From NCBI GenBank assembly GCA_020073485.1, contig JAIQFB010000005.1:1-64000 (forward strand): a DNA stretch of 64,000 nucleotides, read 5' to 3'. Positions 1-64,000 of this stretch are shown here, piece after piece; within the stretch, counting starts at the first letter, position 1, and each line of letters opens with the position of its first letter. The DNA comes from Terriglobia bacterium (GTDB lineage: Bacteria; Acidobacteriota; Terriglobia; Acidiferrales; UBA7541). The position numbers were made by a program, and so were the translations under genes. The notes under the pieces were generated by a model, which did no database searches, was not told the origin of the DNA, and saw only the letters and a list, made by a program, of their open reading frames with translations.

Positions 1-66
1 GAGGGCGACCACCGCCTGTGCGCGGTTCCAGAGCGTCTGTTCGAGCACCAGCTCGTAGGTGGTCAT
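1..66 (-). CDS. Possible N-terminus of a divergent gene cut by the left edge
   Basis: An ATG at 66 on the minus strand opens 22 uninterrupted codons (MTTYELVLEQTLWN...) that run off the window. It is divergent from the zinc-ribbon gene at 126, with about 60 bp between them, and that gap holds a plausible promoter for the other gene. No good Shine-Dalgarno sequence precedes the ATG. The product cannot be recognised from 22 residues, and it may be a chance open frame. Confidence 0.3.
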   Translation of the reverse strand, partial: MTTYELVLEQTLWNRAQAVVAL

Positions 67-88
67 GTGTTCTGGATCCAGATTGGGG

Positions 89-116
89 TTGCTGGCCTGC
101 CGGCCTGTGCTAAAAT
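89..116 (+). promoter_or_regulatory. Candidate sigma70-type promoter for the zinc-ribbon gene
   Basis: TTGCTG (89-94), a 16-bp spacer and TAAAAT (111-116). The expected transcription start, about 123, is only a few bases before the ATG at 126, so the mRNA would be nearly leaderless. This is a by-eye prediction. Confidence 0.4.
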
Positions 117-125
117 ATTCCGCGG

Positions 126-917
126 ATGCACCCCCACCTCAAATACCTGATTGAACTGCAGGCCGTCGATTTCCGCCTGATTGAAATTCGCGAGCGAATC
201 AGCAAATTCCCCAAGCAACTGGCGGAGGTGGAGGCGCGGGTCACGGCCGCGAAGCAGTTGATTACCGCCGCGAAAGACGCTCTGCTCACCAGCCAGAAAG
301 AACGCAAGACCTACGAGATGGACGTCGAGCAGTGGAAGGAGCGCGCGAAGAAGTACCGTAACCAGAGCGGCGAAGTCAAAACGAACGAGGCGTATAAGGC
401 CCTGCTGCACGAAATCCAGAACGCCGAGGACGAAGCCGCCAAGGCCGAAGACCGCCTGCTCGAGCGCATGGTGTCCGGCGAGGAATACGACCGGCAACTG
501 AAAGCCGCCGAAGCTGCGGTGAAGCAAGTCGAAGCCGAGGCGAATAAGGAACGCCACGCAATCCAGGCCGAATACAACACTGCGCAGAAAGAACTGGCCG
601 CCGCCGAAGCCGCGCGCGCAGCCTCCGCCGCTGCGGTGCCCGAAGATCTGGTCGATCATTACGAGCGCATCGCCAAGCGCCACGGCGGTATTGGCCTGGC
701 CGAAATTCGCGGCGAAGGCTGCGGACAGTGCGGCGTGCACATCCGCCCGCACATGATCCAACTCCTGCAGCGCGACGGCAACGAGGAGTTCTATCACTGC
801 GAGACGTGCACGCGCATCCTCTACTATCCCGATCATTCGGCTGCGCCCGGCCCAGCTGCCCCTTCGCCGGCGCCTTCCACGACGGATTCCTCAGCCGCAC
901 CTGCCCGCGAACATTAA
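126..917 (+). CDS. C4-type zinc-ribbon coiled-coil protein
   Basis: A 263-residue protein of the bacterial zinc-ribbon/DUF164-type family (zf-RING_7). Residues 10-170 are rich in Glu, Lys, Ala and Arg and should form a long antiparallel coiled coil. The C-terminal part carries two CxxC knuckles, Cys199/Cys202 and Cys225/Cys228, which should bind one zinc ion. An Ala/Pro/Ser-rich tail follows residue 238. The family is widespread and its biochemical role is not settled; nucleic-acid or protein binding has been suggested. No Shine-Dalgarno is evident, and the predicted promoter lies directly upstream, in keeping with a leaderless start at this ATG. Confidence 0.85.
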   Translation: MHPHLKYLIELQAVDFRLIEIRERISKFPKQLAEVEARVTAAKQLITAAKDALLTSQKERKTYEMDVEQWKERAKKYRNQSGEVKTNEAYKALLHEIQNAEDEAAKAEDRLLERMVSGEEYDRQLKAAEAAVKQVEAEANKERHAIQAEYNTAQKELAAAEAARAASAAAVPEDLVDHYERIAKRHGGIGLAEIRGEGCGQCGVHIRPHMIQLLQRDGNEEFYHCETCTRILYYPDHSAAPGPAAPSPAPSTTDSSAAPAREH

Positions 918-1026
918 GCTCCCGGAAATATTTCAGTTTGTAAATGCCGGCTTCAGCCGTGAAATAAATTGTTCTGGGAAAAACAGCTTTGCCGGCTGCG
1001 GAAATAATCCATTCGGAACCGGTTTT

Positions 1027-1056
1027 AGTAGCACAGACACTCTTGCCTGTGCTACT
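1027..1056. repeat. Intergenic hairpin, GTAG family
   Basis: AGTAGCACAG (1027-1036) and CTGTGCTACT (1047-1056) are exact inverted repeats around a 10-base loop. The loop ends in CTCTTGC, a core also present in the repeat at 29534-29656. It lies in the 278-bp gap between the zinc-ribbon gene and the RNase H fusion, and nothing else is evident there. Confidence 0.7.
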
Positions 1057-1195
1057 CGACTTCCCCCTCAGCCCTTTTAGCCTGCGAATGGTCAGTGGCC
1101 CAAAACCAGAGCGGTCGGGATTTATTGACGTTGCTGCTGAAGCGGCGATCCACAAATATGAACATTCGCCGCTCGTGTTAACATCGAATTCGATT

Positions 1196-2197
1196 ATGAA
1201 ACCCACACACAAATCGTCCGGACGGCTCTTCGCCGAGCCCGAATCGGTTTCCCACAAATTGGAAGGCGCGTACACCGCCAATATCGACGGCGCGGCGCGC
1301 GGAAATCCGGGGCCCGCATCCTACGGAGTGGTGCTGCGCCACCCGAACGGCAAGCCGCTGGAATCGCTCGGAAAATATATCGGGCGGCACACCAACAACG
1401 TCGCCGAATACTACGCGCTGATCGCCGCGCTGGACTACGCCGAGGCCAACGGGATCAAACGCCTGCGTGTCCTTAGCGATTCGCAGTTGATCGTGAATCA
1501 GATCAAGGGCTTGTACAAAGTGAAGCATCCGGACCTGCGCCCGCTGCACGAGCGCGCCAAAAAACAGGCTGCGTCCCTCGAAGCCTTCACCATTCAATAT
1601 ATTCCGCGCGAGGAAAATCGCGCCGCCGATGCCGCGGCTAACGCGGCGCTCGACAACACGGGCAGCGTCAAGCCGGCGTACGGGTCCAAGCCCGCGCCTG
1701 CATCCAAACTCGCGCCTGCGGCCGGTCCGCCAAAATTGTCAGGCTCCGCCAAACCGGGTCTCTATCTGGACGACCTGCGCGTCGGCCTGCGCTTCACCTC
1801 CGGTCTGTACGAGATGGATGAAGATCGCATGAAGGAATTCGCCGCCGAGTTTGACCCGCAGCCGTTTCACCTGGATGATGCGGCTGCGAGGCACACCGTC
1901 TTCCGTGGACTTGCCGCCAGCGGCTGGCACACGGCGGCCGCGACGATGCGCCTTCTGGTGATGGGCGGAATGCCCCTGGCAGGAGGGATGGTAGGTCTCG
2001 GCGCCGATATTGTCTGGCCGAGGCCGACGCGTGCCGGAGACACCCTGCGCGTGGAAAGCGAAATCGTCGAGATTGTGCCGTCGCGCTCCAAGCCCAATCA
2101 AGCTGTCGTTACCGTCCACTGCATTACCGTGAATCAAGACGGCGAGGAAGTGCAATCCTTAACCACAAAAATGATCGTGTACAAGCGCCCGAATTGA
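1196..2197 (+). CDS. RNase HI-like domain fused to a MaoC-like hot-dog domain
   Basis: The 333-residue product joins two domains not normally found together. Residues 25-153 are a type 1 RNase H fold of the short RnhA-like kind: NIDGAARGNPGP supplies Asp31, NNVAEYYALIAAL supplies Glu71, LSDSQL supplies Asp95 and RAADAAANAAL supplies Asp145, so the metal-binding carboxylates are complete. A Pro/Ala/Lys/Ser-rich linker spans about 155-187. Residues 188-330 form a MaoC-type hot dog with the dehydratase signature FDPQPFH (Asp220, His225). The first half should cleave RNA in RNA-DNA hybrids; the second resembles (R)-enoyl-CoA hydratases. The ATG at 1196 is chosen because the frame upstream is repeat-bearing, noncoding-looking sequence. 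One uninterrupted frame makes this either a true fusion or two genes joined by loss of a stop codon. Confidence 0.85.
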   Translation: MKPTHKSSGRLFAEPESVSHKLEGAYTANIDGAARGNPGPASYGVVLRHPNGKPLESLGKYIGRHTNNVAEYYALIAALDYAEANGIKRLRVLSDSQLIVNQIKGLYKVKHPDLRPLHERAKKQAASLEAFTIQYIPREENRAADAAANAALDNTGSVKPAYGSKPAPASKLAPAAGPPKLSGSAKPGLYLDDLRVGLRFTSGLYEMDEDRMKEFAAEFDPQPFHLDDAAARHTVFRGLAASGWHTAAATMRLLVMGGMPLAGGMVGLGADIVWPRPTRAGDTLRVESEIVEIVPSRSKPNQAVVTVHCITVNQDGEEVQSLTTKMIVYKRPN

Positions 2198-2291
2198 TTT
2201 TTGCCTGTGGCTTACTGTGCGTCCCGGTGGAATTTTCCTAAGAACGCCTGCAGATTGAAGAATTACCCGTATCGATGCTTGTCGATGGTGT

Positions 2292-2322
2292 TGTAGGGGC
2301 ACGGCATTGCCGTGCCCCTACA
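2292..2322. repeat. Perfect 14-bp inverted repeat between convergent genes
   Basis: TGTAGGGGCACGGC (2292-2305), a three-base loop and the exact complement (2309-2322). It sits between the convergent ends of the RNase H fusion and mqnC, where it could act as a bidirectional transcription barrier, though no U-tract follows. It belongs to the GTAG-type dispersed hairpins seen elsewhere in the window. Confidence 0.75.
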
Positions 2323-2344
2323 GCCGAAATATGCGGATTTGTGT

Positions 2345-3379
2345 CTACTTCATCATATAAGACCGATACAGCGTATCGCGCTGCGCGGGAACGAAGCCCG
2401 CATCTTCGATGATGCGGCGGAGTTCGCCTTCGTTGGTGCGGTTGCGAACGCCGGCGGCGAACACCACGTTTTCCTCGATCAGGATGCTGCCCACGTCGTC
2501 GGCGCCGAACTGCAGGCCCACCTGGCACACCTTGATTCCCGGCGTCAGCCAGCTCGACTGGATGTGGTCGATGTTGTCGAGATACATCCGGCTAATGGCC
2601 AGCGTTTTCAGATAATCGACGGCCGTGGCTTCCGGAACTTTTTTCCCCAGCGGGGTATTTTCCGGCGCGAACATCCAGGGGATGAACGCGGTGAACCCGC
2701 CGGTGTCTTCCTGGATGCGGCGCAGGCGCTCGAGGTGATTGACGCGGTGGCGGTACTCCTCGCCGCAGCCGAACATCATGGTGGCCGTGGTGCGCATGCC
2801 CAGCGAGTGCGCCGTGCGGTGCATGTCTTCCCATTCGTCGGAGGTGCACTTCAGGCGTGAGATGCGCGCGCGGATTTCGTCGTCCAGAATTTCCGCGCCG
2901 CCTCCGGGAATCGAGTCCAGGCCCGCAGCCAACAGCCGCGTGATCGTTTCGCGAACGCTCAGCCCGGAAACTTCCGCGATGCAGCCGATTTCCGGCGCCG
3001 AAAAACAGTGCAGATGCACCTGCGGGTAACGCTCTTTGAGCGAGCACAGCAGATTTTCGTAGTACTCAATGCGCAGATCCGGATGCAGGCCGCCCTGCAG
3101 CAGGATGCCGGTGCCGCCGAGCTCCAGCATTTCGTCAATCTTCTGGAAAATCGTCTCGAACGAGAGCAAATAGCCTTCCTTCGATCCCAGTGGCCGGTAG
3201 AACGCGCAGAATGAGCAGTACTCCGTGCAGAAATTCGTGTAGTTGATGTTGCGGTCGATCTGGTATGTGGCCACGCGCGGGTCGGTTTTTTTGCGGCGCA
3301 CTTCCATCGCCGCCATGCCCATGCCGATCAGGTCGTCGGAGTGAAACAGGTCGAGCGCTTCTTGTTGTGTGAGTCCCAT
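2345..3379 (-). CDS. mqnC: Cyclic dehypoxanthinyl futalosine synthase (MqnC)
   Basis: A radical-SAM enzyme of the futalosine route to menaquinone. It converts dehypoxanthine futalosine to the cyclic form in the cytoplasm. The 344-residue protein has the cluster-binding CxxxCxxC motif at Cys51, Cys55 and Cys58 (FCTEYCSFCAF), followed by the LQGGLHPD and PGGGAEIL segments typical of the MqnC/MqnE/CofH group. GAGGAAA lies a few bases before the ATG. The gene follows mqnA by 30 bp on the same strand, so the two are probably co-transcribed. MqnE is the nearest alternative, but the length, the SWLTPGIK segment and the mqnA neighbour favour MqnC. Confidence 0.93.
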   Translation of the reverse strand: MGLTQQEALDLFHSDDLIGMGMAAMEVRRKKTDPRVATYQIDRNINYTNFCTEYCSFCAFYRPLGSKEGYLLSFETIFQKIDEMLELGGTGILLQGGLHPDLRIEYYENLLCSLKERYPQVHLHCFSAPEIGCIAEVSGLSVRETITRLLAAGLDSIPGGGAEILDDEIRARISRLKCTSDEWEDMHRTAHSLGMRTTATMMFGCGEEYRHRVNHLERLRRIQEDTGGFTAFIPWMFAPENTPLGKKVPEATAVDYLKTLAISRMYLDNIDHIQSSWLTPGIKVCQVGLQFGADDVGSILIEENVVFAAGVRNRTNEGELRRIIEDAGFVPAQRDTLYRSYMMK

Positions 3380-3409
3380 GATTTCCTCAATCGCGAAAAA
3401 AATGCGCCC

Positions 3410-4342
3410 CTAGTGCTTACCCGCAATCTTTTGCGGCGCGGGCCGTGCCACGCCCACAAACTCAATTTCCTTTGCGCGCGGAATCAAACCGGCCCGCGCG
3501 CACTCCTCATAATACAACCGCAGCCCCGCCAGATTCTCCTCGTCCAGCGAATAATCGATATTTTCAGTCAGGTAGCGTTCCAGTTCCCGCGGCGGCAATT
3601 CCAGCTTGAGCGCCGCGCCCTCGGCGATGTCGCCGATATGCGCCAAGCCGTACTCCCGCGAGGCCTGAAAATCGCCCATCATTTCCGGCGTCACGACGCC
3701 CCGCCGCGCCACCCAGATCGCCAGCACCGAAGGCAGTCCGGTCATTTCCCGCCACTGCTGCGCCACGTCGTACACGAACAGGGTTTCGATTCCCTTTACC
3801 GGATGCTCGTCCTCCGCATCGCCGTTGCAGCAGCAGCAGGCTTTCGCTCCAGGCACTTTCGCTTCCAGCGCGTCCACTTTCAGCCGCAGCCGCAGTGCCG
3901 GATCGCCGATCACAACGGCGGCATCGGCGCGCGCCAGCATTTCGTCCGCGTCAGGAGCCATGTCGATAAATTCAGGAGAAATATTCCAGTGCCGGCGGCA
4001 GAGAATCCGCGCCAGCGCCACCGTGCTGCGGGAATTCGTGTCCAGCGCGATGCTCCGCGCCTGTTCGATGGGAACTTTGGAAATCACCAGCAGGCTGCGG
4101 ACTTCGTTCTTGGCCGCGATGGCCATTCCCGGCAGCGCCACCACGTTTTCCATGCGCTGATACTCGATCGAAGGAATGATGCCCACGTCAGCGCGCCCCG
4201 CGCGCAAATCCTCGGCGCACTGCGACGGCACGGCAAACGAAAGATCGTATTTTCCGGCAAGAGGGCCGTCGGTAAAGCCCCAGACCAGCGGCGCGGTGTT
4301 CAAGAACTCGACGATGGAGATACGCAGTTTGCCCATAATCAT
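3410..4342 (-). CDS. mqnA: Chorismate dehydratase (MqnA)
   Basis: First enzyme of the futalosine menaquinone pathway, dehydrating chorismate to 3-enolpyruvoyl-benzoate. The 310-residue product has the periplasmic-binding-protein-like fold and family motifs: N-terminal ISIVEFLNTAPLVWGF, DVGIIPSIEYQR near residue 52, and WREMTGLPSVLAIWVAR near 197. The start could be Met1 or Met3. An unusual feature is Cys169-Cys172, four consecutive cysteines in an acidic loop (CCCCNGDAEDEH) just before the conserved YDVAQQW segment. I do not know this insert in characterised MqnA proteins. It leads the mqnA-mqnC pair; the other pathway genes are not in this window. Confidence 0.92.
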   Translation of the reverse strand: MIMGKLRISIVEFLNTAPLVWGFTDGPLAGKYDLSFAVPSQCAEDLRAGRADVGIIPSIEYQRMENVVALPGMAIAAKNEVRSLLVISKVPIEQARSIALDTNSRSTVALARILCRRHWNISPEFIDMAPDADEMLARADAAVVIGDPALRLRLKVDALEAKVPGAKACCCCNGDAEDEHPVKGIETLFVYDVAQQWREMTGLPSVLAIWVARRGVVTPEMMGDFQASREYGLAHIGDIAEGAALKLELPPRELERYLTENIDYSLDEENLAGLRLYYEECARAGLIPRAKEIEFVGVARPAPQKIAGKH

Positions 4343-4716
4343 TAAATCAACGGGAATTCAAACTATAACACAGCCCGGGCGGCGTCCCGCAGGATCGAAA
4401 ACGCCAAAATGAGCCTGCGCCGTTGACTGGGTAGTGGGTCAGTTTCCGATTTCCTTGCTTCCCGGGAGTTAATCGCCGTGAATGTTCGTAGGGGGAGATG
4501 AATACCGCATCCTCGGCAATGGTTGGATCTGGCGCAAATTGTCGGCGTCTAATCGAACTACTGACGGGCGGCGCCTTTCTGGACTTGTGTTGGGTGCCGT
4601 TGGCGCGCTGCTGTGCGGGCTGGTCGCTTATCTACTGGGGTCGCCCCGGACGACTTGGCGAGGACCGCCTTGTCGCCCGGGGGTAAACCTCAGAATCACT
4701 ATTCGTGGATAGGACC
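4343..4716. other. 374-bp gap between mqnA and the porin gene
   Basis: The gap lies downstream of the porin stop and upstream of mqnA, so it should hold the mqnA promoter, but no convincing -35/-10 pair is visible. Two overlapping plus-strand frames, at 4482-4712 and 4498-4686, are open. The first encodes 76 residues with one hydrophobic stretch (SGLVLGAVGALLCGLVAYLLG) that could be a membrane helix. Neither has a well-spaced ribosome site, so I do not call a gene. Confidence 0.4.
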
Positions 4717-6186
4717 TCAGAACTTATATCTCGCGAATGTATAAATGATAGAGGCCCGGTTGCCAGGCGAGTTCTCAGTCAAAAACCGGCCGGCAAACAA
4801 ATAGCCGTACCCGACTCCGACTGTAATGTTCTCTCGAACATCGTAGTTTGCCAAGAGGTCCGGTTCCCGGCCTACATCCCGATGAAGTGCGCCTGTATTC
4901 GGGGTTTTTACGAGCACGCTACCGGTCGAACTGTACAGCGAGTCATTCCCGTCGGCCAGATAGAGATCGCGGAAATCGACATCCACGCTGATGTGGTTAA
5001 TGGGTTTTACTTCGACCCCCACGCGCTTTTGAACGATGTTTCGCCAGCCAAACAGGTCCGTTAGGCCAAATACGTCGTGGTTGCTGGGATAGAGTTGGTC
5101 GAAGGTTCCCACCTTTCCGTCCTTCAGGTTGTCATCGCCGGAGGCGTAGTCGTATTGGATCAAAAAGCGTGGTTGAAGTGGGAAATTGGGAATCGAATAG
5201 CCTAAGTTTGCGTAGCCAGCCCATGCTGCGATGGTGTCGGTCGAATGGTTACCAGTTTGCTTTGCGGTCTCAACGGTGTAATCAAAGTTCAGAGGCAATT
5301 TGCCGGTCCAGCGAAAGCCGTAAGTCCACAGGTTTTCATTCCCAGTGATGCCTTCTTCACTCTTGACCAGCGGGAGGGCTTTCCAAAAAATGAAGGGCTC
5401 AACATGAGCTTTGGGCACCCATGAGGAAAAAGAACCGTACATCCCGTGGAAATTCATTCCTCCTGCGTGGTTATCAAACGCCACGGGGTTATTGATAACC
5501 ACCGAGGCGCTGAACACATCGACATGATTCTTATCAGTGCCGAGGGAGAGACGAAAGCCATCGAACACCCGTGGGGCGTTGGTCCAGTCACTTACTCCGA
5601 TGAGGCGCTCCTGCCCGTATCGCAGTTCTTGCCTGCCGACTCGAAAACGAATCCAACCTTTCTCACCTTTCTGGAACTGCACATAGGCCTGGCGCAGATC
5701 GAAGACATCCTTGATGGACGTTGTAATGTGGGCAGGGGCGATTCCCATGGGCTCCGAATCTTGTGCCTGGACAAAGGCGTCGAACCACGGCGTGGGCGTC
5801 ATTTCCAGGTTCAGGCGCAGGCGGCTTAGGACAAATCCATCGTTGTTGCCGGGGGCGAACGAGTATGCCGTGTGCTCTTCCGGCCTGATCCTGTATTCAC
5901 CGCTAGAATGTAACCACCGCGGGAATGCCTTGTTTACTTCCGAAGCGGGAAAGGCCGTTAGAGCTGTTCCTCTTTGTGCCTGTGGTTTGGCAGCAGGTGG
6001 ATTCGTTGAGTCCGCATGCGTCACCATGGGGGTCGGGGTCGCAGCTTCCACGGCAGTTGCACTTGCACCAGTCGTCTGACCAAACGCAGGACATCGTCCT
6101 GCCAGGAGCAACAAGAGAACCACCGGGCCCATGTACAAATATTCGATGAGGGCATACTTTCTTGACCTGTATTTCAATCGTTTCAT
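4717..6186 (-). CDS. Outer-membrane porin of the alginate-export type
   Basis: A 489-residue beta-barrel outer-membrane protein resembling the alginate-export (AlgE-like, PF13372-type) family. A signal peptide with cleavage near AFGQ (about residue 36) is followed by a Thr/Ala/Pro-rich linker and then alternating aromatic strands: HSSGEYRIRPEEHT, WIRFRVGRQELRYGQERLIG with WTNAPRVFDGFRL, and a terminal Phe (IIYTFARYKF) as expected of a BAM substrate. GAGGAAG lies five bases before the ATG. Family members pass sugar polymers or small organic compounds; the substrate here is unknown. It is divergent from an AraC-type regulator, which suggests substrate-responsive control. Confidence 0.8.
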   Translation of the reverse strand: MKRLKYRSRKYALIEYLYMGPVVLLLLLAGRCPAFGQTTGASATAVEAATPTPMVTHADSTNPPAAKPQAQRGTALTAFPASEVNKAFPRWLHSSGEYRIRPEEHTAYSFAPGNNDGFVLSRLRLNLEMTPTPWFDAFVQAQDSEPMGIAPAHITTSIKDVFDLRQAYVQFQKGEKGWIRFRVGRQELRYGQERLIGVSDWTNAPRVFDGFRLSLGTDKNHVDVFSASVVINNPVAFDNHAGGMNFHGMYGSFSSWVPKAHVEPFIFWKALPLVKSEEGITGNENLWTYGFRWTGKLPLNFDYTVETAKQTGNHSTDTIAAWAGYANLGYSIPNFPLQPRFLIQYDYASGDDNLKDGKVGTFDQLYPSNHDVFGLTDLFGWRNIVQKRVGVEVKPINHISVDVDFRDLYLADGNDSLYSSTGSVLVKTPNTGALHRDVGREPDLLANYDVRENITVGVGYGYLFAGRFLTENSPGNRASIIYTFARYKF

Positions 6187-6659
6187 GAAGCTTCCTCTTT
6201 CGTTAAAATTGCGAAATCAATGCTTGGACTAAAGTTCCAGATCAATCTGTTTTCTTAGTGCGACATTTTGCCGTCCAAGTCCTCGAACGTGTTCCCGGTG
6301 AAACCGCCCATAACTCCACACAAATGACTGCTTATGTTTGAGGGAAAAACACTCGAGGGGCCAAATTATTGAATGGCAAGTCTCATGGAATCAGTGCATT
6401 ACTGGCTAACCTTGATTGCGATTGAGCACAGCGGAGATACACTTTCCGTACATCCAGTAAAACTCATTCGGTCTCCACCTCACGGCGAAAAAGTGAAGTC
6501 ACAATTACAAGATTAAACGCAGACTTCCGCGAGCGTCTTGTACAAAATTGCTCTTATCATGGGGTTGGCTGGTATAGTTATATTGTGATTTTAAAGGCCA
6601 ATCGTCCAATTCCAGGGCCATGTACTGCTGCGCGTTCTCCAAGAACAATAAATGATAGC
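6187..6659. promoter_or_regulatory. Divergent control region, porin / AraC regulator
   Basis: 473 bp separate the two start codons, long for a promoter region and clearly more AT-rich than the flanking genes. It must carry promoters for both directions and any operator of the AraC protein. Near the regulator, TATAGT (6573-6578) and TATATT (6579-6584) are possible -10 boxes, but no well-spaced -35 was found. I could not identify a convincing direct-repeat operator by eye. Confidence 0.5.
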
Positions 6660-7517
6660 ATGTCCTACATCCATCAGGACCACAGTGCGAGGCCTATCGG
6701 TAGGGATGAGCGTGCTCGTATCTGGCGGCACGGCGCTCTCCGCGGCACCGAACTGTTTCAAGGTTCTTATCGGAAATATGAATTTGCACATCATTTTCAT
6801 TCCGTTCCAGCAATAGGAATTGTCGAACGGGGCTCGATGAGCTGTTACTGCAGGGGGGAGACTCACGTTCTGCCTGCGGGCACGGTTCTCCTGTTGAATC
6901 CGGGGGAGGTACATGCACCGGGGCCAGCACATTCTCACGAATGGAGCTTGCGCGTCTTCTTTTTCGAGGACGAACAATTTCGTTTGCGATCAGCCGATCT
7001 TGCGCGGGACGCGCTTCGATTCTCGAAGCCATTTGTTCAGGATCGACGCCTCGCTACCAGCCTGTTGCGGCTGCATCGCAAACTCGAAACCCAAGGAACT
7101 GAGTTGGATCTCGAATCATCCACATTGGAGGTTTTCACGCAATTGGCGCGGAGGCACAGCTGCGTTCCAGTACAGGTTCACCGTTCAGGCATCGGGAAAT
7201 TCAAAATAAAGAGGGTAAAAGACTACCTGAATGCACATTACAGGCGAGACATTACACTTGACGATCTATCGGCGGTTGCTCAACTCAGTCCCTATCATTT
7301 GCTGCGCACCTTTCGAAGCTCCGTTGGACTCACTCCACATGCTTACCTGATACAAATTCGCATCGAAGAGGGCAAGCGCTTACTGCGGATGGGGAATTCC
7401 ATTTCGGATGTTTCGGCCAGCACCGGATTTACCGACCAGAGTCATTTCACTCGGCATTTCAAACGCATCATGGGTGTGACACCGGGGCAGTATCTTCCTC
7501 GGCTTCAAGGCGCATGA
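6660..7517 (+). CDS. AraC-family transcriptional regulator
   Basis: A 285-residue regulator. Residues 20-110 form a cupin-like ligand-sensing half (HHFHSVPAIGIVERGSM, LLLNPGEVH). The C-terminal 100 residues contain the two helix-turn-helix motifs of AraC/XylS proteins: DITLDDLSAVAQLSPYHLLRTF, then ISDVSASTGFTDQSHFTRHFK with the closing GVTPGQY signature. I chose the ATG at 6660; the frame is open 25 codons further upstream, but those residues do not look like domain sequence. It probably binds the shared upstream region and controls the divergent porin gene, itself or both. The ligand cannot be deduced. Confidence 0.88.
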   Translation: MSYIHQDHSARPIGRDERARIWRHGALRGTELFQGSYRKYEFAHHFHSVPAIGIVERGSMSCYCRGETHVLPAGTVLLLNPGEVHAPGPAHSHEWSLRVFFFEDEQFRLRSADLARDALRFSKPFVQDRRLATSLLRLHRKLETQGTELDLESSTLEVFTQLARRHSCVPVQVHRSGIGKFKIKRVKDYLNAHYRRDITLDDLSAVAQLSPYHLLRTFRSSVGLTPHAYLIQIRIEEGKRLLRMGNSISDVSASTGFTDQSHFTRHFKRIMGVTPGQYLPRLQGA

Positions 7518-7893
7518 CCCAAATAAAAAGGAGAAAATGTAACATCCGCGGGCCTTATGCCACGCCATCCCGTTTTCCAACTCATGACAAATCCTCTCCT
7601 CCGAATGTTGCGGACTTTCTCCTGAATCTGTCCGGTTCGCCCTCGGGCACATGAGCCACAGCATCGAACGGAGATGTGTGCTTAAGCCTTAGCCCTCATT
7701 GAAGGCTAACAGCACGACGGTTGCCGCCGTGCTGTCGACCAGTGTGCGCTTGACAACGGATCCATTCCGGCAATTCACAGGGCCGATCAGGCGGACGGCT
7801 TCCGCGATGGGCATTTCGCGCTTATTCTGCCCTTGCTGTGAATTCCTCTTTGATCACCCCATCTGCCTCGATATTGAGCCCGCATTGTCGCGA
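7518..7893. other. 376-bp gap between convergent genes
   Basis: No convincing gene. Just after the AraC stop, a good ribosome site (AAGGAG) is followed by an ATG that meets TAA at once, which may be a decayed start. At 7710-7733, agcacgacgg and ccgccgtgct form a 10-bp stem with one mismatch around TTG. It could slow transcription from either side but lacks a T-tract. Confidence 0.4.
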
Positions 7894-9390
7894 TCATTTC
7901 GCGGGCACTTTGCGGTGGCGAATCAGCGACCGCCATTCGATCAATTCCGCGAGCAACGCTTTTTCCGCCAGCGAAGTGATGCGCAGGACCACCGGCCACG
8001 TCTGCGCGAGCTCCAGTTGTTTGTCCCATTGCGCTAGCATGCCGTGCAAATTCCGGTAGCGCTCGCGGCGGCGCTGGTAGTCGTACACAAACAGCAGCGC
8101 GCCCGCTACCGTGGCGATTTGAAAAAACGACGTGGCCGCCAGCGCGAGGCCCGGCTTCCAGGGTGGCCGGATCCAATGGTTCAATCCGTGCGCGTTCATC
8201 AAGATCCAGAGGTTGAGCGCCGCGCCCAGCGAAGTGCTCGCCCATGTGACGATCTTGTATTTGCGGACTTTATCGGCCGCCTGGCTTGCGTGCCGGTCAA
8301 AATAGGCGATCTGATGCTGGATGCGCTCTTCGCGGTAGACATGTTTGAATTCCTCAAGCGTCGATTCTCGCGAGGCCCGGTCCGACAAATTCAGAAAATT
8401 CAGAGATGCCAGCACCCCGGCAAGCTCTGGGACAGTTTCCGGACCGACCGCGTCGTAGAGCGCCGGTGTCTTCCACAGCGCAAGGCACGACCTGCAAATT
8501 TCCGCGGCCGTGCGCGTCCGGATCCAAACCGTCTGCCGGCGGTTCAGCCTCGTCAGGACGGGAAGCGCCGCAGCCAACAGTCCCAGGGTAGTTCCCACCC
8601 ACAACCAAATCACGCTTGAGCCGCTGAACGAACTCCTTCCGCTCAGCAGCGCCGCGCCTGCGGTGCAGAAAATAGGGATCGCGGCCAGGCGCCGGAACTG
8701 CGGCGCCACGCGCCCCGCCGTTTCGTCCACCTTCACCAGCCACGCGCGCGCCAGATCGTAAGGAGTGCTCGCGGGAAGCTCCGCCGCAGGTTCGTCCAAG
8801 CCGTTCAGGAAGTCGAGTTCCGGGTCGCGCAGCAACTCCGGTTTTTCGTTGAGGCAGCGGACCTCTCCCGTTACGCTATGGATCCAGATGATCTGCCGCC
8901 CTTGCTCCTCGGCGAAGCGAACCATATCGGCCGTGCCGCCGAGCCCTTGGCTTGGGCCGCCGTCCCAGAGCGCGATGAGCAGCTGGCTCTGCTGCACGGT
9001 CTCGATCCCGCACTCGTAGTAGCGTTGCGGCGCCTCCTCGCTGGCGCCGGTCACTTCCACGGACAAGGCATTCGTCAGGACGTGTTCGACGCGTTCCCAG
9101 GTCGGATCGTCGAAATCCTCGCGGAATCGCTCCTTGGGCATGGGGAGAAAAATCCGGACCGGAAGATGCAGCGCCAGGCACGTTTCGGCAAACAGAAGAT
9201 CTCCGCCCGCAGCCACCGACGAAATGCCGTACGCCTCGCCCGGAATCCTGGCCTTCCATTCCTCGAGGGTTTTTCGGATCGCCGCGCGGGATTTTTTTTC
9301 GTCCGGAAGATTCCGGTGCCCGGTAAATCCGATGGCCCAGGCGGGCGGGAGTTTGATCGGGGAGCGCGGGGGCTGGCCGGCGCCGCTCAT
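7894..9390 (-). CDS. SLOG-domain protein with four TM helices (SLATT-like effector)
   Basis: A 498-residue protein. Residues 15-175 look like a SLOG-type Rossmann nucleotide-sensing domain: GFTGHRNLP (21-29), SSVAAGGDLLFAE (58-70) and LLIALWDGGPSQGLGGTADMV (137-157). The rest is a membrane module with two helix pairs at about 233-251/258-281 and 380-400/413-437. The tail (EKALLAELIEWRSLI) resembles SLATT, the 2TM effector domain often coupled to SLOG. In known SLOG/SLATT and Thoeris systems a nucleotide bound by SLOG triggers a toxic effector. By analogy this would be a membrane-disrupting effector, which is inference. It lies 76 bp downstream of the TIR gene on the same strand, so co-transcription is likely. 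No strong ribosome site is visible. Confidence 0.75.
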   Translation of the reverse strand: MSGAGQPPRSPIKLPPAWAIGFTGHRNLPDEKKSRAAIRKTLEEWKARIPGEAYGISSVAAGGDLLFAETCLALHLPVRIFLPMPKERFREDFDDPTWERVEHVLTNALSVEVTGASEEAPQRYYECGIETVQQSQLLIALWDGGPSQGLGGTADMVRFAEEQGRQIIWIHSVTGEVRCLNEKPELLRDPELDFLNGLDEPAAELPASTPYDLARAWLVKVDETAGRVAPQFRRLAAIPIFCTAGAALLSGRSSFSGSSVIWLWVGTTLGLLAAALPVLTRLNRRQTVWIRTRTAAEICRSCLALWKTPALYDAVGPETVPELAGVLASLNFLNLSDRASRESTLEEFKHVYREERIQHQIAYFDRHASQAADKVRKYKIVTWASTSLGAALNLWILMNAHGLNHWIRPPWKPGLALAATSFFQIATVAGALLFVYDYQRRRERYRNLHGMLAQWDKQLELAQTWPVVLRITSLAEKALLAELIEWRSLIRHRKVPAK

Positions 9391-9466
9391 GTAAGGGTCC
9401 GGAATTCAGATGGACCTGGGGGGAGGGCAAAGCCGGCGGCCACAATTTTGCGGAAAGTAGACATGC

Positions 9467-11449
9467 CTACTCGACCGAGAGACGCGACTTCATCAGGACC
9501 ACGACGTACGGATTGAGCGTGGACATCGTGTAGTAAATGTCCAGCTCGCTGCCGCGCAACTTGGTCCAGCGCTCGACCACGTAGGGAGCGTAGGCTCCCC
9601 CGATGACGGTTTCCGGGTCGGCCTCGTTCCGCGGCATGTGGACGGGGCCGGCCAGCCCATCATTCGGTTTTGCGCGAGGATTGTGAATGAATTTTCCCAG
9701 CGCGCCATTGACCACGGCGTTGAACACGAGTTGCGGCTCGCTCCAGGGTCCCCAGGGAGTGCGAGAATAAGACAACGCAATACCCATCGGCGCGGTGCGG
9801 CGGTCGTACATCATCAGCCACAGGCCGAGGTCCTTGCACCAGGTCACCGACAAATCGCCGAGCGTTCCGTCCTTGACCACTGGCTGGGCGTCGGCCTCAG
9901 CGTCACTCCACTTCGGCGCTCCCGCCGCGTCGAGTCCCGCGAAATACCGTGTGCCCGTGCCCGATTCAAATTGCGCCGCCGGGACGATCGCCAGATACGC
10001 GTCGCTCTCGCGGTACGCGCCCGTACCCCACATCAGGATGTAGGGTCCGCCCGGCGGAAAACCCGCGGCCCCTTCCGGCTGCGCGTGCAGCGACATCTTC
10101 AGGAATCGCCCGGAGGGCAACTGAGAGATCGTGCGAAGAGATTCAAACGTTGCAGGAGGGGTGAACTTCGTCAGCACCGAGTGTTCGGTACTGCGGTTTC
10201 TCGGATCGTTTGTGCGGACCGCTACGTACATCTGGCCATTGAGGCTGATGCCCGCGACCGGCACGGCGTTCATGCCCATGTTCATCCCGGCAGGCTGGAT
10301 GGTCACGTACCTGCCCCTGGCCCTGGTCAGAAAATCCAGATGGACGCCGGACTCCGGGTCGGTGGCGTCCGACGTTGCCAAGGCATCGGGCCACCGGGGG
10401 ACGTCACCCACGACGCCACCGAACAGGAAATATGCATGGCCATCGTGTTCGAACGAAGTGCCGAGCTCCGCGCCCTCGATGCCGTACCGCGTGTTGGTCT
10501 GGCTGCCTGTGGGCTGGTGGCGTTCCTTATCCTGGTCTCCGATGAGTTGCTCCAGTTTGACGGTCGAGCCAGCCGTTTCATGAAAGACGAGGTTGCGGGA
10601 ACGCTCCGCAACCGGCGCGGGTTTTGCCGGAGCCGGCTGGCTGGGCGCGGCGGGTTTTGCCGGCTGATCCGCCGGGGCGCTTACTTTTTTTGCCGTGGTG
10701 GCCGCGGCCGGCATTGCGCCTTTTGACGCCGGCGCCGGGCCCGCGGCCTCCGGCAAGATCGGGGCGGGCCGCGCGCCGGTCTGCGCCACCACCGGAGCGC
10801 TCACCGGCGAACTTGAAGAGGAAGTCGCGGAGGGAATCGCGGTGGGAGTCTCCGGTCTGGATCGGAGCATCACGAAGCCAAGCACCAGAACGATTGCGAT
10901 GAGCGAACCGATCGCCGCGTACATCCACGTGGGCCGCGCGGCCGGGAGCGCGGCATGGGGGGCGGGCGTGGTTGCCGGCGGCGGCAGTGGCGGCACCTGT
11001 ACCCGTTGTTGACCGAACGCCGTGTTTGACTTCTCAAGCGGAGCCCCGCGCGCGAGCAACGTCTGCACGTTGGCGGTCAGCCGCTCCAGGTGAGCTTCGA
11101 GCGGCGGCGTCAGCGCGTCGAGCCAGTGCACGCTGCCGATAAAATAGTCGAGCGATTTGGCCGGAAGTACGTCCTCGATGCGCAGCGGCATGATCGTCGA
11201 TCCCTGGCTGACCGCGCGCTCGATTTCTTTGGGGATGTGGCCGGAAAGGTTCGCCTTCGAGGAAAATACCAGCACCATGATGCGGCATTCATGAATGGCG
11301 TCGATGATGGCTTCGCCGTAGTGCAGCCCCGGCAGGACGTCGCGCGGCGCAATCCAGCAACGCACACCGTGGGATTCGAGCGTGGCGCACACGGCGTCGG
11401 CGACGGCTTTATCGCCCGAGGCATAGCTGATAAATACATCGTGCGCCAT
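9467..11449 (-). CDS. TIR-transmembrane-DUF4185 receptor-like protein
   Basis: A 660-residue protein in three parts. Residues 1-130 are a TIR domain (HDVFISYASGDK, RCWIAPRDVLPG, LVFSSKANLS, then PKEIERAV). Glu75 in that last segment aligns with the catalytic glutamate of NAD-cleaving TIR proteins such as SARM1. One membrane helix spans about 175-195, followed by a Pro/Ala/Ser-rich spacer to about 285. Residues 290-660 are a DUF4185-type beta-propeller-like domain (GAELGTSFEHDGHAYFLFGG). Positive residues after the helix make the topology uncertain, but TIR in the cytoplasm and the propeller outside is the natural reading. It would be the first gene of a two-gene unit with the SLOG-4TM protein. 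Domain calls are firm; NADase activity and a defence role are inferred. Confidence 0.85.
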   Translation of the reverse strand: MAHDVFISYASGDKAVADAVCATLESHGVRCWIAPRDVLPGLHYGEAIIDAIHECRIMVLVFSSKANLSGHIPKEIERAVSQGSTIMPLRIEDVLPAKSLDYFIGSVHWLDALTPPLEAHLERLTANVQTLLARGAPLEKSNTAFGQQRVQVPPLPPPATTPAPHAALPAARPTWMYAAIGSLIAIVLVLGFVMLRSRPETPTAIPSATSSSSSPVSAPVVAQTGARPAPILPEAAGPAPASKGAMPAAATTAKKVSAPADQPAKPAAPSQPAPAKPAPVAERSRNLVFHETAGSTVKLEQLIGDQDKERHQPTGSQTNTRYGIEGAELGTSFEHDGHAYFLFGGVVGDVPRWPDALATSDATDPESGVHLDFLTRARGRYVTIQPAGMNMGMNAVPVAGISLNGQMYVAVRTNDPRNRSTEHSVLTKFTPPATFESLRTISQLPSGRFLKMSLHAQPEGAAGFPPGGPYILMWGTGAYRESDAYLAIVPAAQFESGTGTRYFAGLDAAGAPKWSDAEADAQPVVKDGTLGDLSVTWCKDLGLWLMMYDRRTAPMGIALSYSRTPWGPWSEPQLVFNAVVNGALGKFIHNPRAKPNDGLAGPVHMPRNEADPETVIGGAYAPYVVERWTKLRGSELDIYYTMSTLNPYVVVLMKSRLSVE

Positions 11450-11503
11450 GGGAGGTGCTGTTTCCCTTCTCGATAACGATGATCCGGACGGCCCGGCGCG
11501 CGC

Positions 11504-11509
11504 ATTCTA
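11504..11509 (-). promoter_or_regulatory. Candidate -10 box for the TIR/SLOG unit
   Basis: TAGAAT on the minus strand, with a predicted start near 11497 and a leader of about 48 nt to the TIR ATG. Upstream, CTGCAA at 17-bp spacing is a poor -35 match, so this could need an activator. Confidence 0.3.
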
Positions 11510-11561
11510 GCACGGAGAGTTTTCCGTTGCAGCAAGGCCTGCGGGAGTAAGTAGATCGGTA

Positions 11562-11567
11562 TATACT
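11562..11567 (+). promoter_or_regulatory. Candidate -10 box for the MBL-fold gene
   Basis: TATACT on the plus strand, about 95 bp before the MBL start. The -35 region is poor. It shares the 212-bp divergent gap with the TIR gene. Confidence 0.3.
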
Positions 11568-11661
11568 CCGGCCAATGGGCAGGCTCGCAGGCGCCTCCCG
11601 TCCCGAAGTGGTCCTTGGCTAATCACCGCAAGTCAGGAAAAACTTGAGGAGGGACGCAAAC

Positions 11662-12558
11662 ATGAACGTTCAACGGAAACTGCCTCTCGGTTTGGCGGCG
11701 GGCGCGGTCCTGGCCGCGCTCGCCACTGTGGCCGCTGCGCAGCAGCAGCCCGCGCCGCTTAAGGTGGCGAATATCAAGGACAACATTTACTGGACCCAGG
11801 GAGGGGCCGGCGGCAACACGGGAATTATTGTCGGCACGACCGGCGTCATCGTCGTGGATACGAAAACGACCGTGGACTCTTCCAAGGACGTCCAGGCCGA
11901 AATTGCCAAGATCACTCCGAAGCCCGTGGACACCGCAATCGTCACCCATAGCGACGGCGATCACGTCAACGGCCTTGCGGGTTTTTCTCCGGGCTTGACG
12001 ATCATCGCGCAGGAAAATTGCAGGAAGGAGATGGAAGCTTCCGCCGGAGGCCGCGGCGCCGCCCCTCAGGATCGCCTGCCCACGAAGTTGATCGCAAAAG
12101 ACGAAAGCATGACCATTGACGGCGTCCACGTTCGGCTGCTCCACTGGGCGCCGGCGCACACCAGCGGCGATCTCGTCGTCTATTTCCCCGATCAGAAGGT
12201 TGTGTTCGGCGGAGACCTGCTGGTCACCAATCGTCCCGACACGAACATCCACGTCGATAAGCATGGCTCGGCGGCAGGCTGGATGGAAAATGCCAAAGGC
12301 ATGATCGCCCTCGACGCCAACGTGTACGTTACCGGCCACGGCGACCTGATGACCAAGGACGACGTGAAGAAGAAACTAGCCTTCATCCAAGACAAGTGGG
12401 ACAAGATCAAAGCGATGTCCGCGCAAGGAAAATCTCTCGATGAGGTAAAGACGGCGATGGGCGAATCCACCGCGCCGCCCGTGCCAAACGCGCAGGGCAA
12501 TATGCCCGCTCCGACCCTGACCGAGGTCATGTACAACGAAATAACGAAAAAAAGTTAA
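11662..12558 (+). CDS. Exported metallo-beta-lactamase-fold hydrolase
   Basis: A 298-residue protein with a Sec signal peptide (cleavage near VAAAQQQ, about 27). The MBL fold is shown by the block around residue 96, the downstream APAHTSGDLVVYF and GGDLL segments, and the late YVTGHGD loop. The first metal-binding block reads THSDGDH (His96, Asp98, Asp100, His101). The second His of the classic HxHxDH is thus replaced by Asp, which should alter zinc site 1. GAGGAGGG (11646-11653) sits eight bases before the ATG. Related proteins include lactamases, lactonases and thiolesterases; the substrate is unknown. The next gene is convergent. Confidence 0.85.
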   Translation: MNVQRKLPLGLAAGAVLAALATVAAAQQQPAPLKVANIKDNIYWTQGGAGGNTGIIVGTTGVIVVDTKTTVDSSKDVQAEIAKITPKPVDTAIVTHSDGDHVNGLAGFSPGLTIIAQENCRKEMEASAGGRGAAPQDRLPTKLIAKDESMTIDGVHVRLLHWAPAHTSGDLVVYFPDQKVVFGGDLLVTNRPDTNIHVDKHGSAAGWMENAKGMIALDANVYVTGHGDLMTKDDVKKKLAFIQDKWDKIKAMSAQGKSLDEVKTAMGESTAPPVPNAQGNMPAPTLTEVMYNEITKKS

Positions 12559-12676
12559 CGCCGGCAAGCCAATCGCCGGCTGCTGAATAGTTTTCTTATC
12601 GGAATGCGGTAATGTCCCCCGGATGCGGCTCGAGTCAGTTCTGCTAAGACTGATTATCAGCACTTGGTATACTGGA

Positions 12677-13015
12677 TTACTTTGAATCTGCGTTGCCCTG
12701 GAAAGCCTCCTTCGCGAGCCTCATCGCGGACATTGCAGTGGGCCAGCCGGAATAGAAGGCCAGATGGGTAATAAGTTCGACCAGTTCGTCATTGGTGACC
12801 CCGTTCTCAAGCGCACGACGCAGGTGATAGGGCAATTGTTCCGTGCGATTCATGGCTACCAGGGCACTGACCGTGATGACGCTCCGATCACGCTTGGACA
12901 GGCCTTTGCGCTCCCATATATCGCCGAACAGAACCTGCTCGGTTAGATCGACCAGCTTTGGTGCAACATCGCCTATTCTTTCCCTTGTTGTTGGGAGGGA
13001 TTTTTTATTCGTCAT
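12677..13015 (-). CDS. Carboxymuconolactone decarboxylase-family protein
   Basis: A 112-residue all-helical protein of the CMD/AhpD superfamily. It has the typical order KLVDLTEQVLFGDIWERKGLSKRDRS, then VTVSALVAMNRTEQLPYHLRRALENGVTNDEL, then EL..HLAFYSGWP. There is no CxxC pair, so it belongs with gamma-carboxymuconolactone decarboxylase-like members rather than redox-active AhpD. GGAG lies five bases before the ATG. Genuine decarboxylase activity is uncertain, because many such singletons have other or unknown roles. It stands alone, divergent from the amidohydrolase. Confidence 0.85.
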   Translation of the reverse strand: MTNKKSLPTTRERIGDVAPKLVDLTEQVLFGDIWERKGLSKRDRSVITVSALVAMNRTEQLPYHLRRALENGVTNDELVELITHLAFYSGWPTAMSAMRLAKEAFQGNADSK

Positions 13016-13319
13016 GGATTCTCCGGACGGCCATTATCTCTTGAGCCAAAGTAGACCACTACCCTGAAACTGTACCACTATCAAAACCACCGCGAAAACC
13101 TGGCATCGCGAGTTGGCCACATCCTGAGAAGCCCTCCTACCGGAAGCTGAAGCAATCATGTTGATCGCGCCTTCTTGACTTCCATCCCGCCAAGGGGTTT
13201 ACTAGCGGCAATTTAATCTGCAATTGCTGGTGCATGAAAACTCAATATTGAAGCTCCCTGGAAACGGATGTCCCCGACGTGCACCCGCGACCTTCAGGGA
13301 AAAGGAAACGGAGCGACGC
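13016..13319. other. 304-bp divergent gap, CMD-like gene / amidohydrolase
   Basis: No gene is seen. It holds the plus-strand promoter described separately. On the minus strand GATAAT lies about 20 bp upstream of the CMD gene but has no good -35 partner. Confidence 0.4.
13175..13203 (+). promoter_or_regulatory. Sigma70-type promoter upstream of the amidohydrolase
   Basis: TTGACT (13175-13180), an exact 17-bp spacer and TTTACT (13198-13203). The start would be near 13210, giving a leader of about 110 nt. Confidence 0.5.
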
Positions 13320-14423
13320 ATGCGAAATCGCAGGGATTTTCTAAAGACGGTTGCGGGCGCGACGACCGGGGCGCTGCTGGCGGGAAATGCATTTGCCCGC
13401 TCCCCGTTTCAGAGCGCGGTGGCCGGCGCGGCCGGTGCCGGAACTCGCAGGGAAGTTTCCATCGGCGGGCGCCGCGTGAAGGTGGTCGATATTCATGCGC
13501 ACTGCGTGATCCCGGAAGTGGCGGACCTTGTGAAGGGCACCCCGTATGAAGCGGTGGGAGGCGGCCGGGCGCGCGGGCCCAACGTGATGGGGCCGGACCG
13601 CATCCACGCGATCGATGAACTGGGCGTCGATGTGCAGGTGCTGAGCATGAACGGCTTCTGGTTCTACGCCGTCACCGACCGCGACCTCGCAGCAAAGGTC
13701 GTGAGACTTCAGGATGAAAAAATGTCGGAATGGTGCGCCGCCCATCCGGACCGCTACGTGGCGGTCAGCTCGGTATCCCTTCAGTTTCCGGATCTCGCGG
13801 CGCAGCAGCTCGAATACGCCGTGAAGAAACTCGGCGCGCGCGGCGCCTGCATCGGCGGGCACGTGGTGGGCGAAGATATTTCCATATCCAAGTACGATCC
13901 GTTCTGGGCCAAGGCGGAGGAACTTGGCGTTGTGGTCTTCATGCATCCGCAGAGCGCCGAAAATGTCATCAAGGAAGGCGCGCTCAAGGGCAAGGGAGAC
14001 CTGGGAAATATTATCGGGAACCCGCTGGAGACCACGGTCTTCCTGACGCGCATGATGTTCAACGGAACGCTCGACCGGTTTCCCGGCCTGAAAATCGTCG
14101 CGGCGCACGGAGGAGGCTACCTGCCGTCGTATCTGGGCCGCTCGGAAGTCGCCTGCGAAGTCCGCGCTAACGCCGATTGCGCGAACAAGAAACAGCCCAG
14201 CGACTACTTCCATACGCAGATTCTGGTCGACACGATCATTATCTCCCAGGAGGGTTTGCGCCACCTGGTGGCGGAATGCGGCGCCGGGCAAGTTGTCTTT
14301 GGCACCGACATGCCGTTCAAGTGGCATTCGAGCGTGGATCTGGTCCTGAACTCGCCGACCTTGAGCGATGCGCAAAAAGAAGCCATTCTCGGCGGCACAT
14401 TGACCAAGCTGCTTCGGCTGTGA
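13320..14423 (+). CDS. Tat-exported amidohydrolase (ACMSD-like TIM barrel)
   Basis: A 367-residue amidohydrolase-2 family enzyme. The start at 13320 exposes a twin-arginine signal (MRNRRDFLK followed by an Ala/Gly-rich hydrophobic stretch), so the folded metalloenzyme is probably exported. Metal ligands are visible: DIHAHC (His59, His61), MHPQSAEN, AAHGGGYLPSYLGR and the late GTDMPF aspartate. Characterised relatives are decarboxylases (ACMSD, resorcylate decarboxylase) and hydrolases acting on aromatic or lactone substrates. A purine-rich AAGGAAACGGAG run precedes the ATG. It sits among MBL, CMD-like and DUF1330 genes, hinting at breakdown of a small organic compound; the substrate is unknown. 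Confidence 0.85.
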   Translation: MRNRRDFLKTVAGATTGALLAGNAFARSPFQSAVAGAAGAGTRREVSIGGRRVKVVDIHAHCVIPEVADLVKGTPYEAVGGGRARGPNVMGPDRIHAIDELGVDVQVLSMNGFWFYAVTDRDLAAKVVRLQDEKMSEWCAAHPDRYVAVSSVSLQFPDLAAQQLEYAVKKLGARGACIGGHVVGEDISISKYDPFWAKAEELGVVVFMHPQSAENVIKEGALKGKGDLGNIIGNPLETTVFLTRMMFNGTLDRFPGLKIVAAHGGGYLPSYLGRSEVACEVRANADCANKKQPSDYFHTQILVDTIIISQEGLRHLVAECGAGQVVFGTDMPFKWHSSVDLVLNSPTLSDAQKEAILGGTLTKLLRL

Positions 14424-14566
14424 GCGGCTCGCTTGTTCGTTCGCACTGCCTTGCCACCTACCACGGTGTAACTTGTGCTCCGTGATCTAAGCAGGACACG
14501 CTTCAGCCTGTCGGGTTACTATATGCAGTCTGCAATTCAATAAACAATTCCCACGAGGAGAGCATG

Positions 14567-14860
14567 ATGGCCAAAGGATATTGGATCTGTTTCTACCGTT
14601 CGATCTCGAATCCGGATAAGATCGCCGAATACGCAAAGCTGGCGGGCCCCGCAATCCAGGGCGGCGGCGGCCGCTTTCTTGGCCGGGGAAATCCTTCCAA
14701 AACGTATGAAGCAGGCAAGAGCCTGCGAACGGTGGTCATCGAATTCGATAGCGTGGAGCAGGCCACGAAAACTTTCGAGAGCAAGGCCTACCAGGACGCC
14801 TGCAAAATCATGGAAGGCGCGGCTGAACGGGACATCCGGATTATCGAAGGGGTGGCCTGA
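14567..14860 (+). CDS. DUF1330 family protein
   Basis: A small ferredoxin-like (dimeric alpha/beta barrel) protein of 97 residues: KGYWICFYRSISNPDKIAEY, GRFLGRGNP and VVIEFDSVEQATKTF. The second of two adjacent ATGs is preferred because the GAGGAG motif (14555-14560) is then six bases away instead of three. Family function is unknown; it resembles antibiotic-biosynthesis monooxygenase-like folds. It follows the amidohydrolase by about 140 bp on the same strand. Confidence 0.85.
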   Translation: MAKGYWICFYRSISNPDKIAEYAKLAGPAIQGGGGRFLGRGNPSKTYEAGKSLRTVVIEFDSVEQATKTFESKAYQDACKIMEGAAERDIRIIEGVA

Positions 14861-14890
14861 CCCGGATTTCTCACTTGAAGCGCGCGGCCC

Positions 14891-14966
14891 GGTGGCACAG
14901 GCTTCAGCCTGTGTGGTTTAAATTTTCTTGCACCGAAACTTCGAACAGGCTGAAGCCTGTGTCACC
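14891..14966. repeat. 76-bp dispersed hairpin element, copy A
   Basis: Each end is itself a small hairpin (CACAGGCT-TC-AGCCTGTG), and the two ends pair with each other over about 20 bp (GGTGGCACAGGCTTCAGCCT against its complement ending GTCACC at 14966). The middle includes CCGAAACTTCG. A near-identical element lies at 25743-25818 and a diverged one at 32000-32072. Confidence 0.85.
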
Positions 14967-14997
14967 AAGAGCCGCCGGGCGGTGGGTCGAAGAATAA

Positions 14998-16170
14998 TCA
15001 GCAAGCATCCGCCAGGGCCACCATGCGCGAGAGCGGAATCATCTCAGCCGCCGCCCCGCTCTTCTTCTTGACCTCGTTGTATTCAATCGTCGCTTCGCGC
15101 ACGGCCATGGCGTTGTAGTCCGGCGTCAGCGTGCTGTCCCATTCTTCGTACCAGCGCACCACGTCCATGATCAGGCGCTCGGGGCCGATCCAGTTATCAA
15201 AACGCCCCAGGCGGATTTCCGCCGCGGCCGCTCCGGCGCTCATCTTGGCGTCATAGCGCTTGCGGGCCTCGACGCCCAGGACGCGGAAGTAGTTGGCCAT
15301 CTCGGCGAGTTCCTTCTTGCCGCCGATGGGACCATGCCCCGGGATGATCATGTCCACATCCCAGCCTTGAATCTTGTCGCAGACCTCAATCCATTTGGTG
15401 ATGTAGCTGTTGTTGGCGTAGGGCGCCACCCAGAAAAATCCCACGTCCCCAGCGAACAGGATTTTGTACTTGGGAAAGTACGCCATCATGTCGCCCCAGG
15501 TGTGCGCGGGCCCGGCGAACCGGAACTGCATTTCCGTGCCGTCGATAAAGTAAGTTAAGTCGTCCTTGAAGGTCACCGAGGGAGGCACGAGTACACGCGG
15601 CTCCTCCTTATCGGCGATTCCCGGCGTGACGGTCCAGGTCTTGGGGGTGGTGGCGGCGGCCTTGATGCATTCGTCGCGGCAATACGGATGGCTCATGATT
15701 TCGGCGTGCGTGAAAAACTGATTTCCGCTGACGTGATCGCCGTGGTGGTGCGTGTTCACCAAGCGCGTGAATTCCTTGCCGCTGGTGGCTTGTTTCGCGG
15801 CGGCGATGAACGCCCGGGCGGGAATCGGCCCCTGCGTCGCGTCCACGGCCAGCAGGGAATCCTTGCCCGCGATCATCAGGGCGTTCGAGACGCCCGCAGC
15901 GCTGACGCCCGGCCCGCCGCCTTGCATATACGCGTAGACGTTCGGCGCGACCTGCTTGAGCTCCTTGTTCCAGGCAGGAGGCATGGGAAATTTCGGGTCG
16001 GTTGCCGGAAGAGGCATCGGATTGACGGGCGCCGGACCTTGCGCGGCCAGGCTGGCCAGTCCTCCGGCTGCCGACAGCGCCGAAGCGACGCCAAGGCCCG
16101 TCAGCGCGACACGTCCCATGGCTTCGCGGCGTGTCATTTGTCCCGCTCCAGAGTCTGTTGGCTTTTCCAT
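14998..16170 (-). CDS. Tat-exported MBL-fold metallo-hydrolase
   Basis: A 390-residue hydrolase. The ATG at 16170 is preceded by GGGGAGGAAGT and gives an N-terminus with a twin-arginine motif (TRREAMGR, 13-20) and hydrophobic stretch, so export of the folded zinc protein is expected. Metal ligands: NTHHHGDH (His141, His143, Asp145, His146), a GPAHTWGD segment, GDVGFFW and PGHGPIGG. The arrangement resembles quinoprotein-relay or alkylsulfatase-like MBL proteins; the substrate is not known. The frame is open further upstream to 16638, but that part is repeat-bearing and antisense to dprA, so it is rejected. Confidence 0.88.
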   Translation of the reverse strand: MEKPTDSGAGQMTRREAMGRVALTGLGVASALSAAGGLASLAAQGPAPVNPMPLPATDPKFPMPPAWNKELKQVAPNVYAYMQGGGPGVSAAGVSNALMIAGKDSLLAVDATQGPIPARAFIAAAKQATSGKEFTRLVNTHHHGDHVSGNQFFTHAEIMSHPYCRDECIKAAATTPKTWTVTPGIADKEEPRVLVPPSVTFKDDLTYFIDGTEMQFRFAGPAHTWGDMMAYFPKYKILFAGDVGFFWVAPYANNSYITKWIEVCDKIQGWDVDMIIPGHGPIGGKKELAEMANYFRVLGVEARKRYDAKMSAGAAAAEIRLGRFDNWIGPERLIMDVVRWYEEWDSTLTPDYNAMAVREATIEYNEVKKKSGAAAEMIPLSRMVALADAC

Positions 16171-16284
16171 ACTTCCTCCCCGAGAAGCGAATGTTCGCTT
16201 GAACAGAAATCTGTCTCCGTTCACTGGATGGTTCCGAAGCATACGCCAGCGAATATTTCCGTGCAATGACAAGTCGCGCGGCAA

Positions 16285-16314
16285 TGTAGCGCCCGCCTGA
16301 AGGCGGGCGCTACA
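16285..16314. repeat. Perfect 14-bp inverted repeat, GTAG family
   Basis: TGTAGCGCCCGCCT (16285-16298), GA, then its exact complement to 16314. It lies in the 293-bp divergent gap between the MBL hydrolase and dprA. Confidence 0.8.
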
Positions 16315-16463
16315 CATACTTGGTTCTCTCGCAAACCGTTCCGGCTCGGGGATGTTCGAACTGCGCAGAAACTGGACCCCGCGCCGGGGTGTGCAAACAT
16401 TTGCAACAAAATGCCCTTCGGGCCTTGACACGAATGATGACAATGGGATAGCGTCCACTATGC

Positions 16464-17591
16464 GTGGAACTTGACCTCTCCTTGGACTGGTTGTCCCTTT
16501 CGATGACGCCGGGCCTGGGCTCGCGCCTGATAGGGAAACTTCTGCGCCAATTCGGTTCGCCTGAAAGAGTCTTTCGCGCTTCGCTGACCGAACTGGAAGC
16601 CTGCCAGTTGCCTGCGGCGCCTGCCCAGGCCATCGCATCCCGCAACGCCTACAAAGAGGCCGAAGCCGAGTTGGACCGCGTTCGCAAACTTGGCTGCAGC
16701 CTGGTCAATTGGAGCGATCCGGAGTACCCCCAGCGGCTGCTGGAGATTTACGATCCTCCGCCGCTGCTGTATGTCCGGGGTGATGTCACCGTGCTGAACC
16801 GGTATTCCATCTCCATGGTCGGCACGCGGCGCCCGACCCCGTACGGAAATCAGATGGCCGAGCGGCTGGGAAGGGACCTTGCCGAACGCGGCCTCACCGT
16901 CGTGAGCGGCATGGCGCGCGGCATCGACAGCTCGTCGCATCAGGGCGCGGTCAAGGCCTCGCAGGGCGCCACGGTCGGCGTGCTGGGCACGGGCGTGGAC
17001 GTCATGTACCCGAAGGAAAATAAGAAATTATTCGCGGAAGTGGAAAAGCGCGGCGCGCTGATCAGCGAATTCCCGCTGGGATCGCACCCGGCTCCGGAAA
17101 ATTTCCCGGTGCGCAACCGCGTGGTTGCCGGGATGTCGCTGGGCGTGGTGGTCGTGCAGGGCGCGCAATACTCGGGTTCGCTGATCACCGCCCGGCTGGG
17201 GATGGAGTTCGGCCGGGAGGTCTATGGGGTCCCGGGTAACGTCACGGTGGACGTCAGCTTCGCGCCGAATCAATTGATCAAGCAGGGAGCCAAGCTGGTG
17301 ACGTCCTGGGAGGACGTTGTGGAGGAGCTGCCCACGGAGATCCGCGCCGAACTGTTCCCGGTTGATGCCACCACGGTCGAAGAGCGGACCTCTTTATTCG
17401 TGAAGGCGCTTTCTCCGGTGGAGAAAAAAATCTTTGCCCTGCTGGCTGAGGATGAATCCATTCACGTGGACGAACTGGTGGAAAAGTCGGAATTGAGTTC
17501 CTCGGAAGTTCTGGCGGCGCTGTGCGAAATGGAAATGAAGGGCATGGTGCGGCAGATGCCCGGAAAGCAATTCATTAAGGTCCTGCAGTAG
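16464..17591 (+). CDS. dprA: DNA-processing protein DprA/Smf
   Basis: A 375-residue cytoplasmic protein that binds single-stranded DNA and loads RecA during uptake or recombination. An N-terminal helical region is followed by the Rossmann-like DprA core: SMVGTRRPTPYG, VVSGMARGIDSSSHQGA, GVLGTGVDVMYP, SEFPLGSHPAPENFPVRNRVVAGMS and QGAQYSGSLITAR. A C-terminal winged-helix segment ends the protein (residues about 315-375). The start is a GTG at 16464 with a weak ribosome site; an ATG 13 codons in is an alternative. topA follows after 204 bp, a conserved neighbourhood. Confidence 0.94.
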   Translation: MELDLSLDWLSLSMTPGLGSRLIGKLLRQFGSPERVFRASLTELEACQLPAAPAQAIASRNAYKEAEAELDRVRKLGCSLVNWSDPEYPQRLLEIYDPPPLLYVRGDVTVLNRYSISMVGTRRPTPYGNQMAERLGRDLAERGLTVVSGMARGIDSSSHQGAVKASQGATVGVLGTGVDVMYPKENKKLFAEVEKRGALISEFPLGSHPAPENFPVRNRVVAGMSLGVVVVQGAQYSGSLITARLGMEFGREVYGVPGNVTVDVSFAPNQLIKQGAKLVTSWEDVVEELPTEIRAELFPVDATTVEERTSLFVKALSPVEKKIFALLAEDESIHVDELVEKSELSSSEVLAALCEMEMKGMVRQMPGKQFIKVLQ

Positions 17592-17795
17592 GGAGACGCA
17601 AAGCAGCCGGCCATTTCCCTTGTATGTGATTGAATTTGCTGCCCTCTACCTGCTCGCGCGGCGCCCGGTAGCATCGAAAACGACACATCCCGCATCTATC
17701 AATCGTTGACAAACAGGGGACTCGGGCCCCACGCTTAGGAAATAGAAAGGAATCAGCGCTTCCCTCGGGAGGCGTTTCGGTCTACAAAAGTTCAC

Positions 17796-20381
17796 ATGGG
17801 AAAGTCACTCGTCATCGTTGAGTCGCCCGCGAAAGCCAAGACGATCAACAAATATCTAGGCCGCAACTATACGGTCAAGGCATCGTATGGGCACGTCATG
17901 GACCTGCCGAAGAAGGAACTGGGCATTGATATCGCCCATGGATTTGAGCCGACCTACGAGGTCAGCCCGTCCAAGAGCGATGTCGTGCAGGCCCTTCAGA
18001 AAGCCGCTTCCACCGCCGATGCCGTCTACCTGGCGGGCGACCCGGACCGCGAAGGCGAGGCCATTTGCTCGCACCTGGCCAGTGTGCTGAGCGGGCCGAA
18101 GCTGGAATTTCCCACCGAAGAAGAGCTGGAAAAAGAGAAGGCGGAGGCGAAAGCGGAAGCCAAAGCGGCCGGCAAGAAGGGCAAGAAGAAGGCCAAGAAG
18201 CCGGTGAAGAAAGTAGTCGCGCGGGGCAAACCCGTCATCGCGCGTAAGAATATCTTCCGCGTGATGTTCAACGAGATCACGCCCAAAGCGATCAAGGCCG
18301 CGTTCGAGCATCCCGGCGAAATCAACGAAAATCTGGTGGATGCACAGCAGGCGCGCCGCGTGCTGGACCGCCTGGTGGGGTACAAAATATCGCCGCTCCT
18401 GTGGGACAAGGTCCGCCGGGGGCTCTCGGCCGGGCGCGTACAGACCGTGGCGCTGCGCCTGATCGTGGATCGTGAAGCGGAAATCCGCGCCTTCAATCCG
18501 GTCGAGTATTGGACCATCCACGCGCTGCTGGCCGCGGGAAATCCGCCGATTTTTGAGGCGAAACTCACAAAATTCAAGAGCGAGGACGTCGAAGTCCACA
18601 ATCAGGCGGAAGCCGACGCCATCGTCACCGCCACCAAGAACGGTCCGTGGAAGGTGGCCAGCGTCACTCAGAAGGAAAAGCGCCGCAACGCGCCTCCTCC
18701 CTTCACCACCTCAAAGCTTCAGCAGGCCGCCTACAACCGCCTGCGGTATACAGCCAAGCGCACCATGTCACTCGCGCAGCGGCTCTACGAAGGCGTGGAG
18801 TTAGGTGAGCAAGGTTCGATCGCGCTGATCACCTACATGCGCACCGATTCGGTGCGGGTGTCGAATGAAGCCCTCGATCAGGTTCGCGGACTCATAGGAT
18901 CCAGCTTCGGCGCGACCTACCTGCCGGAGAAGCCGAACTTTTTCAAGTCCAAGAAGGACGCGCAGGACGCGCACGAGGCCATCCGCCCGACCGACGCTTC
19001 TCTGACTCCGGCCGACGTGAAGCAGTACCTGAGCGAAGATCTCTTCAAGCTGTACCAGCTCATCTGGCAGCGGTTTGTGGCTTCGCAGATGGTGCCGGCG
19101 GTATTTGACCAGACGACCGTGGACGTCTCCGCGGGCGACTACACGTTCCGCGCCACCGGTTCGGTGCAGAAGTTCGACGGCTATCTGGCCGTCTACCAGG
19201 TGTCCGCCGAGGACGACGAAGATCCCGAGGACGCGAGCAAAGCCCTGTTGCCGGCTGTCTCGGAAGGCGAAATTCTGCGTCTGGAGAATGTGCGGCCCGA
19301 TCAGCACTTTACCGAGCCGCCGCCGCGGTACAACGACGCCACGCTAGTGAAGGAACTGGAAGAAAAAGGCATCGGCCGCCCCTCCACCTACGCGTCGATC
19401 ATCTCGACGATTGTCGACCGGGAGTACGTGACCAAGGATCAGGGGCGATTTTCTCCGACCATGCTCGGCGAAAAGGTGAGCACGCTGCTGGTCAAAAGCT
19501 TCGAGGATATCTTCGATATTGGCTTCACGGCCCGCATGGAAGACGAGCTCGACGAAATTGAAGAAGGCAAGATGCCGTGGAAGAAAGCCGTGAAGGAATT
19601 TTACGGCCGCTTCGCGCAGGACCTCGAGCAGGCCAAGGGCGAAATGGAGTCCTACAAGGCCGGAATTCCCACGGGACAAAAATGCGAGAAGTGCGGGCAG
19701 GGCGACCTGCTTGAACGCATCAGCCGCCACGGATTTTTCCTGGGCTGCTCGCGCTATCCGGACTGCGATTTCATTCGCGATCTTTCCCCGGAACTGCCTC
19801 CGGAGAGCGAAAACGGGGAAGTGAAGGTCGAAACCTGCGACAACTGCGGGCGCGAAATGGTGATCAAACGCGGCCGCTGGGGAGCGTTCCTTGCGTGCAC
19901 GGGCTATCCCGACTGCAAAACAACGAGGCGGCTGAAGGCCGGGACGCGCAAGGCCCTGCAGCCGGACGAGTTGCTGGACGAAAAGTGTCCCGAGTGCGAG
20001 TCCCAGCTGGTGAAAAAGCACGGCCAGTATGGCGAATTTATCGGCTGCACCGCCTATCCCAAGTGCAAATACATCCGCTCGAAGACCCTGGGCATCAAGT
20101 GCCCGAAATGCGACACCGGCGAATTGACCGAGCGGGTCACGAAAAAACGAGGGCGGCGTGTTTTCTACGGCTGCAATAAATATCCCGATTGCGATTTCAC
20201 CACGCCGCACCTGCCCATCGCCGAACCGTGCCCGAAATGCGGGGCGCACTTCATCGTCGAAAAGCGCGGTAAGTTCGGAGCCGTACGCGCGTGCGTGAAG
20301 GAAGGGTGTGACTGGGAAAGCGCCGTGGTGGAAGCTTCCGACGCGGCCGTCCCCGAGCCAGTAGGTTCCGCCAAGCTGTAA
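17796..20381 (+). CDS. topA: DNA topoisomerase I with five zinc ribbons
   Basis: An 861-residue type IA topoisomerase that relaxes negative supercoils. The Toprim domain begins MGKSLVIVESPAKAKTI, with YLAGDPDREGEAI as the metal site. The catalytic tyrosine is Tyr347 in ITYMRTDS. The C-terminus has five consecutive C4 zinc ribbons between about 625 and 850 (first CEKCGQ...CSRYPDC, last CPKCGA...CVKEGC). An unusual Lys/Ala/Glu-rich insert lies inside the Toprim region at about 106-151 (KAEAKAEAKAAGKKGKKK), where many homologues have only a short loop. It lies between dprA and xerC. Confidence 0.96.
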   Translation: MGKSLVIVESPAKAKTINKYLGRNYTVKASYGHVMDLPKKELGIDIAHGFEPTYEVSPSKSDVVQALQKAASTADAVYLAGDPDREGEAICSHLASVLSGPKLEFPTEEELEKEKAEAKAEAKAAGKKGKKKAKKPVKKVVARGKPVIARKNIFRVMFNEITPKAIKAAFEHPGEINENLVDAQQARRVLDRLVGYKISPLLWDKVRRGLSAGRVQTVALRLIVDREAEIRAFNPVEYWTIHALLAAGNPPIFEAKLTKFKSEDVEVHNQAEADAIVTATKNGPWKVASVTQKEKRRNAPPPFTTSKLQQAAYNRLRYTAKRTMSLAQRLYEGVELGEQGSIALITYMRTDSVRVSNEALDQVRGLIGSSFGATYLPEKPNFFKSKKDAQDAHEAIRPTDASLTPADVKQYLSEDLFKLYQLIWQRFVASQMVPAVFDQTTVDVSAGDYTFRATGSVQKFDGYLAVYQVSAEDDEDPEDASKALLPAVSEGEILRLENVRPDQHFTEPPPRYNDATLVKELEEKGIGRPSTYASIISTIVDREYVTKDQGRFSPTMLGEKVSTLLVKSFEDIFDIGFTARMEDELDEIEEGKMPWKKAVKEFYGRFAQDLEQAKGEMESYKAGIPTGQKCEKCGQGDLLERISRHGFFLGCSRYPDCDFIRDLSPELPPESENGEVKVETCDNCGREMVIKRGRWGAFLACTGYPDCKTTRRLKAGTRKALQPDELLDEKCPECESQLVKKHGQYGEFIGCTAYPKCKYIRSKTLGIKCPKCDTGELTERVTKKRGRRVFYGCNKYPDCDFTTPHLPIAEPCPKCGAHFIVEKRGKFGAVRACVKEGCDWESAVVEASDAAVPEPVGSAKL

Positions 20382-20445
20382 CCGCCGCTCCCAGCGCGCA
20401 GGAAATCAGGGGTGATTTGGGGATATCAGGGGCCCCTCGGAAAAA

Positions 20446-21399
20446 ATGAAATCCGCGGTAAATCAATTTTTGAATTACTTGCGCGTCGTGCGCCATGCCT
20501 CCCCGCATACTCTGCGCAGCTACGAAAGCGATCTCTTCCAGTTCCTTGTGTTCCTGACTCCACCTGAAGCCGAGCTGCCGGCTCTTGCGGACGTGACGCA
20601 CCTGCTGATCCGCGAATTCGTGGCGCATCTTCACGATCAGCGGCTGGAGCGGTCCTCGATTGCCCGCAAACTAGCGGCGATCCGGTCGTTTTTCAAATTC
20701 GCCGTGCGCGAAGGCATGGTCCCGCGGAATCCGGCACGCATGGTGGCCACTCCCAAGCTGGCGAAAAGAATTCCCTCGGTGATGAGCGCCGAGGATTTGA
20801 ATACCTTCCTGGACGGCGTGGTGGCCAAGCCCCTGGGGCCGTTGTCCTCCCGCAGGCGACCCGGCGCGGCGGAACAGAATCTTTTGCTGGTCAAACGCGA
20901 CCGTGCCATCCTGGAGTTGCTCTATGCTTCCGGGCTCCGCGTCAGCGAATTGACGGGACTTAATCTGGCGGACATGGACCGGAAAGAGATGATGCTGCGC
21001 GTGCGCGGCAAGGGGAATAAGGAACGCATCGTGCCTTACGGCAGCAAGGCCGAACAGGCGCTGCAAGCGTACGAGCCGGTGCGGGAGGCCATCCTGCGCC
21101 GGGCGAAAAGCCGCGGCGATGCCCGGGCGGTGTTTCTCAATCACCTCGGCACGCGCCTGACCTCGCGGTCGGTGGCGCGCATCCTGAAAAAATATGCGCG
21201 GCTATTCAACATCAATTGGGACTTGCACCCGCACTCGCTGCGGCACGCCTTCGCCACGCACCTTCTTACCGACGGAGCCGATCTACGCGCCATTCAGGAG
21301 CTGCTGGGCCACTCCTCACTCTCCACCACGCAGCGCTATACCCATGCCTCGATTCGCCAACTGCTCGAGGTGTACGACAAAGCCCATCCCCGCGCCTGA
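20446..21399 (+). CDS. xerC: Tyrosine recombinase XerC
   Basis: A 317-residue site-specific recombinase for chromosome dimer resolution at dif. An N-terminal core-binding domain (about 1-105) precedes the catalytic domain with all six active residues: Arg165 (ASGLRVSEL), Lys189 (GKGNKERIVP), His263 and Arg266 (HPHSLRHAF), His289 (LLGHSSLSTT) and nucleophile Tyr298 (RYTH). A basic insert at about 131-145 (GPLSSRRRPGAAEQN) precedes the catalytic core. The position directly after topA matches the housekeeping XerC rather than a phage integrase. XerD cannot be strictly excluded. Confidence 0.92.
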   Translation: MKSAVNQFLNYLRVVRHASPHTLRSYESDLFQFLVFLTPPEAELPALADVTHLLIREFVAHLHDQRLERSSIARKLAAIRSFFKFAVREGMVPRNPARMVATPKLAKRIPSVMSAEDLNTFLDGVVAKPLGPLSSRRRPGAAEQNLLLVKRDRAILELLYASGLRVSELTGLNLADMDRKEMMLRVRGKGNKERIVPYGSKAEQALQAYEPVREAILRRAKSRGDARAVFLNHLGTRLTSRSVARILKKYARLFNINWDLHPHSLRHAFATHLLTDGADLRAIQELLGHSSLSTTQRYTHASIRQLLEVYDKAHPRA

Positions 21400-21412
21400 C
21401 GCGGCGGCGCAA

Positions 21413-21661
21413 TTACATTTCGCTGGATTCCCGATGATATTGAGGGGCGACGATTTCCGATTGCCGTACGCGGCGCGGGCGGAAGAAGAAACCCAGATGC
21501 CGCGCGCTGCACTGGCGGCAGCGAAACGGCCGCAGCAGCAGCGGAAGCAGCAAGATCCACTCCAGTACGCCCTTTCGGTGGGAACGCAGGACATCCTTGC
21601 AACCGCAAAGCGGGCAGCGCCGCGCGCCGATCCAGAGCGAAATTGCGTGGGTCCTGGCCAT
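21413..21661 (-). CDS. Small membrane-associated zinc-ribbon protein
   Basis: An 82-residue product convergent with xerC. It has a CPLCGCKDV knuckle at about 17, a hydrophobic Leu-rich stretch (VLEWILLLPLLLRPF) and a second FRCRQCSARH knuckle, so one zinc site flanks a membrane-seeking helix. The pattern CPxCG...RS..R...E......RPFRCxxC recurs in small proteins of soil bacteria, as far as I recall, with no known function. There is no clear ribosome site before the ATG, so the exact start is uncertain. Confidence 0.55.
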   Translation of the reverse strand: MARTHAISLWIGARRCPLCGCKDVLRSHRKGVLEWILLLPLLLRPFRCRQCSARHLGFFFRPRRVRQSEIVAPQYHRESSEM

Positions 21662-21782
21662 CGATCAATTTGAAATGCCTATTGTACCTGGCTTGTTTCT
21701 CCTGAAAAAGCGTGTTTACGCTTTTTCCCGTGTGAGCTATTCTGATTGGACTTTTTGAATCCACGATGCCATGTGAGGGTGA

Positions 21783-22607
21783 ATGCGTTCACAGTGTTGG
21801 ACGGGAATGATTGGCTGCCTTCAGAAGCTTATTCAAAGATTCGATGCGCGGGCGATCTTCGTGCTGGCGGTTTTGCTTGGGGGCCCCGCCGCGGCGTTTG
21901 CGCAGACCGACGAGATCCAGGTGTACGACGCCGCGATCGCCGACAAAGGCAAGTTCAATCTGATGATCCACAGCAATTTCACTCCCATCGGGCGCAAGGA
22001 GGCCGATTTCCCCGGCGGCATCATTCCCGACCATTCCTTCAACGGCACGGCCGAATGGGCCTACGGCGTGACCGACTGGTTCGAGCAGGGACTGTATATG
22101 CCGGTGTACACCATTTATTCCAGGGGGCACGGCGGGTCGATTAACGGTTTCAAGATCCGCGAACTGTTCGTGCGGCCGCATGCAGACGATCATACGTTTT
22201 TCTACGGCGCCAATTTCGAGTTCAGCGTCAATTACACCTATTGGGAGTCGCGGCACATTACTTCGGAAGTCCGGCCCATCGTAGGATTGCATTTGCACCC
22301 GATAGACCTGGTCTTCAATCCGATTGTCGATACCGACTACACGGGCGGCTTTGGGAACCTCGAGTTCGTACCGGCGACGCGCATCGCCTATAACGTGAAC
22401 AAGCAATATGCCGCCGCCATCGAGGAATACGCGGACATGGGCCCGCTGCGCAAGTTTTTGCCCGGCAGCCAGCAATTCCACGAAATCTGGGGTGTCATGG
22501 ATCATTCCGGAAAAACCTGGAGCATCGAGGCGGGCGTGGGAGTTGGCGTGACACCTGGCGCCGACAAGTTGACGTTCAAGTTCATGATTTCGCGCGACCT
22601 CAACTGA
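21783..22607 (+). CDS. Predicted outer-membrane beta-barrel protein, unknown function
   Basis: A 274-residue protein with a signal peptide (hydrophobic AIFVLAVLLGGPAAAFAQ, cleavage near residue 39). The mature part is rich in alternating aromatic/polar strands (GKFNLMIHSNFTPIG, EWAYGVTDWFEQGLYMP, FYGANFEFSVNYTYWE) and ends LTFKFMISRDLN, which suggests a small barrel. GAGGG lies four bases before the ATG at 21783; an ATG at 21807 is an alternative. I do not recognise a named family. An AhpD-like gene follows after 50 bp on the same strand. Confidence 0.75.
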   Translation: MRSQCWTGMIGCLQKLIQRFDARAIFVLAVLLGGPAAAFAQTDEIQVYDAAIADKGKFNLMIHSNFTPIGRKEADFPGGIIPDHSFNGTAEWAYGVTDWFEQGLYMPVYTIYSRGHGGSINGFKIRELFVRPHADDHTFFYGANFEFSVNYTYWESRHITSEVRPIVGLHLHPIDLVFNPIVDTDYTGGFGNLEFVPATRIAYNVNKQYAAAIEEYADMGPLRKFLPGSQQFHEIWGVMDHSGKTWSIEAGVGVGVTPGADKLTFKFMISRDLN

Positions 22608-22657
22608 CCTTCATCCGACGGTTGTTGGATCTCCACAATTCAAAGGGGAGAAACGCC

Positions 22658-23056
22658 ATGGCCGTGCATCAACTCGTGGAATATGCCGACGCCAGTCCCG
22701 AGGTGCGCGCCGTCTACGACGACATCCGGGCCACACGGAAGACGGACTTCATCAATAACTTCTGGAAAGCACTGGCCAATGACCCCGCCACGCTCCAGCG
22801 CACCTGGGAATCGGTCAAGCAGATCATGGCGCCCGGCGCTCTCGACCCTCTCATCAAGGAGATGCTCTACATCGCCGTCAGCGTCACCAACCAGTGCCAC
22901 TACTGCATCGCCTCGCACACCGCGTCGGCCCGCAACAAGGGCATGACCCCCGCCATGTTCCACGAGTTGATGGCCGTCGTGGGCATGGCCAACGAAACCA
23001 ACCGACTGGTGGCCGGCTACCAGGTGGACATCGACGAGCAGTTTAAGACCTCCTGA
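22658..23056 (+). CDS. AhpD-like carboxymuconolactone decarboxylase-family protein
   Basis: A 132-residue helical protein with the redox signature of alkylhydroperoxidase D-like proteins: TNQCHYCIASH, giving Cys80, Cys83 and His87. Such proteins reduce peroxides or relay electrons to peroxiredoxins; the physiological partner is not visible here. AAGGGGAG (22643-22650) fixes the ATG at 22658. It contrasts with the CxxC-less relative at 12677. Confidence 0.88.
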   Translation: MAVHQLVEYADASPEVRAVYDDIRATRKTDFINNFWKALANDPATLQRTWESVKQIMAPGALDPLIKEMLYIAVSVTNQCHYCIASHTASARNKGMTPAMFHELMAVVGMANETNRLVAGYQVDIDEQFKTS

Positions 23057-23159
23057 TTTGAAAACCGGTTTTCCTTGCCGAGTGCTTTATTCCATTTGAA
23101 CAACTCGCCGAACCAGCGGTTATTGCCGCACCTTTCGCGCGATGCTAGGATGACTGCGC

Positions 23160-23924
23160 ATGGCCCAGCAGATGCAATCCCGCCCGCGCATAGGCGTGCC
23201 GTGGCGCACCGCCGCGGAAGAAGCGGCGAATCAACGCTCCAAAATTGACAGGTATCTTCGCGCGGTCGAGCAAGCCGGCGGCGAAGCGGTGCTACTCTCG
23301 CTCGTTGCAACTCCCGCGGATTTGAAGCGGCAGGCGGAAAATCTGGATGCCTTCATGCTGAGCGGCAGCCCGGCCGATCTGGATCCAGCGCATTTCGGCG
23401 CGAAGCGCCATCCCGCCACCGCCGATGCGGACGCCGCGCGCGAACGAACCGACTTCACGTTGTTGGAACATGCCCTGTCTTCGGGCAAGCCTGTGCTTGC
23501 GATCTGCTATGGCATCCAGTCGCTGAATGTGTTCCTCGGGGGAAGCCTGGTGCAGGATATTCCCACCGAGCTGGGAACGAAAATCTGCCATAGCCCGGAA
23601 GAGGACGAACTGCCGGACGGCACGGAAACTCCGGACATGATTCACGGCGCGCAGATCGATGAGGGGCGCGTGCGGAAACTTTCCGCGGCGCCGCTTGCGG
23701 AGGTCAATTCCTGGCATCACCAGTCGATCCTGGAGCCGGGCCTTGGCCTGCGTGTCACCGCGCGATCCGCGGACGGCGTGGTCGAGGCAGTCGAGTGGAC
23801 CATAGATGAAAATTGGGTGGTGGGCGTGCAATGGCATCCGGAGCGAATGCCGGAGGATGGGCTGGCGCAGGCATTGTTCCGCGATTTGTTGCAAGCCGCG
23901 CGGCAAGCGCAGGCGGCGAAGTAA
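23160..23924 (+). CDS. Gamma-glutamyl-gamma-aminobutyrate hydrolase-like amidotransferase (peptidase C26)
   Basis: A 254-residue class I glutamine amidotransferase-fold hydrolase of the PuuD type. The nucleophile is Cys116 in LAICYGIQSLNVFLGG, with the His226/Glu228 pair in VGVQWHPER, and FMLSGSPADLDP near residue 65. PuuD hydrolyses gamma-glutamyl-GABA in putrescine breakdown, but no other puu genes are nearby, so the substrate may be another gamma-glutamyl compound. It is probably cytoplasmic, with no signal peptide. Confidence 0.88.
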   Translation: MAQQMQSRPRIGVPWRTAAEEAANQRSKIDRYLRAVEQAGGEAVLLSLVATPADLKRQAENLDAFMLSGSPADLDPAHFGAKRHPATADADAARERTDFTLLEHALSSGKPVLAICYGIQSLNVFLGGSLVQDIPTELGTKICHSPEEDELPDGTETPDMIHGAQIDEGRVRKLSAAPLAEVNSWHHQSILEPGLGLRVTARSADGVVEAVEWTIDENWVVGVQWHPERMPEDGLAQALFRDLLQAARQAQAAK

Positions 23925-24023
23925 ACCGCGCGAATCCGGTTTGGCAACCTTTATCACCATCGAAGCCCTCAATGTATGTGGAGGTGCAATCCAGTGCGGT
24001 TGAACTTGCGGGAGGTGGCGTGC

Positions 24024-24893
24024 ATGTGGTTGATGCTGATGCTGGCGGCGGTGTTTGCGAACCCGGCGCACGCGCAGGAACTGCTGCCCGAGCAAAGCGC
24101 CGCCAAGGCGCGGCAAGTCCTGCAGCAGGTTATCGGCGCGCTGGGCGGACAGGCGTACCTGGACGTGCATGACACCACGTGCGAGGGGCGCATCGCGCAA
24201 TTCGGCACCAACGAAGACTTGATGGGCTACACGCCGTTCCGCGATCTCTGGCTACTTCCCGACAAAAACCGCACCGAATACATCTCCAAGGGCGAGCACA
24301 CCATCCTGGGTTTCCTGATGGACGTGGACGGCCTGATGATCACGCACGGCGGCGTGATGATTACGGTCTTCAACGGCAGTGAAGGATGGATGCTGGACAA
24401 GGCGGGCGTATCGAACCAGCCCGAGGACGTGGTCAAAAATTTCACTGACCAGCTGAAAACCGGTATGAACAACATCCTGCGCGCGCGCCGGAACGAGCCG
24501 GGCGTCGAAGCGCTATACGGTGGGGCCGACCTGATCGACCTGAAGGAAGCGGAATGGATCGAGTTCACCGACAGCGATCGCCGCAGCATGCGGCTGGCGG
24601 TGGATAAAAACACGCACCTGCCGCTGCGCTGGGTCGTGGCCACGCGCAATCCGCAAACGCGTGAACGCTCCGAGGTCGTCACCAGTTACACGCAGTATAT
24701 TTCTTCCGACGGCGTGAAGACGCCGCTGAACATCGTGCGCATGCGCGATGGCCGCAAGATAACCCAGACGTTCATAACCGGGTGCAAATACAATTCGAAC
24801 CTGGAAGCGCAGCTTTTCACGCGCGCCTCGCTCGACCAGCGCGCAGGGGAAGTGGCCAAGAAGGGTTATAAGAACGCGAAGGACAAGAATTAG
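24024..24893 (+). CDS. Exported LolA-like (outer-membrane lipoprotein-sorting-like) protein
   Basis: A 289-residue protein. The ATG at 24024, six bases after GGGAGGTGG, exposes a signal peptide ending at AHAQE. The mature part begins with a helix typical of this group (AKARQVLQQVIGALGG) and continues as antiparallel strands (TCEGRIAQFG, LLPDKNRTEYI, MITVFNGSEGWMLD, HLPLRWVVATRN), resembling the LolA/LppX half-barrel that binds lipids. The true cargo is unknown. The N-terminal domain of the MBL fusion at 27614 has a similar plan. Confidence 0.7.
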   Translation: MWLMLMLAAVFANPAHAQELLPEQSAAKARQVLQQVIGALGGQAYLDVHDTTCEGRIAQFGTNEDLMGYTPFRDLWLLPDKNRTEYISKGEHTILGFLMDVDGLMITHGGVMITVFNGSEGWMLDKAGVSNQPEDVVKNFTDQLKTGMNNILRARRNEPGVEALYGGADLIDLKEAEWIEFTDSDRRSMRLAVDKNTHLPLRWVVATRNPQTRERSEVVTSYTQYISSDGVKTPLNIVRMRDGRKITQTFITGCKYNSNLEAQLFTRASLDQRAGEVAKKGYKNAKDKN

Positions 24894-24930
24894 GCCGCGC
24901 TGCGCGCACGTTGCGGAAAAGTCTAAAAAA

Positions 24931-25022
24931 TTGTCATCCCGAGCCCGCTCCTGTAGGTGAGGAATCCCTCCTTCCTTGAATTGAGCCCAAAGAGAGATTT
25001 CTCGCTTCGCTCGGAATGACAA
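24931..25022. repeat. 92-bp MITE-like element with terminal inverted repeats
   Basis: It begins TTGTCATCCCGAG and ends CTCGGAATGACAA, a 13-bp terminal inverted repeat with one mismatch. The right end holds the GAGCGAAGCGAG-type core (reverse strand) that I recall as a dispersed repeat in acidobacterial and other soil genomes. It encodes no protein and lies between convergent genes. Confidence 0.65.
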
Positions 25023-25117
25023 GCTGATCAGTGTTTCTGTAGACTGTGAAAACCGCGCCACTAGAACCATGCCGCACAGTTTCCCTTAAAGGCTTTTCGC
25101 AATGAAAGCGCTCGCCG

Positions 25118-25699
25118 TCACCTTGTGGGCGCGGGAAATTGCACTTTGGGCGCTTCGCGCGAGGCTTCTGTCGCCGTGAAGTAGGCGTTGTTGCGCTGGA
25201 ATCCGGCCCAGCCGGCGAAAATGCTGTTGGGGAAGAGTCCGATATAGGTGTTGTAGTCCTGGATGGCGTCGTTGTAGCGCTTGCGCTCGACGGCGATGCG
25301 GTTTTCCGTGCCCGCCAGTTCGTCCTGCAGGCGCAGAAAATTTTCGTTCGATTTCAATTGCGGATAATTTTCCACGATTACCAGCAGCCTGCCGATCGCG
25401 CCGTCCAGTTGGCCGTTGGCGGCGATTTTATCCGCGGGCGTCTGCGCGCCCAGCAGCGCGGAACGCGCCGCGGCGATATCGTGAAACACGGTTTGTTCCT
25501 GCGCCGCGAAACCCTTCACGGTTTCCACCAGGTTCGGGATCAAATCGGCGCGCCTCTGCAGGACCACGTCCACCTGCGCCCAGGCGGACTTCACCGTTTC
25601 ATTCTTGCGCACCATTTCGTTGCGGCTGCTCACATACGACCCGCCGACAATGAGCGCGACGATTACGACCACCGCCAGAACAATCAATCCCTTTTTCAT
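25118..25699 (-). CDS. lemA: LemA family protein
   Basis: A 193-residue protein with an N-terminal membrane anchor (KKGLIVLAVVVIVALIVGG) and the conserved LemA helical bundle: KNETVKSAWAQVDVVLQRRADLIPNLVETVKGFA, then ENYPQLKSNENFLRLQDELAGTENRI and RYNDAIQDYNT. AGGAGG seven bases before the ATG at 25699 fixes the start. LemA proteins often sit next to TPM-domain proteins and have been linked to envelope stress and secretion, but the mechanism is unclear. Here a TPM gene is upstream on the same strand, with a nucleotidyltransferase gene between. Confidence 0.92.
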   Translation of the reverse strand: MKKGLIVLAVVVIVALIVGGSYVSSRNEMVRKNETVKSAWAQVDVVLQRRADLIPNLVETVKGFAAQEQTVFHDIAAARSALLGAQTPADKIAANGQLDGAIGRLLVIVENYPQLKSNENFLRLQDELAGTENRIAVERKRYNDAIQDYNTYIGLFPNSIFAGWAGFQRNNAYFTATEASREAPKVQFPAPTR

Positions 25700-25742
25700 G
25701 CGCGTCCTCCTGAACCAACACAAGCTCCGTCAAAGCTTTTCC

Positions 25743-25818
25743 GGTGGCACAGGCTTCAGCCTGTGCGGTTTAGAGTTCCTGGCGCCGAAACTTCGCACAG
25801 TCTGAAGCCTGTGCCACC
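25743..25818. repeat. 76-bp dispersed hairpin element, copy B
   Basis: Same plan and length as copy A at 14891: GGTGGCACAGGCTTCAGCCT at one end, its complement ending GTGCCACC at 25818 at the other, with CCGAAACTTCG inside. The copies differ at only about a dozen positions. It separates the nucleotidyltransferase gene from lemA. Confidence 0.85.
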
Positions 25819-25871
25819 AAAAACCGCTTCGCATCGCCGCACAACCGGTCCGCTTTCGTGTGAAATCCCGG

Positions 25872-26594
25872 CTACCCCTTCGTATCCAGCCAGCGGTCGA
25901 ACTTGTCCGTCACCGCTTCCACGAATGTGAAATACTCGTTCAACGTTTTCTGGACGTTGATTTCCTGCGATTCTTTCTTCCCTTCGCGAAAATCGAGGAC
26001 CGTTTGAAAGCCGCGTGGATCGGCGCCGGCAAACTCGGCGATCCGCGCGATGGCCTCTCGTTTGTTTGCCGCGGGAGTTTCGCCCATGGCGATCAAGGCA
26101 TGGCGGAACAGCGTCGTGAACGACGAAAAGGAAGAGGCCATCAGTTCCAGATGGAGTTTCGGTTTCCGCGGCGCGGCCAGCATCGCCTGGCGCAGGCGGA
26201 GCCAGCCGGTCCGCAACTCGCGTTCGACTTGAATGGCGTGGTAGTGCAGCGGCACGGAAATGTCCGCCAGCACGTCCGCGCCGAACAAAACGTGATGGTG
26301 GGATTTCATGTCCAGCAATTCCATGGCGAACACATCCGCGGACCGCACCAATTCCTCAAGTGTAAAAACCAGCGGCGGGCGATGCCCTTGCTTCGCCCAC
26401 CATCGCACAGGTTCATGCATCGCTTCGATCTGCGTTGCATCCGCGCGATCGACGACGCAAAGCACGTTGAGATCCGAGTGCCGGACGTGAAATTCTCCGG
26501 TCACAGCGGAACCGTACAGGATCACGGCCTTTAAATTATCCCCCGCCGCGGCTTTCAATCTTTGGACGAATTCGTCGAGCTTAGGATTTGTCAA
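25872..26594 (-). CDS. Nucleotidyltransferase-fold protein
   Basis: A 240-residue protein. Its N-terminal 90 residues match the DNA polymerase beta-like nucleotidyltransferase superfamily: AVILYGSAVTGEF, then RHSDLNVLCVV. The first metal pair is S/D-x-N rather than the canonical DxD, so catalytic competence is uncertain. The helical remainder (KPKLHLELMASSFSSFTTLFRHALIAMGE) resembles HEPN-like or substrate-binding helices. The start is a TTG at 26594, eight bases after AAGGAG. It lies 24 bp downstream of the TPM gene and upstream of lemA. Activity and target are unknown. Confidence 0.75.
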   Translation of the reverse strand: MTNPKLDEFVQRLKAAAGDNLKAVILYGSAVTGEFHVRHSDLNVLCVVDRADATQIEAMHEPVRWWAKQGHRPPLVFTLEELVRSADVFAMELLDMKSHHHVLFGADVLADISVPLHYHAIQVERELRTGWLRLRQAMLAAPRKPKLHLELMASSFSSFTTLFRHALIAMGETPAANKREAIARIAEFAGADPRGFQTVLDFREGKKESQEINVQKTLNEYFTFVEAVTDKFDRWLDTKG

Positions 26595-26618
26595 TCACAG
26601 CTCCTTCGTGCGCGCGTC

Positions 26619-27461
26619 TCACCAGCTTCCGCCCGCCCCGCCTCCTCCAAACGATCCCCCACCAAACCCGCCAAATCCGCCGCCGCCCCCACCGCCGCCG
26701 AACCCACCGCCTCCCCACGAGCCTCCACCAAAACCGGGTCCACCCATTCCCCATCCTCCACCCCGACGGCGGGGGCCGACCAAACCGCCGAAGAGAAGCC
26801 GTAGGAAAAAACCCGAGATCGGAAAGAAAACGAAAAAAACAATGATGATTAGCCAAGCAATGCTGGAAATTGGAAGCGAATTGTCGGGTTCGGCCGAAGG
26901 TGGCGAGGTTTCTGTTTGTAGCCCGCCGGAAAGACTATCCAGTGTCACTTTTTGATCCTCGGCGATGACGGCCGCGACGCGCTGCGTCATGAGAAGTACG
27001 GCGCCGCTGTAATCACCCTGGCGCAAAAAAGGGACTGCTTCACGCCCGAAGCCGCCTACTTTGCCATCGGGAAGAATCGCTTCCAGGCCGTAGCCGACTT
27101 GGGTCCAATACTTGCGGTCATTCGGAGCAACCAGAATGAGAATGCCTCGCGCTTGCTGTTTCGGCCCGACGCCCCATGCGGTCGCCAGATCGATCGAATA
27201 TTGCTCGACCGGCTCCCCCTCGAGCGAAGAAACGGTGACCACCGCAATCTGCGCCTTCGCTTTTTGATCGACCTCGGCGCACAGCTCCGTTAACTTTTCC
27301 TTCGCCTGCGCGCTCAGCACGCCCGCGAAGTCGTTTACATAGCCTTGCGGCTTGAGGTTTTTAACTTGCTCGGAATGAACGTGCGGGGCACTGAGAATAA
27401 GGACCAGCAAGAATAAAAGCGATTGTACGATGGACTTCGGAAGCCGGAATGGTGAGGACAT
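26619..27461 (-). CDS. TPM-domain (YgcG-type) membrane protein with Gly-rich tail
   Basis: A 280-residue envelope protein. A signal peptide (about 1-31) is followed by the TPM/DUF477 domain (VNDFAGVLSAQAKEKL, QIAVVTVSSLEG, GILILVAPNDRKYWTQVGYGLEAILPDG), then a membrane helix pair at about 199-228 (WLIIIVFFVFFP) and a tail of Gly runs broken by Phe, Ser and Trp. TPM proteins occur with LemA and have been tied to photosystem repair in plants and to membrane processes in bacteria. It heads a probable TPM-nucleotidyltransferase-lemA unit on the minus strand. Confidence 0.9.
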   Translation of the reverse strand: MSSPFRLPKSIVQSLLFLLVLILSAPHVHSEQVKNLKPQGYVNDFAGVLSAQAKEKLTELCAEVDQKAKAQIAVVTVSSLEGEPVEQYSIDLATAWGVGPKQQARGILILVAPNDRKYWTQVGYGLEAILPDGKVGGFGREAVPFLRQGDYSGAVLLMTQRVAAVIAEDQKVTLDSLSGGLQTETSPPSAEPDNSLPISSIAWLIIIVFFVFFPISGFFLRLLFGGLVGPRRRGGGWGMGGPGFGGGSWGGGGFGGGGGGGGFGGFGGGSFGGGGAGGSW

Positions 27462-27613
27462 CTGGCGTCAGCTTTCGCGAGCGACTTCATCTTAGGACGG
27501 CCCATCGCCCCCGTCAATGTTCGGTGGCCCTGCCTTCACTTACCGCGCGGTTTGGCGTATGATCCCGCGCATACCGGAAATTCAAGACGAAATTGGAAGT
27601 CAGCGGAGGAGCC

Positions 27614-29053
27614 ATGGCGAAAAAAATATGGGTTGTGTTGGCCCTGATTGCGCTATATGCGGGAGCCGCGTCCGCGCAGGACGCCAAGGCGAAATTGCAG
27701 GCGGCCGTGAAGGCAATGGGCGACGTCCAATCGATCCAATATTCCGGCACCGGGAAGCTCGATACCTTCGGGCAATCGTACACGCCGACCTCGGCCTGGC
27801 CCGCAACCAATATCACCAGCTATACCAAAACCATCGACTACGCCTCCAAATCGGCGAAGGAAGAATTGACGCGCGTGGAACCCAACCCGCCGATTCGCGG
27901 CGGTGGGCGGCCGTTTGGCGGCGAAGATAAGCAGGTAAACTTTGTCAGCGGAGCGTATGCCTGGGACCAGCCGGGCAACGCGCCCATTCCGCAAATCGGC
28001 GTGGCCGCCGAGAGGCAGATGCAAATCTGGCTTACCCCGAACGGTTTTCTGAAAGCGGCCATGGAAAATAACGCCACCATCAGGAAAGGCACCGTAGGAA
28101 CCGTCATCTCGTTCAAGACGGGAAAATTCACGGTGAACGGTACCCTCGACGCCGATAACATGGTCACCCACACGGAGACCTGGTTGCCGAATCCCGTCCT
28201 GGGCGATATGCCCGTCGAGACGGTTTATTCAGGCTACAAGGATTTCGGCGGCGTGAAGTTCCCGGCGACCATCGTGCAAAGCCAGGGCGGATTCCCCGTT
28301 CTGGAATTGACCGTGACGAGCGTGAAGGCCAACCCGGGTCTCGCGGTCACGGTTCCCGATTCAGTAAAAACGGCGAGCGTGCCGCCGGTGCGCGTGGTGT
28401 CGCAGAAGCTGGGCGGCGGCGTGTGGTTCATGGGCGGCGGATCGCACAACAGCGTGCTGGTGGAATTCCCAACGTATCTGGCGATGATTGAAGCGCCGCT
28501 GGGCGACGCCCGGTCGATGGCCGTAATCGCCGAAGCCCACAAGCTGGTTCCGGACAAGCCCATCAAGTACCTGATCAATACGCACCATCACTTCGATCAT
28601 TTCGGCGGTGTCCGCGCGTACGTGGCGGCGGGAGCAACGATCATTACCAATGAGATGAACGTGGCCTCGTACCAGAAAATCTTCGCGGCCCCGCACACCC
28701 TCGATCCGGATGAACTGGCAAAAAATCCGAAAAAGGCGGAAATTATTCCGGTGAAGGAGAAATACGTTTTGTCCGAGGGAGACCGGTCCATCGAGATTTA
28801 TCGCGTGGATGGCGACATGCACAACGGCGACATCATGATGGCATATCTGCCCAAGGATAAAATCCTGGTGGAAGCCGACGATTTCACACCGGACGCGCCC
28901 GGTGTGCCGGCTCCGACAGGGCCGCGTCCCAAAATATTTGAAGACAATCTGAAGAAGCAACTGGTGCGCCTGAAACTGGATGTGGCGACGATTGCGCCGC
29001 TGCACGGCGTTGTGGTTCCATTTTCCGATTTCCAAAAAGCAGTGGGAGACTAG
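27614..29053 (+). CDS. Exported two-domain protein: LolA-like domain plus MBL-fold hydrolase
   Basis: A 479-residue protein with a signal peptide (cleavage near SAQDAK, about 22). Residues 25-250 are strand-rich (IQYSGTGKLDTFGQSY, VNGTLDADNMVTHTETW, GDMPVETVYSGYKDFGGVKFP), as in lipoprotein-sorting-like domains. Residues 260-479 are an MBL hydrolase with NTHHHFDHFGG (His324, His326, Asp328, His329) and later GDMHNGD and APLHG segments. GGAGGA precedes the ATG at 27614. The fusion suggests the enzyme handles a lipid or hydrophobic ligand presented by the first domain, which is inference. It is followed closely by a cupin gene. Confidence 0.82.
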   Translation: MAKKIWVVLALIALYAGAASAQDAKAKLQAAVKAMGDVQSIQYSGTGKLDTFGQSYTPTSAWPATNITSYTKTIDYASKSAKEELTRVEPNPPIRGGGRPFGGEDKQVNFVSGAYAWDQPGNAPIPQIGVAAERQMQIWLTPNGFLKAAMENNATIRKGTVGTVISFKTGKFTVNGTLDADNMVTHTETWLPNPVLGDMPVETVYSGYKDFGGVKFPATIVQSQGGFPVLELTVTSVKANPGLAVTVPDSVKTASVPPVRVVSQKLGGGVWFMGGGSHNSVLVEFPTYLAMIEAPLGDARSMAVIAEAHKLVPDKPIKYLINTHHHFDHFGGVRAYVAAGATIITNEMNVASYQKIFAAPHTLDPDELAKNPKKAEIIPVKEKYVLSEGDRSIEIYRVDGDMHNGDIMMAYLPKDKILVEADDFTPDAPGVPAPTGPRPKIFEDNLKKQLVRLKLDVATIAPLHGVVVPFSDFQKAVGD

Positions 29054-29069
29054 ACAAGGGGAGGAAGTG

Positions 29070-29537
29070 ATGCGAAGTTCCGCGATATTCCGGCGATCCT
29101 GGCTGATTATGCTTGGGGTCGTCACAGTCGTCTCGCTCGGCACGGTGAAGGCCACCGACCTCAATCCGGCGGCGCTTGTCTACAAATTGCCGGACCAGCT
29201 CCATTGGGTGGACTCACCCAGCGGCATCAGCCAGGTCGTGCTTCGAGGCGATCCCGACAAGCCCGGGCCTTACATCTTGCTGGCCACGTGGCACGCGCAC
29301 CATATGAGCCATCCCCACTTTCACCCCAATGACCGGTTTATCACCGTGATCAAGGGGACTTGGTGGGTCGGGACAGGAACCAAATTTGAACCCGACAAGA
29401 CGGTGCCGATGCCCACAGGAAGCTTCGTCACCCATTTTGGCAAGCAGGTCCATTACGACGGCGCTAAGGATGAGGACGTCACGATTGAAATCGTCGGCGA
29501 TGGGCCGGCAACGAACACACCCGCGGAAGAGAAGTAG
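29070..29537 (+). CDS. Exported cupin-domain protein
   Basis: A 155-residue protein starting 16 bp after the MBL gene, with GGGGAGGAAG directly upstream, so the two are almost certainly co-transcribed. A signal peptide (RRSWLIMLGVVTVVSLGTVKA) precedes a single cupin barrel with a His-rich metal motif (HAHHMSHPHFHPNDRF), FITVIKGTWWVGTG and GSFVTHFGKQVHYDG. It is probably a periplasmic metal-dependent enzyme or binding protein acting in the same pathway as the MBL hydrolase; the reaction is unknown. Confidence 0.85.
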   Translation: MRSSAIFRRSWLIMLGVVTVVSLGTVKATDLNPAALVYKLPDQLHWVDSPSGISQVVLRGDPDKPGPYILLATWHAHHMSHPHFHPNDRFITVIKGTWWVGTGTKFEPDKTVPMPTGSFVTHFGKQVHYDGAKDEDVTIEIVGDGPATNTPAEEK

Positions 29538-29656
29538 GACAGGCGCTCTTGCCTGCCTCTGAAACCACGGCGCCGGTGCAGCAAACCAAGAAGATACGAT
29601 AGTTGCATCGGCTTTCGCCGCTGCGTCTTGCGGGACAGGCAAGAGTGCCTACCCTA
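29534..29656. repeat. Long inverted repeat, GTAG/CTCTTGCCTG family
   Basis: GTAGGACAGGCGCTCTTGCC at 29534 is mirrored by GACAGGCAAGAGTGCC...CTAC ending at 29656, about 80 bases apart. The first arm overlaps the cupin stop codon. The CTCTTGCCTG core is shared with the hairpin at 1027-1056. Confidence 0.7.
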
Positions 29657-29712
29657 CTTAAAACCTCGCGCCGCTTGACGTTTCCGCGGCCTGCCGTCAG
29701 TATTTAACTTCT

Positions 29713-30561
29713 ATGGCGTGGTTCAAGAGAGAAAAGAAACGAATCGACCAGCCCACACCGCCCGACGAGCGGCGCGTAAAGACCGAAGGGCTGTGGACCA
29801 AGTGCGATACCTGCCGCGCCACCATTTGGAAAAAGGATCTGGAAGCCAACTGGCGCGTCTGCCCCAAGTGCCAGCACCATTTCCGCCTCAGCGCCACGCA
29901 GCGGCTTGAATTGCTGCTCGATTCGCGCTGGATCGAGCATGACGCCGCGCTGGCCTCGAACGACCCGCTGCATTTTACCGACACCAAGCCGTACGCGGCG
30001 CGCCTGAAAGACGCACGCCGGAAATTGAAGATGTCCGACGCCATTATCACCGCCGAAGGCTTGCTGGGCGGGCGCCTGGTGATTTGCTGCTCGATGGAGT
30101 TTGCGTTCATCGGCGGTTCGATGGGCGCGGTGGTGGGAGAGAAAGTTACTCGCGCGATCGAAATGGCCATCGCCAAAAAACTTCCGCTGCTGATTATTTC
30201 CTGCTCGGGCGGAGCGCGCATGATGGAGGGCACCATCAGCCTGATGCAACTGGCGAAAGTGTCCGCCGCGCTGGCGCGCCTTGATGAAGTCCGCCTGCCC
30301 TTCATCTCCATCCTCACCGATCCCACCACGGGCGGCGTCACCGCGAGCTACGCCATGCTGGGCGATATCAATATTGCCGAGCCCGGAGCGCTGATCGGAT
30401 TCGCCGGGCCGCGCGTGATCGAACAAACCATGCGCCAGAAACTTCCCAAGGGATTTCAGACCTCGGAATTCCTGCTCGAACACGGTTTTCTGGACGCCGT
30501 GGTCCACCGCAAGGATCTGAAAGGCTACGTCTCCTCAGCGCTCGATTTTTTTGTGGCCTAG
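29713..30561 (+). CDS. accD: Acetyl-CoA carboxylase carboxyltransferase subunit beta
   Basis: A 282-residue subunit that, with AccA, transfers CO2 from biotin carrier to acetyl-CoA, the first committed step of fatty-acid synthesis. The N-terminal zinc ribbon is complete (Cys31, Cys34, Cys50, Cys53: KCDTCRATIW, RVCPKCQHHF). The crotonase-fold core shows FIGGSMGAVVGEK, ISCSGGARMMEG and PTTGGVTASYAMLGD. folC starts four bases after its stop, so the two are translationally linked. Confidence 0.96.
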   Translation: MAWFKREKKRIDQPTPPDERRVKTEGLWTKCDTCRATIWKKDLEANWRVCPKCQHHFRLSATQRLELLLDSRWIEHDAALASNDPLHFTDTKPYAARLKDARRKLKMSDAIITAEGLLGGRLVICCSMEFAFIGGSMGAVVGEKVTRAIEMAIAKKLPLLIISCSGGARMMEGTISLMQLAKVSAALARLDEVRLPFISILTDPTTGGVTASYAMLGDINIAEPGALIGFAGPRVIEQTMRQKLPKGFQTSEFLLEHGFLDAVVHRKDLKGYVSSALDFFVA

Positions 30562-30565
30562 CCGC

Positions 30566-31942
30566 ATGACATACGAAGAATCGGTCCGCTATCTTCTCAG
30601 CCTGGGCCGCGAGCTTGCCTCGCCGCGGCAAGCCAGCGCCACGAAATTCGATCTCGCCGGCATTACCACGCTGTGCGAGGCGCTCGGGCAGCCGCAGCGT
30701 ACGTTTGAATCGGTGCACATCGCGGGCACTAATGGAAAAGGGTCGACGGCCGCCATGATCGATTCGATCCTGCGCGCGGCTGGCCTGCGTACCGGCCTTT
30801 ACACTTCGCCGCACCTGGAGCGCATCAACGAGCGCATTCGCCTGGACGGACGGGAAATTTACGACGCGGATTTTGCCGCCACATTCACGCGCCTGCACGG
30901 CGTCATCGAGGAATTGCTGGCCGCGGGACGCCTGGCCGCGCATCCCACCTTTTTCGAGTGTGTCACCGCCCTTGCGTTCGAGTATTTCGCCAAGGCGGGC
31001 GTCGAATTCGCCGTCTGCGAAGTGGGCATGGGCGGCCGCCTGGACGCCACGAATATATTGCTTCCGGAAGTGGCCGTCATCACGCAGATCGATCTGGACC
31101 ACGAGAATTATCTCGGCCATTCCGTCGAGGAAATCGCGAGGGAAAAAGCGGGCATCATCAAGCCCGGAGCGCGCGTGGTCAGCGCCGCGGAGCATCTGAT
31201 CGCGCGCGTCGTGATCCGGCGGCGCTCTGCGGAACAGGGCGCATTTCTGGTGGAAATCGAAAACGCATTTCGCCTGGAAGACGTAACGTCGCGCAACGGC
31301 TGCTTCTCATTCACGGCCATTGACACCGATTCCGGCGCGCGCATTCCCGTGGCGCTGCCGCTGGCGGGACGCTTCCAGGTTCGGAACGCGCTCACCGCGA
31401 TCGCCGCGGCGCGCATGCTGGCCGACCGTGGCGCTCCCGTCGATGACGGCGCCATCGCCCGCGGCATCGCCGCCACGCGCTGGCCCGGACGCCTCGAGCG
31501 CCTCGCCGAGCGCCCCGAAATTTACGTGGACGGCACGCACAATCCCGCCGGCGCCCGCGAAATCGCCGTGTTCTGGGACGCGTTCCTGCCCGGCCGGAAT
31601 ATCTTCCTCATCTACGGCGCCGTGCGCGATAAAGCCGTCGATGAAATCGCCGGATTGCTTTTTCCCCGCGCCTCCGCAGTCATTATTACCGCGCCGGCAC
31701 AGCCCCGCGCTATTTCCGCTCCCGTGCTGGCGGAGATGACTGGCCATCATGCGCGGCGCGTGGATGTGATTCCCGACCCGAATCAGGCGCTTGAACGCGC
31801 CCTCGAACTGGCTTCTCCCGAGGACGTCATCTTCATCACCGGATCGCTGTACCTGGTGGGCGATCTGCGCAGGTATTGGACCTCGCGCGGCACGGATCCT
31901 TCCGGCGCGCCCACGGAGAAGACTTCTCCGGCGTCAACGTAG
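30566..31942 (+). CDS. folC: Folylpolyglutamate synthase / dihydrofolate synthase
   Basis: A 458-residue Mur-ligase-fold enzyme that adds glutamate to dihydropteroate and folates. The ATP loop is HIAGTNGKGSTAAM. Further family blocks are YTSPHLERINERIR, FEYFAKAGVEFAVCEVGMGGRLDATNI, the QIDLDHENYLGHSVEEIAREKAGI segment and, at the C-terminus, YVDGTHNPAGAREI. ATG at 30566 follows accD immediately. accD-folC is a recurrent pair in bacteria. Confidence 0.95.
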   Translation: MTYEESVRYLLSLGRELASPRQASATKFDLAGITTLCEALGQPQRTFESVHIAGTNGKGSTAAMIDSILRAAGLRTGLYTSPHLERINERIRLDGREIYDADFAATFTRLHGVIEELLAAGRLAAHPTFFECVTALAFEYFAKAGVEFAVCEVGMGGRLDATNILLPEVAVITQIDLDHENYLGHSVEEIAREKAGIIKPGARVVSAAEHLIARVVIRRRSAEQGAFLVEIENAFRLEDVTSRNGCFSFTAIDTDSGARIPVALPLAGRFQVRNALTAIAAARMLADRGAPVDDGAIARGIAATRWPGRLERLAERPEIYVDGTHNPAGAREIAVFWDAFLPGRNIFLIYGAVRDKAVDEIAGLLFPRASAVIITAPAQPRAISAPVLAEMTGHHARRVDVIPDPNQALERALELASPEDVIFITGSLYLVGDLRRYWTSRGTDPSGAPTEKTSPAST

Positions 31943-31999
31943 GCGACATTTATCAATACAAAAAATATGTGAATGTTGCCCTCGTTGGTAGTGGGTTTT

Positions 32000-32072
32000 G
32001 GTGGCGCGGGCTTTAGCCTGCGGGTTTTCTTCCGAGGTGGCCTAACCCCCACAGGCTGAAGCCTGTGCCACT
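32000..32072. repeat. Diverged copy C of the 76-bp hairpin element
   Basis: GGTGGCGCGGGCTTTAGCCT at the left and ACAGGCTGAAGCCTGTGCCAC at the right form the same paired ends as copies A and B, but the middle differs. It lies between folC and the FecR-like gene. Confidence 0.75.
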
Positions 32073-32130
32073 AAACCCACGCCGCGCGCCCGCCCGTTAG
32101 CAATTACGGGACATTCGATTTCCGCTGTCG

Positions 32131-32159
32131 TTGACACGCGGAGACTCATCCAGTAACTA
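32131..32159 (+). promoter_or_regulatory. Candidate promoter for the FecR-like gene
   Basis: A perfect -35 TTGACA (32131-32136) is followed at 17 bp by TAACTA, a poor -10. A predicted start near 32166 would leave about 40 nt of leader. Confidence 0.35.
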
Positions 32160-32204
32160 AGATATCGACCGAACGCACCGACTCGGCCTCTCAGGAGAAG
32201 TTTG

Positions 32205-33002
32205 ATGAAGACACGCTCCCCATTTCTAGTTGCGATAGCGATCCTCGCGTCCATGTTCATCGCGGTTCCTCCCGACCTGGGTGCCCAGGCCGGAGCGAAA
32301 GCGGGCGAAATTTCGCGCGCCATCCCGGATGTGGGGATTGCCCGCGGGGCTCAGCAATTGCCCGCGCCGGTGAAAGCGCTGGTCGATTGGGGCGACGTGG
32401 TGCGCACCGGCGACGGAGGGCGCGCGCGGGTGGCGCTCGATGACGGCTCGGTGCTCAATGTGGGTTCCAGTTCCAGCCTGACCGTGACGCAGCACAACGC
32501 GGCGGCGCAGCAGACGCAGATCGAACTCGAGTACGGGCGCGTGCGTTCGCAGGTGGTCAAACAATCCAAGCCCAATTCCAAATTTGAGATTCATACCGCC
32601 GTGGGCGTTGCCGGAGTGGTGGGCACGGATTTTTTCCTGGGCTTTGAGAACGGGCTGTTTCAGATTATCGTGTTTGAAGGCACCGTAAAGTTCTGCAACC
32701 TGGACGGCGCTTGCGTGACCGTCGGCGCCGGACAGATCGCGACCATCCGCGACGGCCATCAGGCTCCCGACCAGCCGTCGCAGGCGACACCCTCGGAACT
32801 GACCGAGGCGGCGGTCGCCACTTCGGTGGGCGCCACGACCGCAGGCGGCTTGCCCGTGCACCACATCGGCACCTGGTGGGTTGTGGGCTTGACATTGGCT
32901 GTCGCGGTGCCTGCCATCGTCATTCCGGTAGCCACGCGCGGCGGGTCCGGCTCGACCGTTCTTAAAGGCGGATGCAATCCGAACAACCCAGCCGCCTGCT
33001 GA
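32205..33002 (+). CDS. FecR-domain envelope protein
   Basis: A 265-residue exported protein. The ATG at 32205 follows AGGAGAAG. A signal peptide (about 1-28, ending LGAQA) precedes a FecR-type beta-helix domain: LVDWGDVVRTGDGGRARVALDDGSVLNVG, LEYGRVRSQVVK, FEIHTAVGVAGVVGTDFFL and FEGTVKFCNLDG. A hydrophobic helix near 225-247 (TWWVVGLTLAVAVPAIVIPVA) and a short Cys-containing tail follow. Classical FecR proteins relay siderophore signals to sigma factors, but standalone FecR domains like this one have unassigned roles. No sigma-factor gene is nearby. Confidence 0.8.
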   Translation: MKTRSPFLVAIAILASMFIAVPPDLGAQAGAKAGEISRAIPDVGIARGAQQLPAPVKALVDWGDVVRTGDGGRARVALDDGSVLNVGSSSSLTVTQHNAAAQQTQIELEYGRVRSQVVKQSKPNSKFEIHTAVGVAGVVGTDFFLGFENGLFQIIVFEGTVKFCNLDGACVTVGAGQIATIRDGHQAPDQPSQATPSELTEAAVATSVGATTAGGLPVHHIGTWWVVGLTLAVAVPAIVIPVATRGGSGSTVLKGGCNPNNPAAC

Positions 33003-33251
33003 GGCCTGCTTTAGTCGAGCTAAGCGGCCGATTCCCGGCGGACACAAAGCATTCATATCCGAGTGCCCCCATTTATCTGGACACTTAAACTGCGTTTGCC
33101 GCGTCCAATGATTCAGGTGACCTGCGGCGACGCTTGGCCGCGCGCCTGCATCCAAGACAATTGCTATCAAAGTTAGACCGCCAACGAGTTAAAGGCCGCA
33201 GGGCGTTTGGCAGCGCAAGGTCCGCCCTGTGAACTTCAGGGCAAGCCCGCG

Positions 33252-33280
33252 TTGAGATTGGCGGCTCATAGGAATACACT
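33252..33280 (+). promoter_or_regulatory. Sigma70-type promoter for the TldD/TldE-like pair
   Basis: TTGAGA (33252-33257), exactly 17 bp, then TACACT (33275-33280). The expected start near 33287 leaves about 25 nt before the proposed TTG start. The rest of the 309-bp gap (33003-33311) holds no evident gene. Confidence 0.5.
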
Positions 33281-33311
33281 GGTACTTTATTTGTCAGACG
33301 GGAGCATTTTC

Positions 33312-35054
33312 TTGAAAACACCGACTTATGCAATTCTCGCTGCATTCATCTCCATGAATGCGATGGCCGCGGGCAAACCTGCCCGGCATCCCGCGCCTGC
33401 GGCGCCCGCGCCCCAAGCGGCGCAGGCAGCGCCTTCGCCCGCCCTGGTCACCATGGGCCAGGAACTCGACCGCGAGATGGCGGTATTGTCGAAGGCCTCC
33501 CCGGCGGCGTACTTCATCAATTACACGCTGACGTCCACGCAGCGCAGCGAGGTGATGGGTTCCAACGGCGCCCTGCTTTCAAGCAATGACAGCCTTTCGC
33601 GGTGGCTCGAAACGCAAGTCCGCGTGGGCAGCTACGATCTGGACGACACGCACAAGGTGGGAAACTCCCGCCCGGCCGACGGCAGCTATGGCACGGCTGT
33701 GCCGCTGGACAACGCCCCTGAAGTGTTTCGACGCGCCATGTGGCGCGAAACAGACAAGCAGTACCGCGCCGCCGCCGAAGGCCTGATCAAGATCAATACC
33801 AGCAAGGAAGTGCAGGCGCAGACGGCCGAGGAGCACGCTCCCGATTTTTCCCGCGAGCAGCCGCACGTTTCGTACGGCCCGGAGGTTTCCATTCACGTGG
33901 ACCGCAAGCCCTGGGAACAAAAAGTCCGGCTGTACACGGCGGCGTTCCGGCAGTCGCCGCAGATCCTGAATTCGATCGTGACGTTCAGCGCGCTGGCCAA
34001 CAACCAATACCAGGTCAACACCGAAGGCACGCGCCTGCAGTTCGGCCTGGTTCACTACCGGCTGGAACTCTTCATTCAGGGCAAGGCCCCGGACGGCATG
34101 GACATCAACCGGTACTATAATTTTGACTGGAATAATCCAGCGGACGCGCCGGACGACAAGACCGTGCTCGCGCAGGGACTCGTGCTGCGCAAGGAACTGG
34201 AAGCGCTGGTGGCCGCGCCGCTGGTTGAGCCCTACGCGGGTCCCGCTCTTCTCACCGGACGCGCCACCGCCGTCTTCTTCCACGAAGTTTTCGGTCACCG
34301 CGCCGAGGGATTCCGCCAGAAGGACATCAACGAAGGCCAGACCTTTGCCCGCAAAGTGGGCGAACAGATTTTGCCGAAATTCCTTTCCATCTACGACGAC
34401 CCTACCGAGAAGGCGCTGGGCAAGGACATGCTGCTGGGCTTTTATCCCTTTGACGATGAAGGTACTCCCGCCCAGCGCGTCACGCTTGTGGAAAACGGGG
34501 TCCTGCGGAATTTTGAAATGTCGCGCCAGCCGCTCACCGGCTTTCCGAATTCAAACGGGCACGGACGGCGCCAGATCGGGGCCCAGCCGGTTTCCCGGCA
34601 AGGAAATCTGATCGTTCAGAGCAGCCAGACCGTGACCAACGCGGAGTTGCGCAAGATGCTGATCGCGGAAATCAAGCGCCAGGGAAAATCCTTCGGCCTG
34701 CTGATTGACGATATCGCCGGAGGATTCACGTTCACCGGCCGCGGCCAGCCGCAGGCGTTCCAGGTGCAGCCTCTGGTCGTTTATCGAGTGTTCGCGGATG
34801 GGCGCCCCGACGAACTGGTTCGCGGCGTGGATATCGTGGGCACGCCACTGGTTTCTCTCACGAAAATCGTGGCCACCGGCGACACCACGGAAATTTTTAA
34901 CGGATATTGCGGCGCGGAATCGGGATCCGTACCGGTCGCCGCGGCTGCTCCGGCCATTCTGATTTCCGAGATGGAAGTGCAGAAGAAGGAAAGCTCGACC
35001 GACAAGCCGCCGATCTTGCCTCCGCCCGCTCACGATCCGATGGGGGCAAAATAA
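33312..35054 (+). CDS. Exported TldD-like metalloprotease
   Basis: A protein of about 580 residues of the TldD/PmbA family. The catalytic motif HEVFGH is intact at His324-His328, followed by FYPFDDEGTPAQRVTLVENGVLRNFEMSR, the family's TldD-type block. I propose a TTG start at 33312: it follows GGGAG and opens a signal peptide (KTPTYAILAAFISMNAMAAG). The frame also runs further upstream without signal features. E. coli TldD is cytoplasmic and works with TldE on unfolded peptides and microcin precursors; export is the odd point here. The stop overlaps the next start (TAATG). Confidence 0.85.
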   Translation: MKTPTYAILAAFISMNAMAAGKPARHPAPAAPAPQAAQAAPSPALVTMGQELDREMAVLSKASPAAYFINYTLTSTQRSEVMGSNGALLSSNDSLSRWLETQVRVGSYDLDDTHKVGNSRPADGSYGTAVPLDNAPEVFRRAMWRETDKQYRAAAEGLIKINTSKEVQAQTAEEHAPDFSREQPHVSYGPEVSIHVDRKPWEQKVRLYTAAFRQSPQILNSIVTFSALANNQYQVNTEGTRLQFGLVHYRLELFIQGKAPDGMDINRYYNFDWNNPADAPDDKTVLAQGLVLRKELEALVAAPLVEPYAGPALLTGRATAVFFHEVFGHRAEGFRQKDINEGQTFARKVGEQILPKFLSIYDDPTEKALGKDMLLGFYPFDDEGTPAQRVTLVENGVLRNFEMSRQPLTGFPNSNGHGRRQIGAQPVSRQGNLIVQSSQTVTNAELRKMLIAEIKRQGKSFGLLIDDIAGGFTFTGRGQPQAFQVQPLVVYRVFADGRPDELVRGVDIVGTPLVSLTKIVATGDTTEIFNGYCGAESGSVPVAAAAPAILISEMEVQKKESSTDKPPILPPPAHDPMGAK

Positions 35055-36955
35055 TGAATCGCATAGGGAGCAGATCGATGAATCATTCTGGTTTCAAGGC
35101 GATTCTGACGGCCGCGGCAACCGCCCTCTTCCTGTTTTCCGCGGGCGCGGTGAGCGCGGCTCCGCCCAGGCATCCGGTCGCAACGCTGGCCCAGCCGCAG
35201 CAGACCGCAGCGGCGGATAGCGATAAGACGCTCTCGGCCATGCAGGATGAACTCAACCGCTCCAGCGCGCGCCTCGAACTGAAAATACCGGACAAGGACG
35301 TTCCCGCGCGCCCGTATTTCATCCAGTACCGTGTTCTCGACGTGGAAGTGCGCACGATCGTCGCCGAGTTCGGCGCGCTGGTTTCCTCGACAACGGGCAA
35401 AAACCGCGTCATGAGCGTCGATGTCCGCGTCGGAAACTACAATCTCGACAGCTCGAATTTCATTACCGACGAAGGCTTCAGCGGTTTCCTGGGATCGACC
35501 GGCACGGTGGGAATCGACCGCGACTACAATTCGCTGCGCCAGGACCTTTGGCTGGCCACCGACCAGGCATTCAAGGCCGCCGTCGAAAATATTTCCAAGA
35601 AACAGGCGTTCATGTCGCGCCTGGCCAAGGCGCCCAGCATTCCCGATTTTTCCGCGGCAACGCCGGTGGTCAACGTCGAGCCCCTGCGCGATCCGGATTG
35701 GACCACGCGTAACTGGGAGCAAGAGGCTCGCGACGTTTCCGCCGCGCTGCGCGCATTTCCGCAACTTCACGATTCGCGCGTCACCTATCACCTGATCTAT
35801 ACCACCAGCTACCTGCTCAACACCGAGGGCAGCAAGATTCGCGCGAACCACAGCCTTGCGGCCGTCGAAGCGAGCTTGGAAACCGAATCCGACGACGGCA
35901 TGTTCCTGCACAATTTCCTGTCCGTGTACCGGCACCGCCCGGACCAATTGCCGCCCGCGGATTCGATTCGCAATGACCTGCAAAAAGCGGGCGAGCAGTT
36001 GATCACGCTGCGCGTTTCCCCGCCGGCCGCCGATTACGATGGGCCCGTGCTGTTCGAGCCCCCCGCAGCGGGTTCCCTGCTGGCGCAGATGCTGGGGCCG
36101 TCACTCTCCGGAGCGCGTGGTCCGCTGGCCATGCAGTCGGCGTTTGATCAGTTGATGGACCGGCTGGGCGGGCACAGCGAATGGACCGGAAAGCTGGGCT
36201 CGCGTGTTTTGGGCGGCACGGTTTCGCTGGTCGACGATCCCACCGCGAAACAATTTGCGGGGCAAGACCTGCTCGGAAATTATGATGTGGACGAAGAAGG
36301 CGTCACGGCGCAGCGCGTGCAGCTGGTCGAGAACGGCCTGCTGCTCAATTTTCTGATGTCGCGCCGTCCCGGCCCCGATCTGGACCACACCAATGGGCAC
36401 GGCCGGGCCGCGTTTCTCGGCGATCCGCGCCCCATGATCAGCAATCTGTTTTTCACGTCCTCGGCCGGAATTTCTCCCGCCGAGCTGAAGAAAAAATTCC
36501 TGGATGCCTGCAAGCAGAACGGGAACAAATGGTGCCTGATCGTGCGCGAGATGGACAATCCCGTCCTGGGCGTGACCGAGCAGGAAGACCTCTCCGACCT
36601 GGTGATGGGCGCGGCCTCGGGCGCGGCCACCGGCGACCGCCTCCCCTTGCTCGTTTACCGCGTGAACGTCGATGACGGCTCGGAATCCCTGATCCGCGGC
36701 GCGCATCTCGCCGGGCTCACGGTGCGCGCGATGCGCAACGTTTCCAGCTTCGGCAACGATTCCACCGCGTTTAATTTCATGCAAAGCCAGCAGGCCGGAT
36801 TTTCCGGCACCGCGCTCGCCGCATTCGGCGCCGCCGATTCCGGCGTGCCCGCAACCGTGATCGCTCCCTCACTGCTGTTTGACGATGTGGAAGTGCATGG
36901 CGCGCGCGGCGAGCCGGAACGCCTGCCACTGGTTCCGCCGCCGCCGATGAATTGA
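35054..36955 (+). CDS. Exported TldE/PmbA-like partner lacking the HExxxH motif
   Basis: A 633-residue second member of the TldD/PmbA family, starting on the stop codon of the first (TAATG overlap), so translational coupling is expected. A signal peptide (about 12-38, ending AVSAAPP) is visible. The fold blocks are present (GNYDVDEEGVTAQRVQLVENGLLLNFLMSRR, FLGDPRPMISNLFF), but the position of HEVFGH reads LAQMLGPSLSGARG, with no His-Glu pair. TldE of the TldD/TldE complex likewise lacks the motif, so this looks like the non-catalytic half of an exported heterodimer. Confidence 0.82.
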   Translation: MNRIGSRSMNHSGFKAILTAAATALFLFSAGAVSAAPPRHPVATLAQPQQTAAADSDKTLSAMQDELNRSSARLELKIPDKDVPARPYFIQYRVLDVEVRTIVAEFGALVSSTTGKNRVMSVDVRVGNYNLDSSNFITDEGFSGFLGSTGTVGIDRDYNSLRQDLWLATDQAFKAAVENISKKQAFMSRLAKAPSIPDFSAATPVVNVEPLRDPDWTTRNWEQEARDVSAALRAFPQLHDSRVTYHLIYTTSYLLNTEGSKIRANHSLAAVEASLETESDDGMFLHNFLSVYRHRPDQLPPADSIRNDLQKAGEQLITLRVSPPAADYDGPVLFEPPAAGSLLAQMLGPSLSGARGPLAMQSAFDQLMDRLGGHSEWTGKLGSRVLGGTVSLVDDPTAKQFAGQDLLGNYDVDEEGVTAQRVQLVENGLLLNFLMSRRPGPDLDHTNGHGRAAFLGDPRPMISNLFFTSSAGISPAELKKKFLDACKQNGNKWCLIVREMDNPVLGVTEQEDLSDLVMGAASGAATGDRLPLLVYRVNVDDGSESLIRGAHLAGLTVRAMRNVSSFGNDSTAFNFMQSQQAGFSGTALAAFGAADSGVPATVIAPSLLFDDVEVHGARGEPERLPLVPPPPMN

Positions 36956-37179
36956 TTTAAGGCGAGTGAGCGGTGATTTGTGACCCGTGATTCGTGCAGG
37001 CGCCTTGACCGGGGCTTGAATGTCCGAGCGAGAGCTCGGACCTCTGTCAGACCACCAAAGGGCGGAAACCTCCAAGTTAAGTCGGCCGAAATATCTACTT
37101 TCGGGGCGTTCCGTTCGCTCCCATCGTATAATCCCCTCGAGGCTTCCCCATCACACGCTCCCCCACTTCGGTCAAGCAG

Positions 37180-38583
37180 ATGGCGGCGCTTGGGTCGATC
37201 GGCTCGGCGTTGATTCTTGTGGGGCTCAAGGTGTTTCTCGCATTGGCGACGGGCAGCCTGGGCGTGCTATCGGAGGCGCTGCATTCGGGGCTGGATCTGA
37301 TTGCCGCGATTCTGACGTGGCTCTCGGTGCGCGTTTCCGACCGGCCGGCGGATTCCGTGCATACCTACGGACACGGTAAATTCGAGAATTTTTCGGCGTT
37401 CGTGGAAACCGGGTTGCTGCTGTCCACTTCGGTGTACATCATTGTCGAGGCGTTTGTGCGGCTGCTGTTCAAGGAAGTGCACCTGCAGCCCAGCGCGCTG
37501 GCCATCGTGATTCTGGGCGTGGCCATGGGCATTGATTTGATCCGATCGCGGGCGCTCGCGCGAGTGGCGCGGGAATTTCCCAGCGACGCGCTGGAGGCCG
37601 ACGCGTTGCATTTCTCGACCGACGTCTGGAGCACGTTTGTCGTGATCCTGGGCATGGCCGCGGTGTGGATCGGGCAGTACACGGGAATCGCGTGGCTGCG
37701 CAATGCCGATCCCATTGCCGCGCTGGTCGTGGCGGCCATCGTGATCTGGGTGGGCTCGCAGTTGGGAAAGCGCACGCTGGATGCTCTGCTGGACTCCGCG
37801 CCGGCCGGCTTGCAGAAGCAGGTTGCGGACGCGGTCGAAGGGCTCGACGGGGTGCTCTCCACCGAACGCGTTCGCGTGCGGCGTGCGGGTAATCAGCACT
37901 TTGTGGACGTCACGATCAGCGTGCCGCGCTCGGCCAGTTTCGAGCAGGTGCATGCCATCTCCGACGCGGTCGAACAGCGCGTCGCCGAAATCGTTCCCGC
38001 GGACGTCATGGTGCACATGGAACCCCGGGCCGCCGAAGGCGAGCATTTATTCGACGCCGTTCGCGCCATCGCCGCGCGGCGGGGACTTGCCGTCCACGAA
38101 ATATCCGCGGACCAGCTCGACGGGCGGTTGTTTGTCGAACTGCATCTGGAAGTGCCGGAACACTTGAGCTTGCGGGAGGCGCATCGCCGGGCTACGGAAC
38201 TCGAAGAAGAGATTCGCAAGCTTCCCGGCGTGGCCGCTTCCTCCCAGCGCATCGATCCCGTGGTGAATATTCACATCGAGCCGCTCGGAACGCACATTGC
38301 GTCAGTCGACGGACAGCGCGGAGAGATGACCGGACTCGGCCGTGCGATCGAAGATTACATCAACACATTGCCGAAGGAATATCATGAGCTTGTGGATTGC
38401 CATGACGTCCATGTGCGCCAGGTGGAGCAGAAGATTCTGGCGTCGTGCCACTGCGCCATGGACGGAAGTCTCCCGATCACGCTGATCCATGACGTCACCG
38501 GAGCTCTGGAAGACCGCGTGAAAGAACATTTTCCGCAAGTCGCGCGCGTCACCATTCATCCCGAGCCGGTGGAAGAGCGGTAA
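37180..38583 (+). CDS. Cation diffusion facilitator with three C-terminal ZT-dimer-like repeats
   Basis: A 467-residue inner-membrane metal/proton antiporter. Six helices lie between about 5 and 195. Metal-site residues are Glu32-x-x-His35-x-x-x-Asp39 (SEALHSGLD, with Glu in place of the usual Asp) and Asp141/His144/Asp148 (DALHFSTD). Unusually, the cytoplasmic part has three tandem alpha/beta segments resembling the ZT-dimer domain (about 206-284, 287-369 and 385-463) instead of one. The last carries CHDVHV and CHCAMDG, possibly extra metal ligands. There is no clear ribosome site before the ATG, so a start a little upstream is possible. Zn, Fe, Co or Mn are all conceivable substrates. Confidence 0.88.
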   Translation: MAALGSIGSALILVGLKVFLALATGSLGVLSEALHSGLDLIAAILTWLSVRVSDRPADSVHTYGHGKFENFSAFVETGLLLSTSVYIIVEAFVRLLFKEVHLQPSALAIVILGVAMGIDLIRSRALARVAREFPSDALEADALHFSTDVWSTFVVILGMAAVWIGQYTGIAWLRNADPIAALVVAAIVIWVGSQLGKRTLDALLDSAPAGLQKQVADAVEGLDGVLSTERVRVRRAGNQHFVDVTISVPRSASFEQVHAISDAVEQRVAEIVPADVMVHMEPRAAEGEHLFDAVRAIAARRGLAVHEISADQLDGRLFVELHLEVPEHLSLREAHRRATELEEEIRKLPGVAASSQRIDPVVNIHIEPLGTHIASVDGQRGEMTGLGRAIEDYINTLPKEYHELVDCHDVHVRQVEQKILASCHCAMDGSLPITLIHDVTGALEDRVKEHFPQVARVTIHPEPVEER

Positions 38584-38589
38584 AGTAAC

Positions 38590-40146
38590 TCAGTTTCCCG
38601 GTGAATTGAAAGTTCCCTGAGATTTGCGCCGCTTTCGTCCGGCAAACAGCAACGCAATCATCGCGAGAACAGCTGGATAGCAAGAGATGACGTAGCGAGG
38701 CTCGGGCGCTTCGACCGTGGTGAGAAACGCCGTGCGCACGAACACGTAAGCGGCCAGCAGGGCGATGCCCCAGAGATTCCATGCGTCCTGCAGGTTTGCG
38801 CCGTGGCCGGGGCGCCCCGCGCGCCGGGCCAAGCGGATTCCGGCAATAGCCAAAGCAATATACAGATAGCCCAGAGCGGCAAATGCGGCGACTGTGAGGA
38901 CATTTGCGTGGGAGTCCTGCCACTGGTCGCGCAGGGGAAACATGTTCCCGTCGATGGGCAGCAGTTCCACACGTGGCGTGAACCAGAGGGTGAGCACGCG
39001 CTGGAAGGGTACGCGAACATAGGTGCGCAGGGGATGCCGCCGGGTTCTTTCTTTCGCGATTTGGGCGAATTCTCGGTCCACTTCGGGAGAAATATCCAGG
39101 CCAAGATCCCGGTTGTATTGATCGAACAGCGCCGCCACGCGCGTTTTTTCCTGGGGCGAATCAAATGCCGCGGGCGGGGTATCGTCTATGTTCATCGGCT
39201 CTTCACCGATGGCCCAGACGGAAGAAAACGTGTCGCGGTAGCGCTCCAGCCACGTTCCGGTCCAAGCGTAATAGCCGACGGGCGCATATTCGCCGGGCAG
39301 CGTGGTGTACCGGGGAGAGATGAATTGCACTTCGTGCAGCGTCACGAAATTTCGCACGGCCCATGGCACAAGAGGCAGCAGAAACGCCCCGGCCATGGCC
39401 ACGCCCTGCAATAGGAGCTTGCGGAAGCCAAGAACCCCGCGCCATCGCGCTGCGTAAATCAGCCCCGCTGTAGCCAGGAGCAGCGGCATTTCCGGCCGCA
39501 CCAGCGTGGCCAGGCCCGTGAGGAAAGCACCGAGCAAGGTACGCTGGAATGACGTGAGGCGGCGGGAGCCGATTGGGAGGACCGACTCCGCAGGCATCCG
39601 TTTCAATCCCAAAACAAAACAGACCAGGGCGGCCGTGGTCAAGAACGTGACCAGAACTTCCGTCAGAATCACGGCGGAGTAGTTGGCTATGAACGGACAA
39701 GTGGCAGCCAGCCATAAGCCTGCCAGCCAGACCCGGCGACGAGCCGCAGCCGGAGCTAACGCAGCGGCCAGTGCCGCCGTCAAAAAACAGGTGACCAGAT
39801 CGAGCAAAGCCTGAGACAACGAAATGGCCACCTTGGCGCGTCTAAAGAGTATAGTCACACCAGCGAGGAAAGCCGGATAGCCCGGCATTCGGAGGTCTGT
39901 CGGAGTCAGTTGGCCGTTCAACCATAAACCGTATACATGATGATCAACCAGGCTGCGGCTGAGTTGAAAGTACAAATCGCTATCGCCGGCCGAAGCGGGA
40001 AACCGGAATACGAAAAGAAGCCGCAAGGCCAGCCCTGCCATTGCGGCCAGGAACACCTGTGCGGAAAGCACGGTGACGCTGCCAGCTGGCGCGGTTATGA
40101 TCGGGTTTTCCGGGCCGCGCTGTTGCGCGATTGGTCGTTCGGTCAT
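38590..40146 (-). CDS. Glycosyltransferase family 39-like membrane protein
   Basis: A 518-residue multi-spanning protein resembling the ArnT/PMT (GT39, GT-C fold) group. The first extracytoplasmic loop carries the acidic pair typical of GT-C enzymes (SAGDSDLYFQLSRSL), followed by RMPGYPAFLAGV, about ten further hydrophobic helices (e.g. LAGLWLAATCPFIANYSAVILTEVLVTFL) and a C-terminal helix ending in basic residues. It should transfer a sugar from a polyprenyl phosphate donor to a lipid, glycan or protein acceptor outside the membrane. It is divergent from the trifunctional polysaccharide gene, only 39 bp apart. Confidence 0.82.
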   Translation of the reverse strand: MTERPIAQQRGPENPIITAPAGSVTVLSAQVFLAAMAGLALRLLFVFRFPASAGDSDLYFQLSRSLVDHHVYGLWLNGQLTPTDLRMPGYPAFLAGVTILFRRAKVAISLSQALLDLVTCFLTAALAAALAPAAARRRVWLAGLWLAATCPFIANYSAVILTEVLVTFLTTAALVCFVLGLKRMPAESVLPIGSRRLTSFQRTLLGAFLTGLATLVRPEMPLLLATAGLIYAARWRGVLGFRKLLLQGVAMAGAFLLPLVPWAVRNFVTLHEVQFISPRYTTLPGEYAPVGYYAWTGTWLERYRDTFSSVWAIGEEPMNIDDTPPAAFDSPQEKTRVAALFDQYNRDLGLDISPEVDREFAQIAKERTRRHPLRTYVRVPFQRVLTLWFTPRVELLPIDGNMFPLRDQWQDSHANVLTVAAFAALGYLYIALAIAGIRLARRAGRPGHGANLQDAWNLWGIALLAAYVFVRTAFLTTVEAPEPRYVISCYPAVLAMIALLFAGRKRRKSQGTFNSPGN

Positions 40147-40174
40147 TGACGGCTTTCCGCCGTACAGCTAGTTT
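40146..40174 (+). promoter_or_regulatory. Candidate promoter overlapping the divergent start codon
   Basis: TTGACG (40146-40151), 17 bp and TAGTTT (40169-40174), all inside the 39-bp gap between divergent genes. The predicted start near 40181 gives a leader of only about 5 nt before the ATG at 40186. Confidence 0.35.
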
Positions 40175-40185
40175 GAGTTCGTATC

Positions 40186-43100
40186 ATGAAGCCACGAAAG
40201 CCCATATTCTACGATGAACAGAGGCGCCGGTGGCGGCGCACCAGCCGGGTGCTGGAAATCTGCGGCGCAGTATTCACGCTGCTGGCCATTACATTTTTTA
40301 TCAGCGTGCTGGTGAGTCCGCGTTTGCCCGTGCCGCTGCTTCCCACGAACCGTTCGGCGCTGCATCCGGTAAGCGAAAAAGTCCGGCCGCGCATCACGCT
40401 GAAACGAACTGGGCGGCAACGCCGCGTGGAACTTCTGGGCCAGATGCCCCCCACCTACGATCCCCTGCGCGCCGCATTCTACGTGGGCTGGGACCCCACC
40501 TCGCTGGCCGCGCTGCAGCAGCATTTCCGCGACATCGACTTGCTGGTTCCCGAGCGGCTGCATTCCATTACGCCCAGCGGACGCCTGGATGTGGAGGCCG
40601 ATCCCAAGCTGGCCGCCTGGCTGCAGAGCCTGCAGCAGCAAAACCCTCCGATCAAAATTCCCACCATGCCGTTGCTGAATAATTCCGACGGCACCAACTG
40701 GCTCACCGACGAGATGGCGGTCATGTTGAAGGACAGCGCCGCGCGCCAACACCTTTCCGACCAGGCCGTGCAATACATCACGCAAAACCATTACGCCGGG
40801 CTGGTGGTTGATTTTGAAGAAATTCCCGAAAAAAGCCAGAAGGATTTCACGCGATTTGTCGGCGAGCTTGCAGGCGCATTGCACGGCGCAAACCTGAAGC
40901 TGATGGTTTGCCTGCCTGCGGCCGATTGGGCCTACGACTACGCCGATATTGGCAAGTCCGCGGATGCCGTGATCCTGATGAACTACGACCAGCATTGGCG
41001 GACCTCGGCGGCGGGCCCCATCGCCGCGCAGGACTGGTTCGTGAAGAACATTCAGGCCATCACCAAACTGGTGCCGCCACAGAAACTGGTGATGGGCATC
41101 GCCAATTACGCCTATGACTGGCCGTCGAGTGCCGGGAAGAAACTCCACGAACAGGCGCGCGTCGAGAGTTTCCAGGAGTCGATCGTCACGGCCACGGAAT
41201 CGGAAGCGCAGGTGCAATTCGATTCGGACTCGCTCAATCCGTACTACGATTACTCGGACGAGCATAACGTGGTGCATCACGTGTGGATGCTGGACGGCGT
41301 GACGGCGTATAACGAATTGCGCGCCGCGGAGCGTTCCGGGGTGCAGGGAACCGCGCTATGGCGGCTGGGATCGGAAGACCCGTCGCTCTGGCCGATCTGG
41401 GACGTGACGCGCGCGAGCGACGCGGACCGCGCGAAACTCGAGGACATGCCGCCGGGATACGATTTGATCCTAGAGGGCGACGGAGACATCTGGAAATTCG
41501 CGGACACGCCGCAACATGGAAAGCGCACGATCCGATTCGATTCGGCGACCGACACGATCGTCGCGAACAATTACCAGGCGCTTCCCTCGTCCTATCGCAT
41601 TTTTCAGATGGGCGCGGCGCCGTACAAAATCGCGCTTAGTTTTGACGATGGTCCCGACCCGCAATTCACTCCGAAGATTCTGGATATTTTGAAAGAGAAA
41701 AAGGCGCCGGCGACATTCTTCGTGATCGGCAGCGGCGCCAACGACGCGCTGGGATTGATCCGCCGGGAGTATGACGAAGGGCACGAGATCGGCAATCACA
41801 CGTACACGCACCCGCGCTGGAACGAGATTTCGCGCACGCAGATCGACGTGGAACTCAACGTCACCGAGCGCCTGCTGAACAGCACGCTGGGCGTCAAATC
41901 GCTGTTGTTCCGCCCGCCGTACGGCATCGACCACCAGCCGGAAACCGCGGATGAAGTCGCGCAGTTGCCCATCGCGCAATCCATGGGCTATCTGATCGTC
42001 GGGGCGCGCATCGATCCACACGATTGGGGCGAGCCGGGCGGAGTTCCGCCGGCCGCGGCTTCGGTGATCGTGCAGCGCGTGCTCGAGCAGGCTCACTCCA
42101 ATGGCGGCAACATTGTGCTGTTGCATGACGGCGGCGGAGACCGCTCGCACACGGTAGAGGCCTTGCCGGAAATCATCGATGGATTGCGCGCAGCAGGATT
42201 TCAGATCGTTCCGGTCTCTGAGCTTGTGGGGCAGACGCGCGCGCAGCTGATGCCTCCGCTGTCGTTCCGCGAGCGCCTGGTGGCGCACGCCGACGGCCTG
42301 GTGTTTACGCTGTACGAGTGGTCGCGCCTGAGCGTGGCTTTTATTTTCGTGCTGGGAATCGGCCTGGTCAGCTGCCGGGCGATTATTATTGGGGTGCTGG
42401 CCATCATTGAGAAATTCCGCGCGGGGCCACCCGACCATCCCGATTTTCAGCCGCTGGTCAGCGTGCTGATTCCTGCTTACAACGAAGCGGACGTCATCGT
42501 CTACACGGTGAATTCCGCGCTGGAGTCCGACTATCCCAAGCTGGAAGTGATCGTTATCGATGACGGCTCGACCGACGGCACCGCCGAACTGCTCGATGAG
42601 CAATTCGGACGCAATCCTGCGGTGCGCGTGATTCACCAGCCGAATCAAGGAAAGCCCGCGGCGCTTTCGCACGCGCTGGCCGAAGCCTCCAGTGGCATCC
42701 TAGTCACAATCGACGCCGACACCGCCGTCGAACCCGACGCGGTGAGCAAGCTTGTGCGGCACTTCGTCAATCCGCGAGTTGGCGCGGTGGCCGGAAATGT
42801 AAAAGTCGGAAATCGGATCAGCTGGCTGACGCGCTGGCAGGCCCTCGAATATGTGACCAGCCAGAATCTGGAAAAGCGCGCCTTTGACCTGCTGAATTGC
42901 ATTCCCGTGGTTCCCGGCGCGCTCAGCGCCTGGCGCGCCGAAGCCATCAACGAAGCCGGAGGGTTCAGCGCGGAAACCGTTGCGGAAGATACGGACTTGA
43001 CCATCACCATACGCCGCGCGGGCTGGGACATCACCTACGACGAGGAAGCCATCGGCTGGACCGACGCCCCGGAAACCGCGTCCGCGCTGGTCAAGCAGCG

Positions 43101-43581
43101 TTTCCGCTGGACTTTCGGAACGCTGCAATCGTTCTGGAAGCATCGCGACACGCTGGGGCGCACCAAATACGGCACGCTGGGCTGGATCGCGCTGCCCAAC
43201 ATTTTCCTGTTCCAGCTGCTGCTGCCGCTGTTTTCTCCGGTCATCGATTTGCTGTTCCTCGGCTCGCTGGCCATGTGGGGATTGTCGCTGCTGCATTTCA
43301 CGCACATCCCGCAATTCTGGACGGCGGCCGACGTTCAGCGCTCGCTGGTGTTCTTCATCGGATTCATGCTGATCGATTTTCTGACGTGCGTGGTGGCCTT
43401 CACGCTCGAGCGGCATGAAGATTGGTCGCTACTGTGGCCGCTGCTGCTGCAGCGTTTCTATTACCGCCAGATGATGTACGTAGTTTTATTCCGCGCGGTG
43501 ATGGGCGCGGTGCAGGGCAAGCCCGTTGGCTGGCGCGGAGTCGAGCCCGAAGTGCCCGCGGCTCCCGTGGCGCAGACGTAG
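40186..43581 (+). CDS. Trifunctional GH18-CE4-GT2 polysaccharide enzyme
   Basis: A 1131-residue membrane protein. A TM helix (about 22-45) leads to a GH18-type domain (about 90-430) whose catalytic strand keeps DxE (GLVVDFEEI; Asp209, Glu211). A CE4/NodB polysaccharide deacetylase follows (about 480-680; SFDDGPD with Asp487/Asp488, then EIGNHTYTHP and LFRPPYG). After a TM segment comes a processive GT2 synthase (about 755-1000): VLIPAYNEADVI, IDADT (Asp843/Asp845), EDTD and Q971RFRW, followed by several C-terminal helices. GT2 should polymerise and export a beta-linked (probably N-acetylglucosamine-type) glycan; the CE4 and GH18 domains, outside, would deacetylate and trim it. Multi-domain proteins of this kind are known but the product here is untested. 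Confidence 0.9.
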   Translation: MKPRKPIFYDEQRRRWRRTSRVLEICGAVFTLLAITFFISVLVSPRLPVPLLPTNRSALHPVSEKVRPRITLKRTGRQRRVELLGQMPPTYDPLRAAFYVGWDPTSLAALQQHFRDIDLLVPERLHSITPSGRLDVEADPKLAAWLQSLQQQNPPIKIPTMPLLNNSDGTNWLTDEMAVMLKDSAARQHLSDQAVQYITQNHYAGLVVDFEEIPEKSQKDFTRFVGELAGALHGANLKLMVCLPAADWAYDYADIGKSADAVILMNYDQHWRTSAAGPIAAQDWFVKNIQAITKLVPPQKLVMGIANYAYDWPSSAGKKLHEQARVESFQESIVTATESEAQVQFDSDSLNPYYDYSDEHNVVHHVWMLDGVTAYNELRAAERSGVQGTALWRLGSEDPSLWPIWDVTRASDADRAKLEDMPPGYDLILEGDGDIWKFADTPQHGKRTIRFDSATDTIVANNYQALPSSYRIFQMGAAPYKIALSFDDGPDPQFTPKILDILKEKKAPATFFVIGSGANDALGLIRREYDEGHEIGNHTYTHPRWNEISRTQIDVELNVTERLLNSTLGVKSLLFRPPYGIDHQPETADEVAQLPIAQSMGYLIVGARIDPHDWGEPGGVPPAAASVIVQRVLEQAHSNGGNIVLLHDGGGDRSHTVEALPEIIDGLRAAGFQIVPVSELVGQTRAQLMPPLSFRERLVAHADGLVFTLYEWSRLSVAFIFVLGIGLVSCRAIIIGVLAIIEKFRAGPPDHPDFQPLVSVLIPAYNEADVIVYTVNSALESDYPKLEVIVIDDGSTDGTAELLDEQFGRNPAVRVIHQPNQGKPAALSHALAEASSGILVTIDADTAVEPDAVSKLVRHFVNPRVGAVAGNVKVGNRISWLTRWQALEYVTSQNLEKRAFDLLNCIPVVPGALSAWRAEAINEAGGFSAETVAEDTDLTITIRRAGWDITYDEEAIGWTDAPETASALVKQRFRWTFGTLQSFWKHRDTLGRTKYGTLGWIALPNIFLFQLLLPLFSPVIDLLFLGSLAMWGLSLLHFTHIPQFWTAADVQRSLVFFIGFMLIDFLTCVVAFTLERHEDWSLLWPLLLQRFYYRQMMYVVLFRAVMGAVQGKPVGWRGVEPEVPAAPVAQT

Positions 43582-43614
43582 TCTTCTCTCGCAGCACACT
43601 TTCCAGCGTGGAAT

Positions 43615-45792
43615 CTATTTGGTGGCGCCTGACGGCGCGAGGCCGCGGTATTTCAGCATGGGGTCGATGGTTGGTTCTCCGCCAAGCCACGCGGCGTACA
43701 TTTTGGCGAGATCCTCGGTATTGCCGCGCGAAAGGATCATCTGGCGGAAGCGGTCGCCGTTGGCGCGCGTCAAGCCGCCATGATCCTCGAACCACTGGAA
43801 GGCGTTGTCGTCCAGCATCTCGCTCCACAGATACGCGTAGTAGCCCGCCGAATATTCGTTTCCCCAGATGTGCATGAAATAGCTGGAGCGGTAACGTGGC
43901 GGCACGTAGCTGAGGGCGAGCTTGGTTTTCTCCAGCACTCCGGTTTCAAACGCATCCGGATCTTCCAGGGGCGTGCTGGGCGGAAGAATGTGCCACTGCA
44001 TATCGAGTTCGGCGGCGGCAACCAGCTCGGTGAATTCGTAGCCCTGATTGAAGGTCGCAGCTTTCTTGATATTTGCGGCCAGCTCCGCCGGCATGGGCGC
44101 GCCGGTCTGGTAATGCTTCGCGTAGTGGTCCATCACGGCCGGGAAGGTTGCCCAGTGCTCGTTGAATTGTGAAGGAAACTCGACGAAGTCGCGCGGAACC
44201 GACGTACCGGAAAGGGTCGGATATCTGGAATCGGCAAACATGCCGTGCAGCGCGTGGCCGAATTCGTGGAACATGGTGGTGACGTCGTCGAAGGTGAGGA
44301 GAGCGGGTTCGCCGGCCGTGGGCTTGCTGAAATTGGCGACGTTGTAGACGACCGGGAGGGTGCCGAGCAGCTTGGACTGCTGGACGAAATTGTCCATCCA
44401 GGCGCCCCCGTTTTTGTTGTCACGCTTGAAATAATCGCAATACCATAGCGCCAGCGGCTTGCCGTTGGAATCGGAAACTTCAAACACGCGCACGTCCGGG
44501 TGGTACACCGGAATATCCTTGCGCTCCTTGAAGGTGATGCCGTAGAGCTGATTGGCGGCGAAGAACAGGCCGTTCTGCAGCACGTTGTCCAATTCTAAGT
44601 AAGGCTTAATCTCGGCTTCATTCAAGTCGTACTTGGCCTTACGGACCTGCTCGGAATAAAACTCCCAATCCCAAGGCTGCAGCTGGAAACCGCCCTTCTG
44701 CGCGTCGATCAGGGACTGGATATCCCCGGCTTCGCTGACGGCTCTGGCGGTCGCGCCCGGCACCAGCGCGTCGATGAATTTCAGCGCGGCGTCGGGAGTC
44801 TTGGCCATCTGGTCTTCCAATTTCCAGGCAGCATAGCTCTGAAAGCCAAGCAGCTTGGCCTTTTCGGCGCGGAGCTGGGCCAAGCGGGAAATGGTGTCGC
44901 GGCTATCGTTGGGCGCGCCGCGTTCGGCGCGATTCCAGGATTTTTCGAAGATGGCCTGCCGCGTCGAGCGCTGGGTGAGCACGGCCAGATCGGGCTGCTG
45001 CGTGGTGTTCTGCAGGGGAATCAGGTAGCCGTTCAGCTTGCGCTCTCTCGCGGCCTGCGCGGCGGCCTTGAGTTGCGCGTCGCTCAGGCCGGCCAGCGCG
45101 TCCTTGTCCTCCGTCAGGAATGCCCCGGCTTTGGTTGCGGCGAGCAGCTTGGACTCGAAGGCCGTGGAAAGGGTCGCTTCCTCCTGGTTGAGTTTTTTCA
45201 GTTTTGCCTTTTCGGCGGGCGGAAGATTGGCGCCGGAATGCACGAATTTGTCGTAATCGTATTCCACCAGGCGCAGCGATTCGGGATCGAGATTCAGGGA
45301 CTGGCGCTGCTTGTAGACGGCTTCGACGCGCGCGAACAGCTTCGGATCGAGGAATATGGCGTCCTGGTGCGCGGCCAGCTTGGGTGCCTCGGCATCCTTC
45401 ACTTTCTGCAGAACGGGATTCAGGTTCGCTCCGGTCACGCCCTCAAATGCGGCCGTGACACGGTCGAAGAGCAGGCCCGTTTTTTCCATGGCCACAATCG
45501 TGTTCTCGAAAGTCGACGGGGTGGGATTGTCGGCGATCGCCTGGATTTCCTTGCGCTGCTGCGCCATGCCGGCTTCGATGGCGGGCTGGTAATCGGCGTC
45601 TTTGATCTTGTCGAAGGGCGGTGCCTGGAACGGCAGCTTGCTGGGCGTGTAGAACGGATTGCTCGGGCCAAAGGGCGTATCGGCGGTCAAGACGGGCCTC
45701 ACGGTAAAGCCGGCTAACATCGCGCCAGCGGCGATCAGCGTGGCGAGTGGCGTCCTTGAAAGTAGCGGCCTGCGCGGCGGAATTGTGGTCAT
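43615..45792 (-). CDS. M3-family metallopeptidase (peptidyl-dipeptidase Dcp-like)
   Basis: A 725-residue zinc peptidase. HEFGH (His509, Glu510, His513) with downstream FVEFPSQFNEHW and HIWGNEYSAGYYAYLWSEML identify the M3A group. A hydrophobic N-terminal stretch (TPLATLIAAGAMLAGFTVRPVLTAD) is a likely signal peptide, so it would act in the periplasm, unlike cytoplasmic Dcp of E. coli. AAGAAGGACC precedes the ATG at 45792; the frame is open 50 codons further but that part is unlike coding sequence. It removes dipeptides from peptide C-termini; oligopeptidase A specificity is an alternative. Confidence 0.9.
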   Translation of the reverse strand: MTTIPPRRPLLSRTPLATLIAAGAMLAGFTVRPVLTADTPFGPSNPFYTPSKLPFQAPPFDKIKDADYQPAIEAGMAQQRKEIQAIADNPTPSTFENTIVAMEKTGLLFDRVTAAFEGVTGANLNPVLQKVKDAEAPKLAAHQDAIFLDPKLFARVEAVYKQRQSLNLDPESLRLVEYDYDKFVHSGANLPPAEKAKLKKLNQEEATLSTAFESKLLAATKAGAFLTEDKDALAGLSDAQLKAAAQAARERKLNGYLIPLQNTTQQPDLAVLTQRSTRQAIFEKSWNRAERGAPNDSRDTISRLAQLRAEKAKLLGFQSYAAWKLEDQMAKTPDAALKFIDALVPGATARAVSEAGDIQSLIDAQKGGFQLQPWDWEFYSEQVRKAKYDLNEAEIKPYLELDNVLQNGLFFAANQLYGITFKERKDIPVYHPDVRVFEVSDSNGKPLALWYCDYFKRDNKNGGAWMDNFVQQSKLLGTLPVVYNVANFSKPTAGEPALLTFDDVTTMFHEFGHALHGMFADSRYPTLSGTSVPRDFVEFPSQFNEHWATFPAVMDHYAKHYQTGAPMPAELAANIKKAATFNQGYEFTELVAAAELDMQWHILPPSTPLEDPDAFETGVLEKTKLALSYVPPRYRSSYFMHIWGNEYSAGYYAYLWSEMLDDNAFQWFEDHGGLTRANGDRFRQMILSRGNTEDLAKMYAAWLGGEPTIDPMLKYRGLAPSGATK

Positions 45793-45956
45793 CGCTGGTC
45801 CTTCTTCCTTCACTGGCTCGTAATATTGTAAAGGATAATGGCAGGCCGGCAGCGATTTTTGGCTGTGAAAACAGGCGGGCACTTGTACGATGTGCACCCA
45901 CATGGAGATTGACCTCGCTCGCACAGCGCGAGCGCCATTCAATTTTCAACCCTACA

Positions 45957-45985
45957 TTGGTCGCAGCCCCGGCTCGCGGTATAAT
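45957..45985 (+). promoter_or_regulatory. Promoter of hslV
   Basis: TTGGTC (45957-45962), exactly 17 bp, then a perfect TATAAT (45980-45985). The predicted start is at about 45992, which is the A of the first in-frame ATG. Confidence 0.55.
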
Positions 45986-45991
45986 TATAGG

Positions 45992-46543
45992 ATGCTAATG
46001 AGCAGGAATTCACCGCGGATGCACGGCACAACCGTATTGTGCGTGCGCCGCGATAACAAAGTAGTGATCGCCGCCGACGGCCAGGTGACCATGGGCGACC
46101 ACGTCATGAAACATACGGCGCGGAAAACGCGGCGGCTGTTTGGCGACAAAATTCTGGCGGGATTTGCAGGATCGACGGCGGACGCGCTTTCGCTTTTCGA
46201 GCGGTTTGAGGGCAAGCTGCAGGAACATCAGGGGAATCTGGCTAAATCGGCGGTGGAGCTGGCCAAGGAGTGGCGCAAGGACCGCGCGCTGCGCCACCTC
46301 GAGGCGCTGCTGGTGGTCGCCGACCCGAAGTCGACATTTCTGGTTTCCGGCAATGGGGACGTGATCGAGCCCGATGACGGCATTTGTGCCATCGGTTCGG
46401 GCGGCCCATATGCGCTGGCGGCTGCCCGCGCGCTGGCAAAGCATACGAAGCTTTCGGCCAAGGATATCGCCATGGAAGCCATGCGCATCGCCAGCGATAT
46501 CTGCATATATACGAACGCGAATTTTACGGTAGAGGAACTGTAG
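45992..46543 (+). CDS. hslV: ATP-dependent protease subunit HslV (ClpQ)
   Basis: The threonine peptidase that forms a double hexamer inside HslU. The catalytic Thr is the first of TT in [23 protein letters not shown]; the rest is typical ([66 protein letters not shown]). The length is 183 residues from the first ATG (which would be leaderless) or 174 from ATG 46019, which has AGCAGGA upstream. Both need a short propeptide removed before the Thr. hslU follows after a hairpin repeat. Confidence 0.95.
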
Positions 46544-46562
46544 CTCGGGTGGACCGCACTTT

Positions 46563-46635
46563 GTAGCGCCGGCGTCTCGCCGGCTGTTTTTCGCGACGGT
46601 GGCCCAAAGAAATGCCGGCAAGACGCCGGCGGTAC
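46563..46635. repeat. Inverted repeat between hslV and hslU, GTAG family
   Basis: GTAGCGCCGGCGTCT at 46563 is mirrored by AGACGCCGGCGGTAC ending at 46635, 14 of 15 matching; each arm also contains its own GCCGGC palindrome. Placed inside an operon, it could tune the HslV:HslU ratio through RNA stability or attenuation. Confidence 0.75.
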
Positions 46636-46660
46636 GAGATTTCGGAAGGCGGAACGCATT

Positions 46661-48082
46661 ATGGTGATCTATCTCCCCGGAGAGCAACGCGAGCCGCAGG
46701 CCGCGCCGGAGCCGTCGTTTGACGAGCTCACACCTCGAGAAATCGTCATCGAGCTGGACAAGTACATCGTGGGGCAGGCCGCGGCGAAACGCGCGGTGGC
46801 CGTGGCGCTGCGCAACCGCGTGCGCCGGCAAAAGCTCACTCCGGAAATGGCCGAAGACGTCCTGCCGAAAAACATTCTGATGATCGGGCCCACCGGGGTG
46901 GGCAAGACGGAAATCGCGCGGCGCTTGGCGCGCCTCGCGGGCTGCCCGTTCGTTAAGGTGGAGGCGTCCAAGTACACCGAAGTCGGTTACGTGGGGCGCG
47001 ACGTCGAATCCATGGTGCGCGACCTGGTGGAGACTTCCATCGACATGGTGCGCGAGGAAAAGCTGGACGAGGTGGCCGAGCGCGCCGAGCAGGCCGCGGA
47101 AGAGCGCGTCCTCGACCTGCTGCTTCCCGCTTCACCGCCCGCTCACGTCGAATCCGGCAGTCCCGCCGCGCTGCAAACCGATACGACCCGCCGGGACCAG
47201 GCTGACCGCACGCGCGAAAAACTTCGCGCCCAGCTGCGCGACGGCAAGCTCGACCAGCGCCTGGTGGAGGTCGAGGTGCGCGAGCGCGCCATGCCCTCGT
47301 TTGAAATCATTTCCAATCAGGGCGTCGAGGAAATGGACGTCAATATCAAGGACATGCTCTCGGGCATGTTCGGGCAGCAGAAAAAACGCCGGAAGATGAC
47401 CGTAGCAGAGGCGTTCGATTACCTGATCCAGGAGGAAGAGAATAAACTGATCGACATGGACCAGGTGACGCGCCTGGCCGTCGAGCGCGCCGAGCAGATG
47501 GGCATCATCTTTATCGACGAAATCGACAAGATCGCCGGACGTGAGTCCGGCCACGGCCCGGATGTATCCCGCGAGGGCGTGCAGCGCGACATTCTTCCCA
47601 TCGTCGAGGGCACCACGGTCAATTCGCGCTACGGCATGATCCGCACCGATCACATTCTGTTCATCGCCGCCGGCGCTTTCCACATCAGCAAGCCTTCGGA
47701 TTTGATCCCGGAACTTCAGGGGCGCCTGCCCATCCGCGTGGAACTCACAGCGTTGACCGAAGCGGATTTCGTGCGCATCCTTACGGAACCGAAGAACGCT
47801 CTGATCAAGCAATACGTGGCGCTGCTGGAGACCGAAAGCGTGAAACTGAATTTCACCGAGGATGCTATCGCGACCATCGCGCGCTTCGCCGTTACCGTGA
47901 ACGAGCAGACCGAAAACATCGGCGCGCGCCGTTTGCACACCATTCTCGAAAAAGTGCTCGACGAAATTTCCTTCGAGGCCCCGGATTTGAAAAAGAAGAA
48001 TGTGAAGGTGGACGGAGCGTACGTCACCAAGCAGCTCGCCGATATCGTGAAGAATCAGGACCTCAGCCGGTACATCCTCTAG
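46661..48082 (+). CDS. hslU: ATP-dependent protease ATPase subunit HslU (ClpY)
   Basis: A 473-residue AAA+ unfoldase that feeds substrates to HslV. It has the N-terminal [17 protein letters not shown] block, Walker A GPTGVGKT (76-83) with the pore loop [13 protein letters not shown], the charged I-domain (about 135-240), Walker [12 protein letters not shown], and the C-terminal DLSRYIL tail that docks into HslV. The I-domain includes an Ala/Pro/Ser-rich stretch ([18 protein letters not shown]). It should be co-transcribed with hslV. Confidence 0.97.
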
Positions 48083-48130
48083 AGCCATGACTAGGCAATG
48101 GTCAGACGATGACCGGGCGATGACGAAGCG

Positions 48131-49249
48131 ATGAGACGCGCCTCCGCATCCATCGTGTTTGCGCTCGCCGCGTGGATGAGCGCGTTTGCGGCCGGCTGCG
48201 CCGCTCCCGGCGATCCCACACCGCGGCATCCGTTGATTCCCGCTCCCGTCGCCGATCTCGCCGCGCGCCAGGTGGGCGGCGAAACTGTACTGACGTTCAC
48301 GCTTCCCACGCGATCCACGGACGGCGAAGCGCTTGCCGAGCGGCCATCCGTCGAACTCTATCGCGCCGCGCTGGCGCCGGGCGCCGCCGTGAACCGGAAA
48401 ACTTCCTGGGAGTTGGCCTACACCGTCCCGCCGGAGCGCGTGGATGCGTACGTGAGAAACAACCGGTTTGAGTTTCACGATCCGCTTGCGCCCGCCACTC
48501 CCGGAGGCACGCCTGGCTCTCCTCTCGCGTACAAAGTGCGCACCCGGGCGGTCCGGGCGCGCGCTTCGGACGATTCCAACATGGTTATGCTGCGCATCTA
48601 TCCGGCGCCGATGGTTCCCGGCGATGTGCGCACGGAAGTGACGGAATCGGCGATCGCAATCCGCTGGAGCGAAAGCGGCGCGTCAGCGGGCGCGACGTTC
48701 GCCGGCTACCATGTGTATCGCGCCAAGGTGGAATCGGGTCAGCCCGGCGCGGCGCAGGATGCTTCGGCAACGAAGTTTAAATCTTCGCCGGAATTGCTGG
48801 GGACACCCGCTTCGGCCGAGTATCAGGATTTGCATTTTGAATTTGGCGAGACGTATGTGTACACGGTCCGCAGCGTCGCTGTATTCGGGACGGACCTGGT
48901 GGAATCGGCCGACTCGGTTCCGGCGAGCGTCACGCCGCGCGATGTCTTTCCGCCCGCCGCGCCGGTAGGCCTGGAGGCGGCTGTCGTTCCTGCAACCCCG
49001 CAGGGTGTTTCTTACGTCGAACTATCGTGGGCCATCAGCGCGGAGCCCGATCTGGCAGGGTATCGCGTTTACCGCAGCGGCCGCGAAGACGCGGCCGGGG
49101 AGCGGCTGAATGCCGAATTGTTGCCCAGCCCCGCATTTCGTGATATGTCCGTGATGCCGGGGGAGCGATACTTCTACCGCGTGTCCGCGGTGGACCGGTC
49201 CGGGAACGAAAGCCCCATGAGTTTCGCGGTTCCCGCCCAGGTTCCATAA
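48131..49249 (+). CDS. Lipoprotein with fibronectin type III-like repeats
   Basis: A 372-residue protein. A signal peptide ends in AFAAGC, with Cys23 a probable (not ideal) lipobox cysteine. The remainder consists of at least two or three Ig/fibronectin III-like modules, recognisable by SAIAIRWSE...FAGYHVYRA, GETYVYTVRSVAVFG and VELSWAISAEPDLAGYRVYRS with GERYFYRVSAVDRSGN. It is probably anchored to the outer membrane and mediates protein or carbohydrate contact. It starts about 50 bp after hslU. Confidence 0.82.
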   Translation: MRRASASIVFALAAWMSAFAAGCAAPGDPTPRHPLIPAPVADLAARQVGGETVLTFTLPTRSTDGEALAERPSVELYRAALAPGAAVNRKTSWELAYTVPPERVDAYVRNNRFEFHDPLAPATPGGTPGSPLAYKVRTRAVRARASDDSNMVMLRIYPAPMVPGDVRTEVTESAIAIRWSESGASAGATFAGYHVYRAKVESGQPGAAQDASATKFKSSPELLGTPASAEYQDLHFEFGETYVYTVRSVAVFGTDLVESADSVPASVTPRDVFPPAAPVGLEAAVVPATPQGVSYVELSWAISAEPDLAGYRVYRSGREDAAGERLNAELLPSPAFRDMSVMPGERYFYRVSAVDRSGNESPMSFAVPAQVP

Positions 49250-49324
49250 GAAGCAGCGAAGAAATTGCGGCCCGAAGTTCCGAAGACGAACGGCAAGCGG
49301 AAAGCAAAGGGAAGAAAGGATCCA

Positions 49325-49807
49325 ATGGCAGCCCGACCCCAGCTCCCGGGCATGCAATGGTTTTTGTGGCTGCGCAACCCCGCGTTGCGCATCGGCGTGC
49401 TTACGGGAATTTATCTGTCGGCTATGTTTCTGACCTGGCTGCTGGTGGCCAATCATGTCACGCGGCTGGAGCCCTATGCCGGATTGCGCAACCTGGTGGC
49501 CGGTGCGATCCAGATTGCGCTGGCGGCAATTCCGGTCTTGCGCTTCCGCCAGGAACCCGCGAAAATGTTTGCTTCCGGCCTGGCCGCATGGACACTGTTG
49601 ACGTTTACCTATCTCGCAGCGGAAATGCACTACACGCTGCTCGCAAGCCGCATGGGAGCGGCGCAGCTCTTCATTCTCGGCGGTGTTTCCTATGGCTTTG
49701 TCGCCGTGTTCGCCTGGGTATTCTTGATGTGCGCGGAGGCGCGCCAACGGCACATCGCGCAAATTCAGCAGGCGGCCGCATCCGGCAACAGGGCCCGCAC
49801 GCGTTAA
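49325..49807 (+). CDS. Four-helix membrane protein, unknown
   Basis: A 160-residue protein with four predicted helices: LRIGVLTGIYLSAMFLTWLLVA, LVAGAIQIALAAIPVL, GLAAWTLLTFTYLAAEM and LFILGGVSYGFVAVFAWVFLM. It has basic termini and no family I can name. An AAGGATCC run precedes the ATG at 49325. It lies between the fibronectin-type lipoprotein and the FAH-family enzyme, all on the plus strand. Confidence 0.7.
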   Translation: MAARPQLPGMQWFLWLRNPALRIGVLTGIYLSAMFLTWLLVANHVTRLEPYAGLRNLVAGAIQIALAAIPVLRFRQEPAKMFASGLAAWTLLTFTYLAAEMHYTLLASRMGAAQLFILGGVSYGFVAVFAWVFLMCAEARQRHIAQIQQAAASGNRARTR

Positions 49808-49841
49808 TCTTCTCCATCTCACAAAAAGGACAAAGCACTCG

Positions 49842-50645
49842 ATGAAACTCTGCCGTTTTCAGCCGCAAACCGTTCCCTCGGATAAACTCGGGGGCCCGGT
49901 GCACCCGGAAATATTGCAAGGCGTCATTTCCGGCACGACCGTGCGCGAAGTATCCGGTGATATTCTGGGAAAATGGGAGGCGACTTCGCGCTCCTGGCCG
50001 CTCAGCGATGTGAAGCTCTTGCCGCCGGTGAATCCCAGCAAAATTGTCGCGGTCGGCCGGAATTATGCGGACCACGCGGCCGAATTCAATAATCCCGCGC
50101 CCGAGCAGCCTATCATTTTTCTGAAGCCGCCCTCGTCGCTGCTCCCGCCGGAAGACGCCATCGTGCTGGCGCCCAACGTAAAGCGGACCGACTTCGAGGG
50201 AGAACTGGCGGTCGTTATTGCGCGGCAGTGTTCGCAGTTGCCCGATGGCGCCGACCTGAAACCGTACATCGCGGGGTATACCTGCCTGAACGACGTCAGC
50301 GCGCGCGATTACCAGCAGATCGACAAGCAGTGGACGCGGGCCAAGAGCTTTGACACCTTCTGCCCGATGGGCCCGGTACTGGAAACGGAGTTTGACCTGG
50401 CGCACGGAAAGATCGAGACGCGATTGAACGGCGAACGGAAACAGTACGCCCCGTTCACGGATATGCTCTTCCCGGTTGATGTTATAATTCCCTGGGTTTC
50501 GCGGGTGATGACGCTTTTGCCGGGGGACGTGATCGCCACCGGCACGCCGGCCGGCGTAGGCCCGATGAAAGCGGGCGACGTCGTGGAAGTCATCATCGAC
50601 GGGATCGGCACGCTGCGGAATCCGGTGGTCGACCGATCGATTTGA
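49842..50645 (+). CDS. Fumarylacetoacetate hydrolase-family enzyme
   Basis: A 267-residue cytoplasmic metalloenzyme. The FAH core starts near residue 68 with VGRNYADHAAEFN, followed by FLKPPSSLLPPEDAI, the metal-binding DFEGELAVVIAR, GYTCLNDVSARDYQ, TFCPMGPVLE and the closing VIATGTPAGVGPM. Relatives hydrolyse or isomerise acylpyruvates or decarboxylate oxaloacetate; the exact substrate is open. AAGGAC lies upstream of the ATG. The neighbour is the transaldolase-type gene. Confidence 0.92.
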   Translation: MKLCRFQPQTVPSDKLGGPVHPEILQGVISGTTVREVSGDILGKWEATSRSWPLSDVKLLPPVNPSKIVAVGRNYADHAAEFNNPAPEQPIIFLKPPSSLLPPEDAIVLAPNVKRTDFEGELAVVIARQCSQLPDGADLKPYIAGYTCLNDVSARDYQQIDKQWTRAKSFDTFCPMGPVLETEFDLAHGKIETRLNGERKQYAPFTDMLFPVDVIIPWVSRVMTLLPGDVIATGTPAGVGPMKAGDVVEVIIDGIGTLRNPVVDRSI

Positions 50646-50740
50646 AATTGGAAGTTTGAGATTTCTGTTTTGAAATTTGACATATCCGGCGCCCCTCCCT
50701 GCCGTGCGGGCCCAGAACCAGGCTCCAGGAGGTTAAAGTT

Positions 50741-51436
50741 ATGAAGTTCTTTCTCGACACAGCGAATCTGGATGAAATCCGGCAGGGCGTGTCGTTCGGC
50801 GTGATTGACGGGATTACCACGAACCCTACGCTGGTGGCCAAGGAAAAGCGGCCGTTCCGCGAACACGTCATCGAAATCTGCAACATCGTGAAGAACGGCG
50901 AAGTCAGCGCCGAAGTAGTTGCCACCGACACGGCTGGGATTCTCCGGCAAGCCCGGGAAATCGCCACTTGGCACCCCAATGTGATCGTCAAGATTCCCAC
51001 GATACCTGACGGAGTGCGCGCGCTTAGCATCCTTTCAAAAGAAGGAATTCGCGTGAACATGACGCTGGTGTTTTCGGCGCCGCAGGCGCTCATTGTGGCC
51101 AAGGCCGGTGCCTACTTCGTAAGTCCATTCCTCGGCCGAATGGACGACATCTCCTCCGACGGCCTGGTCCTGCTCCGCGAAATCATGGACATTTATAAGG
51201 CCTACAATTTTCCGACGCAGGTGCTGGCCGCCAGCTTGCGGCACCCGCTGCACGTGGTGTCGGCCGCGCGCATGGGCGCGCACATCGGCACCATGCCGTA
51301 CAAAGTTTTTGAACAACTCTTCAGGCATCCGCTAACCGACCGGGGGCTGGAAGGGTTTTTGAAAGACTGGGAGAAGGCGCGCGAGACCCTGGGCGATGTG
51401 TTCGAGCCGGCGTCCGCGCGCAATCCGAGCCGTTGA
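50741..51436 (+). CDS. Fructose-6-phosphate aldolase / transaldolase (TalC type)
   Basis: A 231-residue TIM-barrel enzyme of the small transaldolase family. The Schiff-base lysine is Lys84 (VIVKIP), with MKFFLDTANLDEI, GITTNPTLVAKE and VNMTLVFSAPQALIVAKAGAYFVSPFLGRMDD as family blocks. It interconverts sugar phosphates through dihydroxyacetone transfer (transaldolase) or cleaves fructose 6-phosphate. TalC and Fsa cannot be separated by eye. AGGAGGT gives a strong ribosome site. The last codons overlap the next possible start (TTGA). Confidence 0.93.
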   Translation: MKFFLDTANLDEIRQGVSFGVIDGITTNPTLVAKEKRPFREHVIEICNIVKNGEVSAEVVATDTAGILRQAREIATWHPNVIVKIPTIPDGVRALSILSKEGIRVNMTLVFSAPQALIVAKAGAYFVSPFLGRMDDISSDGLVLLREIMDIYKAYNFPTQVLAASLRHPLHVVSAARMGAHIGTMPYKVFEQLFRHPLTDRGLEGFLKDWEKARETLGDVFEPASARNPSR

Positions 51437-51897
51437 AGCACTTGGCAATCGATTGGCGAATCGTTGGGGGCGCCGCGGCTGTGGTCGCGGTCGCTGCCGT
51501 GGTGTTATTGCAGCGCCTTTTCCGCAAACCGGACGACCCCGAGGCGGAGGAGCGCCGCCGCAGGTTCCAACTGAATCAGGTCGGGCGGATCGTGGAAGGC
51601 CTGGTCGTCGAACTGGTGGAAACGCCGGCAAGCGCTCCGCCTGTGGCCGCTCCGGGCTTGTTTTCAAAACGAGCCTCCGCGCCCGTCAATGACGGCGCAG
51701 GCCGGTTGCGGCGCCTCATCCGGTACAGCTACTCCATTTCCGGAGTCACCTACGAAACCGCGCAGGACGTCACCGGCCTGGAAGAGCGCCTTTGCCTGGA
51801 GCGTCTGGCGGCGGGCCAACCGGCCAGCGTGAAATATGATCCGTCCAACCCCAGCAACTCCATCCTTGTGGCCGACGATTGGTCCGGCATCGGTTAG
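51433..51897 (+). CDS. Small membrane-anchored protein, DUF3592-like
   Basis: A 154-residue protein with an N-terminal helix (VVGGAAAVVAVAAVVLLQRLF) and a beta-rich remainder (RIVEGLVVELVETPA, RLIRYSYSISGVTYETAQDVTG, GQPASVKYDPSNPSNSIL). The last segment resembles DUF3592-type domains that occur outside the membrane. The TTG start overlaps the TalC stop by four bases, suggesting coupling. No function is assigned. Confidence 0.65.
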   Translation: MKHLAIDWRIVGGAAAVVAVAAVVLLQRLFRKPDDPEAEERRRRFQLNQVGRIVEGLVVELVETPASAPPVAAPGLFSKRASAPVNDGAGRLRRLIRYSYSISGVTYETAQDVTGLEERLCLERLAAGQPASVKYDPSNPSNSILVADDWSGIG

Positions 51898-51960
51898 ATC
51901 CGTGCTTGATTTCCGATTGACTGCTCGAGCTCTTGGAATGAGGATTCTGGGAGCCGCATT

Positions 51961-52260
51961 GTGATAGGAAAAATCCTTGCCGGCGTGGTGGCAGTCGCGT
52001 GCGCGGCCGCGCTCACGCTGGCCACGATGATCGCTCTAGTGCAGGGCACAATTGCGGCGGTTTCCTTGGACGATTTGCCGCTGCGCGTCCTGGCCGTTGC
52101 CGCGGACCTGGTGATCGGGACCGTCCTGCTCCTGGGCTGCATTTATCTGGCGACGCATCTGGCCGTTCGCATTCTGGGCGTGGGGAACGCGGAATTTCCG
52201 CCGCTACCCGACGCCGGGCCTCTCGGCGAATCGCGCTCCGGCGATCCCCCAAAAAATTAG
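51961..52260 (+). CDS. Two-helix membrane protein, unknown
   Basis: A 99-residue product with two predicted helices (ILAGVVAVACAAALTLATMIALVQG and VLAVAADLVIGTVLLLGCIYLATHLAVRIL) and a short Pro-rich cytoplasmic or periplasmic tail. The start is a GTG eight bases after GGGAG. It has no recognisable domain and lies between two carboxylase-side genes on the plus strand. Confidence 0.55.
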   Translation: MIGKILAGVVAVACAAALTLATMIALVQGTIAAVSLDDLPLRVLAVAADLVIGTVLLLGCIYLATHLAVRILGVGNAEFPPLPDAGPLGESRSGDPPKN

Positions 52261-52320
52261 TGGCATCCCTGTTCGAGGCTGTGCGAAAGTCACGAGGGCC
52301 TCGCGCCCTGAACTCAACCC

Positions 52321-53889
52321 ATGACGAACGATCCTAAATCCGCCGAACTCATTGCCGGTTTGCGGCGTCGCAGCGCCGCCGCGGAAGCGGGCGGCGGTCC
52401 GGAACGCCGCGAGCGCGAGCACAAGGCCGGAAAGCTAACGGCGCGCGAGCGGATTGCGCTGCTGCTCGATGAAGGCACGTTTGAGGAACTCGACAAATTT
52501 GTCACACACCGCTCGGACGAATTCGGGATGCAGGATCAGCGGCCGCCGGGCGATGGTTTCATCACCGGATACGGCCGCATGGACGGGCGGCTCGTGTATG
52601 TCTTCGCGCAGGATTTCACCGTGTTTGGCGGCTCGCTCTCGGAAACCAACGCCTTGAAAATCTGCAAAATCATGGACCTGGCCATGCGCAACGGCGCGCC
52701 CGTGATCGGCCTGAATGACTCGGGCGGCGCGCGCATTCAGGAGGGCGTGCGGTCACTCGCGGGCTACGCCGATATCTTCCTGCGCAACACGCTGGCGAGC
52801 GGCGTCGTGCCGCAGATCAGCGCGATCATGGGGCCGTGTGCCGGCGGCGCCGTCTATTCGCCGGCCATCACCGATTTTATTTTCATGACGCGCGACACCT
52901 CGTACATGTTCATCACCGGGCCTGACGTGATCAAGACAGTTACGCACGAAGATGTCTCCAAGCACGACCTGGGTGGCGCCATGACGCACAACGCCACCAG
53001 CGGCGTCGCGCATTTTGTGGCCAAGGACGACGCCGATTGCCTGGCCATGATTCGCGAGCTGATGAGTTTTCTTCCCCTCAATAATCTGGACGACGCCCCG
53101 CGCCGCGCCACCTCCGATCCCATCGACCGCGCAGACGTGGCCCTCGACTCCATGGTTCCCGCCGACCCCATGCAGCCCTACGACGTCAAGGACGTGATCC
53201 ACGCGGTGGCCGACGACAATTATTTTTTCGAGGTGCACGAGCACTTCGCGAAAAACATCGTGGTGGGTTTCGCGCGGCTGGGCGGGCAACCCGTGGGCGT
53301 GGTCGCCAATCAACCGGCGTTTCTGGCGGGCGTGCTGGATATCAACGCGTCGGTGAAGGGCGCGCGGTTCGTGCGTTTTTGCGATGCGTTCAATATTCCG
53401 CTCATCACGTTTGAGGACGTGCCGGGATTTCTGCCCGGCACGCAGCAGGAATGGAACGGCATCATCAAGCATGGCGCGAAGCTGCTATACGCGTTCGCCG
53501 AAGCGACCGTGCCGAAGCTGACGGTCATCACCCGCAAGGCCTACGGCGGCGCGTACTGCGTCATGTCCAGCAAGCATATCCGCACGGACGCAAACTTCGC
53601 CTGGCCCACCGCGGAAATCGCGGTCATGGGCCCGGAGGGCGCCGTGAACATCGTGTACAAACGCGAACTGGACCGCGCGCCGGAGGCCGATCGCGAGCGC
53701 CTGCGCCGCGAAAAAATCGCCGAGTTTCGCGAACGCTTCGCCAATCCCTATGTCGCCGCGGAGCGCGGCTACATCGATGCCGTCATCGAGCCTTCCGAGA
53801 CCCGCGCCAAACTCGTCACCGCGCTGCGTTCGTTTGAAACCAAGCGCGATACCAACCCCAAGAAAAAACACGGCAATATCCCGCTGTAG
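52321..53889 (+). CDS. Acyl-CoA carboxylase carboxyltransferase subunit (PccB/MmdA-like)
   Basis: A 522-residue two-half crotonase-fold subunit that carboxylates an acyl-CoA (propionyl- or related) using carboxybiotin. N-half: [42 protein letters not shown] and [12 protein letters not shown]-half: NPxFLAGVLD-type [29 protein letters not shown], and [14 protein letters not shown]. Length and motifs fit the propionyl-CoA carboxylase beta group, though decarboxylase alpha subunits look alike. The biotin carboxylase and carrier genes lie 2.3 kb downstream on the same strand, separated by three small or unrelated genes. Confidence 0.93.
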
Positions 53890-53934
53890 CAAAGAGGAGT
53901 AAAATGGCGTTGGTCTTACATGGGGGAGGGCGTC

Positions 53935-54372
53935 ATGAGCAAACTCATGTTCGCAGTTTCTTTATTTCTGTTGGTTCCTGTCTTGCGAGCGCAGCAAGCC
54001 GACACGAAGGACGCCCCGCCTCAGGCGGAAGTGCAGCCTGCGCCACAGGCTTCCGAGGAAGTTCCGAATCCAGCGAATAGCCTGCCCGCCGCGATTCGGC
54101 CAGGGCACCCGCTAGATCCTGCCGATGTCGATATCCTGACGGGGAAAAGGGACCGCGAGACCGAAGCGTCTCGTAGAGCCGCGGCGCCAATCCTGGGCGG
54201 CGGCTACATTCCCTATGGGGACATTTATGGGATGAGGGGCGGACGCGGCGCGGGGTTTGACGTCGCATTTCTTCCGGTTACGCGAATTGGCAATCCGTTC
54301 TTCTTCAGCCTGCTAACGCCGGGTGGCTTTGGACGCGGCTTCGGCCGCGGAGGGTTCCGCGGCGGCCGCTAA
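53935..54372 (+). CDS. Exported protein with Gly/Arg/Phe-rich tail
   Basis: A 145-residue protein. The ATG at 53935 follows GGGGGAGGG and gives a signal peptide (KLMFAVSLFLLVPVLRAQ). The mature part is Pro/Ala/Glu-rich, then carries ILGGGYIPYGDIYG, and ends in an RGG-box-like tail (GGFGRGFGRGGFRGGR). There is no known domain. It is convergent with the CsgG-like gene, whose product could in principle be a secretion partner; that is speculative. Confidence 0.65.
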   Translation: MSKLMFAVSLFLLVPVLRAQQADTKDAPPQAEVQPAPQASEEVPNPANSLPAAIRPGHPLDPADVDILTGKRDRETEASRRAAAPILGGGYIPYGDIYGMRGGRGAGFDVAFLPVTRIGNPFFFSLLTPGGFGRGFGRGGFRGGR

Positions 54373-54400
54373 ATTCGGTCCACTGTTTTATCCTTGTGAA

Positions 54401-55438
54401 TTACTGAACCACCGTCTTTGCCTCGTCGCCGACCTTGAATCCGGTGCCGGTGACGATTTTGCACACGGCGGAAATTTCATCCACGTCAGTGACTTCCAGT
54501 TCGCCCAGCTTCGTGGTCATCTTGCGAAGCACCGCGCCGGTGGCAGGGTCCTTGATCGTGCTCGTCACACGCTCCACGGACAAATGATCGCCGACCTTGA
54601 TTCCCGTTTTCGCGCCCACGTTCAGCACCACTTGACCGCCGTCCACGGCCGCAACCAGGCCATCCACTTTGACCACGCGTGCCTGAAGCTTGGGCGCCGC
54701 CGCGATCACGCCCGCGGTCATTTCATCGGTCGCGGCCTTCACCGCTTCGCCGATGATGGTTTGCTGAAAGTCGCTGGAGCCAAAATCCGCCCCGCCCGCG
54801 CCAAATCCGTGCCAGTTTCCGCCGCCCCCCAGCAGGCTGGTGCTGCTGCGTTTGGATTGGCCCTTGCCTTCAGCCACTCCTAGAATCTCCGCGGTATCGA
54901 TATCCACCAGGCGCGCATCCAGCATGACATTAGCCTTGGAATCCTTATGGCCAAATCCGCCGAGGCCGAAGCCGCCCAAGCCTCCGCCGGCGCCGCCGAT
55001 CTTCGTGTTCTTTGTCTCATTCCCAAATTCGGTGATGCTGCCCACGATGATGGCATCGAGGCCCAGGATCTTGCCGATCTTGGCTGCCGAAGCCGGATTG
55101 GCGCGGTCGCTGTTGGAGAAGTTCTGCTCGGCGAGGATTTTATCCAGCGCCTTCCGCTCGATCACGCTGTAGGTCCCGTCCGTCACCAGATTCTTTACCA
55201 GCAGGTCGGCGATTCCCTTGCCGATGTCGATGTCCGTCCCGAACAAGGCCGCCGAGTTGGTCCTGACCGTCGCGTAGTCGAAGTCGAAGACCGCCACGCG
55301 CTTCTTGCGTCCCTGCGCGGGAGCCGATCCGGTCGGCGCGCTCGCCGTAGGCTGCGCAGCGGGAGCGTTGTTCTGCGCTCGCGCGGCCAAAGGCATGCAA
55401 AGAGCGATTAGTAAGAAGAGGGCAGCGAGACGTTTCAT
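54401..55438 (-). CDS. CsgG-family protein
   Basis: A 345-residue exported protein of the curli-secretion CsgG/HfaB family: RKKRVAVFDFDYATVR, DIDIGKGIADLLVKNLV, YSVIERKALDKILAEQNF, KIGKILGLDAIIVGSITEFG and ARLVDIDTAEILGVAEG. AGGAGC precedes the ATG. CsgG is normally an outer-membrane lipoprotein, but here the signal peptide ends AARAQ without a lipobox Cys; a Gly-rich insert (GGAGGGLGGFGLGGFG) and a C-terminal FlgT-like domain (KLQARVVKVDGLVAAVDGGQVVLNVG) are further differences. It may act as a periplasmic assembly protein rather than a pore. Confidence 0.85.
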   Translation of the reverse strand: MKRLAALFLLIALCMPLAARAQNNAPAAQPTASAPTGSAPAQGRKKRVAVFDFDYATVRTNSAALFGTDIDIGKGIADLLVKNLVTDGTYSVIERKALDKILAEQNFSNSDRANPASAAKIGKILGLDAIIVGSITEFGNETKNTKIGGAGGGLGGFGLGGFGHKDSKANVMLDARLVDIDTAEILGVAEGKGQSKRSSTSLLGGGGNWHGFGAGGADFGSSDFQQTIIGEAVKAATDEMTAGVIAAAPKLQARVVKVDGLVAAVDGGQVVLNVGAKTGIKVGDHLSVERVTSTIKDPATGAVLRKMTTKLGELEVTDVDEISAVCKIVTGTGFKVGDEAKTVVQ

Positions 55439-55577
55439 GGCGAGCTCCTGTTTCGAAGTGACCCAGCGTGAAAAGATTGTGACCTTGCGGTCCAGTCACA
55501 TGATTCTAGTTACTGGCAAAACCATATGTCAATCATCGCTTTGGAAGGGTGTGGATAGGTAGGCACTTCGGAAGCAT

Positions 55578-56087
55578 TCAGGGCCGCGCCTTTTTTCGGG
55601 CCAGGATGCGGCTTGCCGCCCACGCGCCGGGAATTAAGGAGAAAAAGAGGAACAAGAACACGGTCAAAACCAGATCCTTGAAGCCTGGCGCAAAATCGCC
55701 TCCGTGCCGTATGGCGAGGACCGCGATGTAGTACGCCGTGGGCGCCGCCAGCAGGATTTCCGAGATCAGGTAGGTTCTTAGAAATTTTCCCCGGAAGAAG
55801 ATCATCGCCGTCATGGCCACCAGCCAGGTTGCCGAGATCCACTCCACCGGATAAAGCACCTTGTTATCGAATGAAAAATGATTGATGAGAAGGACGGGAA
55901 TTCCCGCGCGCGGGTCGAGGATGAATGGCGGCCCGCCCGGCCAACGGTAGATTGCGATTTGATAGAGGCAGAGGACGAATAGATATCCGCCAAGAAGATG
56001 TTCGGGCCGAGATTCGGAAGCGCGCACGGGTCTAATTGTATTCCGGGAGAAGGGATTGGAGGTGCATTTTTCTCCAGGTATGGACAC
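55578..56087 (-). CDS. Four-helix membrane protein, unknown
   Basis: A 169-residue protein from a GTG at 56087. Helices are evident at LLGGYLFVLCLYQIAIY, VEWISATWLVAMTAMIFF, TYLISEILLAAPTAYYIAVLAI and DLVLTVFLFLFFSLIPGAW, with a basic C-terminus. The first 30 residues are polar and poorly supported, so the true start may be a later GTG. It is divergent from the biotin carboxylase gene and has no recognised family. Confidence 0.65.
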   Translation of the reverse strand: MSIPGEKCTSNPFSRNTIRPVRASESRPEHLLGGYLFVLCLYQIAIYRWPGGPPFILDPRAGIPVLLINHFSFDNKVLYPVEWISATWLVAMTAMIFFRGKFLRTYLISEILLAAPTAYYIAVLAIRHGGDFAPGFKDLVLTVFLFLFFSLIPGAWAASRILARKKARP

Positions 56088-56142
56088 GGGGTGAATAAGG
56101 ATTGGCGCGTGCTAGAATGCGCGTCGAGCATCAAAAGGCATC

Positions 56143-57675
56143 ATGTTCAAGAAAATCCTTATCGCCAATCGCGGCGAGATCGCCGTGCGAATCGCGCGCG
56201 CCTGCCGCGAACTGCACGTGCGTTCCGTTGCCGTCTATAGCGATGCCGACCGCGCGTCTCTTCACGTTCGCGTGGCGGACGAGGCCTATGCCGTCGGCCC
56301 GGCGCCCTCGCGCGAAAGTTATTTGCGGATAGACAAGTTGATGGACGCCGCGCGGCGCGCCGGGTGCGACGCGCTGCATCCCGGCTACGGTTTTCTGGCC
56401 GAAAATCCGGAACTGCCGCGGGCCTGCGCCGCAAACGGCATTACCTTCATCGGGCCTACCCCGGAAGCGATGGAACTTCTCGGATCGAAAACCGCCGCGC
56501 GACAGCTTGCCGCGCGGGCCGGCGTTCCCATGGTGCCCGGCGTCCAGGATTCCATCGAAAATCTGCAGGAGGCCGAGCGCATTGCGCGCGAGCTTGGCTA
56601 TCCTGTGCTGCTCAAGGCTGTGGCGGGAGGCGGCGGGAAAGGCATGCGGCTGGTCAGCGCGGCGAATGAGATGCCTGCGGCTTGGCGCGACGCTTCCTCG
56701 GAAGCGCTGAACGCGTTTGGCGACAGCCGCGTTTATTTGGAGCGGTATCTCGACCGTCCGCGCCATATCGAGATCCAGATCCTTGCCGACCAGCACGGCC
56801 ACATCGTGTATCTCGGCGAGCGCGAATGCTCGGTCCAGCGGCGCCACCAGAAAGTGATCGAGGAATCGCCCTCTCCGTTCATGACGCCGGAACTCCGGCG
56901 CTCGATGGGCGAAGCGGCCGTGCGGCTGGCGCGCGAAGCGCATTATACGAATGCAGGCACGGTCGAATTTCTCGTGGACGCCGAGCGCAATTTCTATTTT
57001 CTGGAAGTCAATACGCGCCTACAGGTGGAGCATCCCCTCACGGAAATGGTTACGGGACTCGACCTGGTGAAATTGCAGATTCGCATCGCGGGAGGAGAAT
57101 CGCTTCCTTTCGCACAGGAACATGTCGTCCTCCGCGGCCACGCCATCGAGTGCCGCCTGTATGCCGAGGATCCCGCAAACAATTTCTTTCCCTCACCGGG
57201 AACGATATTGTCGTATCGCGCGCCTTCGGGGCCCGGGACACGCCTCGACGACGGCATCTACCAGGGCTTCACGGTGCCCACGGAATACGATCCGATGCTT
57301 GGGAAATTGATTGCTGCGGGGCAGGATCGCGCGGAGGCCGTCGCCCGCCTGGAACGCGCGCTTGAGGAATTCAGCGTCACGGGGATCAAAACCAACGCGC
57401 CGCTCTTCCTGCGCATTCTCCGCGATCCGGAATTTCTTCGCGGCGAAATCTTCACCCGCTGGCTGGACGACCAACTCCCGCATCTGCTCGCCGGTGAGAA
57501 AAAAGCGGAGGGCGGCGCGGCCGCTGAAGACGCGGCGACCTTAGCCGGTCTGCTCCACCATTTTTCGACTGCCCGGGCGGGCCAGGCGAACGGCGCCGTG
57601 GGAGAAACGCAATCCGCCTGGAAGCGCGATGCCCGGCGCGAGCAACTGGATCGGGGCCTGCAGCCACGCCGATGA
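56143..57675 (+). CDS. Biotin carboxylase subunit of an acyl-CoA carboxylase
   Basis: A 510-residue ATP-grasp enzyme that carboxylates biotin on the carrier protein. Motifs: MFKKILIANRGEIAVRIARACREL, HPGYGFLAENPE, ATP-loop GGGGKGMR, ERDCSVQRRHQKVIEE-type ERECSVQRRHQKVIEESPSP, FLEVNTRLQVEHPLTEM, and the ITGIKTN-type VTGIKTNAPL. A C-terminal extension (about 450-510) is Ala/Glu-rich, as in acyl-CoA carboxylase subunits rather than minimal AccC. The end overlaps the next gene by four bases (ATGA). TAGAAT at 56113-56118 is a possible -10. Pairing with the 52321 subunit is inferred. Confidence 0.93.
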   Translation: MFKKILIANRGEIAVRIARACRELHVRSVAVYSDADRASLHVRVADEAYAVGPAPSRESYLRIDKLMDAARRAGCDALHPGYGFLAENPELPRACAANGITFIGPTPEAMELLGSKTAARQLAARAGVPMVPGVQDSIENLQEAERIARELGYPVLLKAVAGGGGKGMRLVSAANEMPAAWRDASSEALNAFGDSRVYLERYLDRPRHIEIQILADQHGHIVYLGERECSVQRRHQKVIEESPSPFMTPELRRSMGEAAVRLAREAHYTNAGTVEFLVDAERNFYFLEVNTRLQVEHPLTEMVTGLDLVKLQIRIAGGESLPFAQEHVVLRGHAIECRLYAEDPANNFFPSPGTILSYRAPSGPGTRLDDGIYQGFTVPTEYDPMLGKLIAAGQDRAEAVARLERALEEFSVTGIKTNAPLFLRILRDPEFLRGEIFTRWLDDQLPHLLAGEKKAEGGAAAEDAATLAGLLHHFSTARAGQANGAVGETQSAWKRDARREQLDRGLQPRR

Positions 57676-58160
57676 GACTCGACATACGAATCAACGGAGT
57701 GAAGCGCAGCGCCGAATTTGACCTTGCGCGGCGGGAAGTAACCATCGACGGCCGCAAAATCGTCGCCGACGCGGCGGAGATTTCACCTGGCACGTATTCG
57801 ATTCTTCTCCATGGCCAATCCCTCGAAGTCACCGTGGAGCAATCCGGCAATGGCTGGCTGCTGCGAACTGCGGGCCGCGAATTTCACCTGGAGATTGCCG
57901 ATCCGCGCTCCTGGCGGCGCGGGCGTGCGGGGAGCATCGAGCTCGAAGGCCGGCAAGAAATTGCCGCGCCGATGCCGGGCAAAATCGTTCGCGTGCTGGC
58001 CGCGCCCGGTGAAAAAGTGGAGGCCGGCCAGGGTTTGCTGGTGATCGAAGCAATGAAAATGCAGAACGAAATCAGGTCACCCAAATCCGGAACGCTCGAG
58101 CGCCTGGCTCGGGAAGGGCACACCGTGAGGGCTGGAGAAATTCTGGCGGTTGTAACGTAG
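57672..58160 (+). CDS. Biotin carboxyl carrier protein
   Basis: A 162-residue carrier with the biotinylation motif EAMKM (Lys129) in LLVIEAMKMQNEI, preceded by APMPGKIVRVLAAPGEKVEAGQ. The first 90 residues are a beta-rich domain seen before the biotinyl domain in acyl-CoA carboxylases. It is translated from an ATG overlapping the biotin carboxylase stop by four bases, so the two subunits are made together. With the 52321 carboxyltransferase it should complete a split acyl-CoA carboxylase. Confidence 0.94.
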   Translation: MRLDIRINGVKRSAEFDLARREVTIDGRKIVADAAEISPGTYSILLHGQSLEVTVEQSGNGWLLRTAGREFHLEIADPRSWRRGRAGSIELEGRQEIAAPMPGKIVRVLAAPGEKVEAGQGLLVIEAMKMQNEIRSPKSGTLERLAREGHTVRAGEILAVVT

Positions 58161-58379
58161 CGCGCATTGTTCCCGCGTGTTGAAATGAGGGACTCTTTAC
58201 CGCAGGGAAATTGAGGGATAACTGCACGACAGATCTTAACGCGCAGCCTCTTTAGCTTGCTTTAACCCCAGAGAGATTCCCCGGCAAAGAGCGTGCCTTG
58301 GAATTACGGGATTGTGCATGAGCTCTCGCAGGGTGGGGACACTGCTACGCCGTTGCCTTCGCAGAGTGCCGACGCTGAA

Positions 58380-59471
58380 CTATTTTTGCGGAGAAGGAGC
58401 CGAACCCGCCGCGGCGGGATTTTGCGGCACGACGACGGGAAGCTTGCCGGCCGATTCCACGATTTGCTGCGCGAGATAGTTGGTGATCTTTGAGTCGTTG
58501 CGCGCCGTGGCCAGATAGGCCGCGCGCAGCAGTTGTTCCTTGCGGTTGTGGATATTGTCGCGGATCGATTGCTGCACCGAGGGATCGGAAAGTTCGCGTT
58601 GTCCAGGAGCTTCCTTGGCCACCAGTTTCAGGATGCGGTAGGAGTCGCGCAGGGCAATGACGCCGCTGACCTGTCCGGCCTTCAGTGACAGGACCATCTT
58701 CTTCAGCGCGGGATCGCTTTGCGAAAGCGAGGATTCCGGCACGTAACCCAGATCGCCGCCCGATCCGGAGGTCGCCGGGTCCTCGGAATAATCCATGGCA
58801 ATTTGCGCGAAATCCGCGCCGGTGCTGAGCTGCTGCTCGAGCGCCGCCGCTTTGCGCTTGGCTTCGGCGTCGGTGGTCGCGTCGTCATTCTTGCGGTTGC
58901 GCAGGCCGGGATCCTTGTGCGGCGTGATGACGATTTGCGCCAGGCGGTACTGCGGCTCGGCCACGTTGAATTGCGCGCGATTCTGATTGTAGAAATCCTG
59001 AACGTCCTGATCGGTCACGGCGATCTTGGCCACCACTTCGTGATTGATCACTTTCTGGATGGAAAGCTGCTGGCGGATGTCGGCGCGAAGGTCGTCCACG
59101 GTGTAGCCGCGCGCCTTGAGCTGGCGCTGAAATTCGTCCTCGGTATAGGGGCTTTTGAATTCGGTGAACTTGTCCTCGACCTCGCCGTCGGCGGCCTCCA
59201 GGGCCATCTTTTTCGAGCGCTGCAGCAGGATCTGGTTGTTGATCAATTCGTCGAGGATGTTCAGCTTGAGCGAGAGCGCCTCATCCTGCGAAGGCTGGGG
59301 AGCGTCCGGATTCAATTGCGTGCGGTAGTATTTATCAACTTCGGTGCTGGTAATATCCTTGCCGTTCACCGTGGCCCACACACCTGCGGCGGGCTGCGAC
59401 GGCTTTTGGCAGCCGGACAACACGGCCAAGGCCGCGGCCAGCACGAGCGTTCCTCGCCATCGTCTGTTCAC
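58380..59471 (-). CDS. SurA/PrsA-like peptidyl-prolyl isomerase lipoprotein
   Basis: A 363-residue lipoprotein. The GTG at 59471, six bases after GAGGAGATT, gives a signal peptide with lipobox LSGC (Cys21). An N-terminal chaperone region (EVDKYYRTQLNP, LNILDELINNQILLQRSKKM, FQRQLKARGYTVDDLRADIRQQL) precedes a parvulin-type PPIase domain (YRLAQIVITPHKD, FAQIAMDYSEDPATSGSGGDLGYVPESSLS, VSGVIALRDSYRILKLV). It should help fold exported proteins in the periplasm. It lies 76 bp after rpmB on the minus strand. Confidence 0.9.
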   Translation of the reverse strand: MNRRWRGTLVLAAALAVLSGCQKPSQPAAGVWATVNGKDITSTEVDKYYRTQLNPDAPQPSQDEALSLKLNILDELINNQILLQRSKKMALEAADGEVEDKFTEFKSPYTEDEFQRQLKARGYTVDDLRADIRQQLSIQKVINHEVVAKIAVTDQDVQDFYNQNRAQFNVAEPQYRLAQIVITPHKDPGLRNRKNDDATTDAEAKRKAAALEQQLSTGADFAQIAMDYSEDPATSGSGGDLGYVPESSLSQSDPALKKMVLSLKAGQVSGVIALRDSYRILKLVAKEAPGQRELSDPSVQQSIRDNIHNRKEQLLRAAYLATARNDSKITNYLAQQIVESAGKLPVVVPQNPAAAGSAPSPQK

Positions 59472-59547
59472 GCAATCTCCTCGATACCCCGGGGCTCTCA
59501 GGGGAGCCCACGCGCGTTTGAATTGTTCGGATGCGGAAAAGTGCCGG

Positions 59548-59739
59548 CTAGGCTGCCTTGGTGACGCGGCCCGAACGGATGCAGGAAGTGCAAACTCGAA
59601 CGTGCGAGCGCACGCCATCGATCAGGGCGTGGACGCGTTGGAGGTTCGGATTCCAGCGGCGGCGGCGCGTGTTGTTGGCATGGCTGACCACGTTGCCAAA
59701 CGAAGGGCCCTTGCCGCAAATCTTGCATTTCTGTGCCAT
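59548..59739 (-). CDS. rpmB: 50S ribosomal protein L28
   Basis: A 63-residue protein with the L28 pattern: MAQKCKICGKGPSFGNVVSHANN, TRRRRWNPNLQRV, then VRVCTSCIRSGRV. Four cysteines (KCKICG, VCTSCI) indicate the zinc-binding form. GAGGAG lies a few bases before the ATG. TAAACT at 59782-59787 on the minus strand is a possible -10 box. Confidence 0.95.
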   Translation of the reverse strand: MAQKCKICGKGPSFGNVVSHANNTRRRRWNPNLQRVHALIDGVRSHVRVCTSCIRSGRVTKAA

Positions 59740-59817
59740 GACTGCTCCTCACAATGTCTTCTAATGACAGGCAAAGACGACAGTTTAGCAGAGTTTGCGG
59801 CGTTCCGCACACAATCA

Positions 59818-60384
59818 TTATTGCGGCCGGGCCACTTCCACCGGGAGACTCGCCACTGCGGGTTTCACTCTGCGAAGGACCTCGCTGGTCCACAGTTTAT
59901 CGGTTAACAGCGTCAGAAAACCGTTTTCAAAATCACAGACCGCGCAGAAATAATAATTCTTGTACGTGGTGTGGTAAGCGTCCACGCCTCGGCGCGCCAG
60001 TTCGTTTTCGAGGGCGGCATCCCCCGCGGCCAGCGGGGCTCCCGCGCGCGCGCCGAAGGTTTCCCCGGCGAATCGTTCGGCGAGGCCGACCAGCGCAGGC
60101 TGCGAGGGCGCGGGGACAATCAGGGAATGGCCGTTGGATTTTTCCTCGGTGGCGATGCCGTGGAGGCTGCAATACTCGCGCACGCGGTCGAGGTGAGCGA
60201 AGAAATCGAGCGCCCACGGCTCAGTTCCCGGCAGCGCGGCCAGCGTGGCGGCCCATATGCGCGCGGCGTCGCCCCCACGGGCGGGCTCACGGCTCTCGAC
60301 CTCCATCAGGTCGAAGCCCACGGCTTTCACGTCCGCACCCAAGTCGAGCGGCTCGATTTCCATCACGTAGTGCAGATCCGCCAC
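59818..60384 (-). CDS. Conserved-looking protein of unknown function
   Basis: A 188-residue protein starting with a GTG seven bases after the previous stop. It contains DLHYVMEIEPLDLGADVKAVGFDLMEVES, WALDFFAHLDRVREYCS, then HSLIVPAPSQPALVGLAERF and TTYKNYYFCAVCDF. No signal peptide or TM helix is seen, so it is cytoplasmic. I do not recognise the family. The tight spacing with the upstream gene points to a shared operon with ruvX and mltG. Confidence 0.7.
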   Translation of the reverse strand: MADLHYVMEIEPLDLGADVKAVGFDLMEVESREPARGGDAARIWAATLAALPGTEPWALDFFAHLDRVREYCSLHGIATEEKSNGHSLIVPAPSQPALVGLAERFAGETFGARAGAPLAAGDAALENELARRGVDAYHTTYKNYYFCAVCDFENGFLTLLTDKLWTSEVLRRVKPAVASLPVEVARPQ

Positions 60385-60391
60385 GGCGCGC

Positions 60392-60955
60392 TCAGTCGTC
60401 CGCCGACATGCTTTTGGCGAATCGCCTTTGGAAGTCAGGGGTAGATTTGCGTACTTCGAGCCAGTCGAAAAAGGCGTCGGGGGTATCGAGCCACACCTTG
60501 AACCACTGCATGATTTCTTCCTTTTCGGCCCGCTTTTCCGGCTCGACTTTGTGGTTGCGCGCGATCATTTCGGCGCGGCGGCGGCCCATGCGGGCCACTT
60601 CGAGGACGCGCTCCACGGCCGCGCGCTCGTCTTCTTCCTTGAATTTCCGGTACAGCTCGTCCAGGCGCATGATGCACATTTCCGCGTCTTCGAGCGTAGC
60701 GAAGTGCAGCAGGTCCTGAAATTCCTCTTCGTACTGGCCTTCGGTATCCGCTTTGGTGGACCACACGATTCGCATTCCCGCGGTTTCCAGGACGCCGGCG
60801 ATGTAATCGGGCGAAGTTTTTCCTCCCGGGCCAAGGCGCGCGACGAGTTGACGGCGGATCTGCTCGACTTCGGCCGGGGTGAAGCGCGGCACGGCAAGCT
60901 CGCGCGCGATTTCCAGGATCGTTTCCTTCTTCGTCGGGTGATCCGGATGTGTCAT
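60392..60955 (-). CDS. Helical protein of unknown function in the mltG operon
   Basis: A 187-residue, highly charged, mostly helical protein: TKKETILEIARELAVPRFTPAEVEQIRRQL, GKTSPDYIAGVLETAGMRIVWS, DLLHFATLEDAEMCIMRLDELYRKFKEEDER, and EPEKRAEKEEIMQWFKVWLDTPDAFFDWLE. The ATG overlaps the mltG stop (ATGA), a clear sign of translational coupling. There is no recognised domain. The two unknowns downstream of mltG travel together here. Confidence 0.72.
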   Translation of the reverse strand: MTHPDHPTKKETILEIARELAVPRFTPAEVEQIRRQLVARLGPGGKTSPDYIAGVLETAGMRIVWSTKADTEGQYEEEFQDLLHFATLEDAEMCIMRLDELYRKFKEEDERAAVERVLEVARMGRRRAEMIARNHKVEPEKRAEKEEIMQWFKVWLDTPDAFFDWLEVRKSTPDFQRRFAKSMSADD

Positions 60956-62019
60956 TGCATCCTCGCGGGCTTGAATTGTTTCACAGCCTGCGCTGGAGAG
61001 GAAGTCCCACTTGCGGCGGTCTGCTCCTGCTGCAGCAGGCGGCGGTAGCGCGCGACGTTCTGATTATGCTCCTTCAGGGTCTTGCTGAAGAAGTGTCCGC
61101 CTTCGGTATTAGCGACAAAATAAAGATCGTCGGTCGGCGGGGGATCGAGCGCCGCACGCAGCGCCGCTTCCCCCGGATTGGCGATGGGGCCCGGCGGCAG
61201 GCCCTTGTTCCGGTAGGTGTTGTAGGGAGACTCATAGTGGAGATCGCGGCCATCCAGCTTTCCGCTATATAGGCCGGCAAGCGTGAGGGCATAGGCAACG
61301 GTGGGATCGCATTGCAAGGGCTGGCCGATGCGCAGGCGGTTGGTGAATACTCCGGCCACGTGAGGGCGCTCTTCCGGGCGCGGCGTTTCGCGCTCCACCA
61401 GCGATGCCAGCGTTACCACATCCTGCGCGCGATTCTGCGCCGGCGGGTCCGCCGATAACAGGGAGGTCCACTCCTGGCGGAACTTTTTCAGCATCGCTTC
61501 CGTCATGTCCTTGCCCGTCATGTGGCGCGGAAATTCGTAGGTTGCGGGAAACAGAAAGCCTTCCAGGGACGGTGCGCCGGGCGCGAGATCGCGGATCGGC
61601 GAAGGGTCGCGCGCTGCGGCCAGGAAATTCTCCCGGGAGAGGAACCCTTCGCTCGCGGCAAGATTCGCGATGTCATACATCGTGAAGCCCTCGGGAATCA
61701 CGAATTCCTTGACGTAGACGCGGCCATTAGCGAGGGCGTCATAGACGGCGAACGCGGTCACGGGGCGATCGAAAAAATATTCGCCGGCTTCCAGAGTGTG
61801 GCGCTTCTTCGCGCGGCACAACCATGCAAAGGCGAGCTGGCTGCGCACCACGCCATTTTCCGCCAGCAGCCTGGCAATGGTGCGCTGCGACGCGCCGTGC
61901 GGGATGTCCACATATACGCCGCCGTCGGGAAATCCCTGGTACGGCTGGTAGAGCGCCAGATAAAGATATCCCGCTCCGAGCACCAGCAAAAGAAGGAAAA
62001 ATAGGAAGACGCGGCGCAT
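60952..62019 (-). CDS. mltG: Endolytic murein transglycosylase MltG
   Basis: A 355-residue inner-membrane enzyme that cleaves nascent glycan strands to end peptidoglycan polymerisation. One TM helix (VFLFFLLLLVLGAGYLYLAL) is followed by a LysM-like region (VYVDIPHGASQRTIARLLAENGV) and the YceG catalytic domain with the catalytic Glu209 in LASLVERE, then RLRIGQPLQCDPTVAYAL, YNTYRNKGLPPGPIANPG and LYFVAN. The ATG at 62019 immediately precedes the ruvX stop region (one base between), a conserved ruvX-mltG pairing. Confidence 0.94.
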   Translation of the reverse strand: MRRVFLFFLLLLVLGAGYLYLALYQPYQGFPDGGVYVDIPHGASQRTIARLLAENGVVRSQLAFAWLCRAKKRHTLEAGEYFFDRPVTAFAVYDALANGRVYVKEFVIPEGFTMYDIANLAASEGFLSRENFLAAARDPSPIRDLAPGAPSLEGFLFPATYEFPRHMTGKDMTEAMLKKFRQEWTSLLSADPPAQNRAQDVVTLASLVERETPRPEERPHVAGVFTNRLRIGQPLQCDPTVAYALTLAGLYSGKLDGRDLHYESPYNTYRNKGLPPGPIANPGEAALRAALDPPPTDDLYFVANTEGGHFFSKTLKEHNQNVARYRRLLQQEQTAASGTSSPAQAVKQFKPARMQ

Positions 62020-62020
62020 G

Positions 62021-62536
62021 TCAGTCTCGCGCTCCGTCCTGGCGGCGCGCGCGTTGCAGGTAGTCCCGCAAGATGATCGCTGCGGCGACATCGTCGAGAG
62101 GAGTTTTCTTTCTATTTTCAATGCGGGCCTGCGAGCCGCGAAGCGTCTGTCTGCGAGGCTCTGCGGCGGAGATGGTCTGCCTGGCTTCCCAGGAACTCAG
62201 CCGCTCGTCCATCAGATCGACGGGAATGCCAAGAGCTTTTCTCACCCGCTCGGAAAAACCTTTCACTTCCTCGGACATTTCGCTCGGCGATCCGTCCAGA
62301 TGAAGCGGCAGGCCGACGACGATTCGCCGCACCCGCTCATCCCGTACCAGGTCGCGCAAACGGCCCAGGTCGCGCCGGCGATTGGTCCGCTCCCAGGTGG
62401 CGAATGGGCGCGAAGTGACACCGGATTCGTCGGAAAGAGCCAGGCCCAGCCTCTTCTTGCCGTAATCGATCGCCAGAATCACACCCATGGCGTGGGAAGT
62501 GGCGGGCGACGGCGCAGCGCGATGCGGAATTTCCAT
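62021..62536 (-). CDS. ruvX: Putative pre-16S rRNA nuclease / Holliday junction resolvase-like RuvX (YqgF)
   Basis: A 171-residue RNase H-fold nuclease, essential in several bacteria for 16S rRNA 5'-end maturation. Family blocks: ILAIDYGKKRLGLALSD (first acidic residue), VVGLPLHLDGSPSEMSEEVKGFSERVRKA, PVDLMDERLSSWEA and KTPLDDVAAAIILRDYL. Met1 at 62536 sits directly under a TATAAT box; an alternative start is Met17 (MGVILAIDYG), without a ribosome site. mltG follows by one base. Confidence 0.93.
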   Translation of the reverse strand: MEIPHRAAPSPATSHAMGVILAIDYGKKRLGLALSDESGVTSRPFATWERTNRRRDLGRLRDLVRDERVRRIVVGLPLHLDGSPSEMSEEVKGFSERVRKALGIPVDLMDERLSSWEARQTISAAEPRRQTLRGSQARIENRKKTPLDDVAAAIILRDYLQRARRQDGARD

Positions 62537-62537
62537 A

Positions 62538-62552
62538 ACGTTATTATAACGT
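62538..62552 (-). promoter_or_regulatory. Palindromic promoter element before ruvX
   Basis: ACGTTAT-T-ATAACGT is a perfect 15-base palindrome one base upstream of the ruvX ATG. On the minus strand it contains TATAAT (62548-62543), predicting transcription from about 62536, the first base of the start codon. No good -35 is visible. It may also be a repressor site. Confidence 0.5.
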
Positions 62553-62614
62553 GGAAGGATGGTTTTCTTTGGTGAGCCGGATGTCTTGCCACCCTCGTGG
62601 TAACCCTTCGTACC

Positions 62615-64000
62615 TCAGGGTTGCCGTCCGCGTGCGCCCGATTCCCACAGCGGCCACAGGCCCGCGATCTTCATCTGCGCGTCCAGGCCTGTGGCTTTGA
62701 GCAGCGATTCGATTTCGGGGCGCGACTGGCGCGGGCCCAGCGGCTCGGCGCGTTCGGCAGCGCCAAACGTGGTGACCGCGGCGATGGCCGTATTTACCTT
62801 CAGTTGCAGCAAGTCCACTTTGTCGAGAGTGTCCGAGGCGGCGTGATAGTTGGGCAGGTAATTCGCCTCTTCCTGATTGGCGATGAGCGTCGGCACGCCC
62901 TCGACCAGGAAATCGAAATTATCGGCGCCCAGGGGAGCATCGAACACGTGCTGATCGGCGCCCCACGAATCGAGTGGCTTCAACGCTTCGCGCACGCCGC
63001 TTTCGATATCGTGGCGTCCGCCGAGCATGTATCCGGTTACACGTCCGATTCCCATGTCGAAAATAATTGCGACTCGGGCGCGGTCCATTTCCGCTCGATG
63101 CGTGCGGACGTAAGCCCAGGAGCCGAGCATGCCTTGCTCTTCTCCGGTGAAGAGAACGAAACGAATGGAGCGGCGCGGGCGCTCGCCCGTGCGCAGGATG
63201 TCGCGCGCCGCTTCGACGACCATGGCGGCGTTGCAGCCGTTGTCGAGCGCTCCGTTACCGAGTTCCCAGGAATCCAGATGCGCGCCCAGCAGCACCCATT
63301 CGTCGGGTTTTTCGCGGCCGCGAATTTCGCCGACCACGTTTTCCTGTTCCGCAGGCCCGCCTACCTTATTCGGAATATCCAGGCGCACGCGCACATTTTT
63401 TCCGGCCACCAGAAACCGCTCGAGCCGCAACGCATCTTCGCGCGCCAGAATGGCCTGCGGAAGCGATTCAATGACGCCGGTGTATGTGTTGCTGTGGCGG
63501 TACAGCAGCATTCGTTCGCGCGTGGACATCCACAGGATGGCTGCGGCGCCCGCGGATTTCGCCCGGGAAATAATGCCTGGCGCATTCATGTATTCCTGAA
63601 ACAGATCGTCCCAGGTTCGCAGGGGCCCGGAGTGAACCAGGACAATCGCACCCTTTGCCGCGGAGCCGATTTTGGAGAAGTCGGCATCTGTGCCTTCTCC
63701 AACCGACACCACTCCGGATTCAAGGCCGCCGGCCGGCGTGCCGGCAGTCCACGCAACCGAAACCAGATGCACGGGAAACGGCGCGGGAGAGAGCACTTCC
63801 AGATGCGTCGCGCCTTCCGACCACGTGGCGGGAATCGTGTACTTTTCTGTGTGGACGTCAATGCCTGCTTCGCGAAATGCCGTAACACCCCAAGCCACGG
63901 CACGCGCCGCCGCAGGCGTGCCGCTCACGCGCCCGCCAATTTCGTCCGTCAGGCGGCGGAGATTTTCCGCGAGCGCCGATTCTCCCATCGCGTTCTGGAT
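62615..64000 (-). CDS. M28-family zinc peptidase, 5' end outside the window
   Basis: At least 461 residues, open to the right edge without a stop. MGESALAENLRRLTDEIGGR at 63988 is internal, continued upstream as I-Q-N-A, so the true start lies beyond 64000. A PA-like insert (about 130-220) is followed by the M28 catalytic site: LLGAHLDSWELGNGALDNGCNAAMVVEAAR (zinc His/Asp and bridging Asp), FTGEEQGMLGS (Glu-Glu), IIFDMGIGRVTG and YHAASDTLDKV. Relatives are aminopeptidases or carboxypeptidases, usually exported; the signal peptide is not visible. Confidence 0.9.
   Translation of the reverse strand: MQNAMGESALAENLRRLTDEIGGRVSGTPAAARAVAWGVTAFREAGIDVHTEKYTIPATWSEGATHLEVLSPAPFPVHLVSVAWTAGTPAGGLESGVVSVGEGTDADFSKIGSAAKGAIVLVHSGPLRTWDDLFQEYMNAPGIISRAKSAGAAAILWMSTRERMLLYRHSNTYTGVIESLPQAILAREDALRLERFLVAGKNVRVRLDIPNKVGGPAEQENVVGEIRGREKPDEWVLLGAHLDSWELGNGALDNGCNAAMVVEAARDILRTGERPRRSIRFVLFTGEEQGMLGSWAYVRTHRAEMDRARVAIIFDMGIGRVTGYMLGGRHDIESGVREALKPLDSWGADQHVFDAPLGADNFDFLVEGVPTLIANQEEANYLPNYHAASDTLDKVDLLQLKVNTAIAAVTTFGAAERAEPLGPRQSRPEIESLLKATGLDAQMKIAGLWPLWESGARGRQP

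Follow-up and report, generated by a model that had tools for sequence, protein, structure and literature searches.

The RNase HI-CobC protein of actinomycetes (MSMEG_4305) consists of two halves that are functionally dissociated in vivo and joined by a variable linker, and drift has been proposed to account for it; both halves are under purifying selection, and the fusion is found in one lineage only (PMC7466739). By analogy, we consider it the closest described case to a gene that we studied in a Terriglobia bacterium (contig JAIQFB010000005.1, positions 1 to 64,000; this stretch of 64,000 nucleotides is the window, and all coordinates refer to it), which encodes an RNase HI followed by a MaoC-type dehydratase. 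The two share a variable linker, an unrelated C-terminal metabolic enzyme, selection on both halves, and restriction to one lineage. The N-terminal RNase HI is also of the same kind as in Rv2228c and MSMEG_4305 (NF005567), but the match to NF005567 covers residues 29-162 only and scores 137.6 bits, against a cut-off of 326, so the protein is not a member of the RNase HI-CobC family. The C-terminal half differs as well (MaoC here, a CobC acid phosphatase there), as does the phylum.

The fused gene (rnhA-maoC; 1196-2197, forward strand) is one intact open frame of 333 amino acids plus stop, without interruption. The mechanically called ORF may begin upstream (at 989 or before); we set the start at 1196 according to the conserved N-terminus (M)KPTHK, which is common to the gene-bearing relatives within the genus. 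The encoded protein has, in order, a type-1 RNase HI, a disordered linker, and a MaoC hot dog, and in the model predicted from 22 sequences two domains are folded, whereas pLDDT drops under 50 over residues 154-183. The RNase HI domain (residues 29-151; 1280-1648, forward strand) is matched by Pfam RVT_3 (residues 29-151, E 2.9e-24) and RNase_H (E 6.5e-9), both above their curated cut-offs and together spanning residues 28-151. The first-pass annotation had read a complete RNase HI active site here, and alignment with the RNase HI domain of Rv2228c (3hst) bears this out for Asp31, Glu71, Asp95, and Asp145; Foldseek of this half returned 4e19 and 3hst, in each case the RNase H domain, so that both the RNase H fold and the DEDD carboxylates of a type-1 RNase HI are in place. 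Since RVT_3 and RNase_H each match only the fused gene across the genome (which has one RNase HII), the cell probably has no other RNase HI.

An Ala/Pro/Ser/Lys-rich linker of variable length (residues 155-187; 1658-1756, forward strand) leads to the MaoC hot-dog domain (residues 188-333; 1757-2194, forward strand), which matches MaoC_dehydratas (PF01575) at residues 206-306 (E 9.7e-11; 41.8 bits vs a cut-off of 27). The Asp220/His225 pair, also proposed from the initial reading of the sequence, was recovered: both residues sit within FDPQPFH and align with the D and H of 3exz and PhaJ1 (5cpg), and His225 does not vary across a 22-row alignment. The domain thus has the hot-dog fold and the catalytic Asp-x4-His pair of the MaoC dehydratases and (R)-hydratases. 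It scores well below the cut-offs of the named equivalogs, with 51.6 bits for RipB/Ich (cut-off 340) and 28.1 for HadA (cut-off 180). The closest structure is 3exz, a MaoC-like dehydratase of Rhodospirillum rubrum (Foldseek TM 0.98 of target), with 56% identity over 146 columns and the motif FDPQPFHLD in both; unlike the fused domain, 3exz and its relatives in Pseudomonadota and Acidobacteriota stand alone. The PhaJ-type (R)-specific enoyl-CoA hydratases (5cpg, 1iq6) share the hot-dog fold and the Asp-His spacing of five residues, but the identity is only ∼25%, and we call the fused MaoC a putative hydratase. Both halves of the protein are presumably catalytically active.

The same domain order, which the first-pass annotation had suggested looking for in related genomes, is present at full length in three of the six species genomes of this Acidobacteriota genus: the studied genome (G000, a 5.05-Mb draft, 97% complete), G005 (92% identity to the G000 protein), and G002 (75%). 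That annotation had taken the fusion to be real, unless homologues were always two genes and a stop codon had been lost here. A lost stop codon or an assembly mis-join is now extremely improbable: all of the genomes compared appear to be draft assemblies, which leaves some room for such an error, but the architecture is identical in three assemblies at 75-92% identity, the linkers differ among them in length and sequence with the frame always kept, the flanks are collinear among relatives, and purifying selection extends across the whole frame. We rejected an assembly artefact on the strength of these three independent species, and the RNase HI-MaoC gene is confirmed as a true, rare gene fusion in a few related soil bacteria. 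Between G000 and G005, dN/dS is lowest in MaoC (0.028), somewhat higher in the RNase H domain (0.078), and highest in the linker (0.225); the low values in the two domains indicate that selection maintains both halves in the fused state. A separate MaoC product from an internal start was also considered and rejected, since no in-frame start is conserved: codons 151-212 of G005 contain no in-frame ATG, GTG, or TTG, making separate translation of an intact MaoC unlikely in that species.

In every family genome whose neighborhood was inspected, rnhA lies between a cdsZ-like gene and the convergent mqnC-mqnA pair, and this neighborhood is conserved with or without MaoC. In the window, the upstream neighbor encodes a CT398/CdsZ-like protein with a coiled coil and a zinc ribbon (126-917, forward strand); downstream are mqnC (2345-3379, reverse strand; TIGR03699 over its cut-off) and an mqnA-like menaquinone biosynthesis gene (3410-4342, reverse strand; Pfam VitK2_biosynth E 5.9e-51), and all three assignments agree with the synteny in relatives. 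The usual rnhA of the family has the same locus, RNase H domain, and linker as the fused gene, but ends in a small beta tail of ∼35 residues (PF01954, AF2212-like) where the fused gene has a 146-residue hot dog. When tails were searched in isolation, PF01954 matched four of five with E-values of 5e-9 to 8e-5, and the fifth with 0.006. Species with the two parts apart, the other comparison proposed at first reading, are those with a tailed rnhA and those with MaoC as a stand-alone gene elsewhere. Within the genus, the tail is present in G001 and G003, and MaoC holds its position in G000, G005, and G002, the join lying in the linker, downstream of a shared VKPAY motif. The fused protein itself has no Pfam match to PF01954, nor did a PF01954 search of the G000, G005, and G002 genomes give one; the same search also missed the weak G001 tail, so the aligned sequences are the better evidence that the tail was replaced. 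We rejected an insertion of MaoC inside the gene that left the old tail behind, as no tail remnant follows the MaoC stop.

In the family, RNase HI usually ends in this short AF2212-like tail, attached through a variable linker (rnhA loci L005, L006, and L008-L031), and similar, divergent tailed RNases HI were recognized by eye in another family of the class (L103-L108); we met no description of an RNase HI carrying such a tail. The intergenic region between the fused gene and mqnC contains a near-perfect palindrome, GTAGGGGCACGGCATTGCCGTGCCCCTAC, at 2293-2321, and a related palindrome occupies the same place in G005. A further repeat, GTGGCACAGGCTTCAGCCTGTG, occurs at 14892-14965, 25744-25817, and 32050-32071, two of these being REP-like inverted pairs ∼30 bases apart; G001 and G002 have related copies in the rnhA-mqnC intergenic region.

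Relatives of the fused MaoC are stand-alone genes in five genomes of the family (G004, G097, G101, G107, and G112) and in Pseudomonadota, in unrelated contexts; their neighbors are mixed, with no clear pathway to suggest a function. G004, a draft genome, has two near-identical stand-alone copies (L071 and L072), both on short contigs, and the stand-alone family genes L094, L095, and L096 each follow a similar secreted-looking protein of ∼197-239 amino acids. A MaoC query of 89 family genomes found no other fusion, and there was no further one among 396 genomes of the phylum. A pattern scan of bacterial and archaeal contigs, a method that picks up close relatives, gave no further case, and none was found in plasmids, phages, or viral contigs. 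As far as searched, the fusion therefore appears confined to one genus. It was at first reading thought absent from described proteins, and the literature searched agrees, holding no description of an RNase HI-MaoC fusion; most subscription papers are outside this coverage, so the absence of a description is weak evidence.

A tree of cdsZ, the RNase H domain, and mqnC gives (G003,((G000,G005),(G002,G001))), with support of 96/93 and 100/99, and places G001 as sister of the fused G002 (100/99). G001 has the AF2212-like tail, and a close MaoC was not found there. Being tailed in this position, G001 implies either a single fusion that was later overwritten, the old tail having been regained by recombination, or two fusions. 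The three fused MaoCs group together (89/87; 83/91 with DNA), but the AU test does not reject topologies in which they originate separately (p 0.09-0.23).

We think it probable that the fusion is lineage-restricted and arose in an ancestor within the genus, where recombination in the rnhA linker would have exchanged the AF2212-like tail for a MaoC-type hydratase gene without a start of its own. The fusion would then have left two independent enzymes on one chain, kept or fixed mainly by drift; by analogy with RNase HI-CobC, such a recombination-made pair retained largely by drift is the most likely reading. We infer that the halves are mutually independent and that drift was the main route to fixation, and the fusion may be chance. 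Hot-dog proteins are generally dimeric, and the MaoC domain might instead be kept mainly as a dimerization module in place of the small beta tail, making the RNase HI bivalent on hybrids. This is rather unlikely: tail and MaoC do follow the same linker at the same position, and the only solved structure found for the AF2212 family, a weak match (E 0.22), is listed with two chains, but the catalytic Asp and His are retained, and a MaoC dN/dS of 0.028 reflects stronger constraint than a mere scaffold would need.

A functional link, with acyl-CoA or the hydratase reaction regulating the RNase HI, or with lipid metabolism coupled through the fusion to replication or transcription, is less probable still. 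In its favor, both halves are conserved and lie on a single chain in three species, and FapR shows that hot-dog regulators without catalysis exist (PMC516016); against it, the neighboring genes are not lipid genes, family members without this MaoC retain rnhA at the same locus, and the variable linker speaks against a fixed interface. We hold it equally improbable that a MaoC domain, still catalytic and acquired by C-terminal module exchange, gives the RNase HI a dimeric, acyl-CoA-responsive body.

If MaoC does make the RNase HI acyl-CoA-responsive, hybrid removal would answer to lipid or carbon status, and a repeated fusion, if true, would hint at selection. After RNase HI-CobC, this is the second time that an RNase HI of this type is seen to have acquired, independently, an unrelated metabolic enzyme as its C-terminal part. 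A single genus contains both the donor state, with the AF2212-like tail, and the fused state, which offers a rare clean test of whether a domain fusion is fixed by function or by drift.
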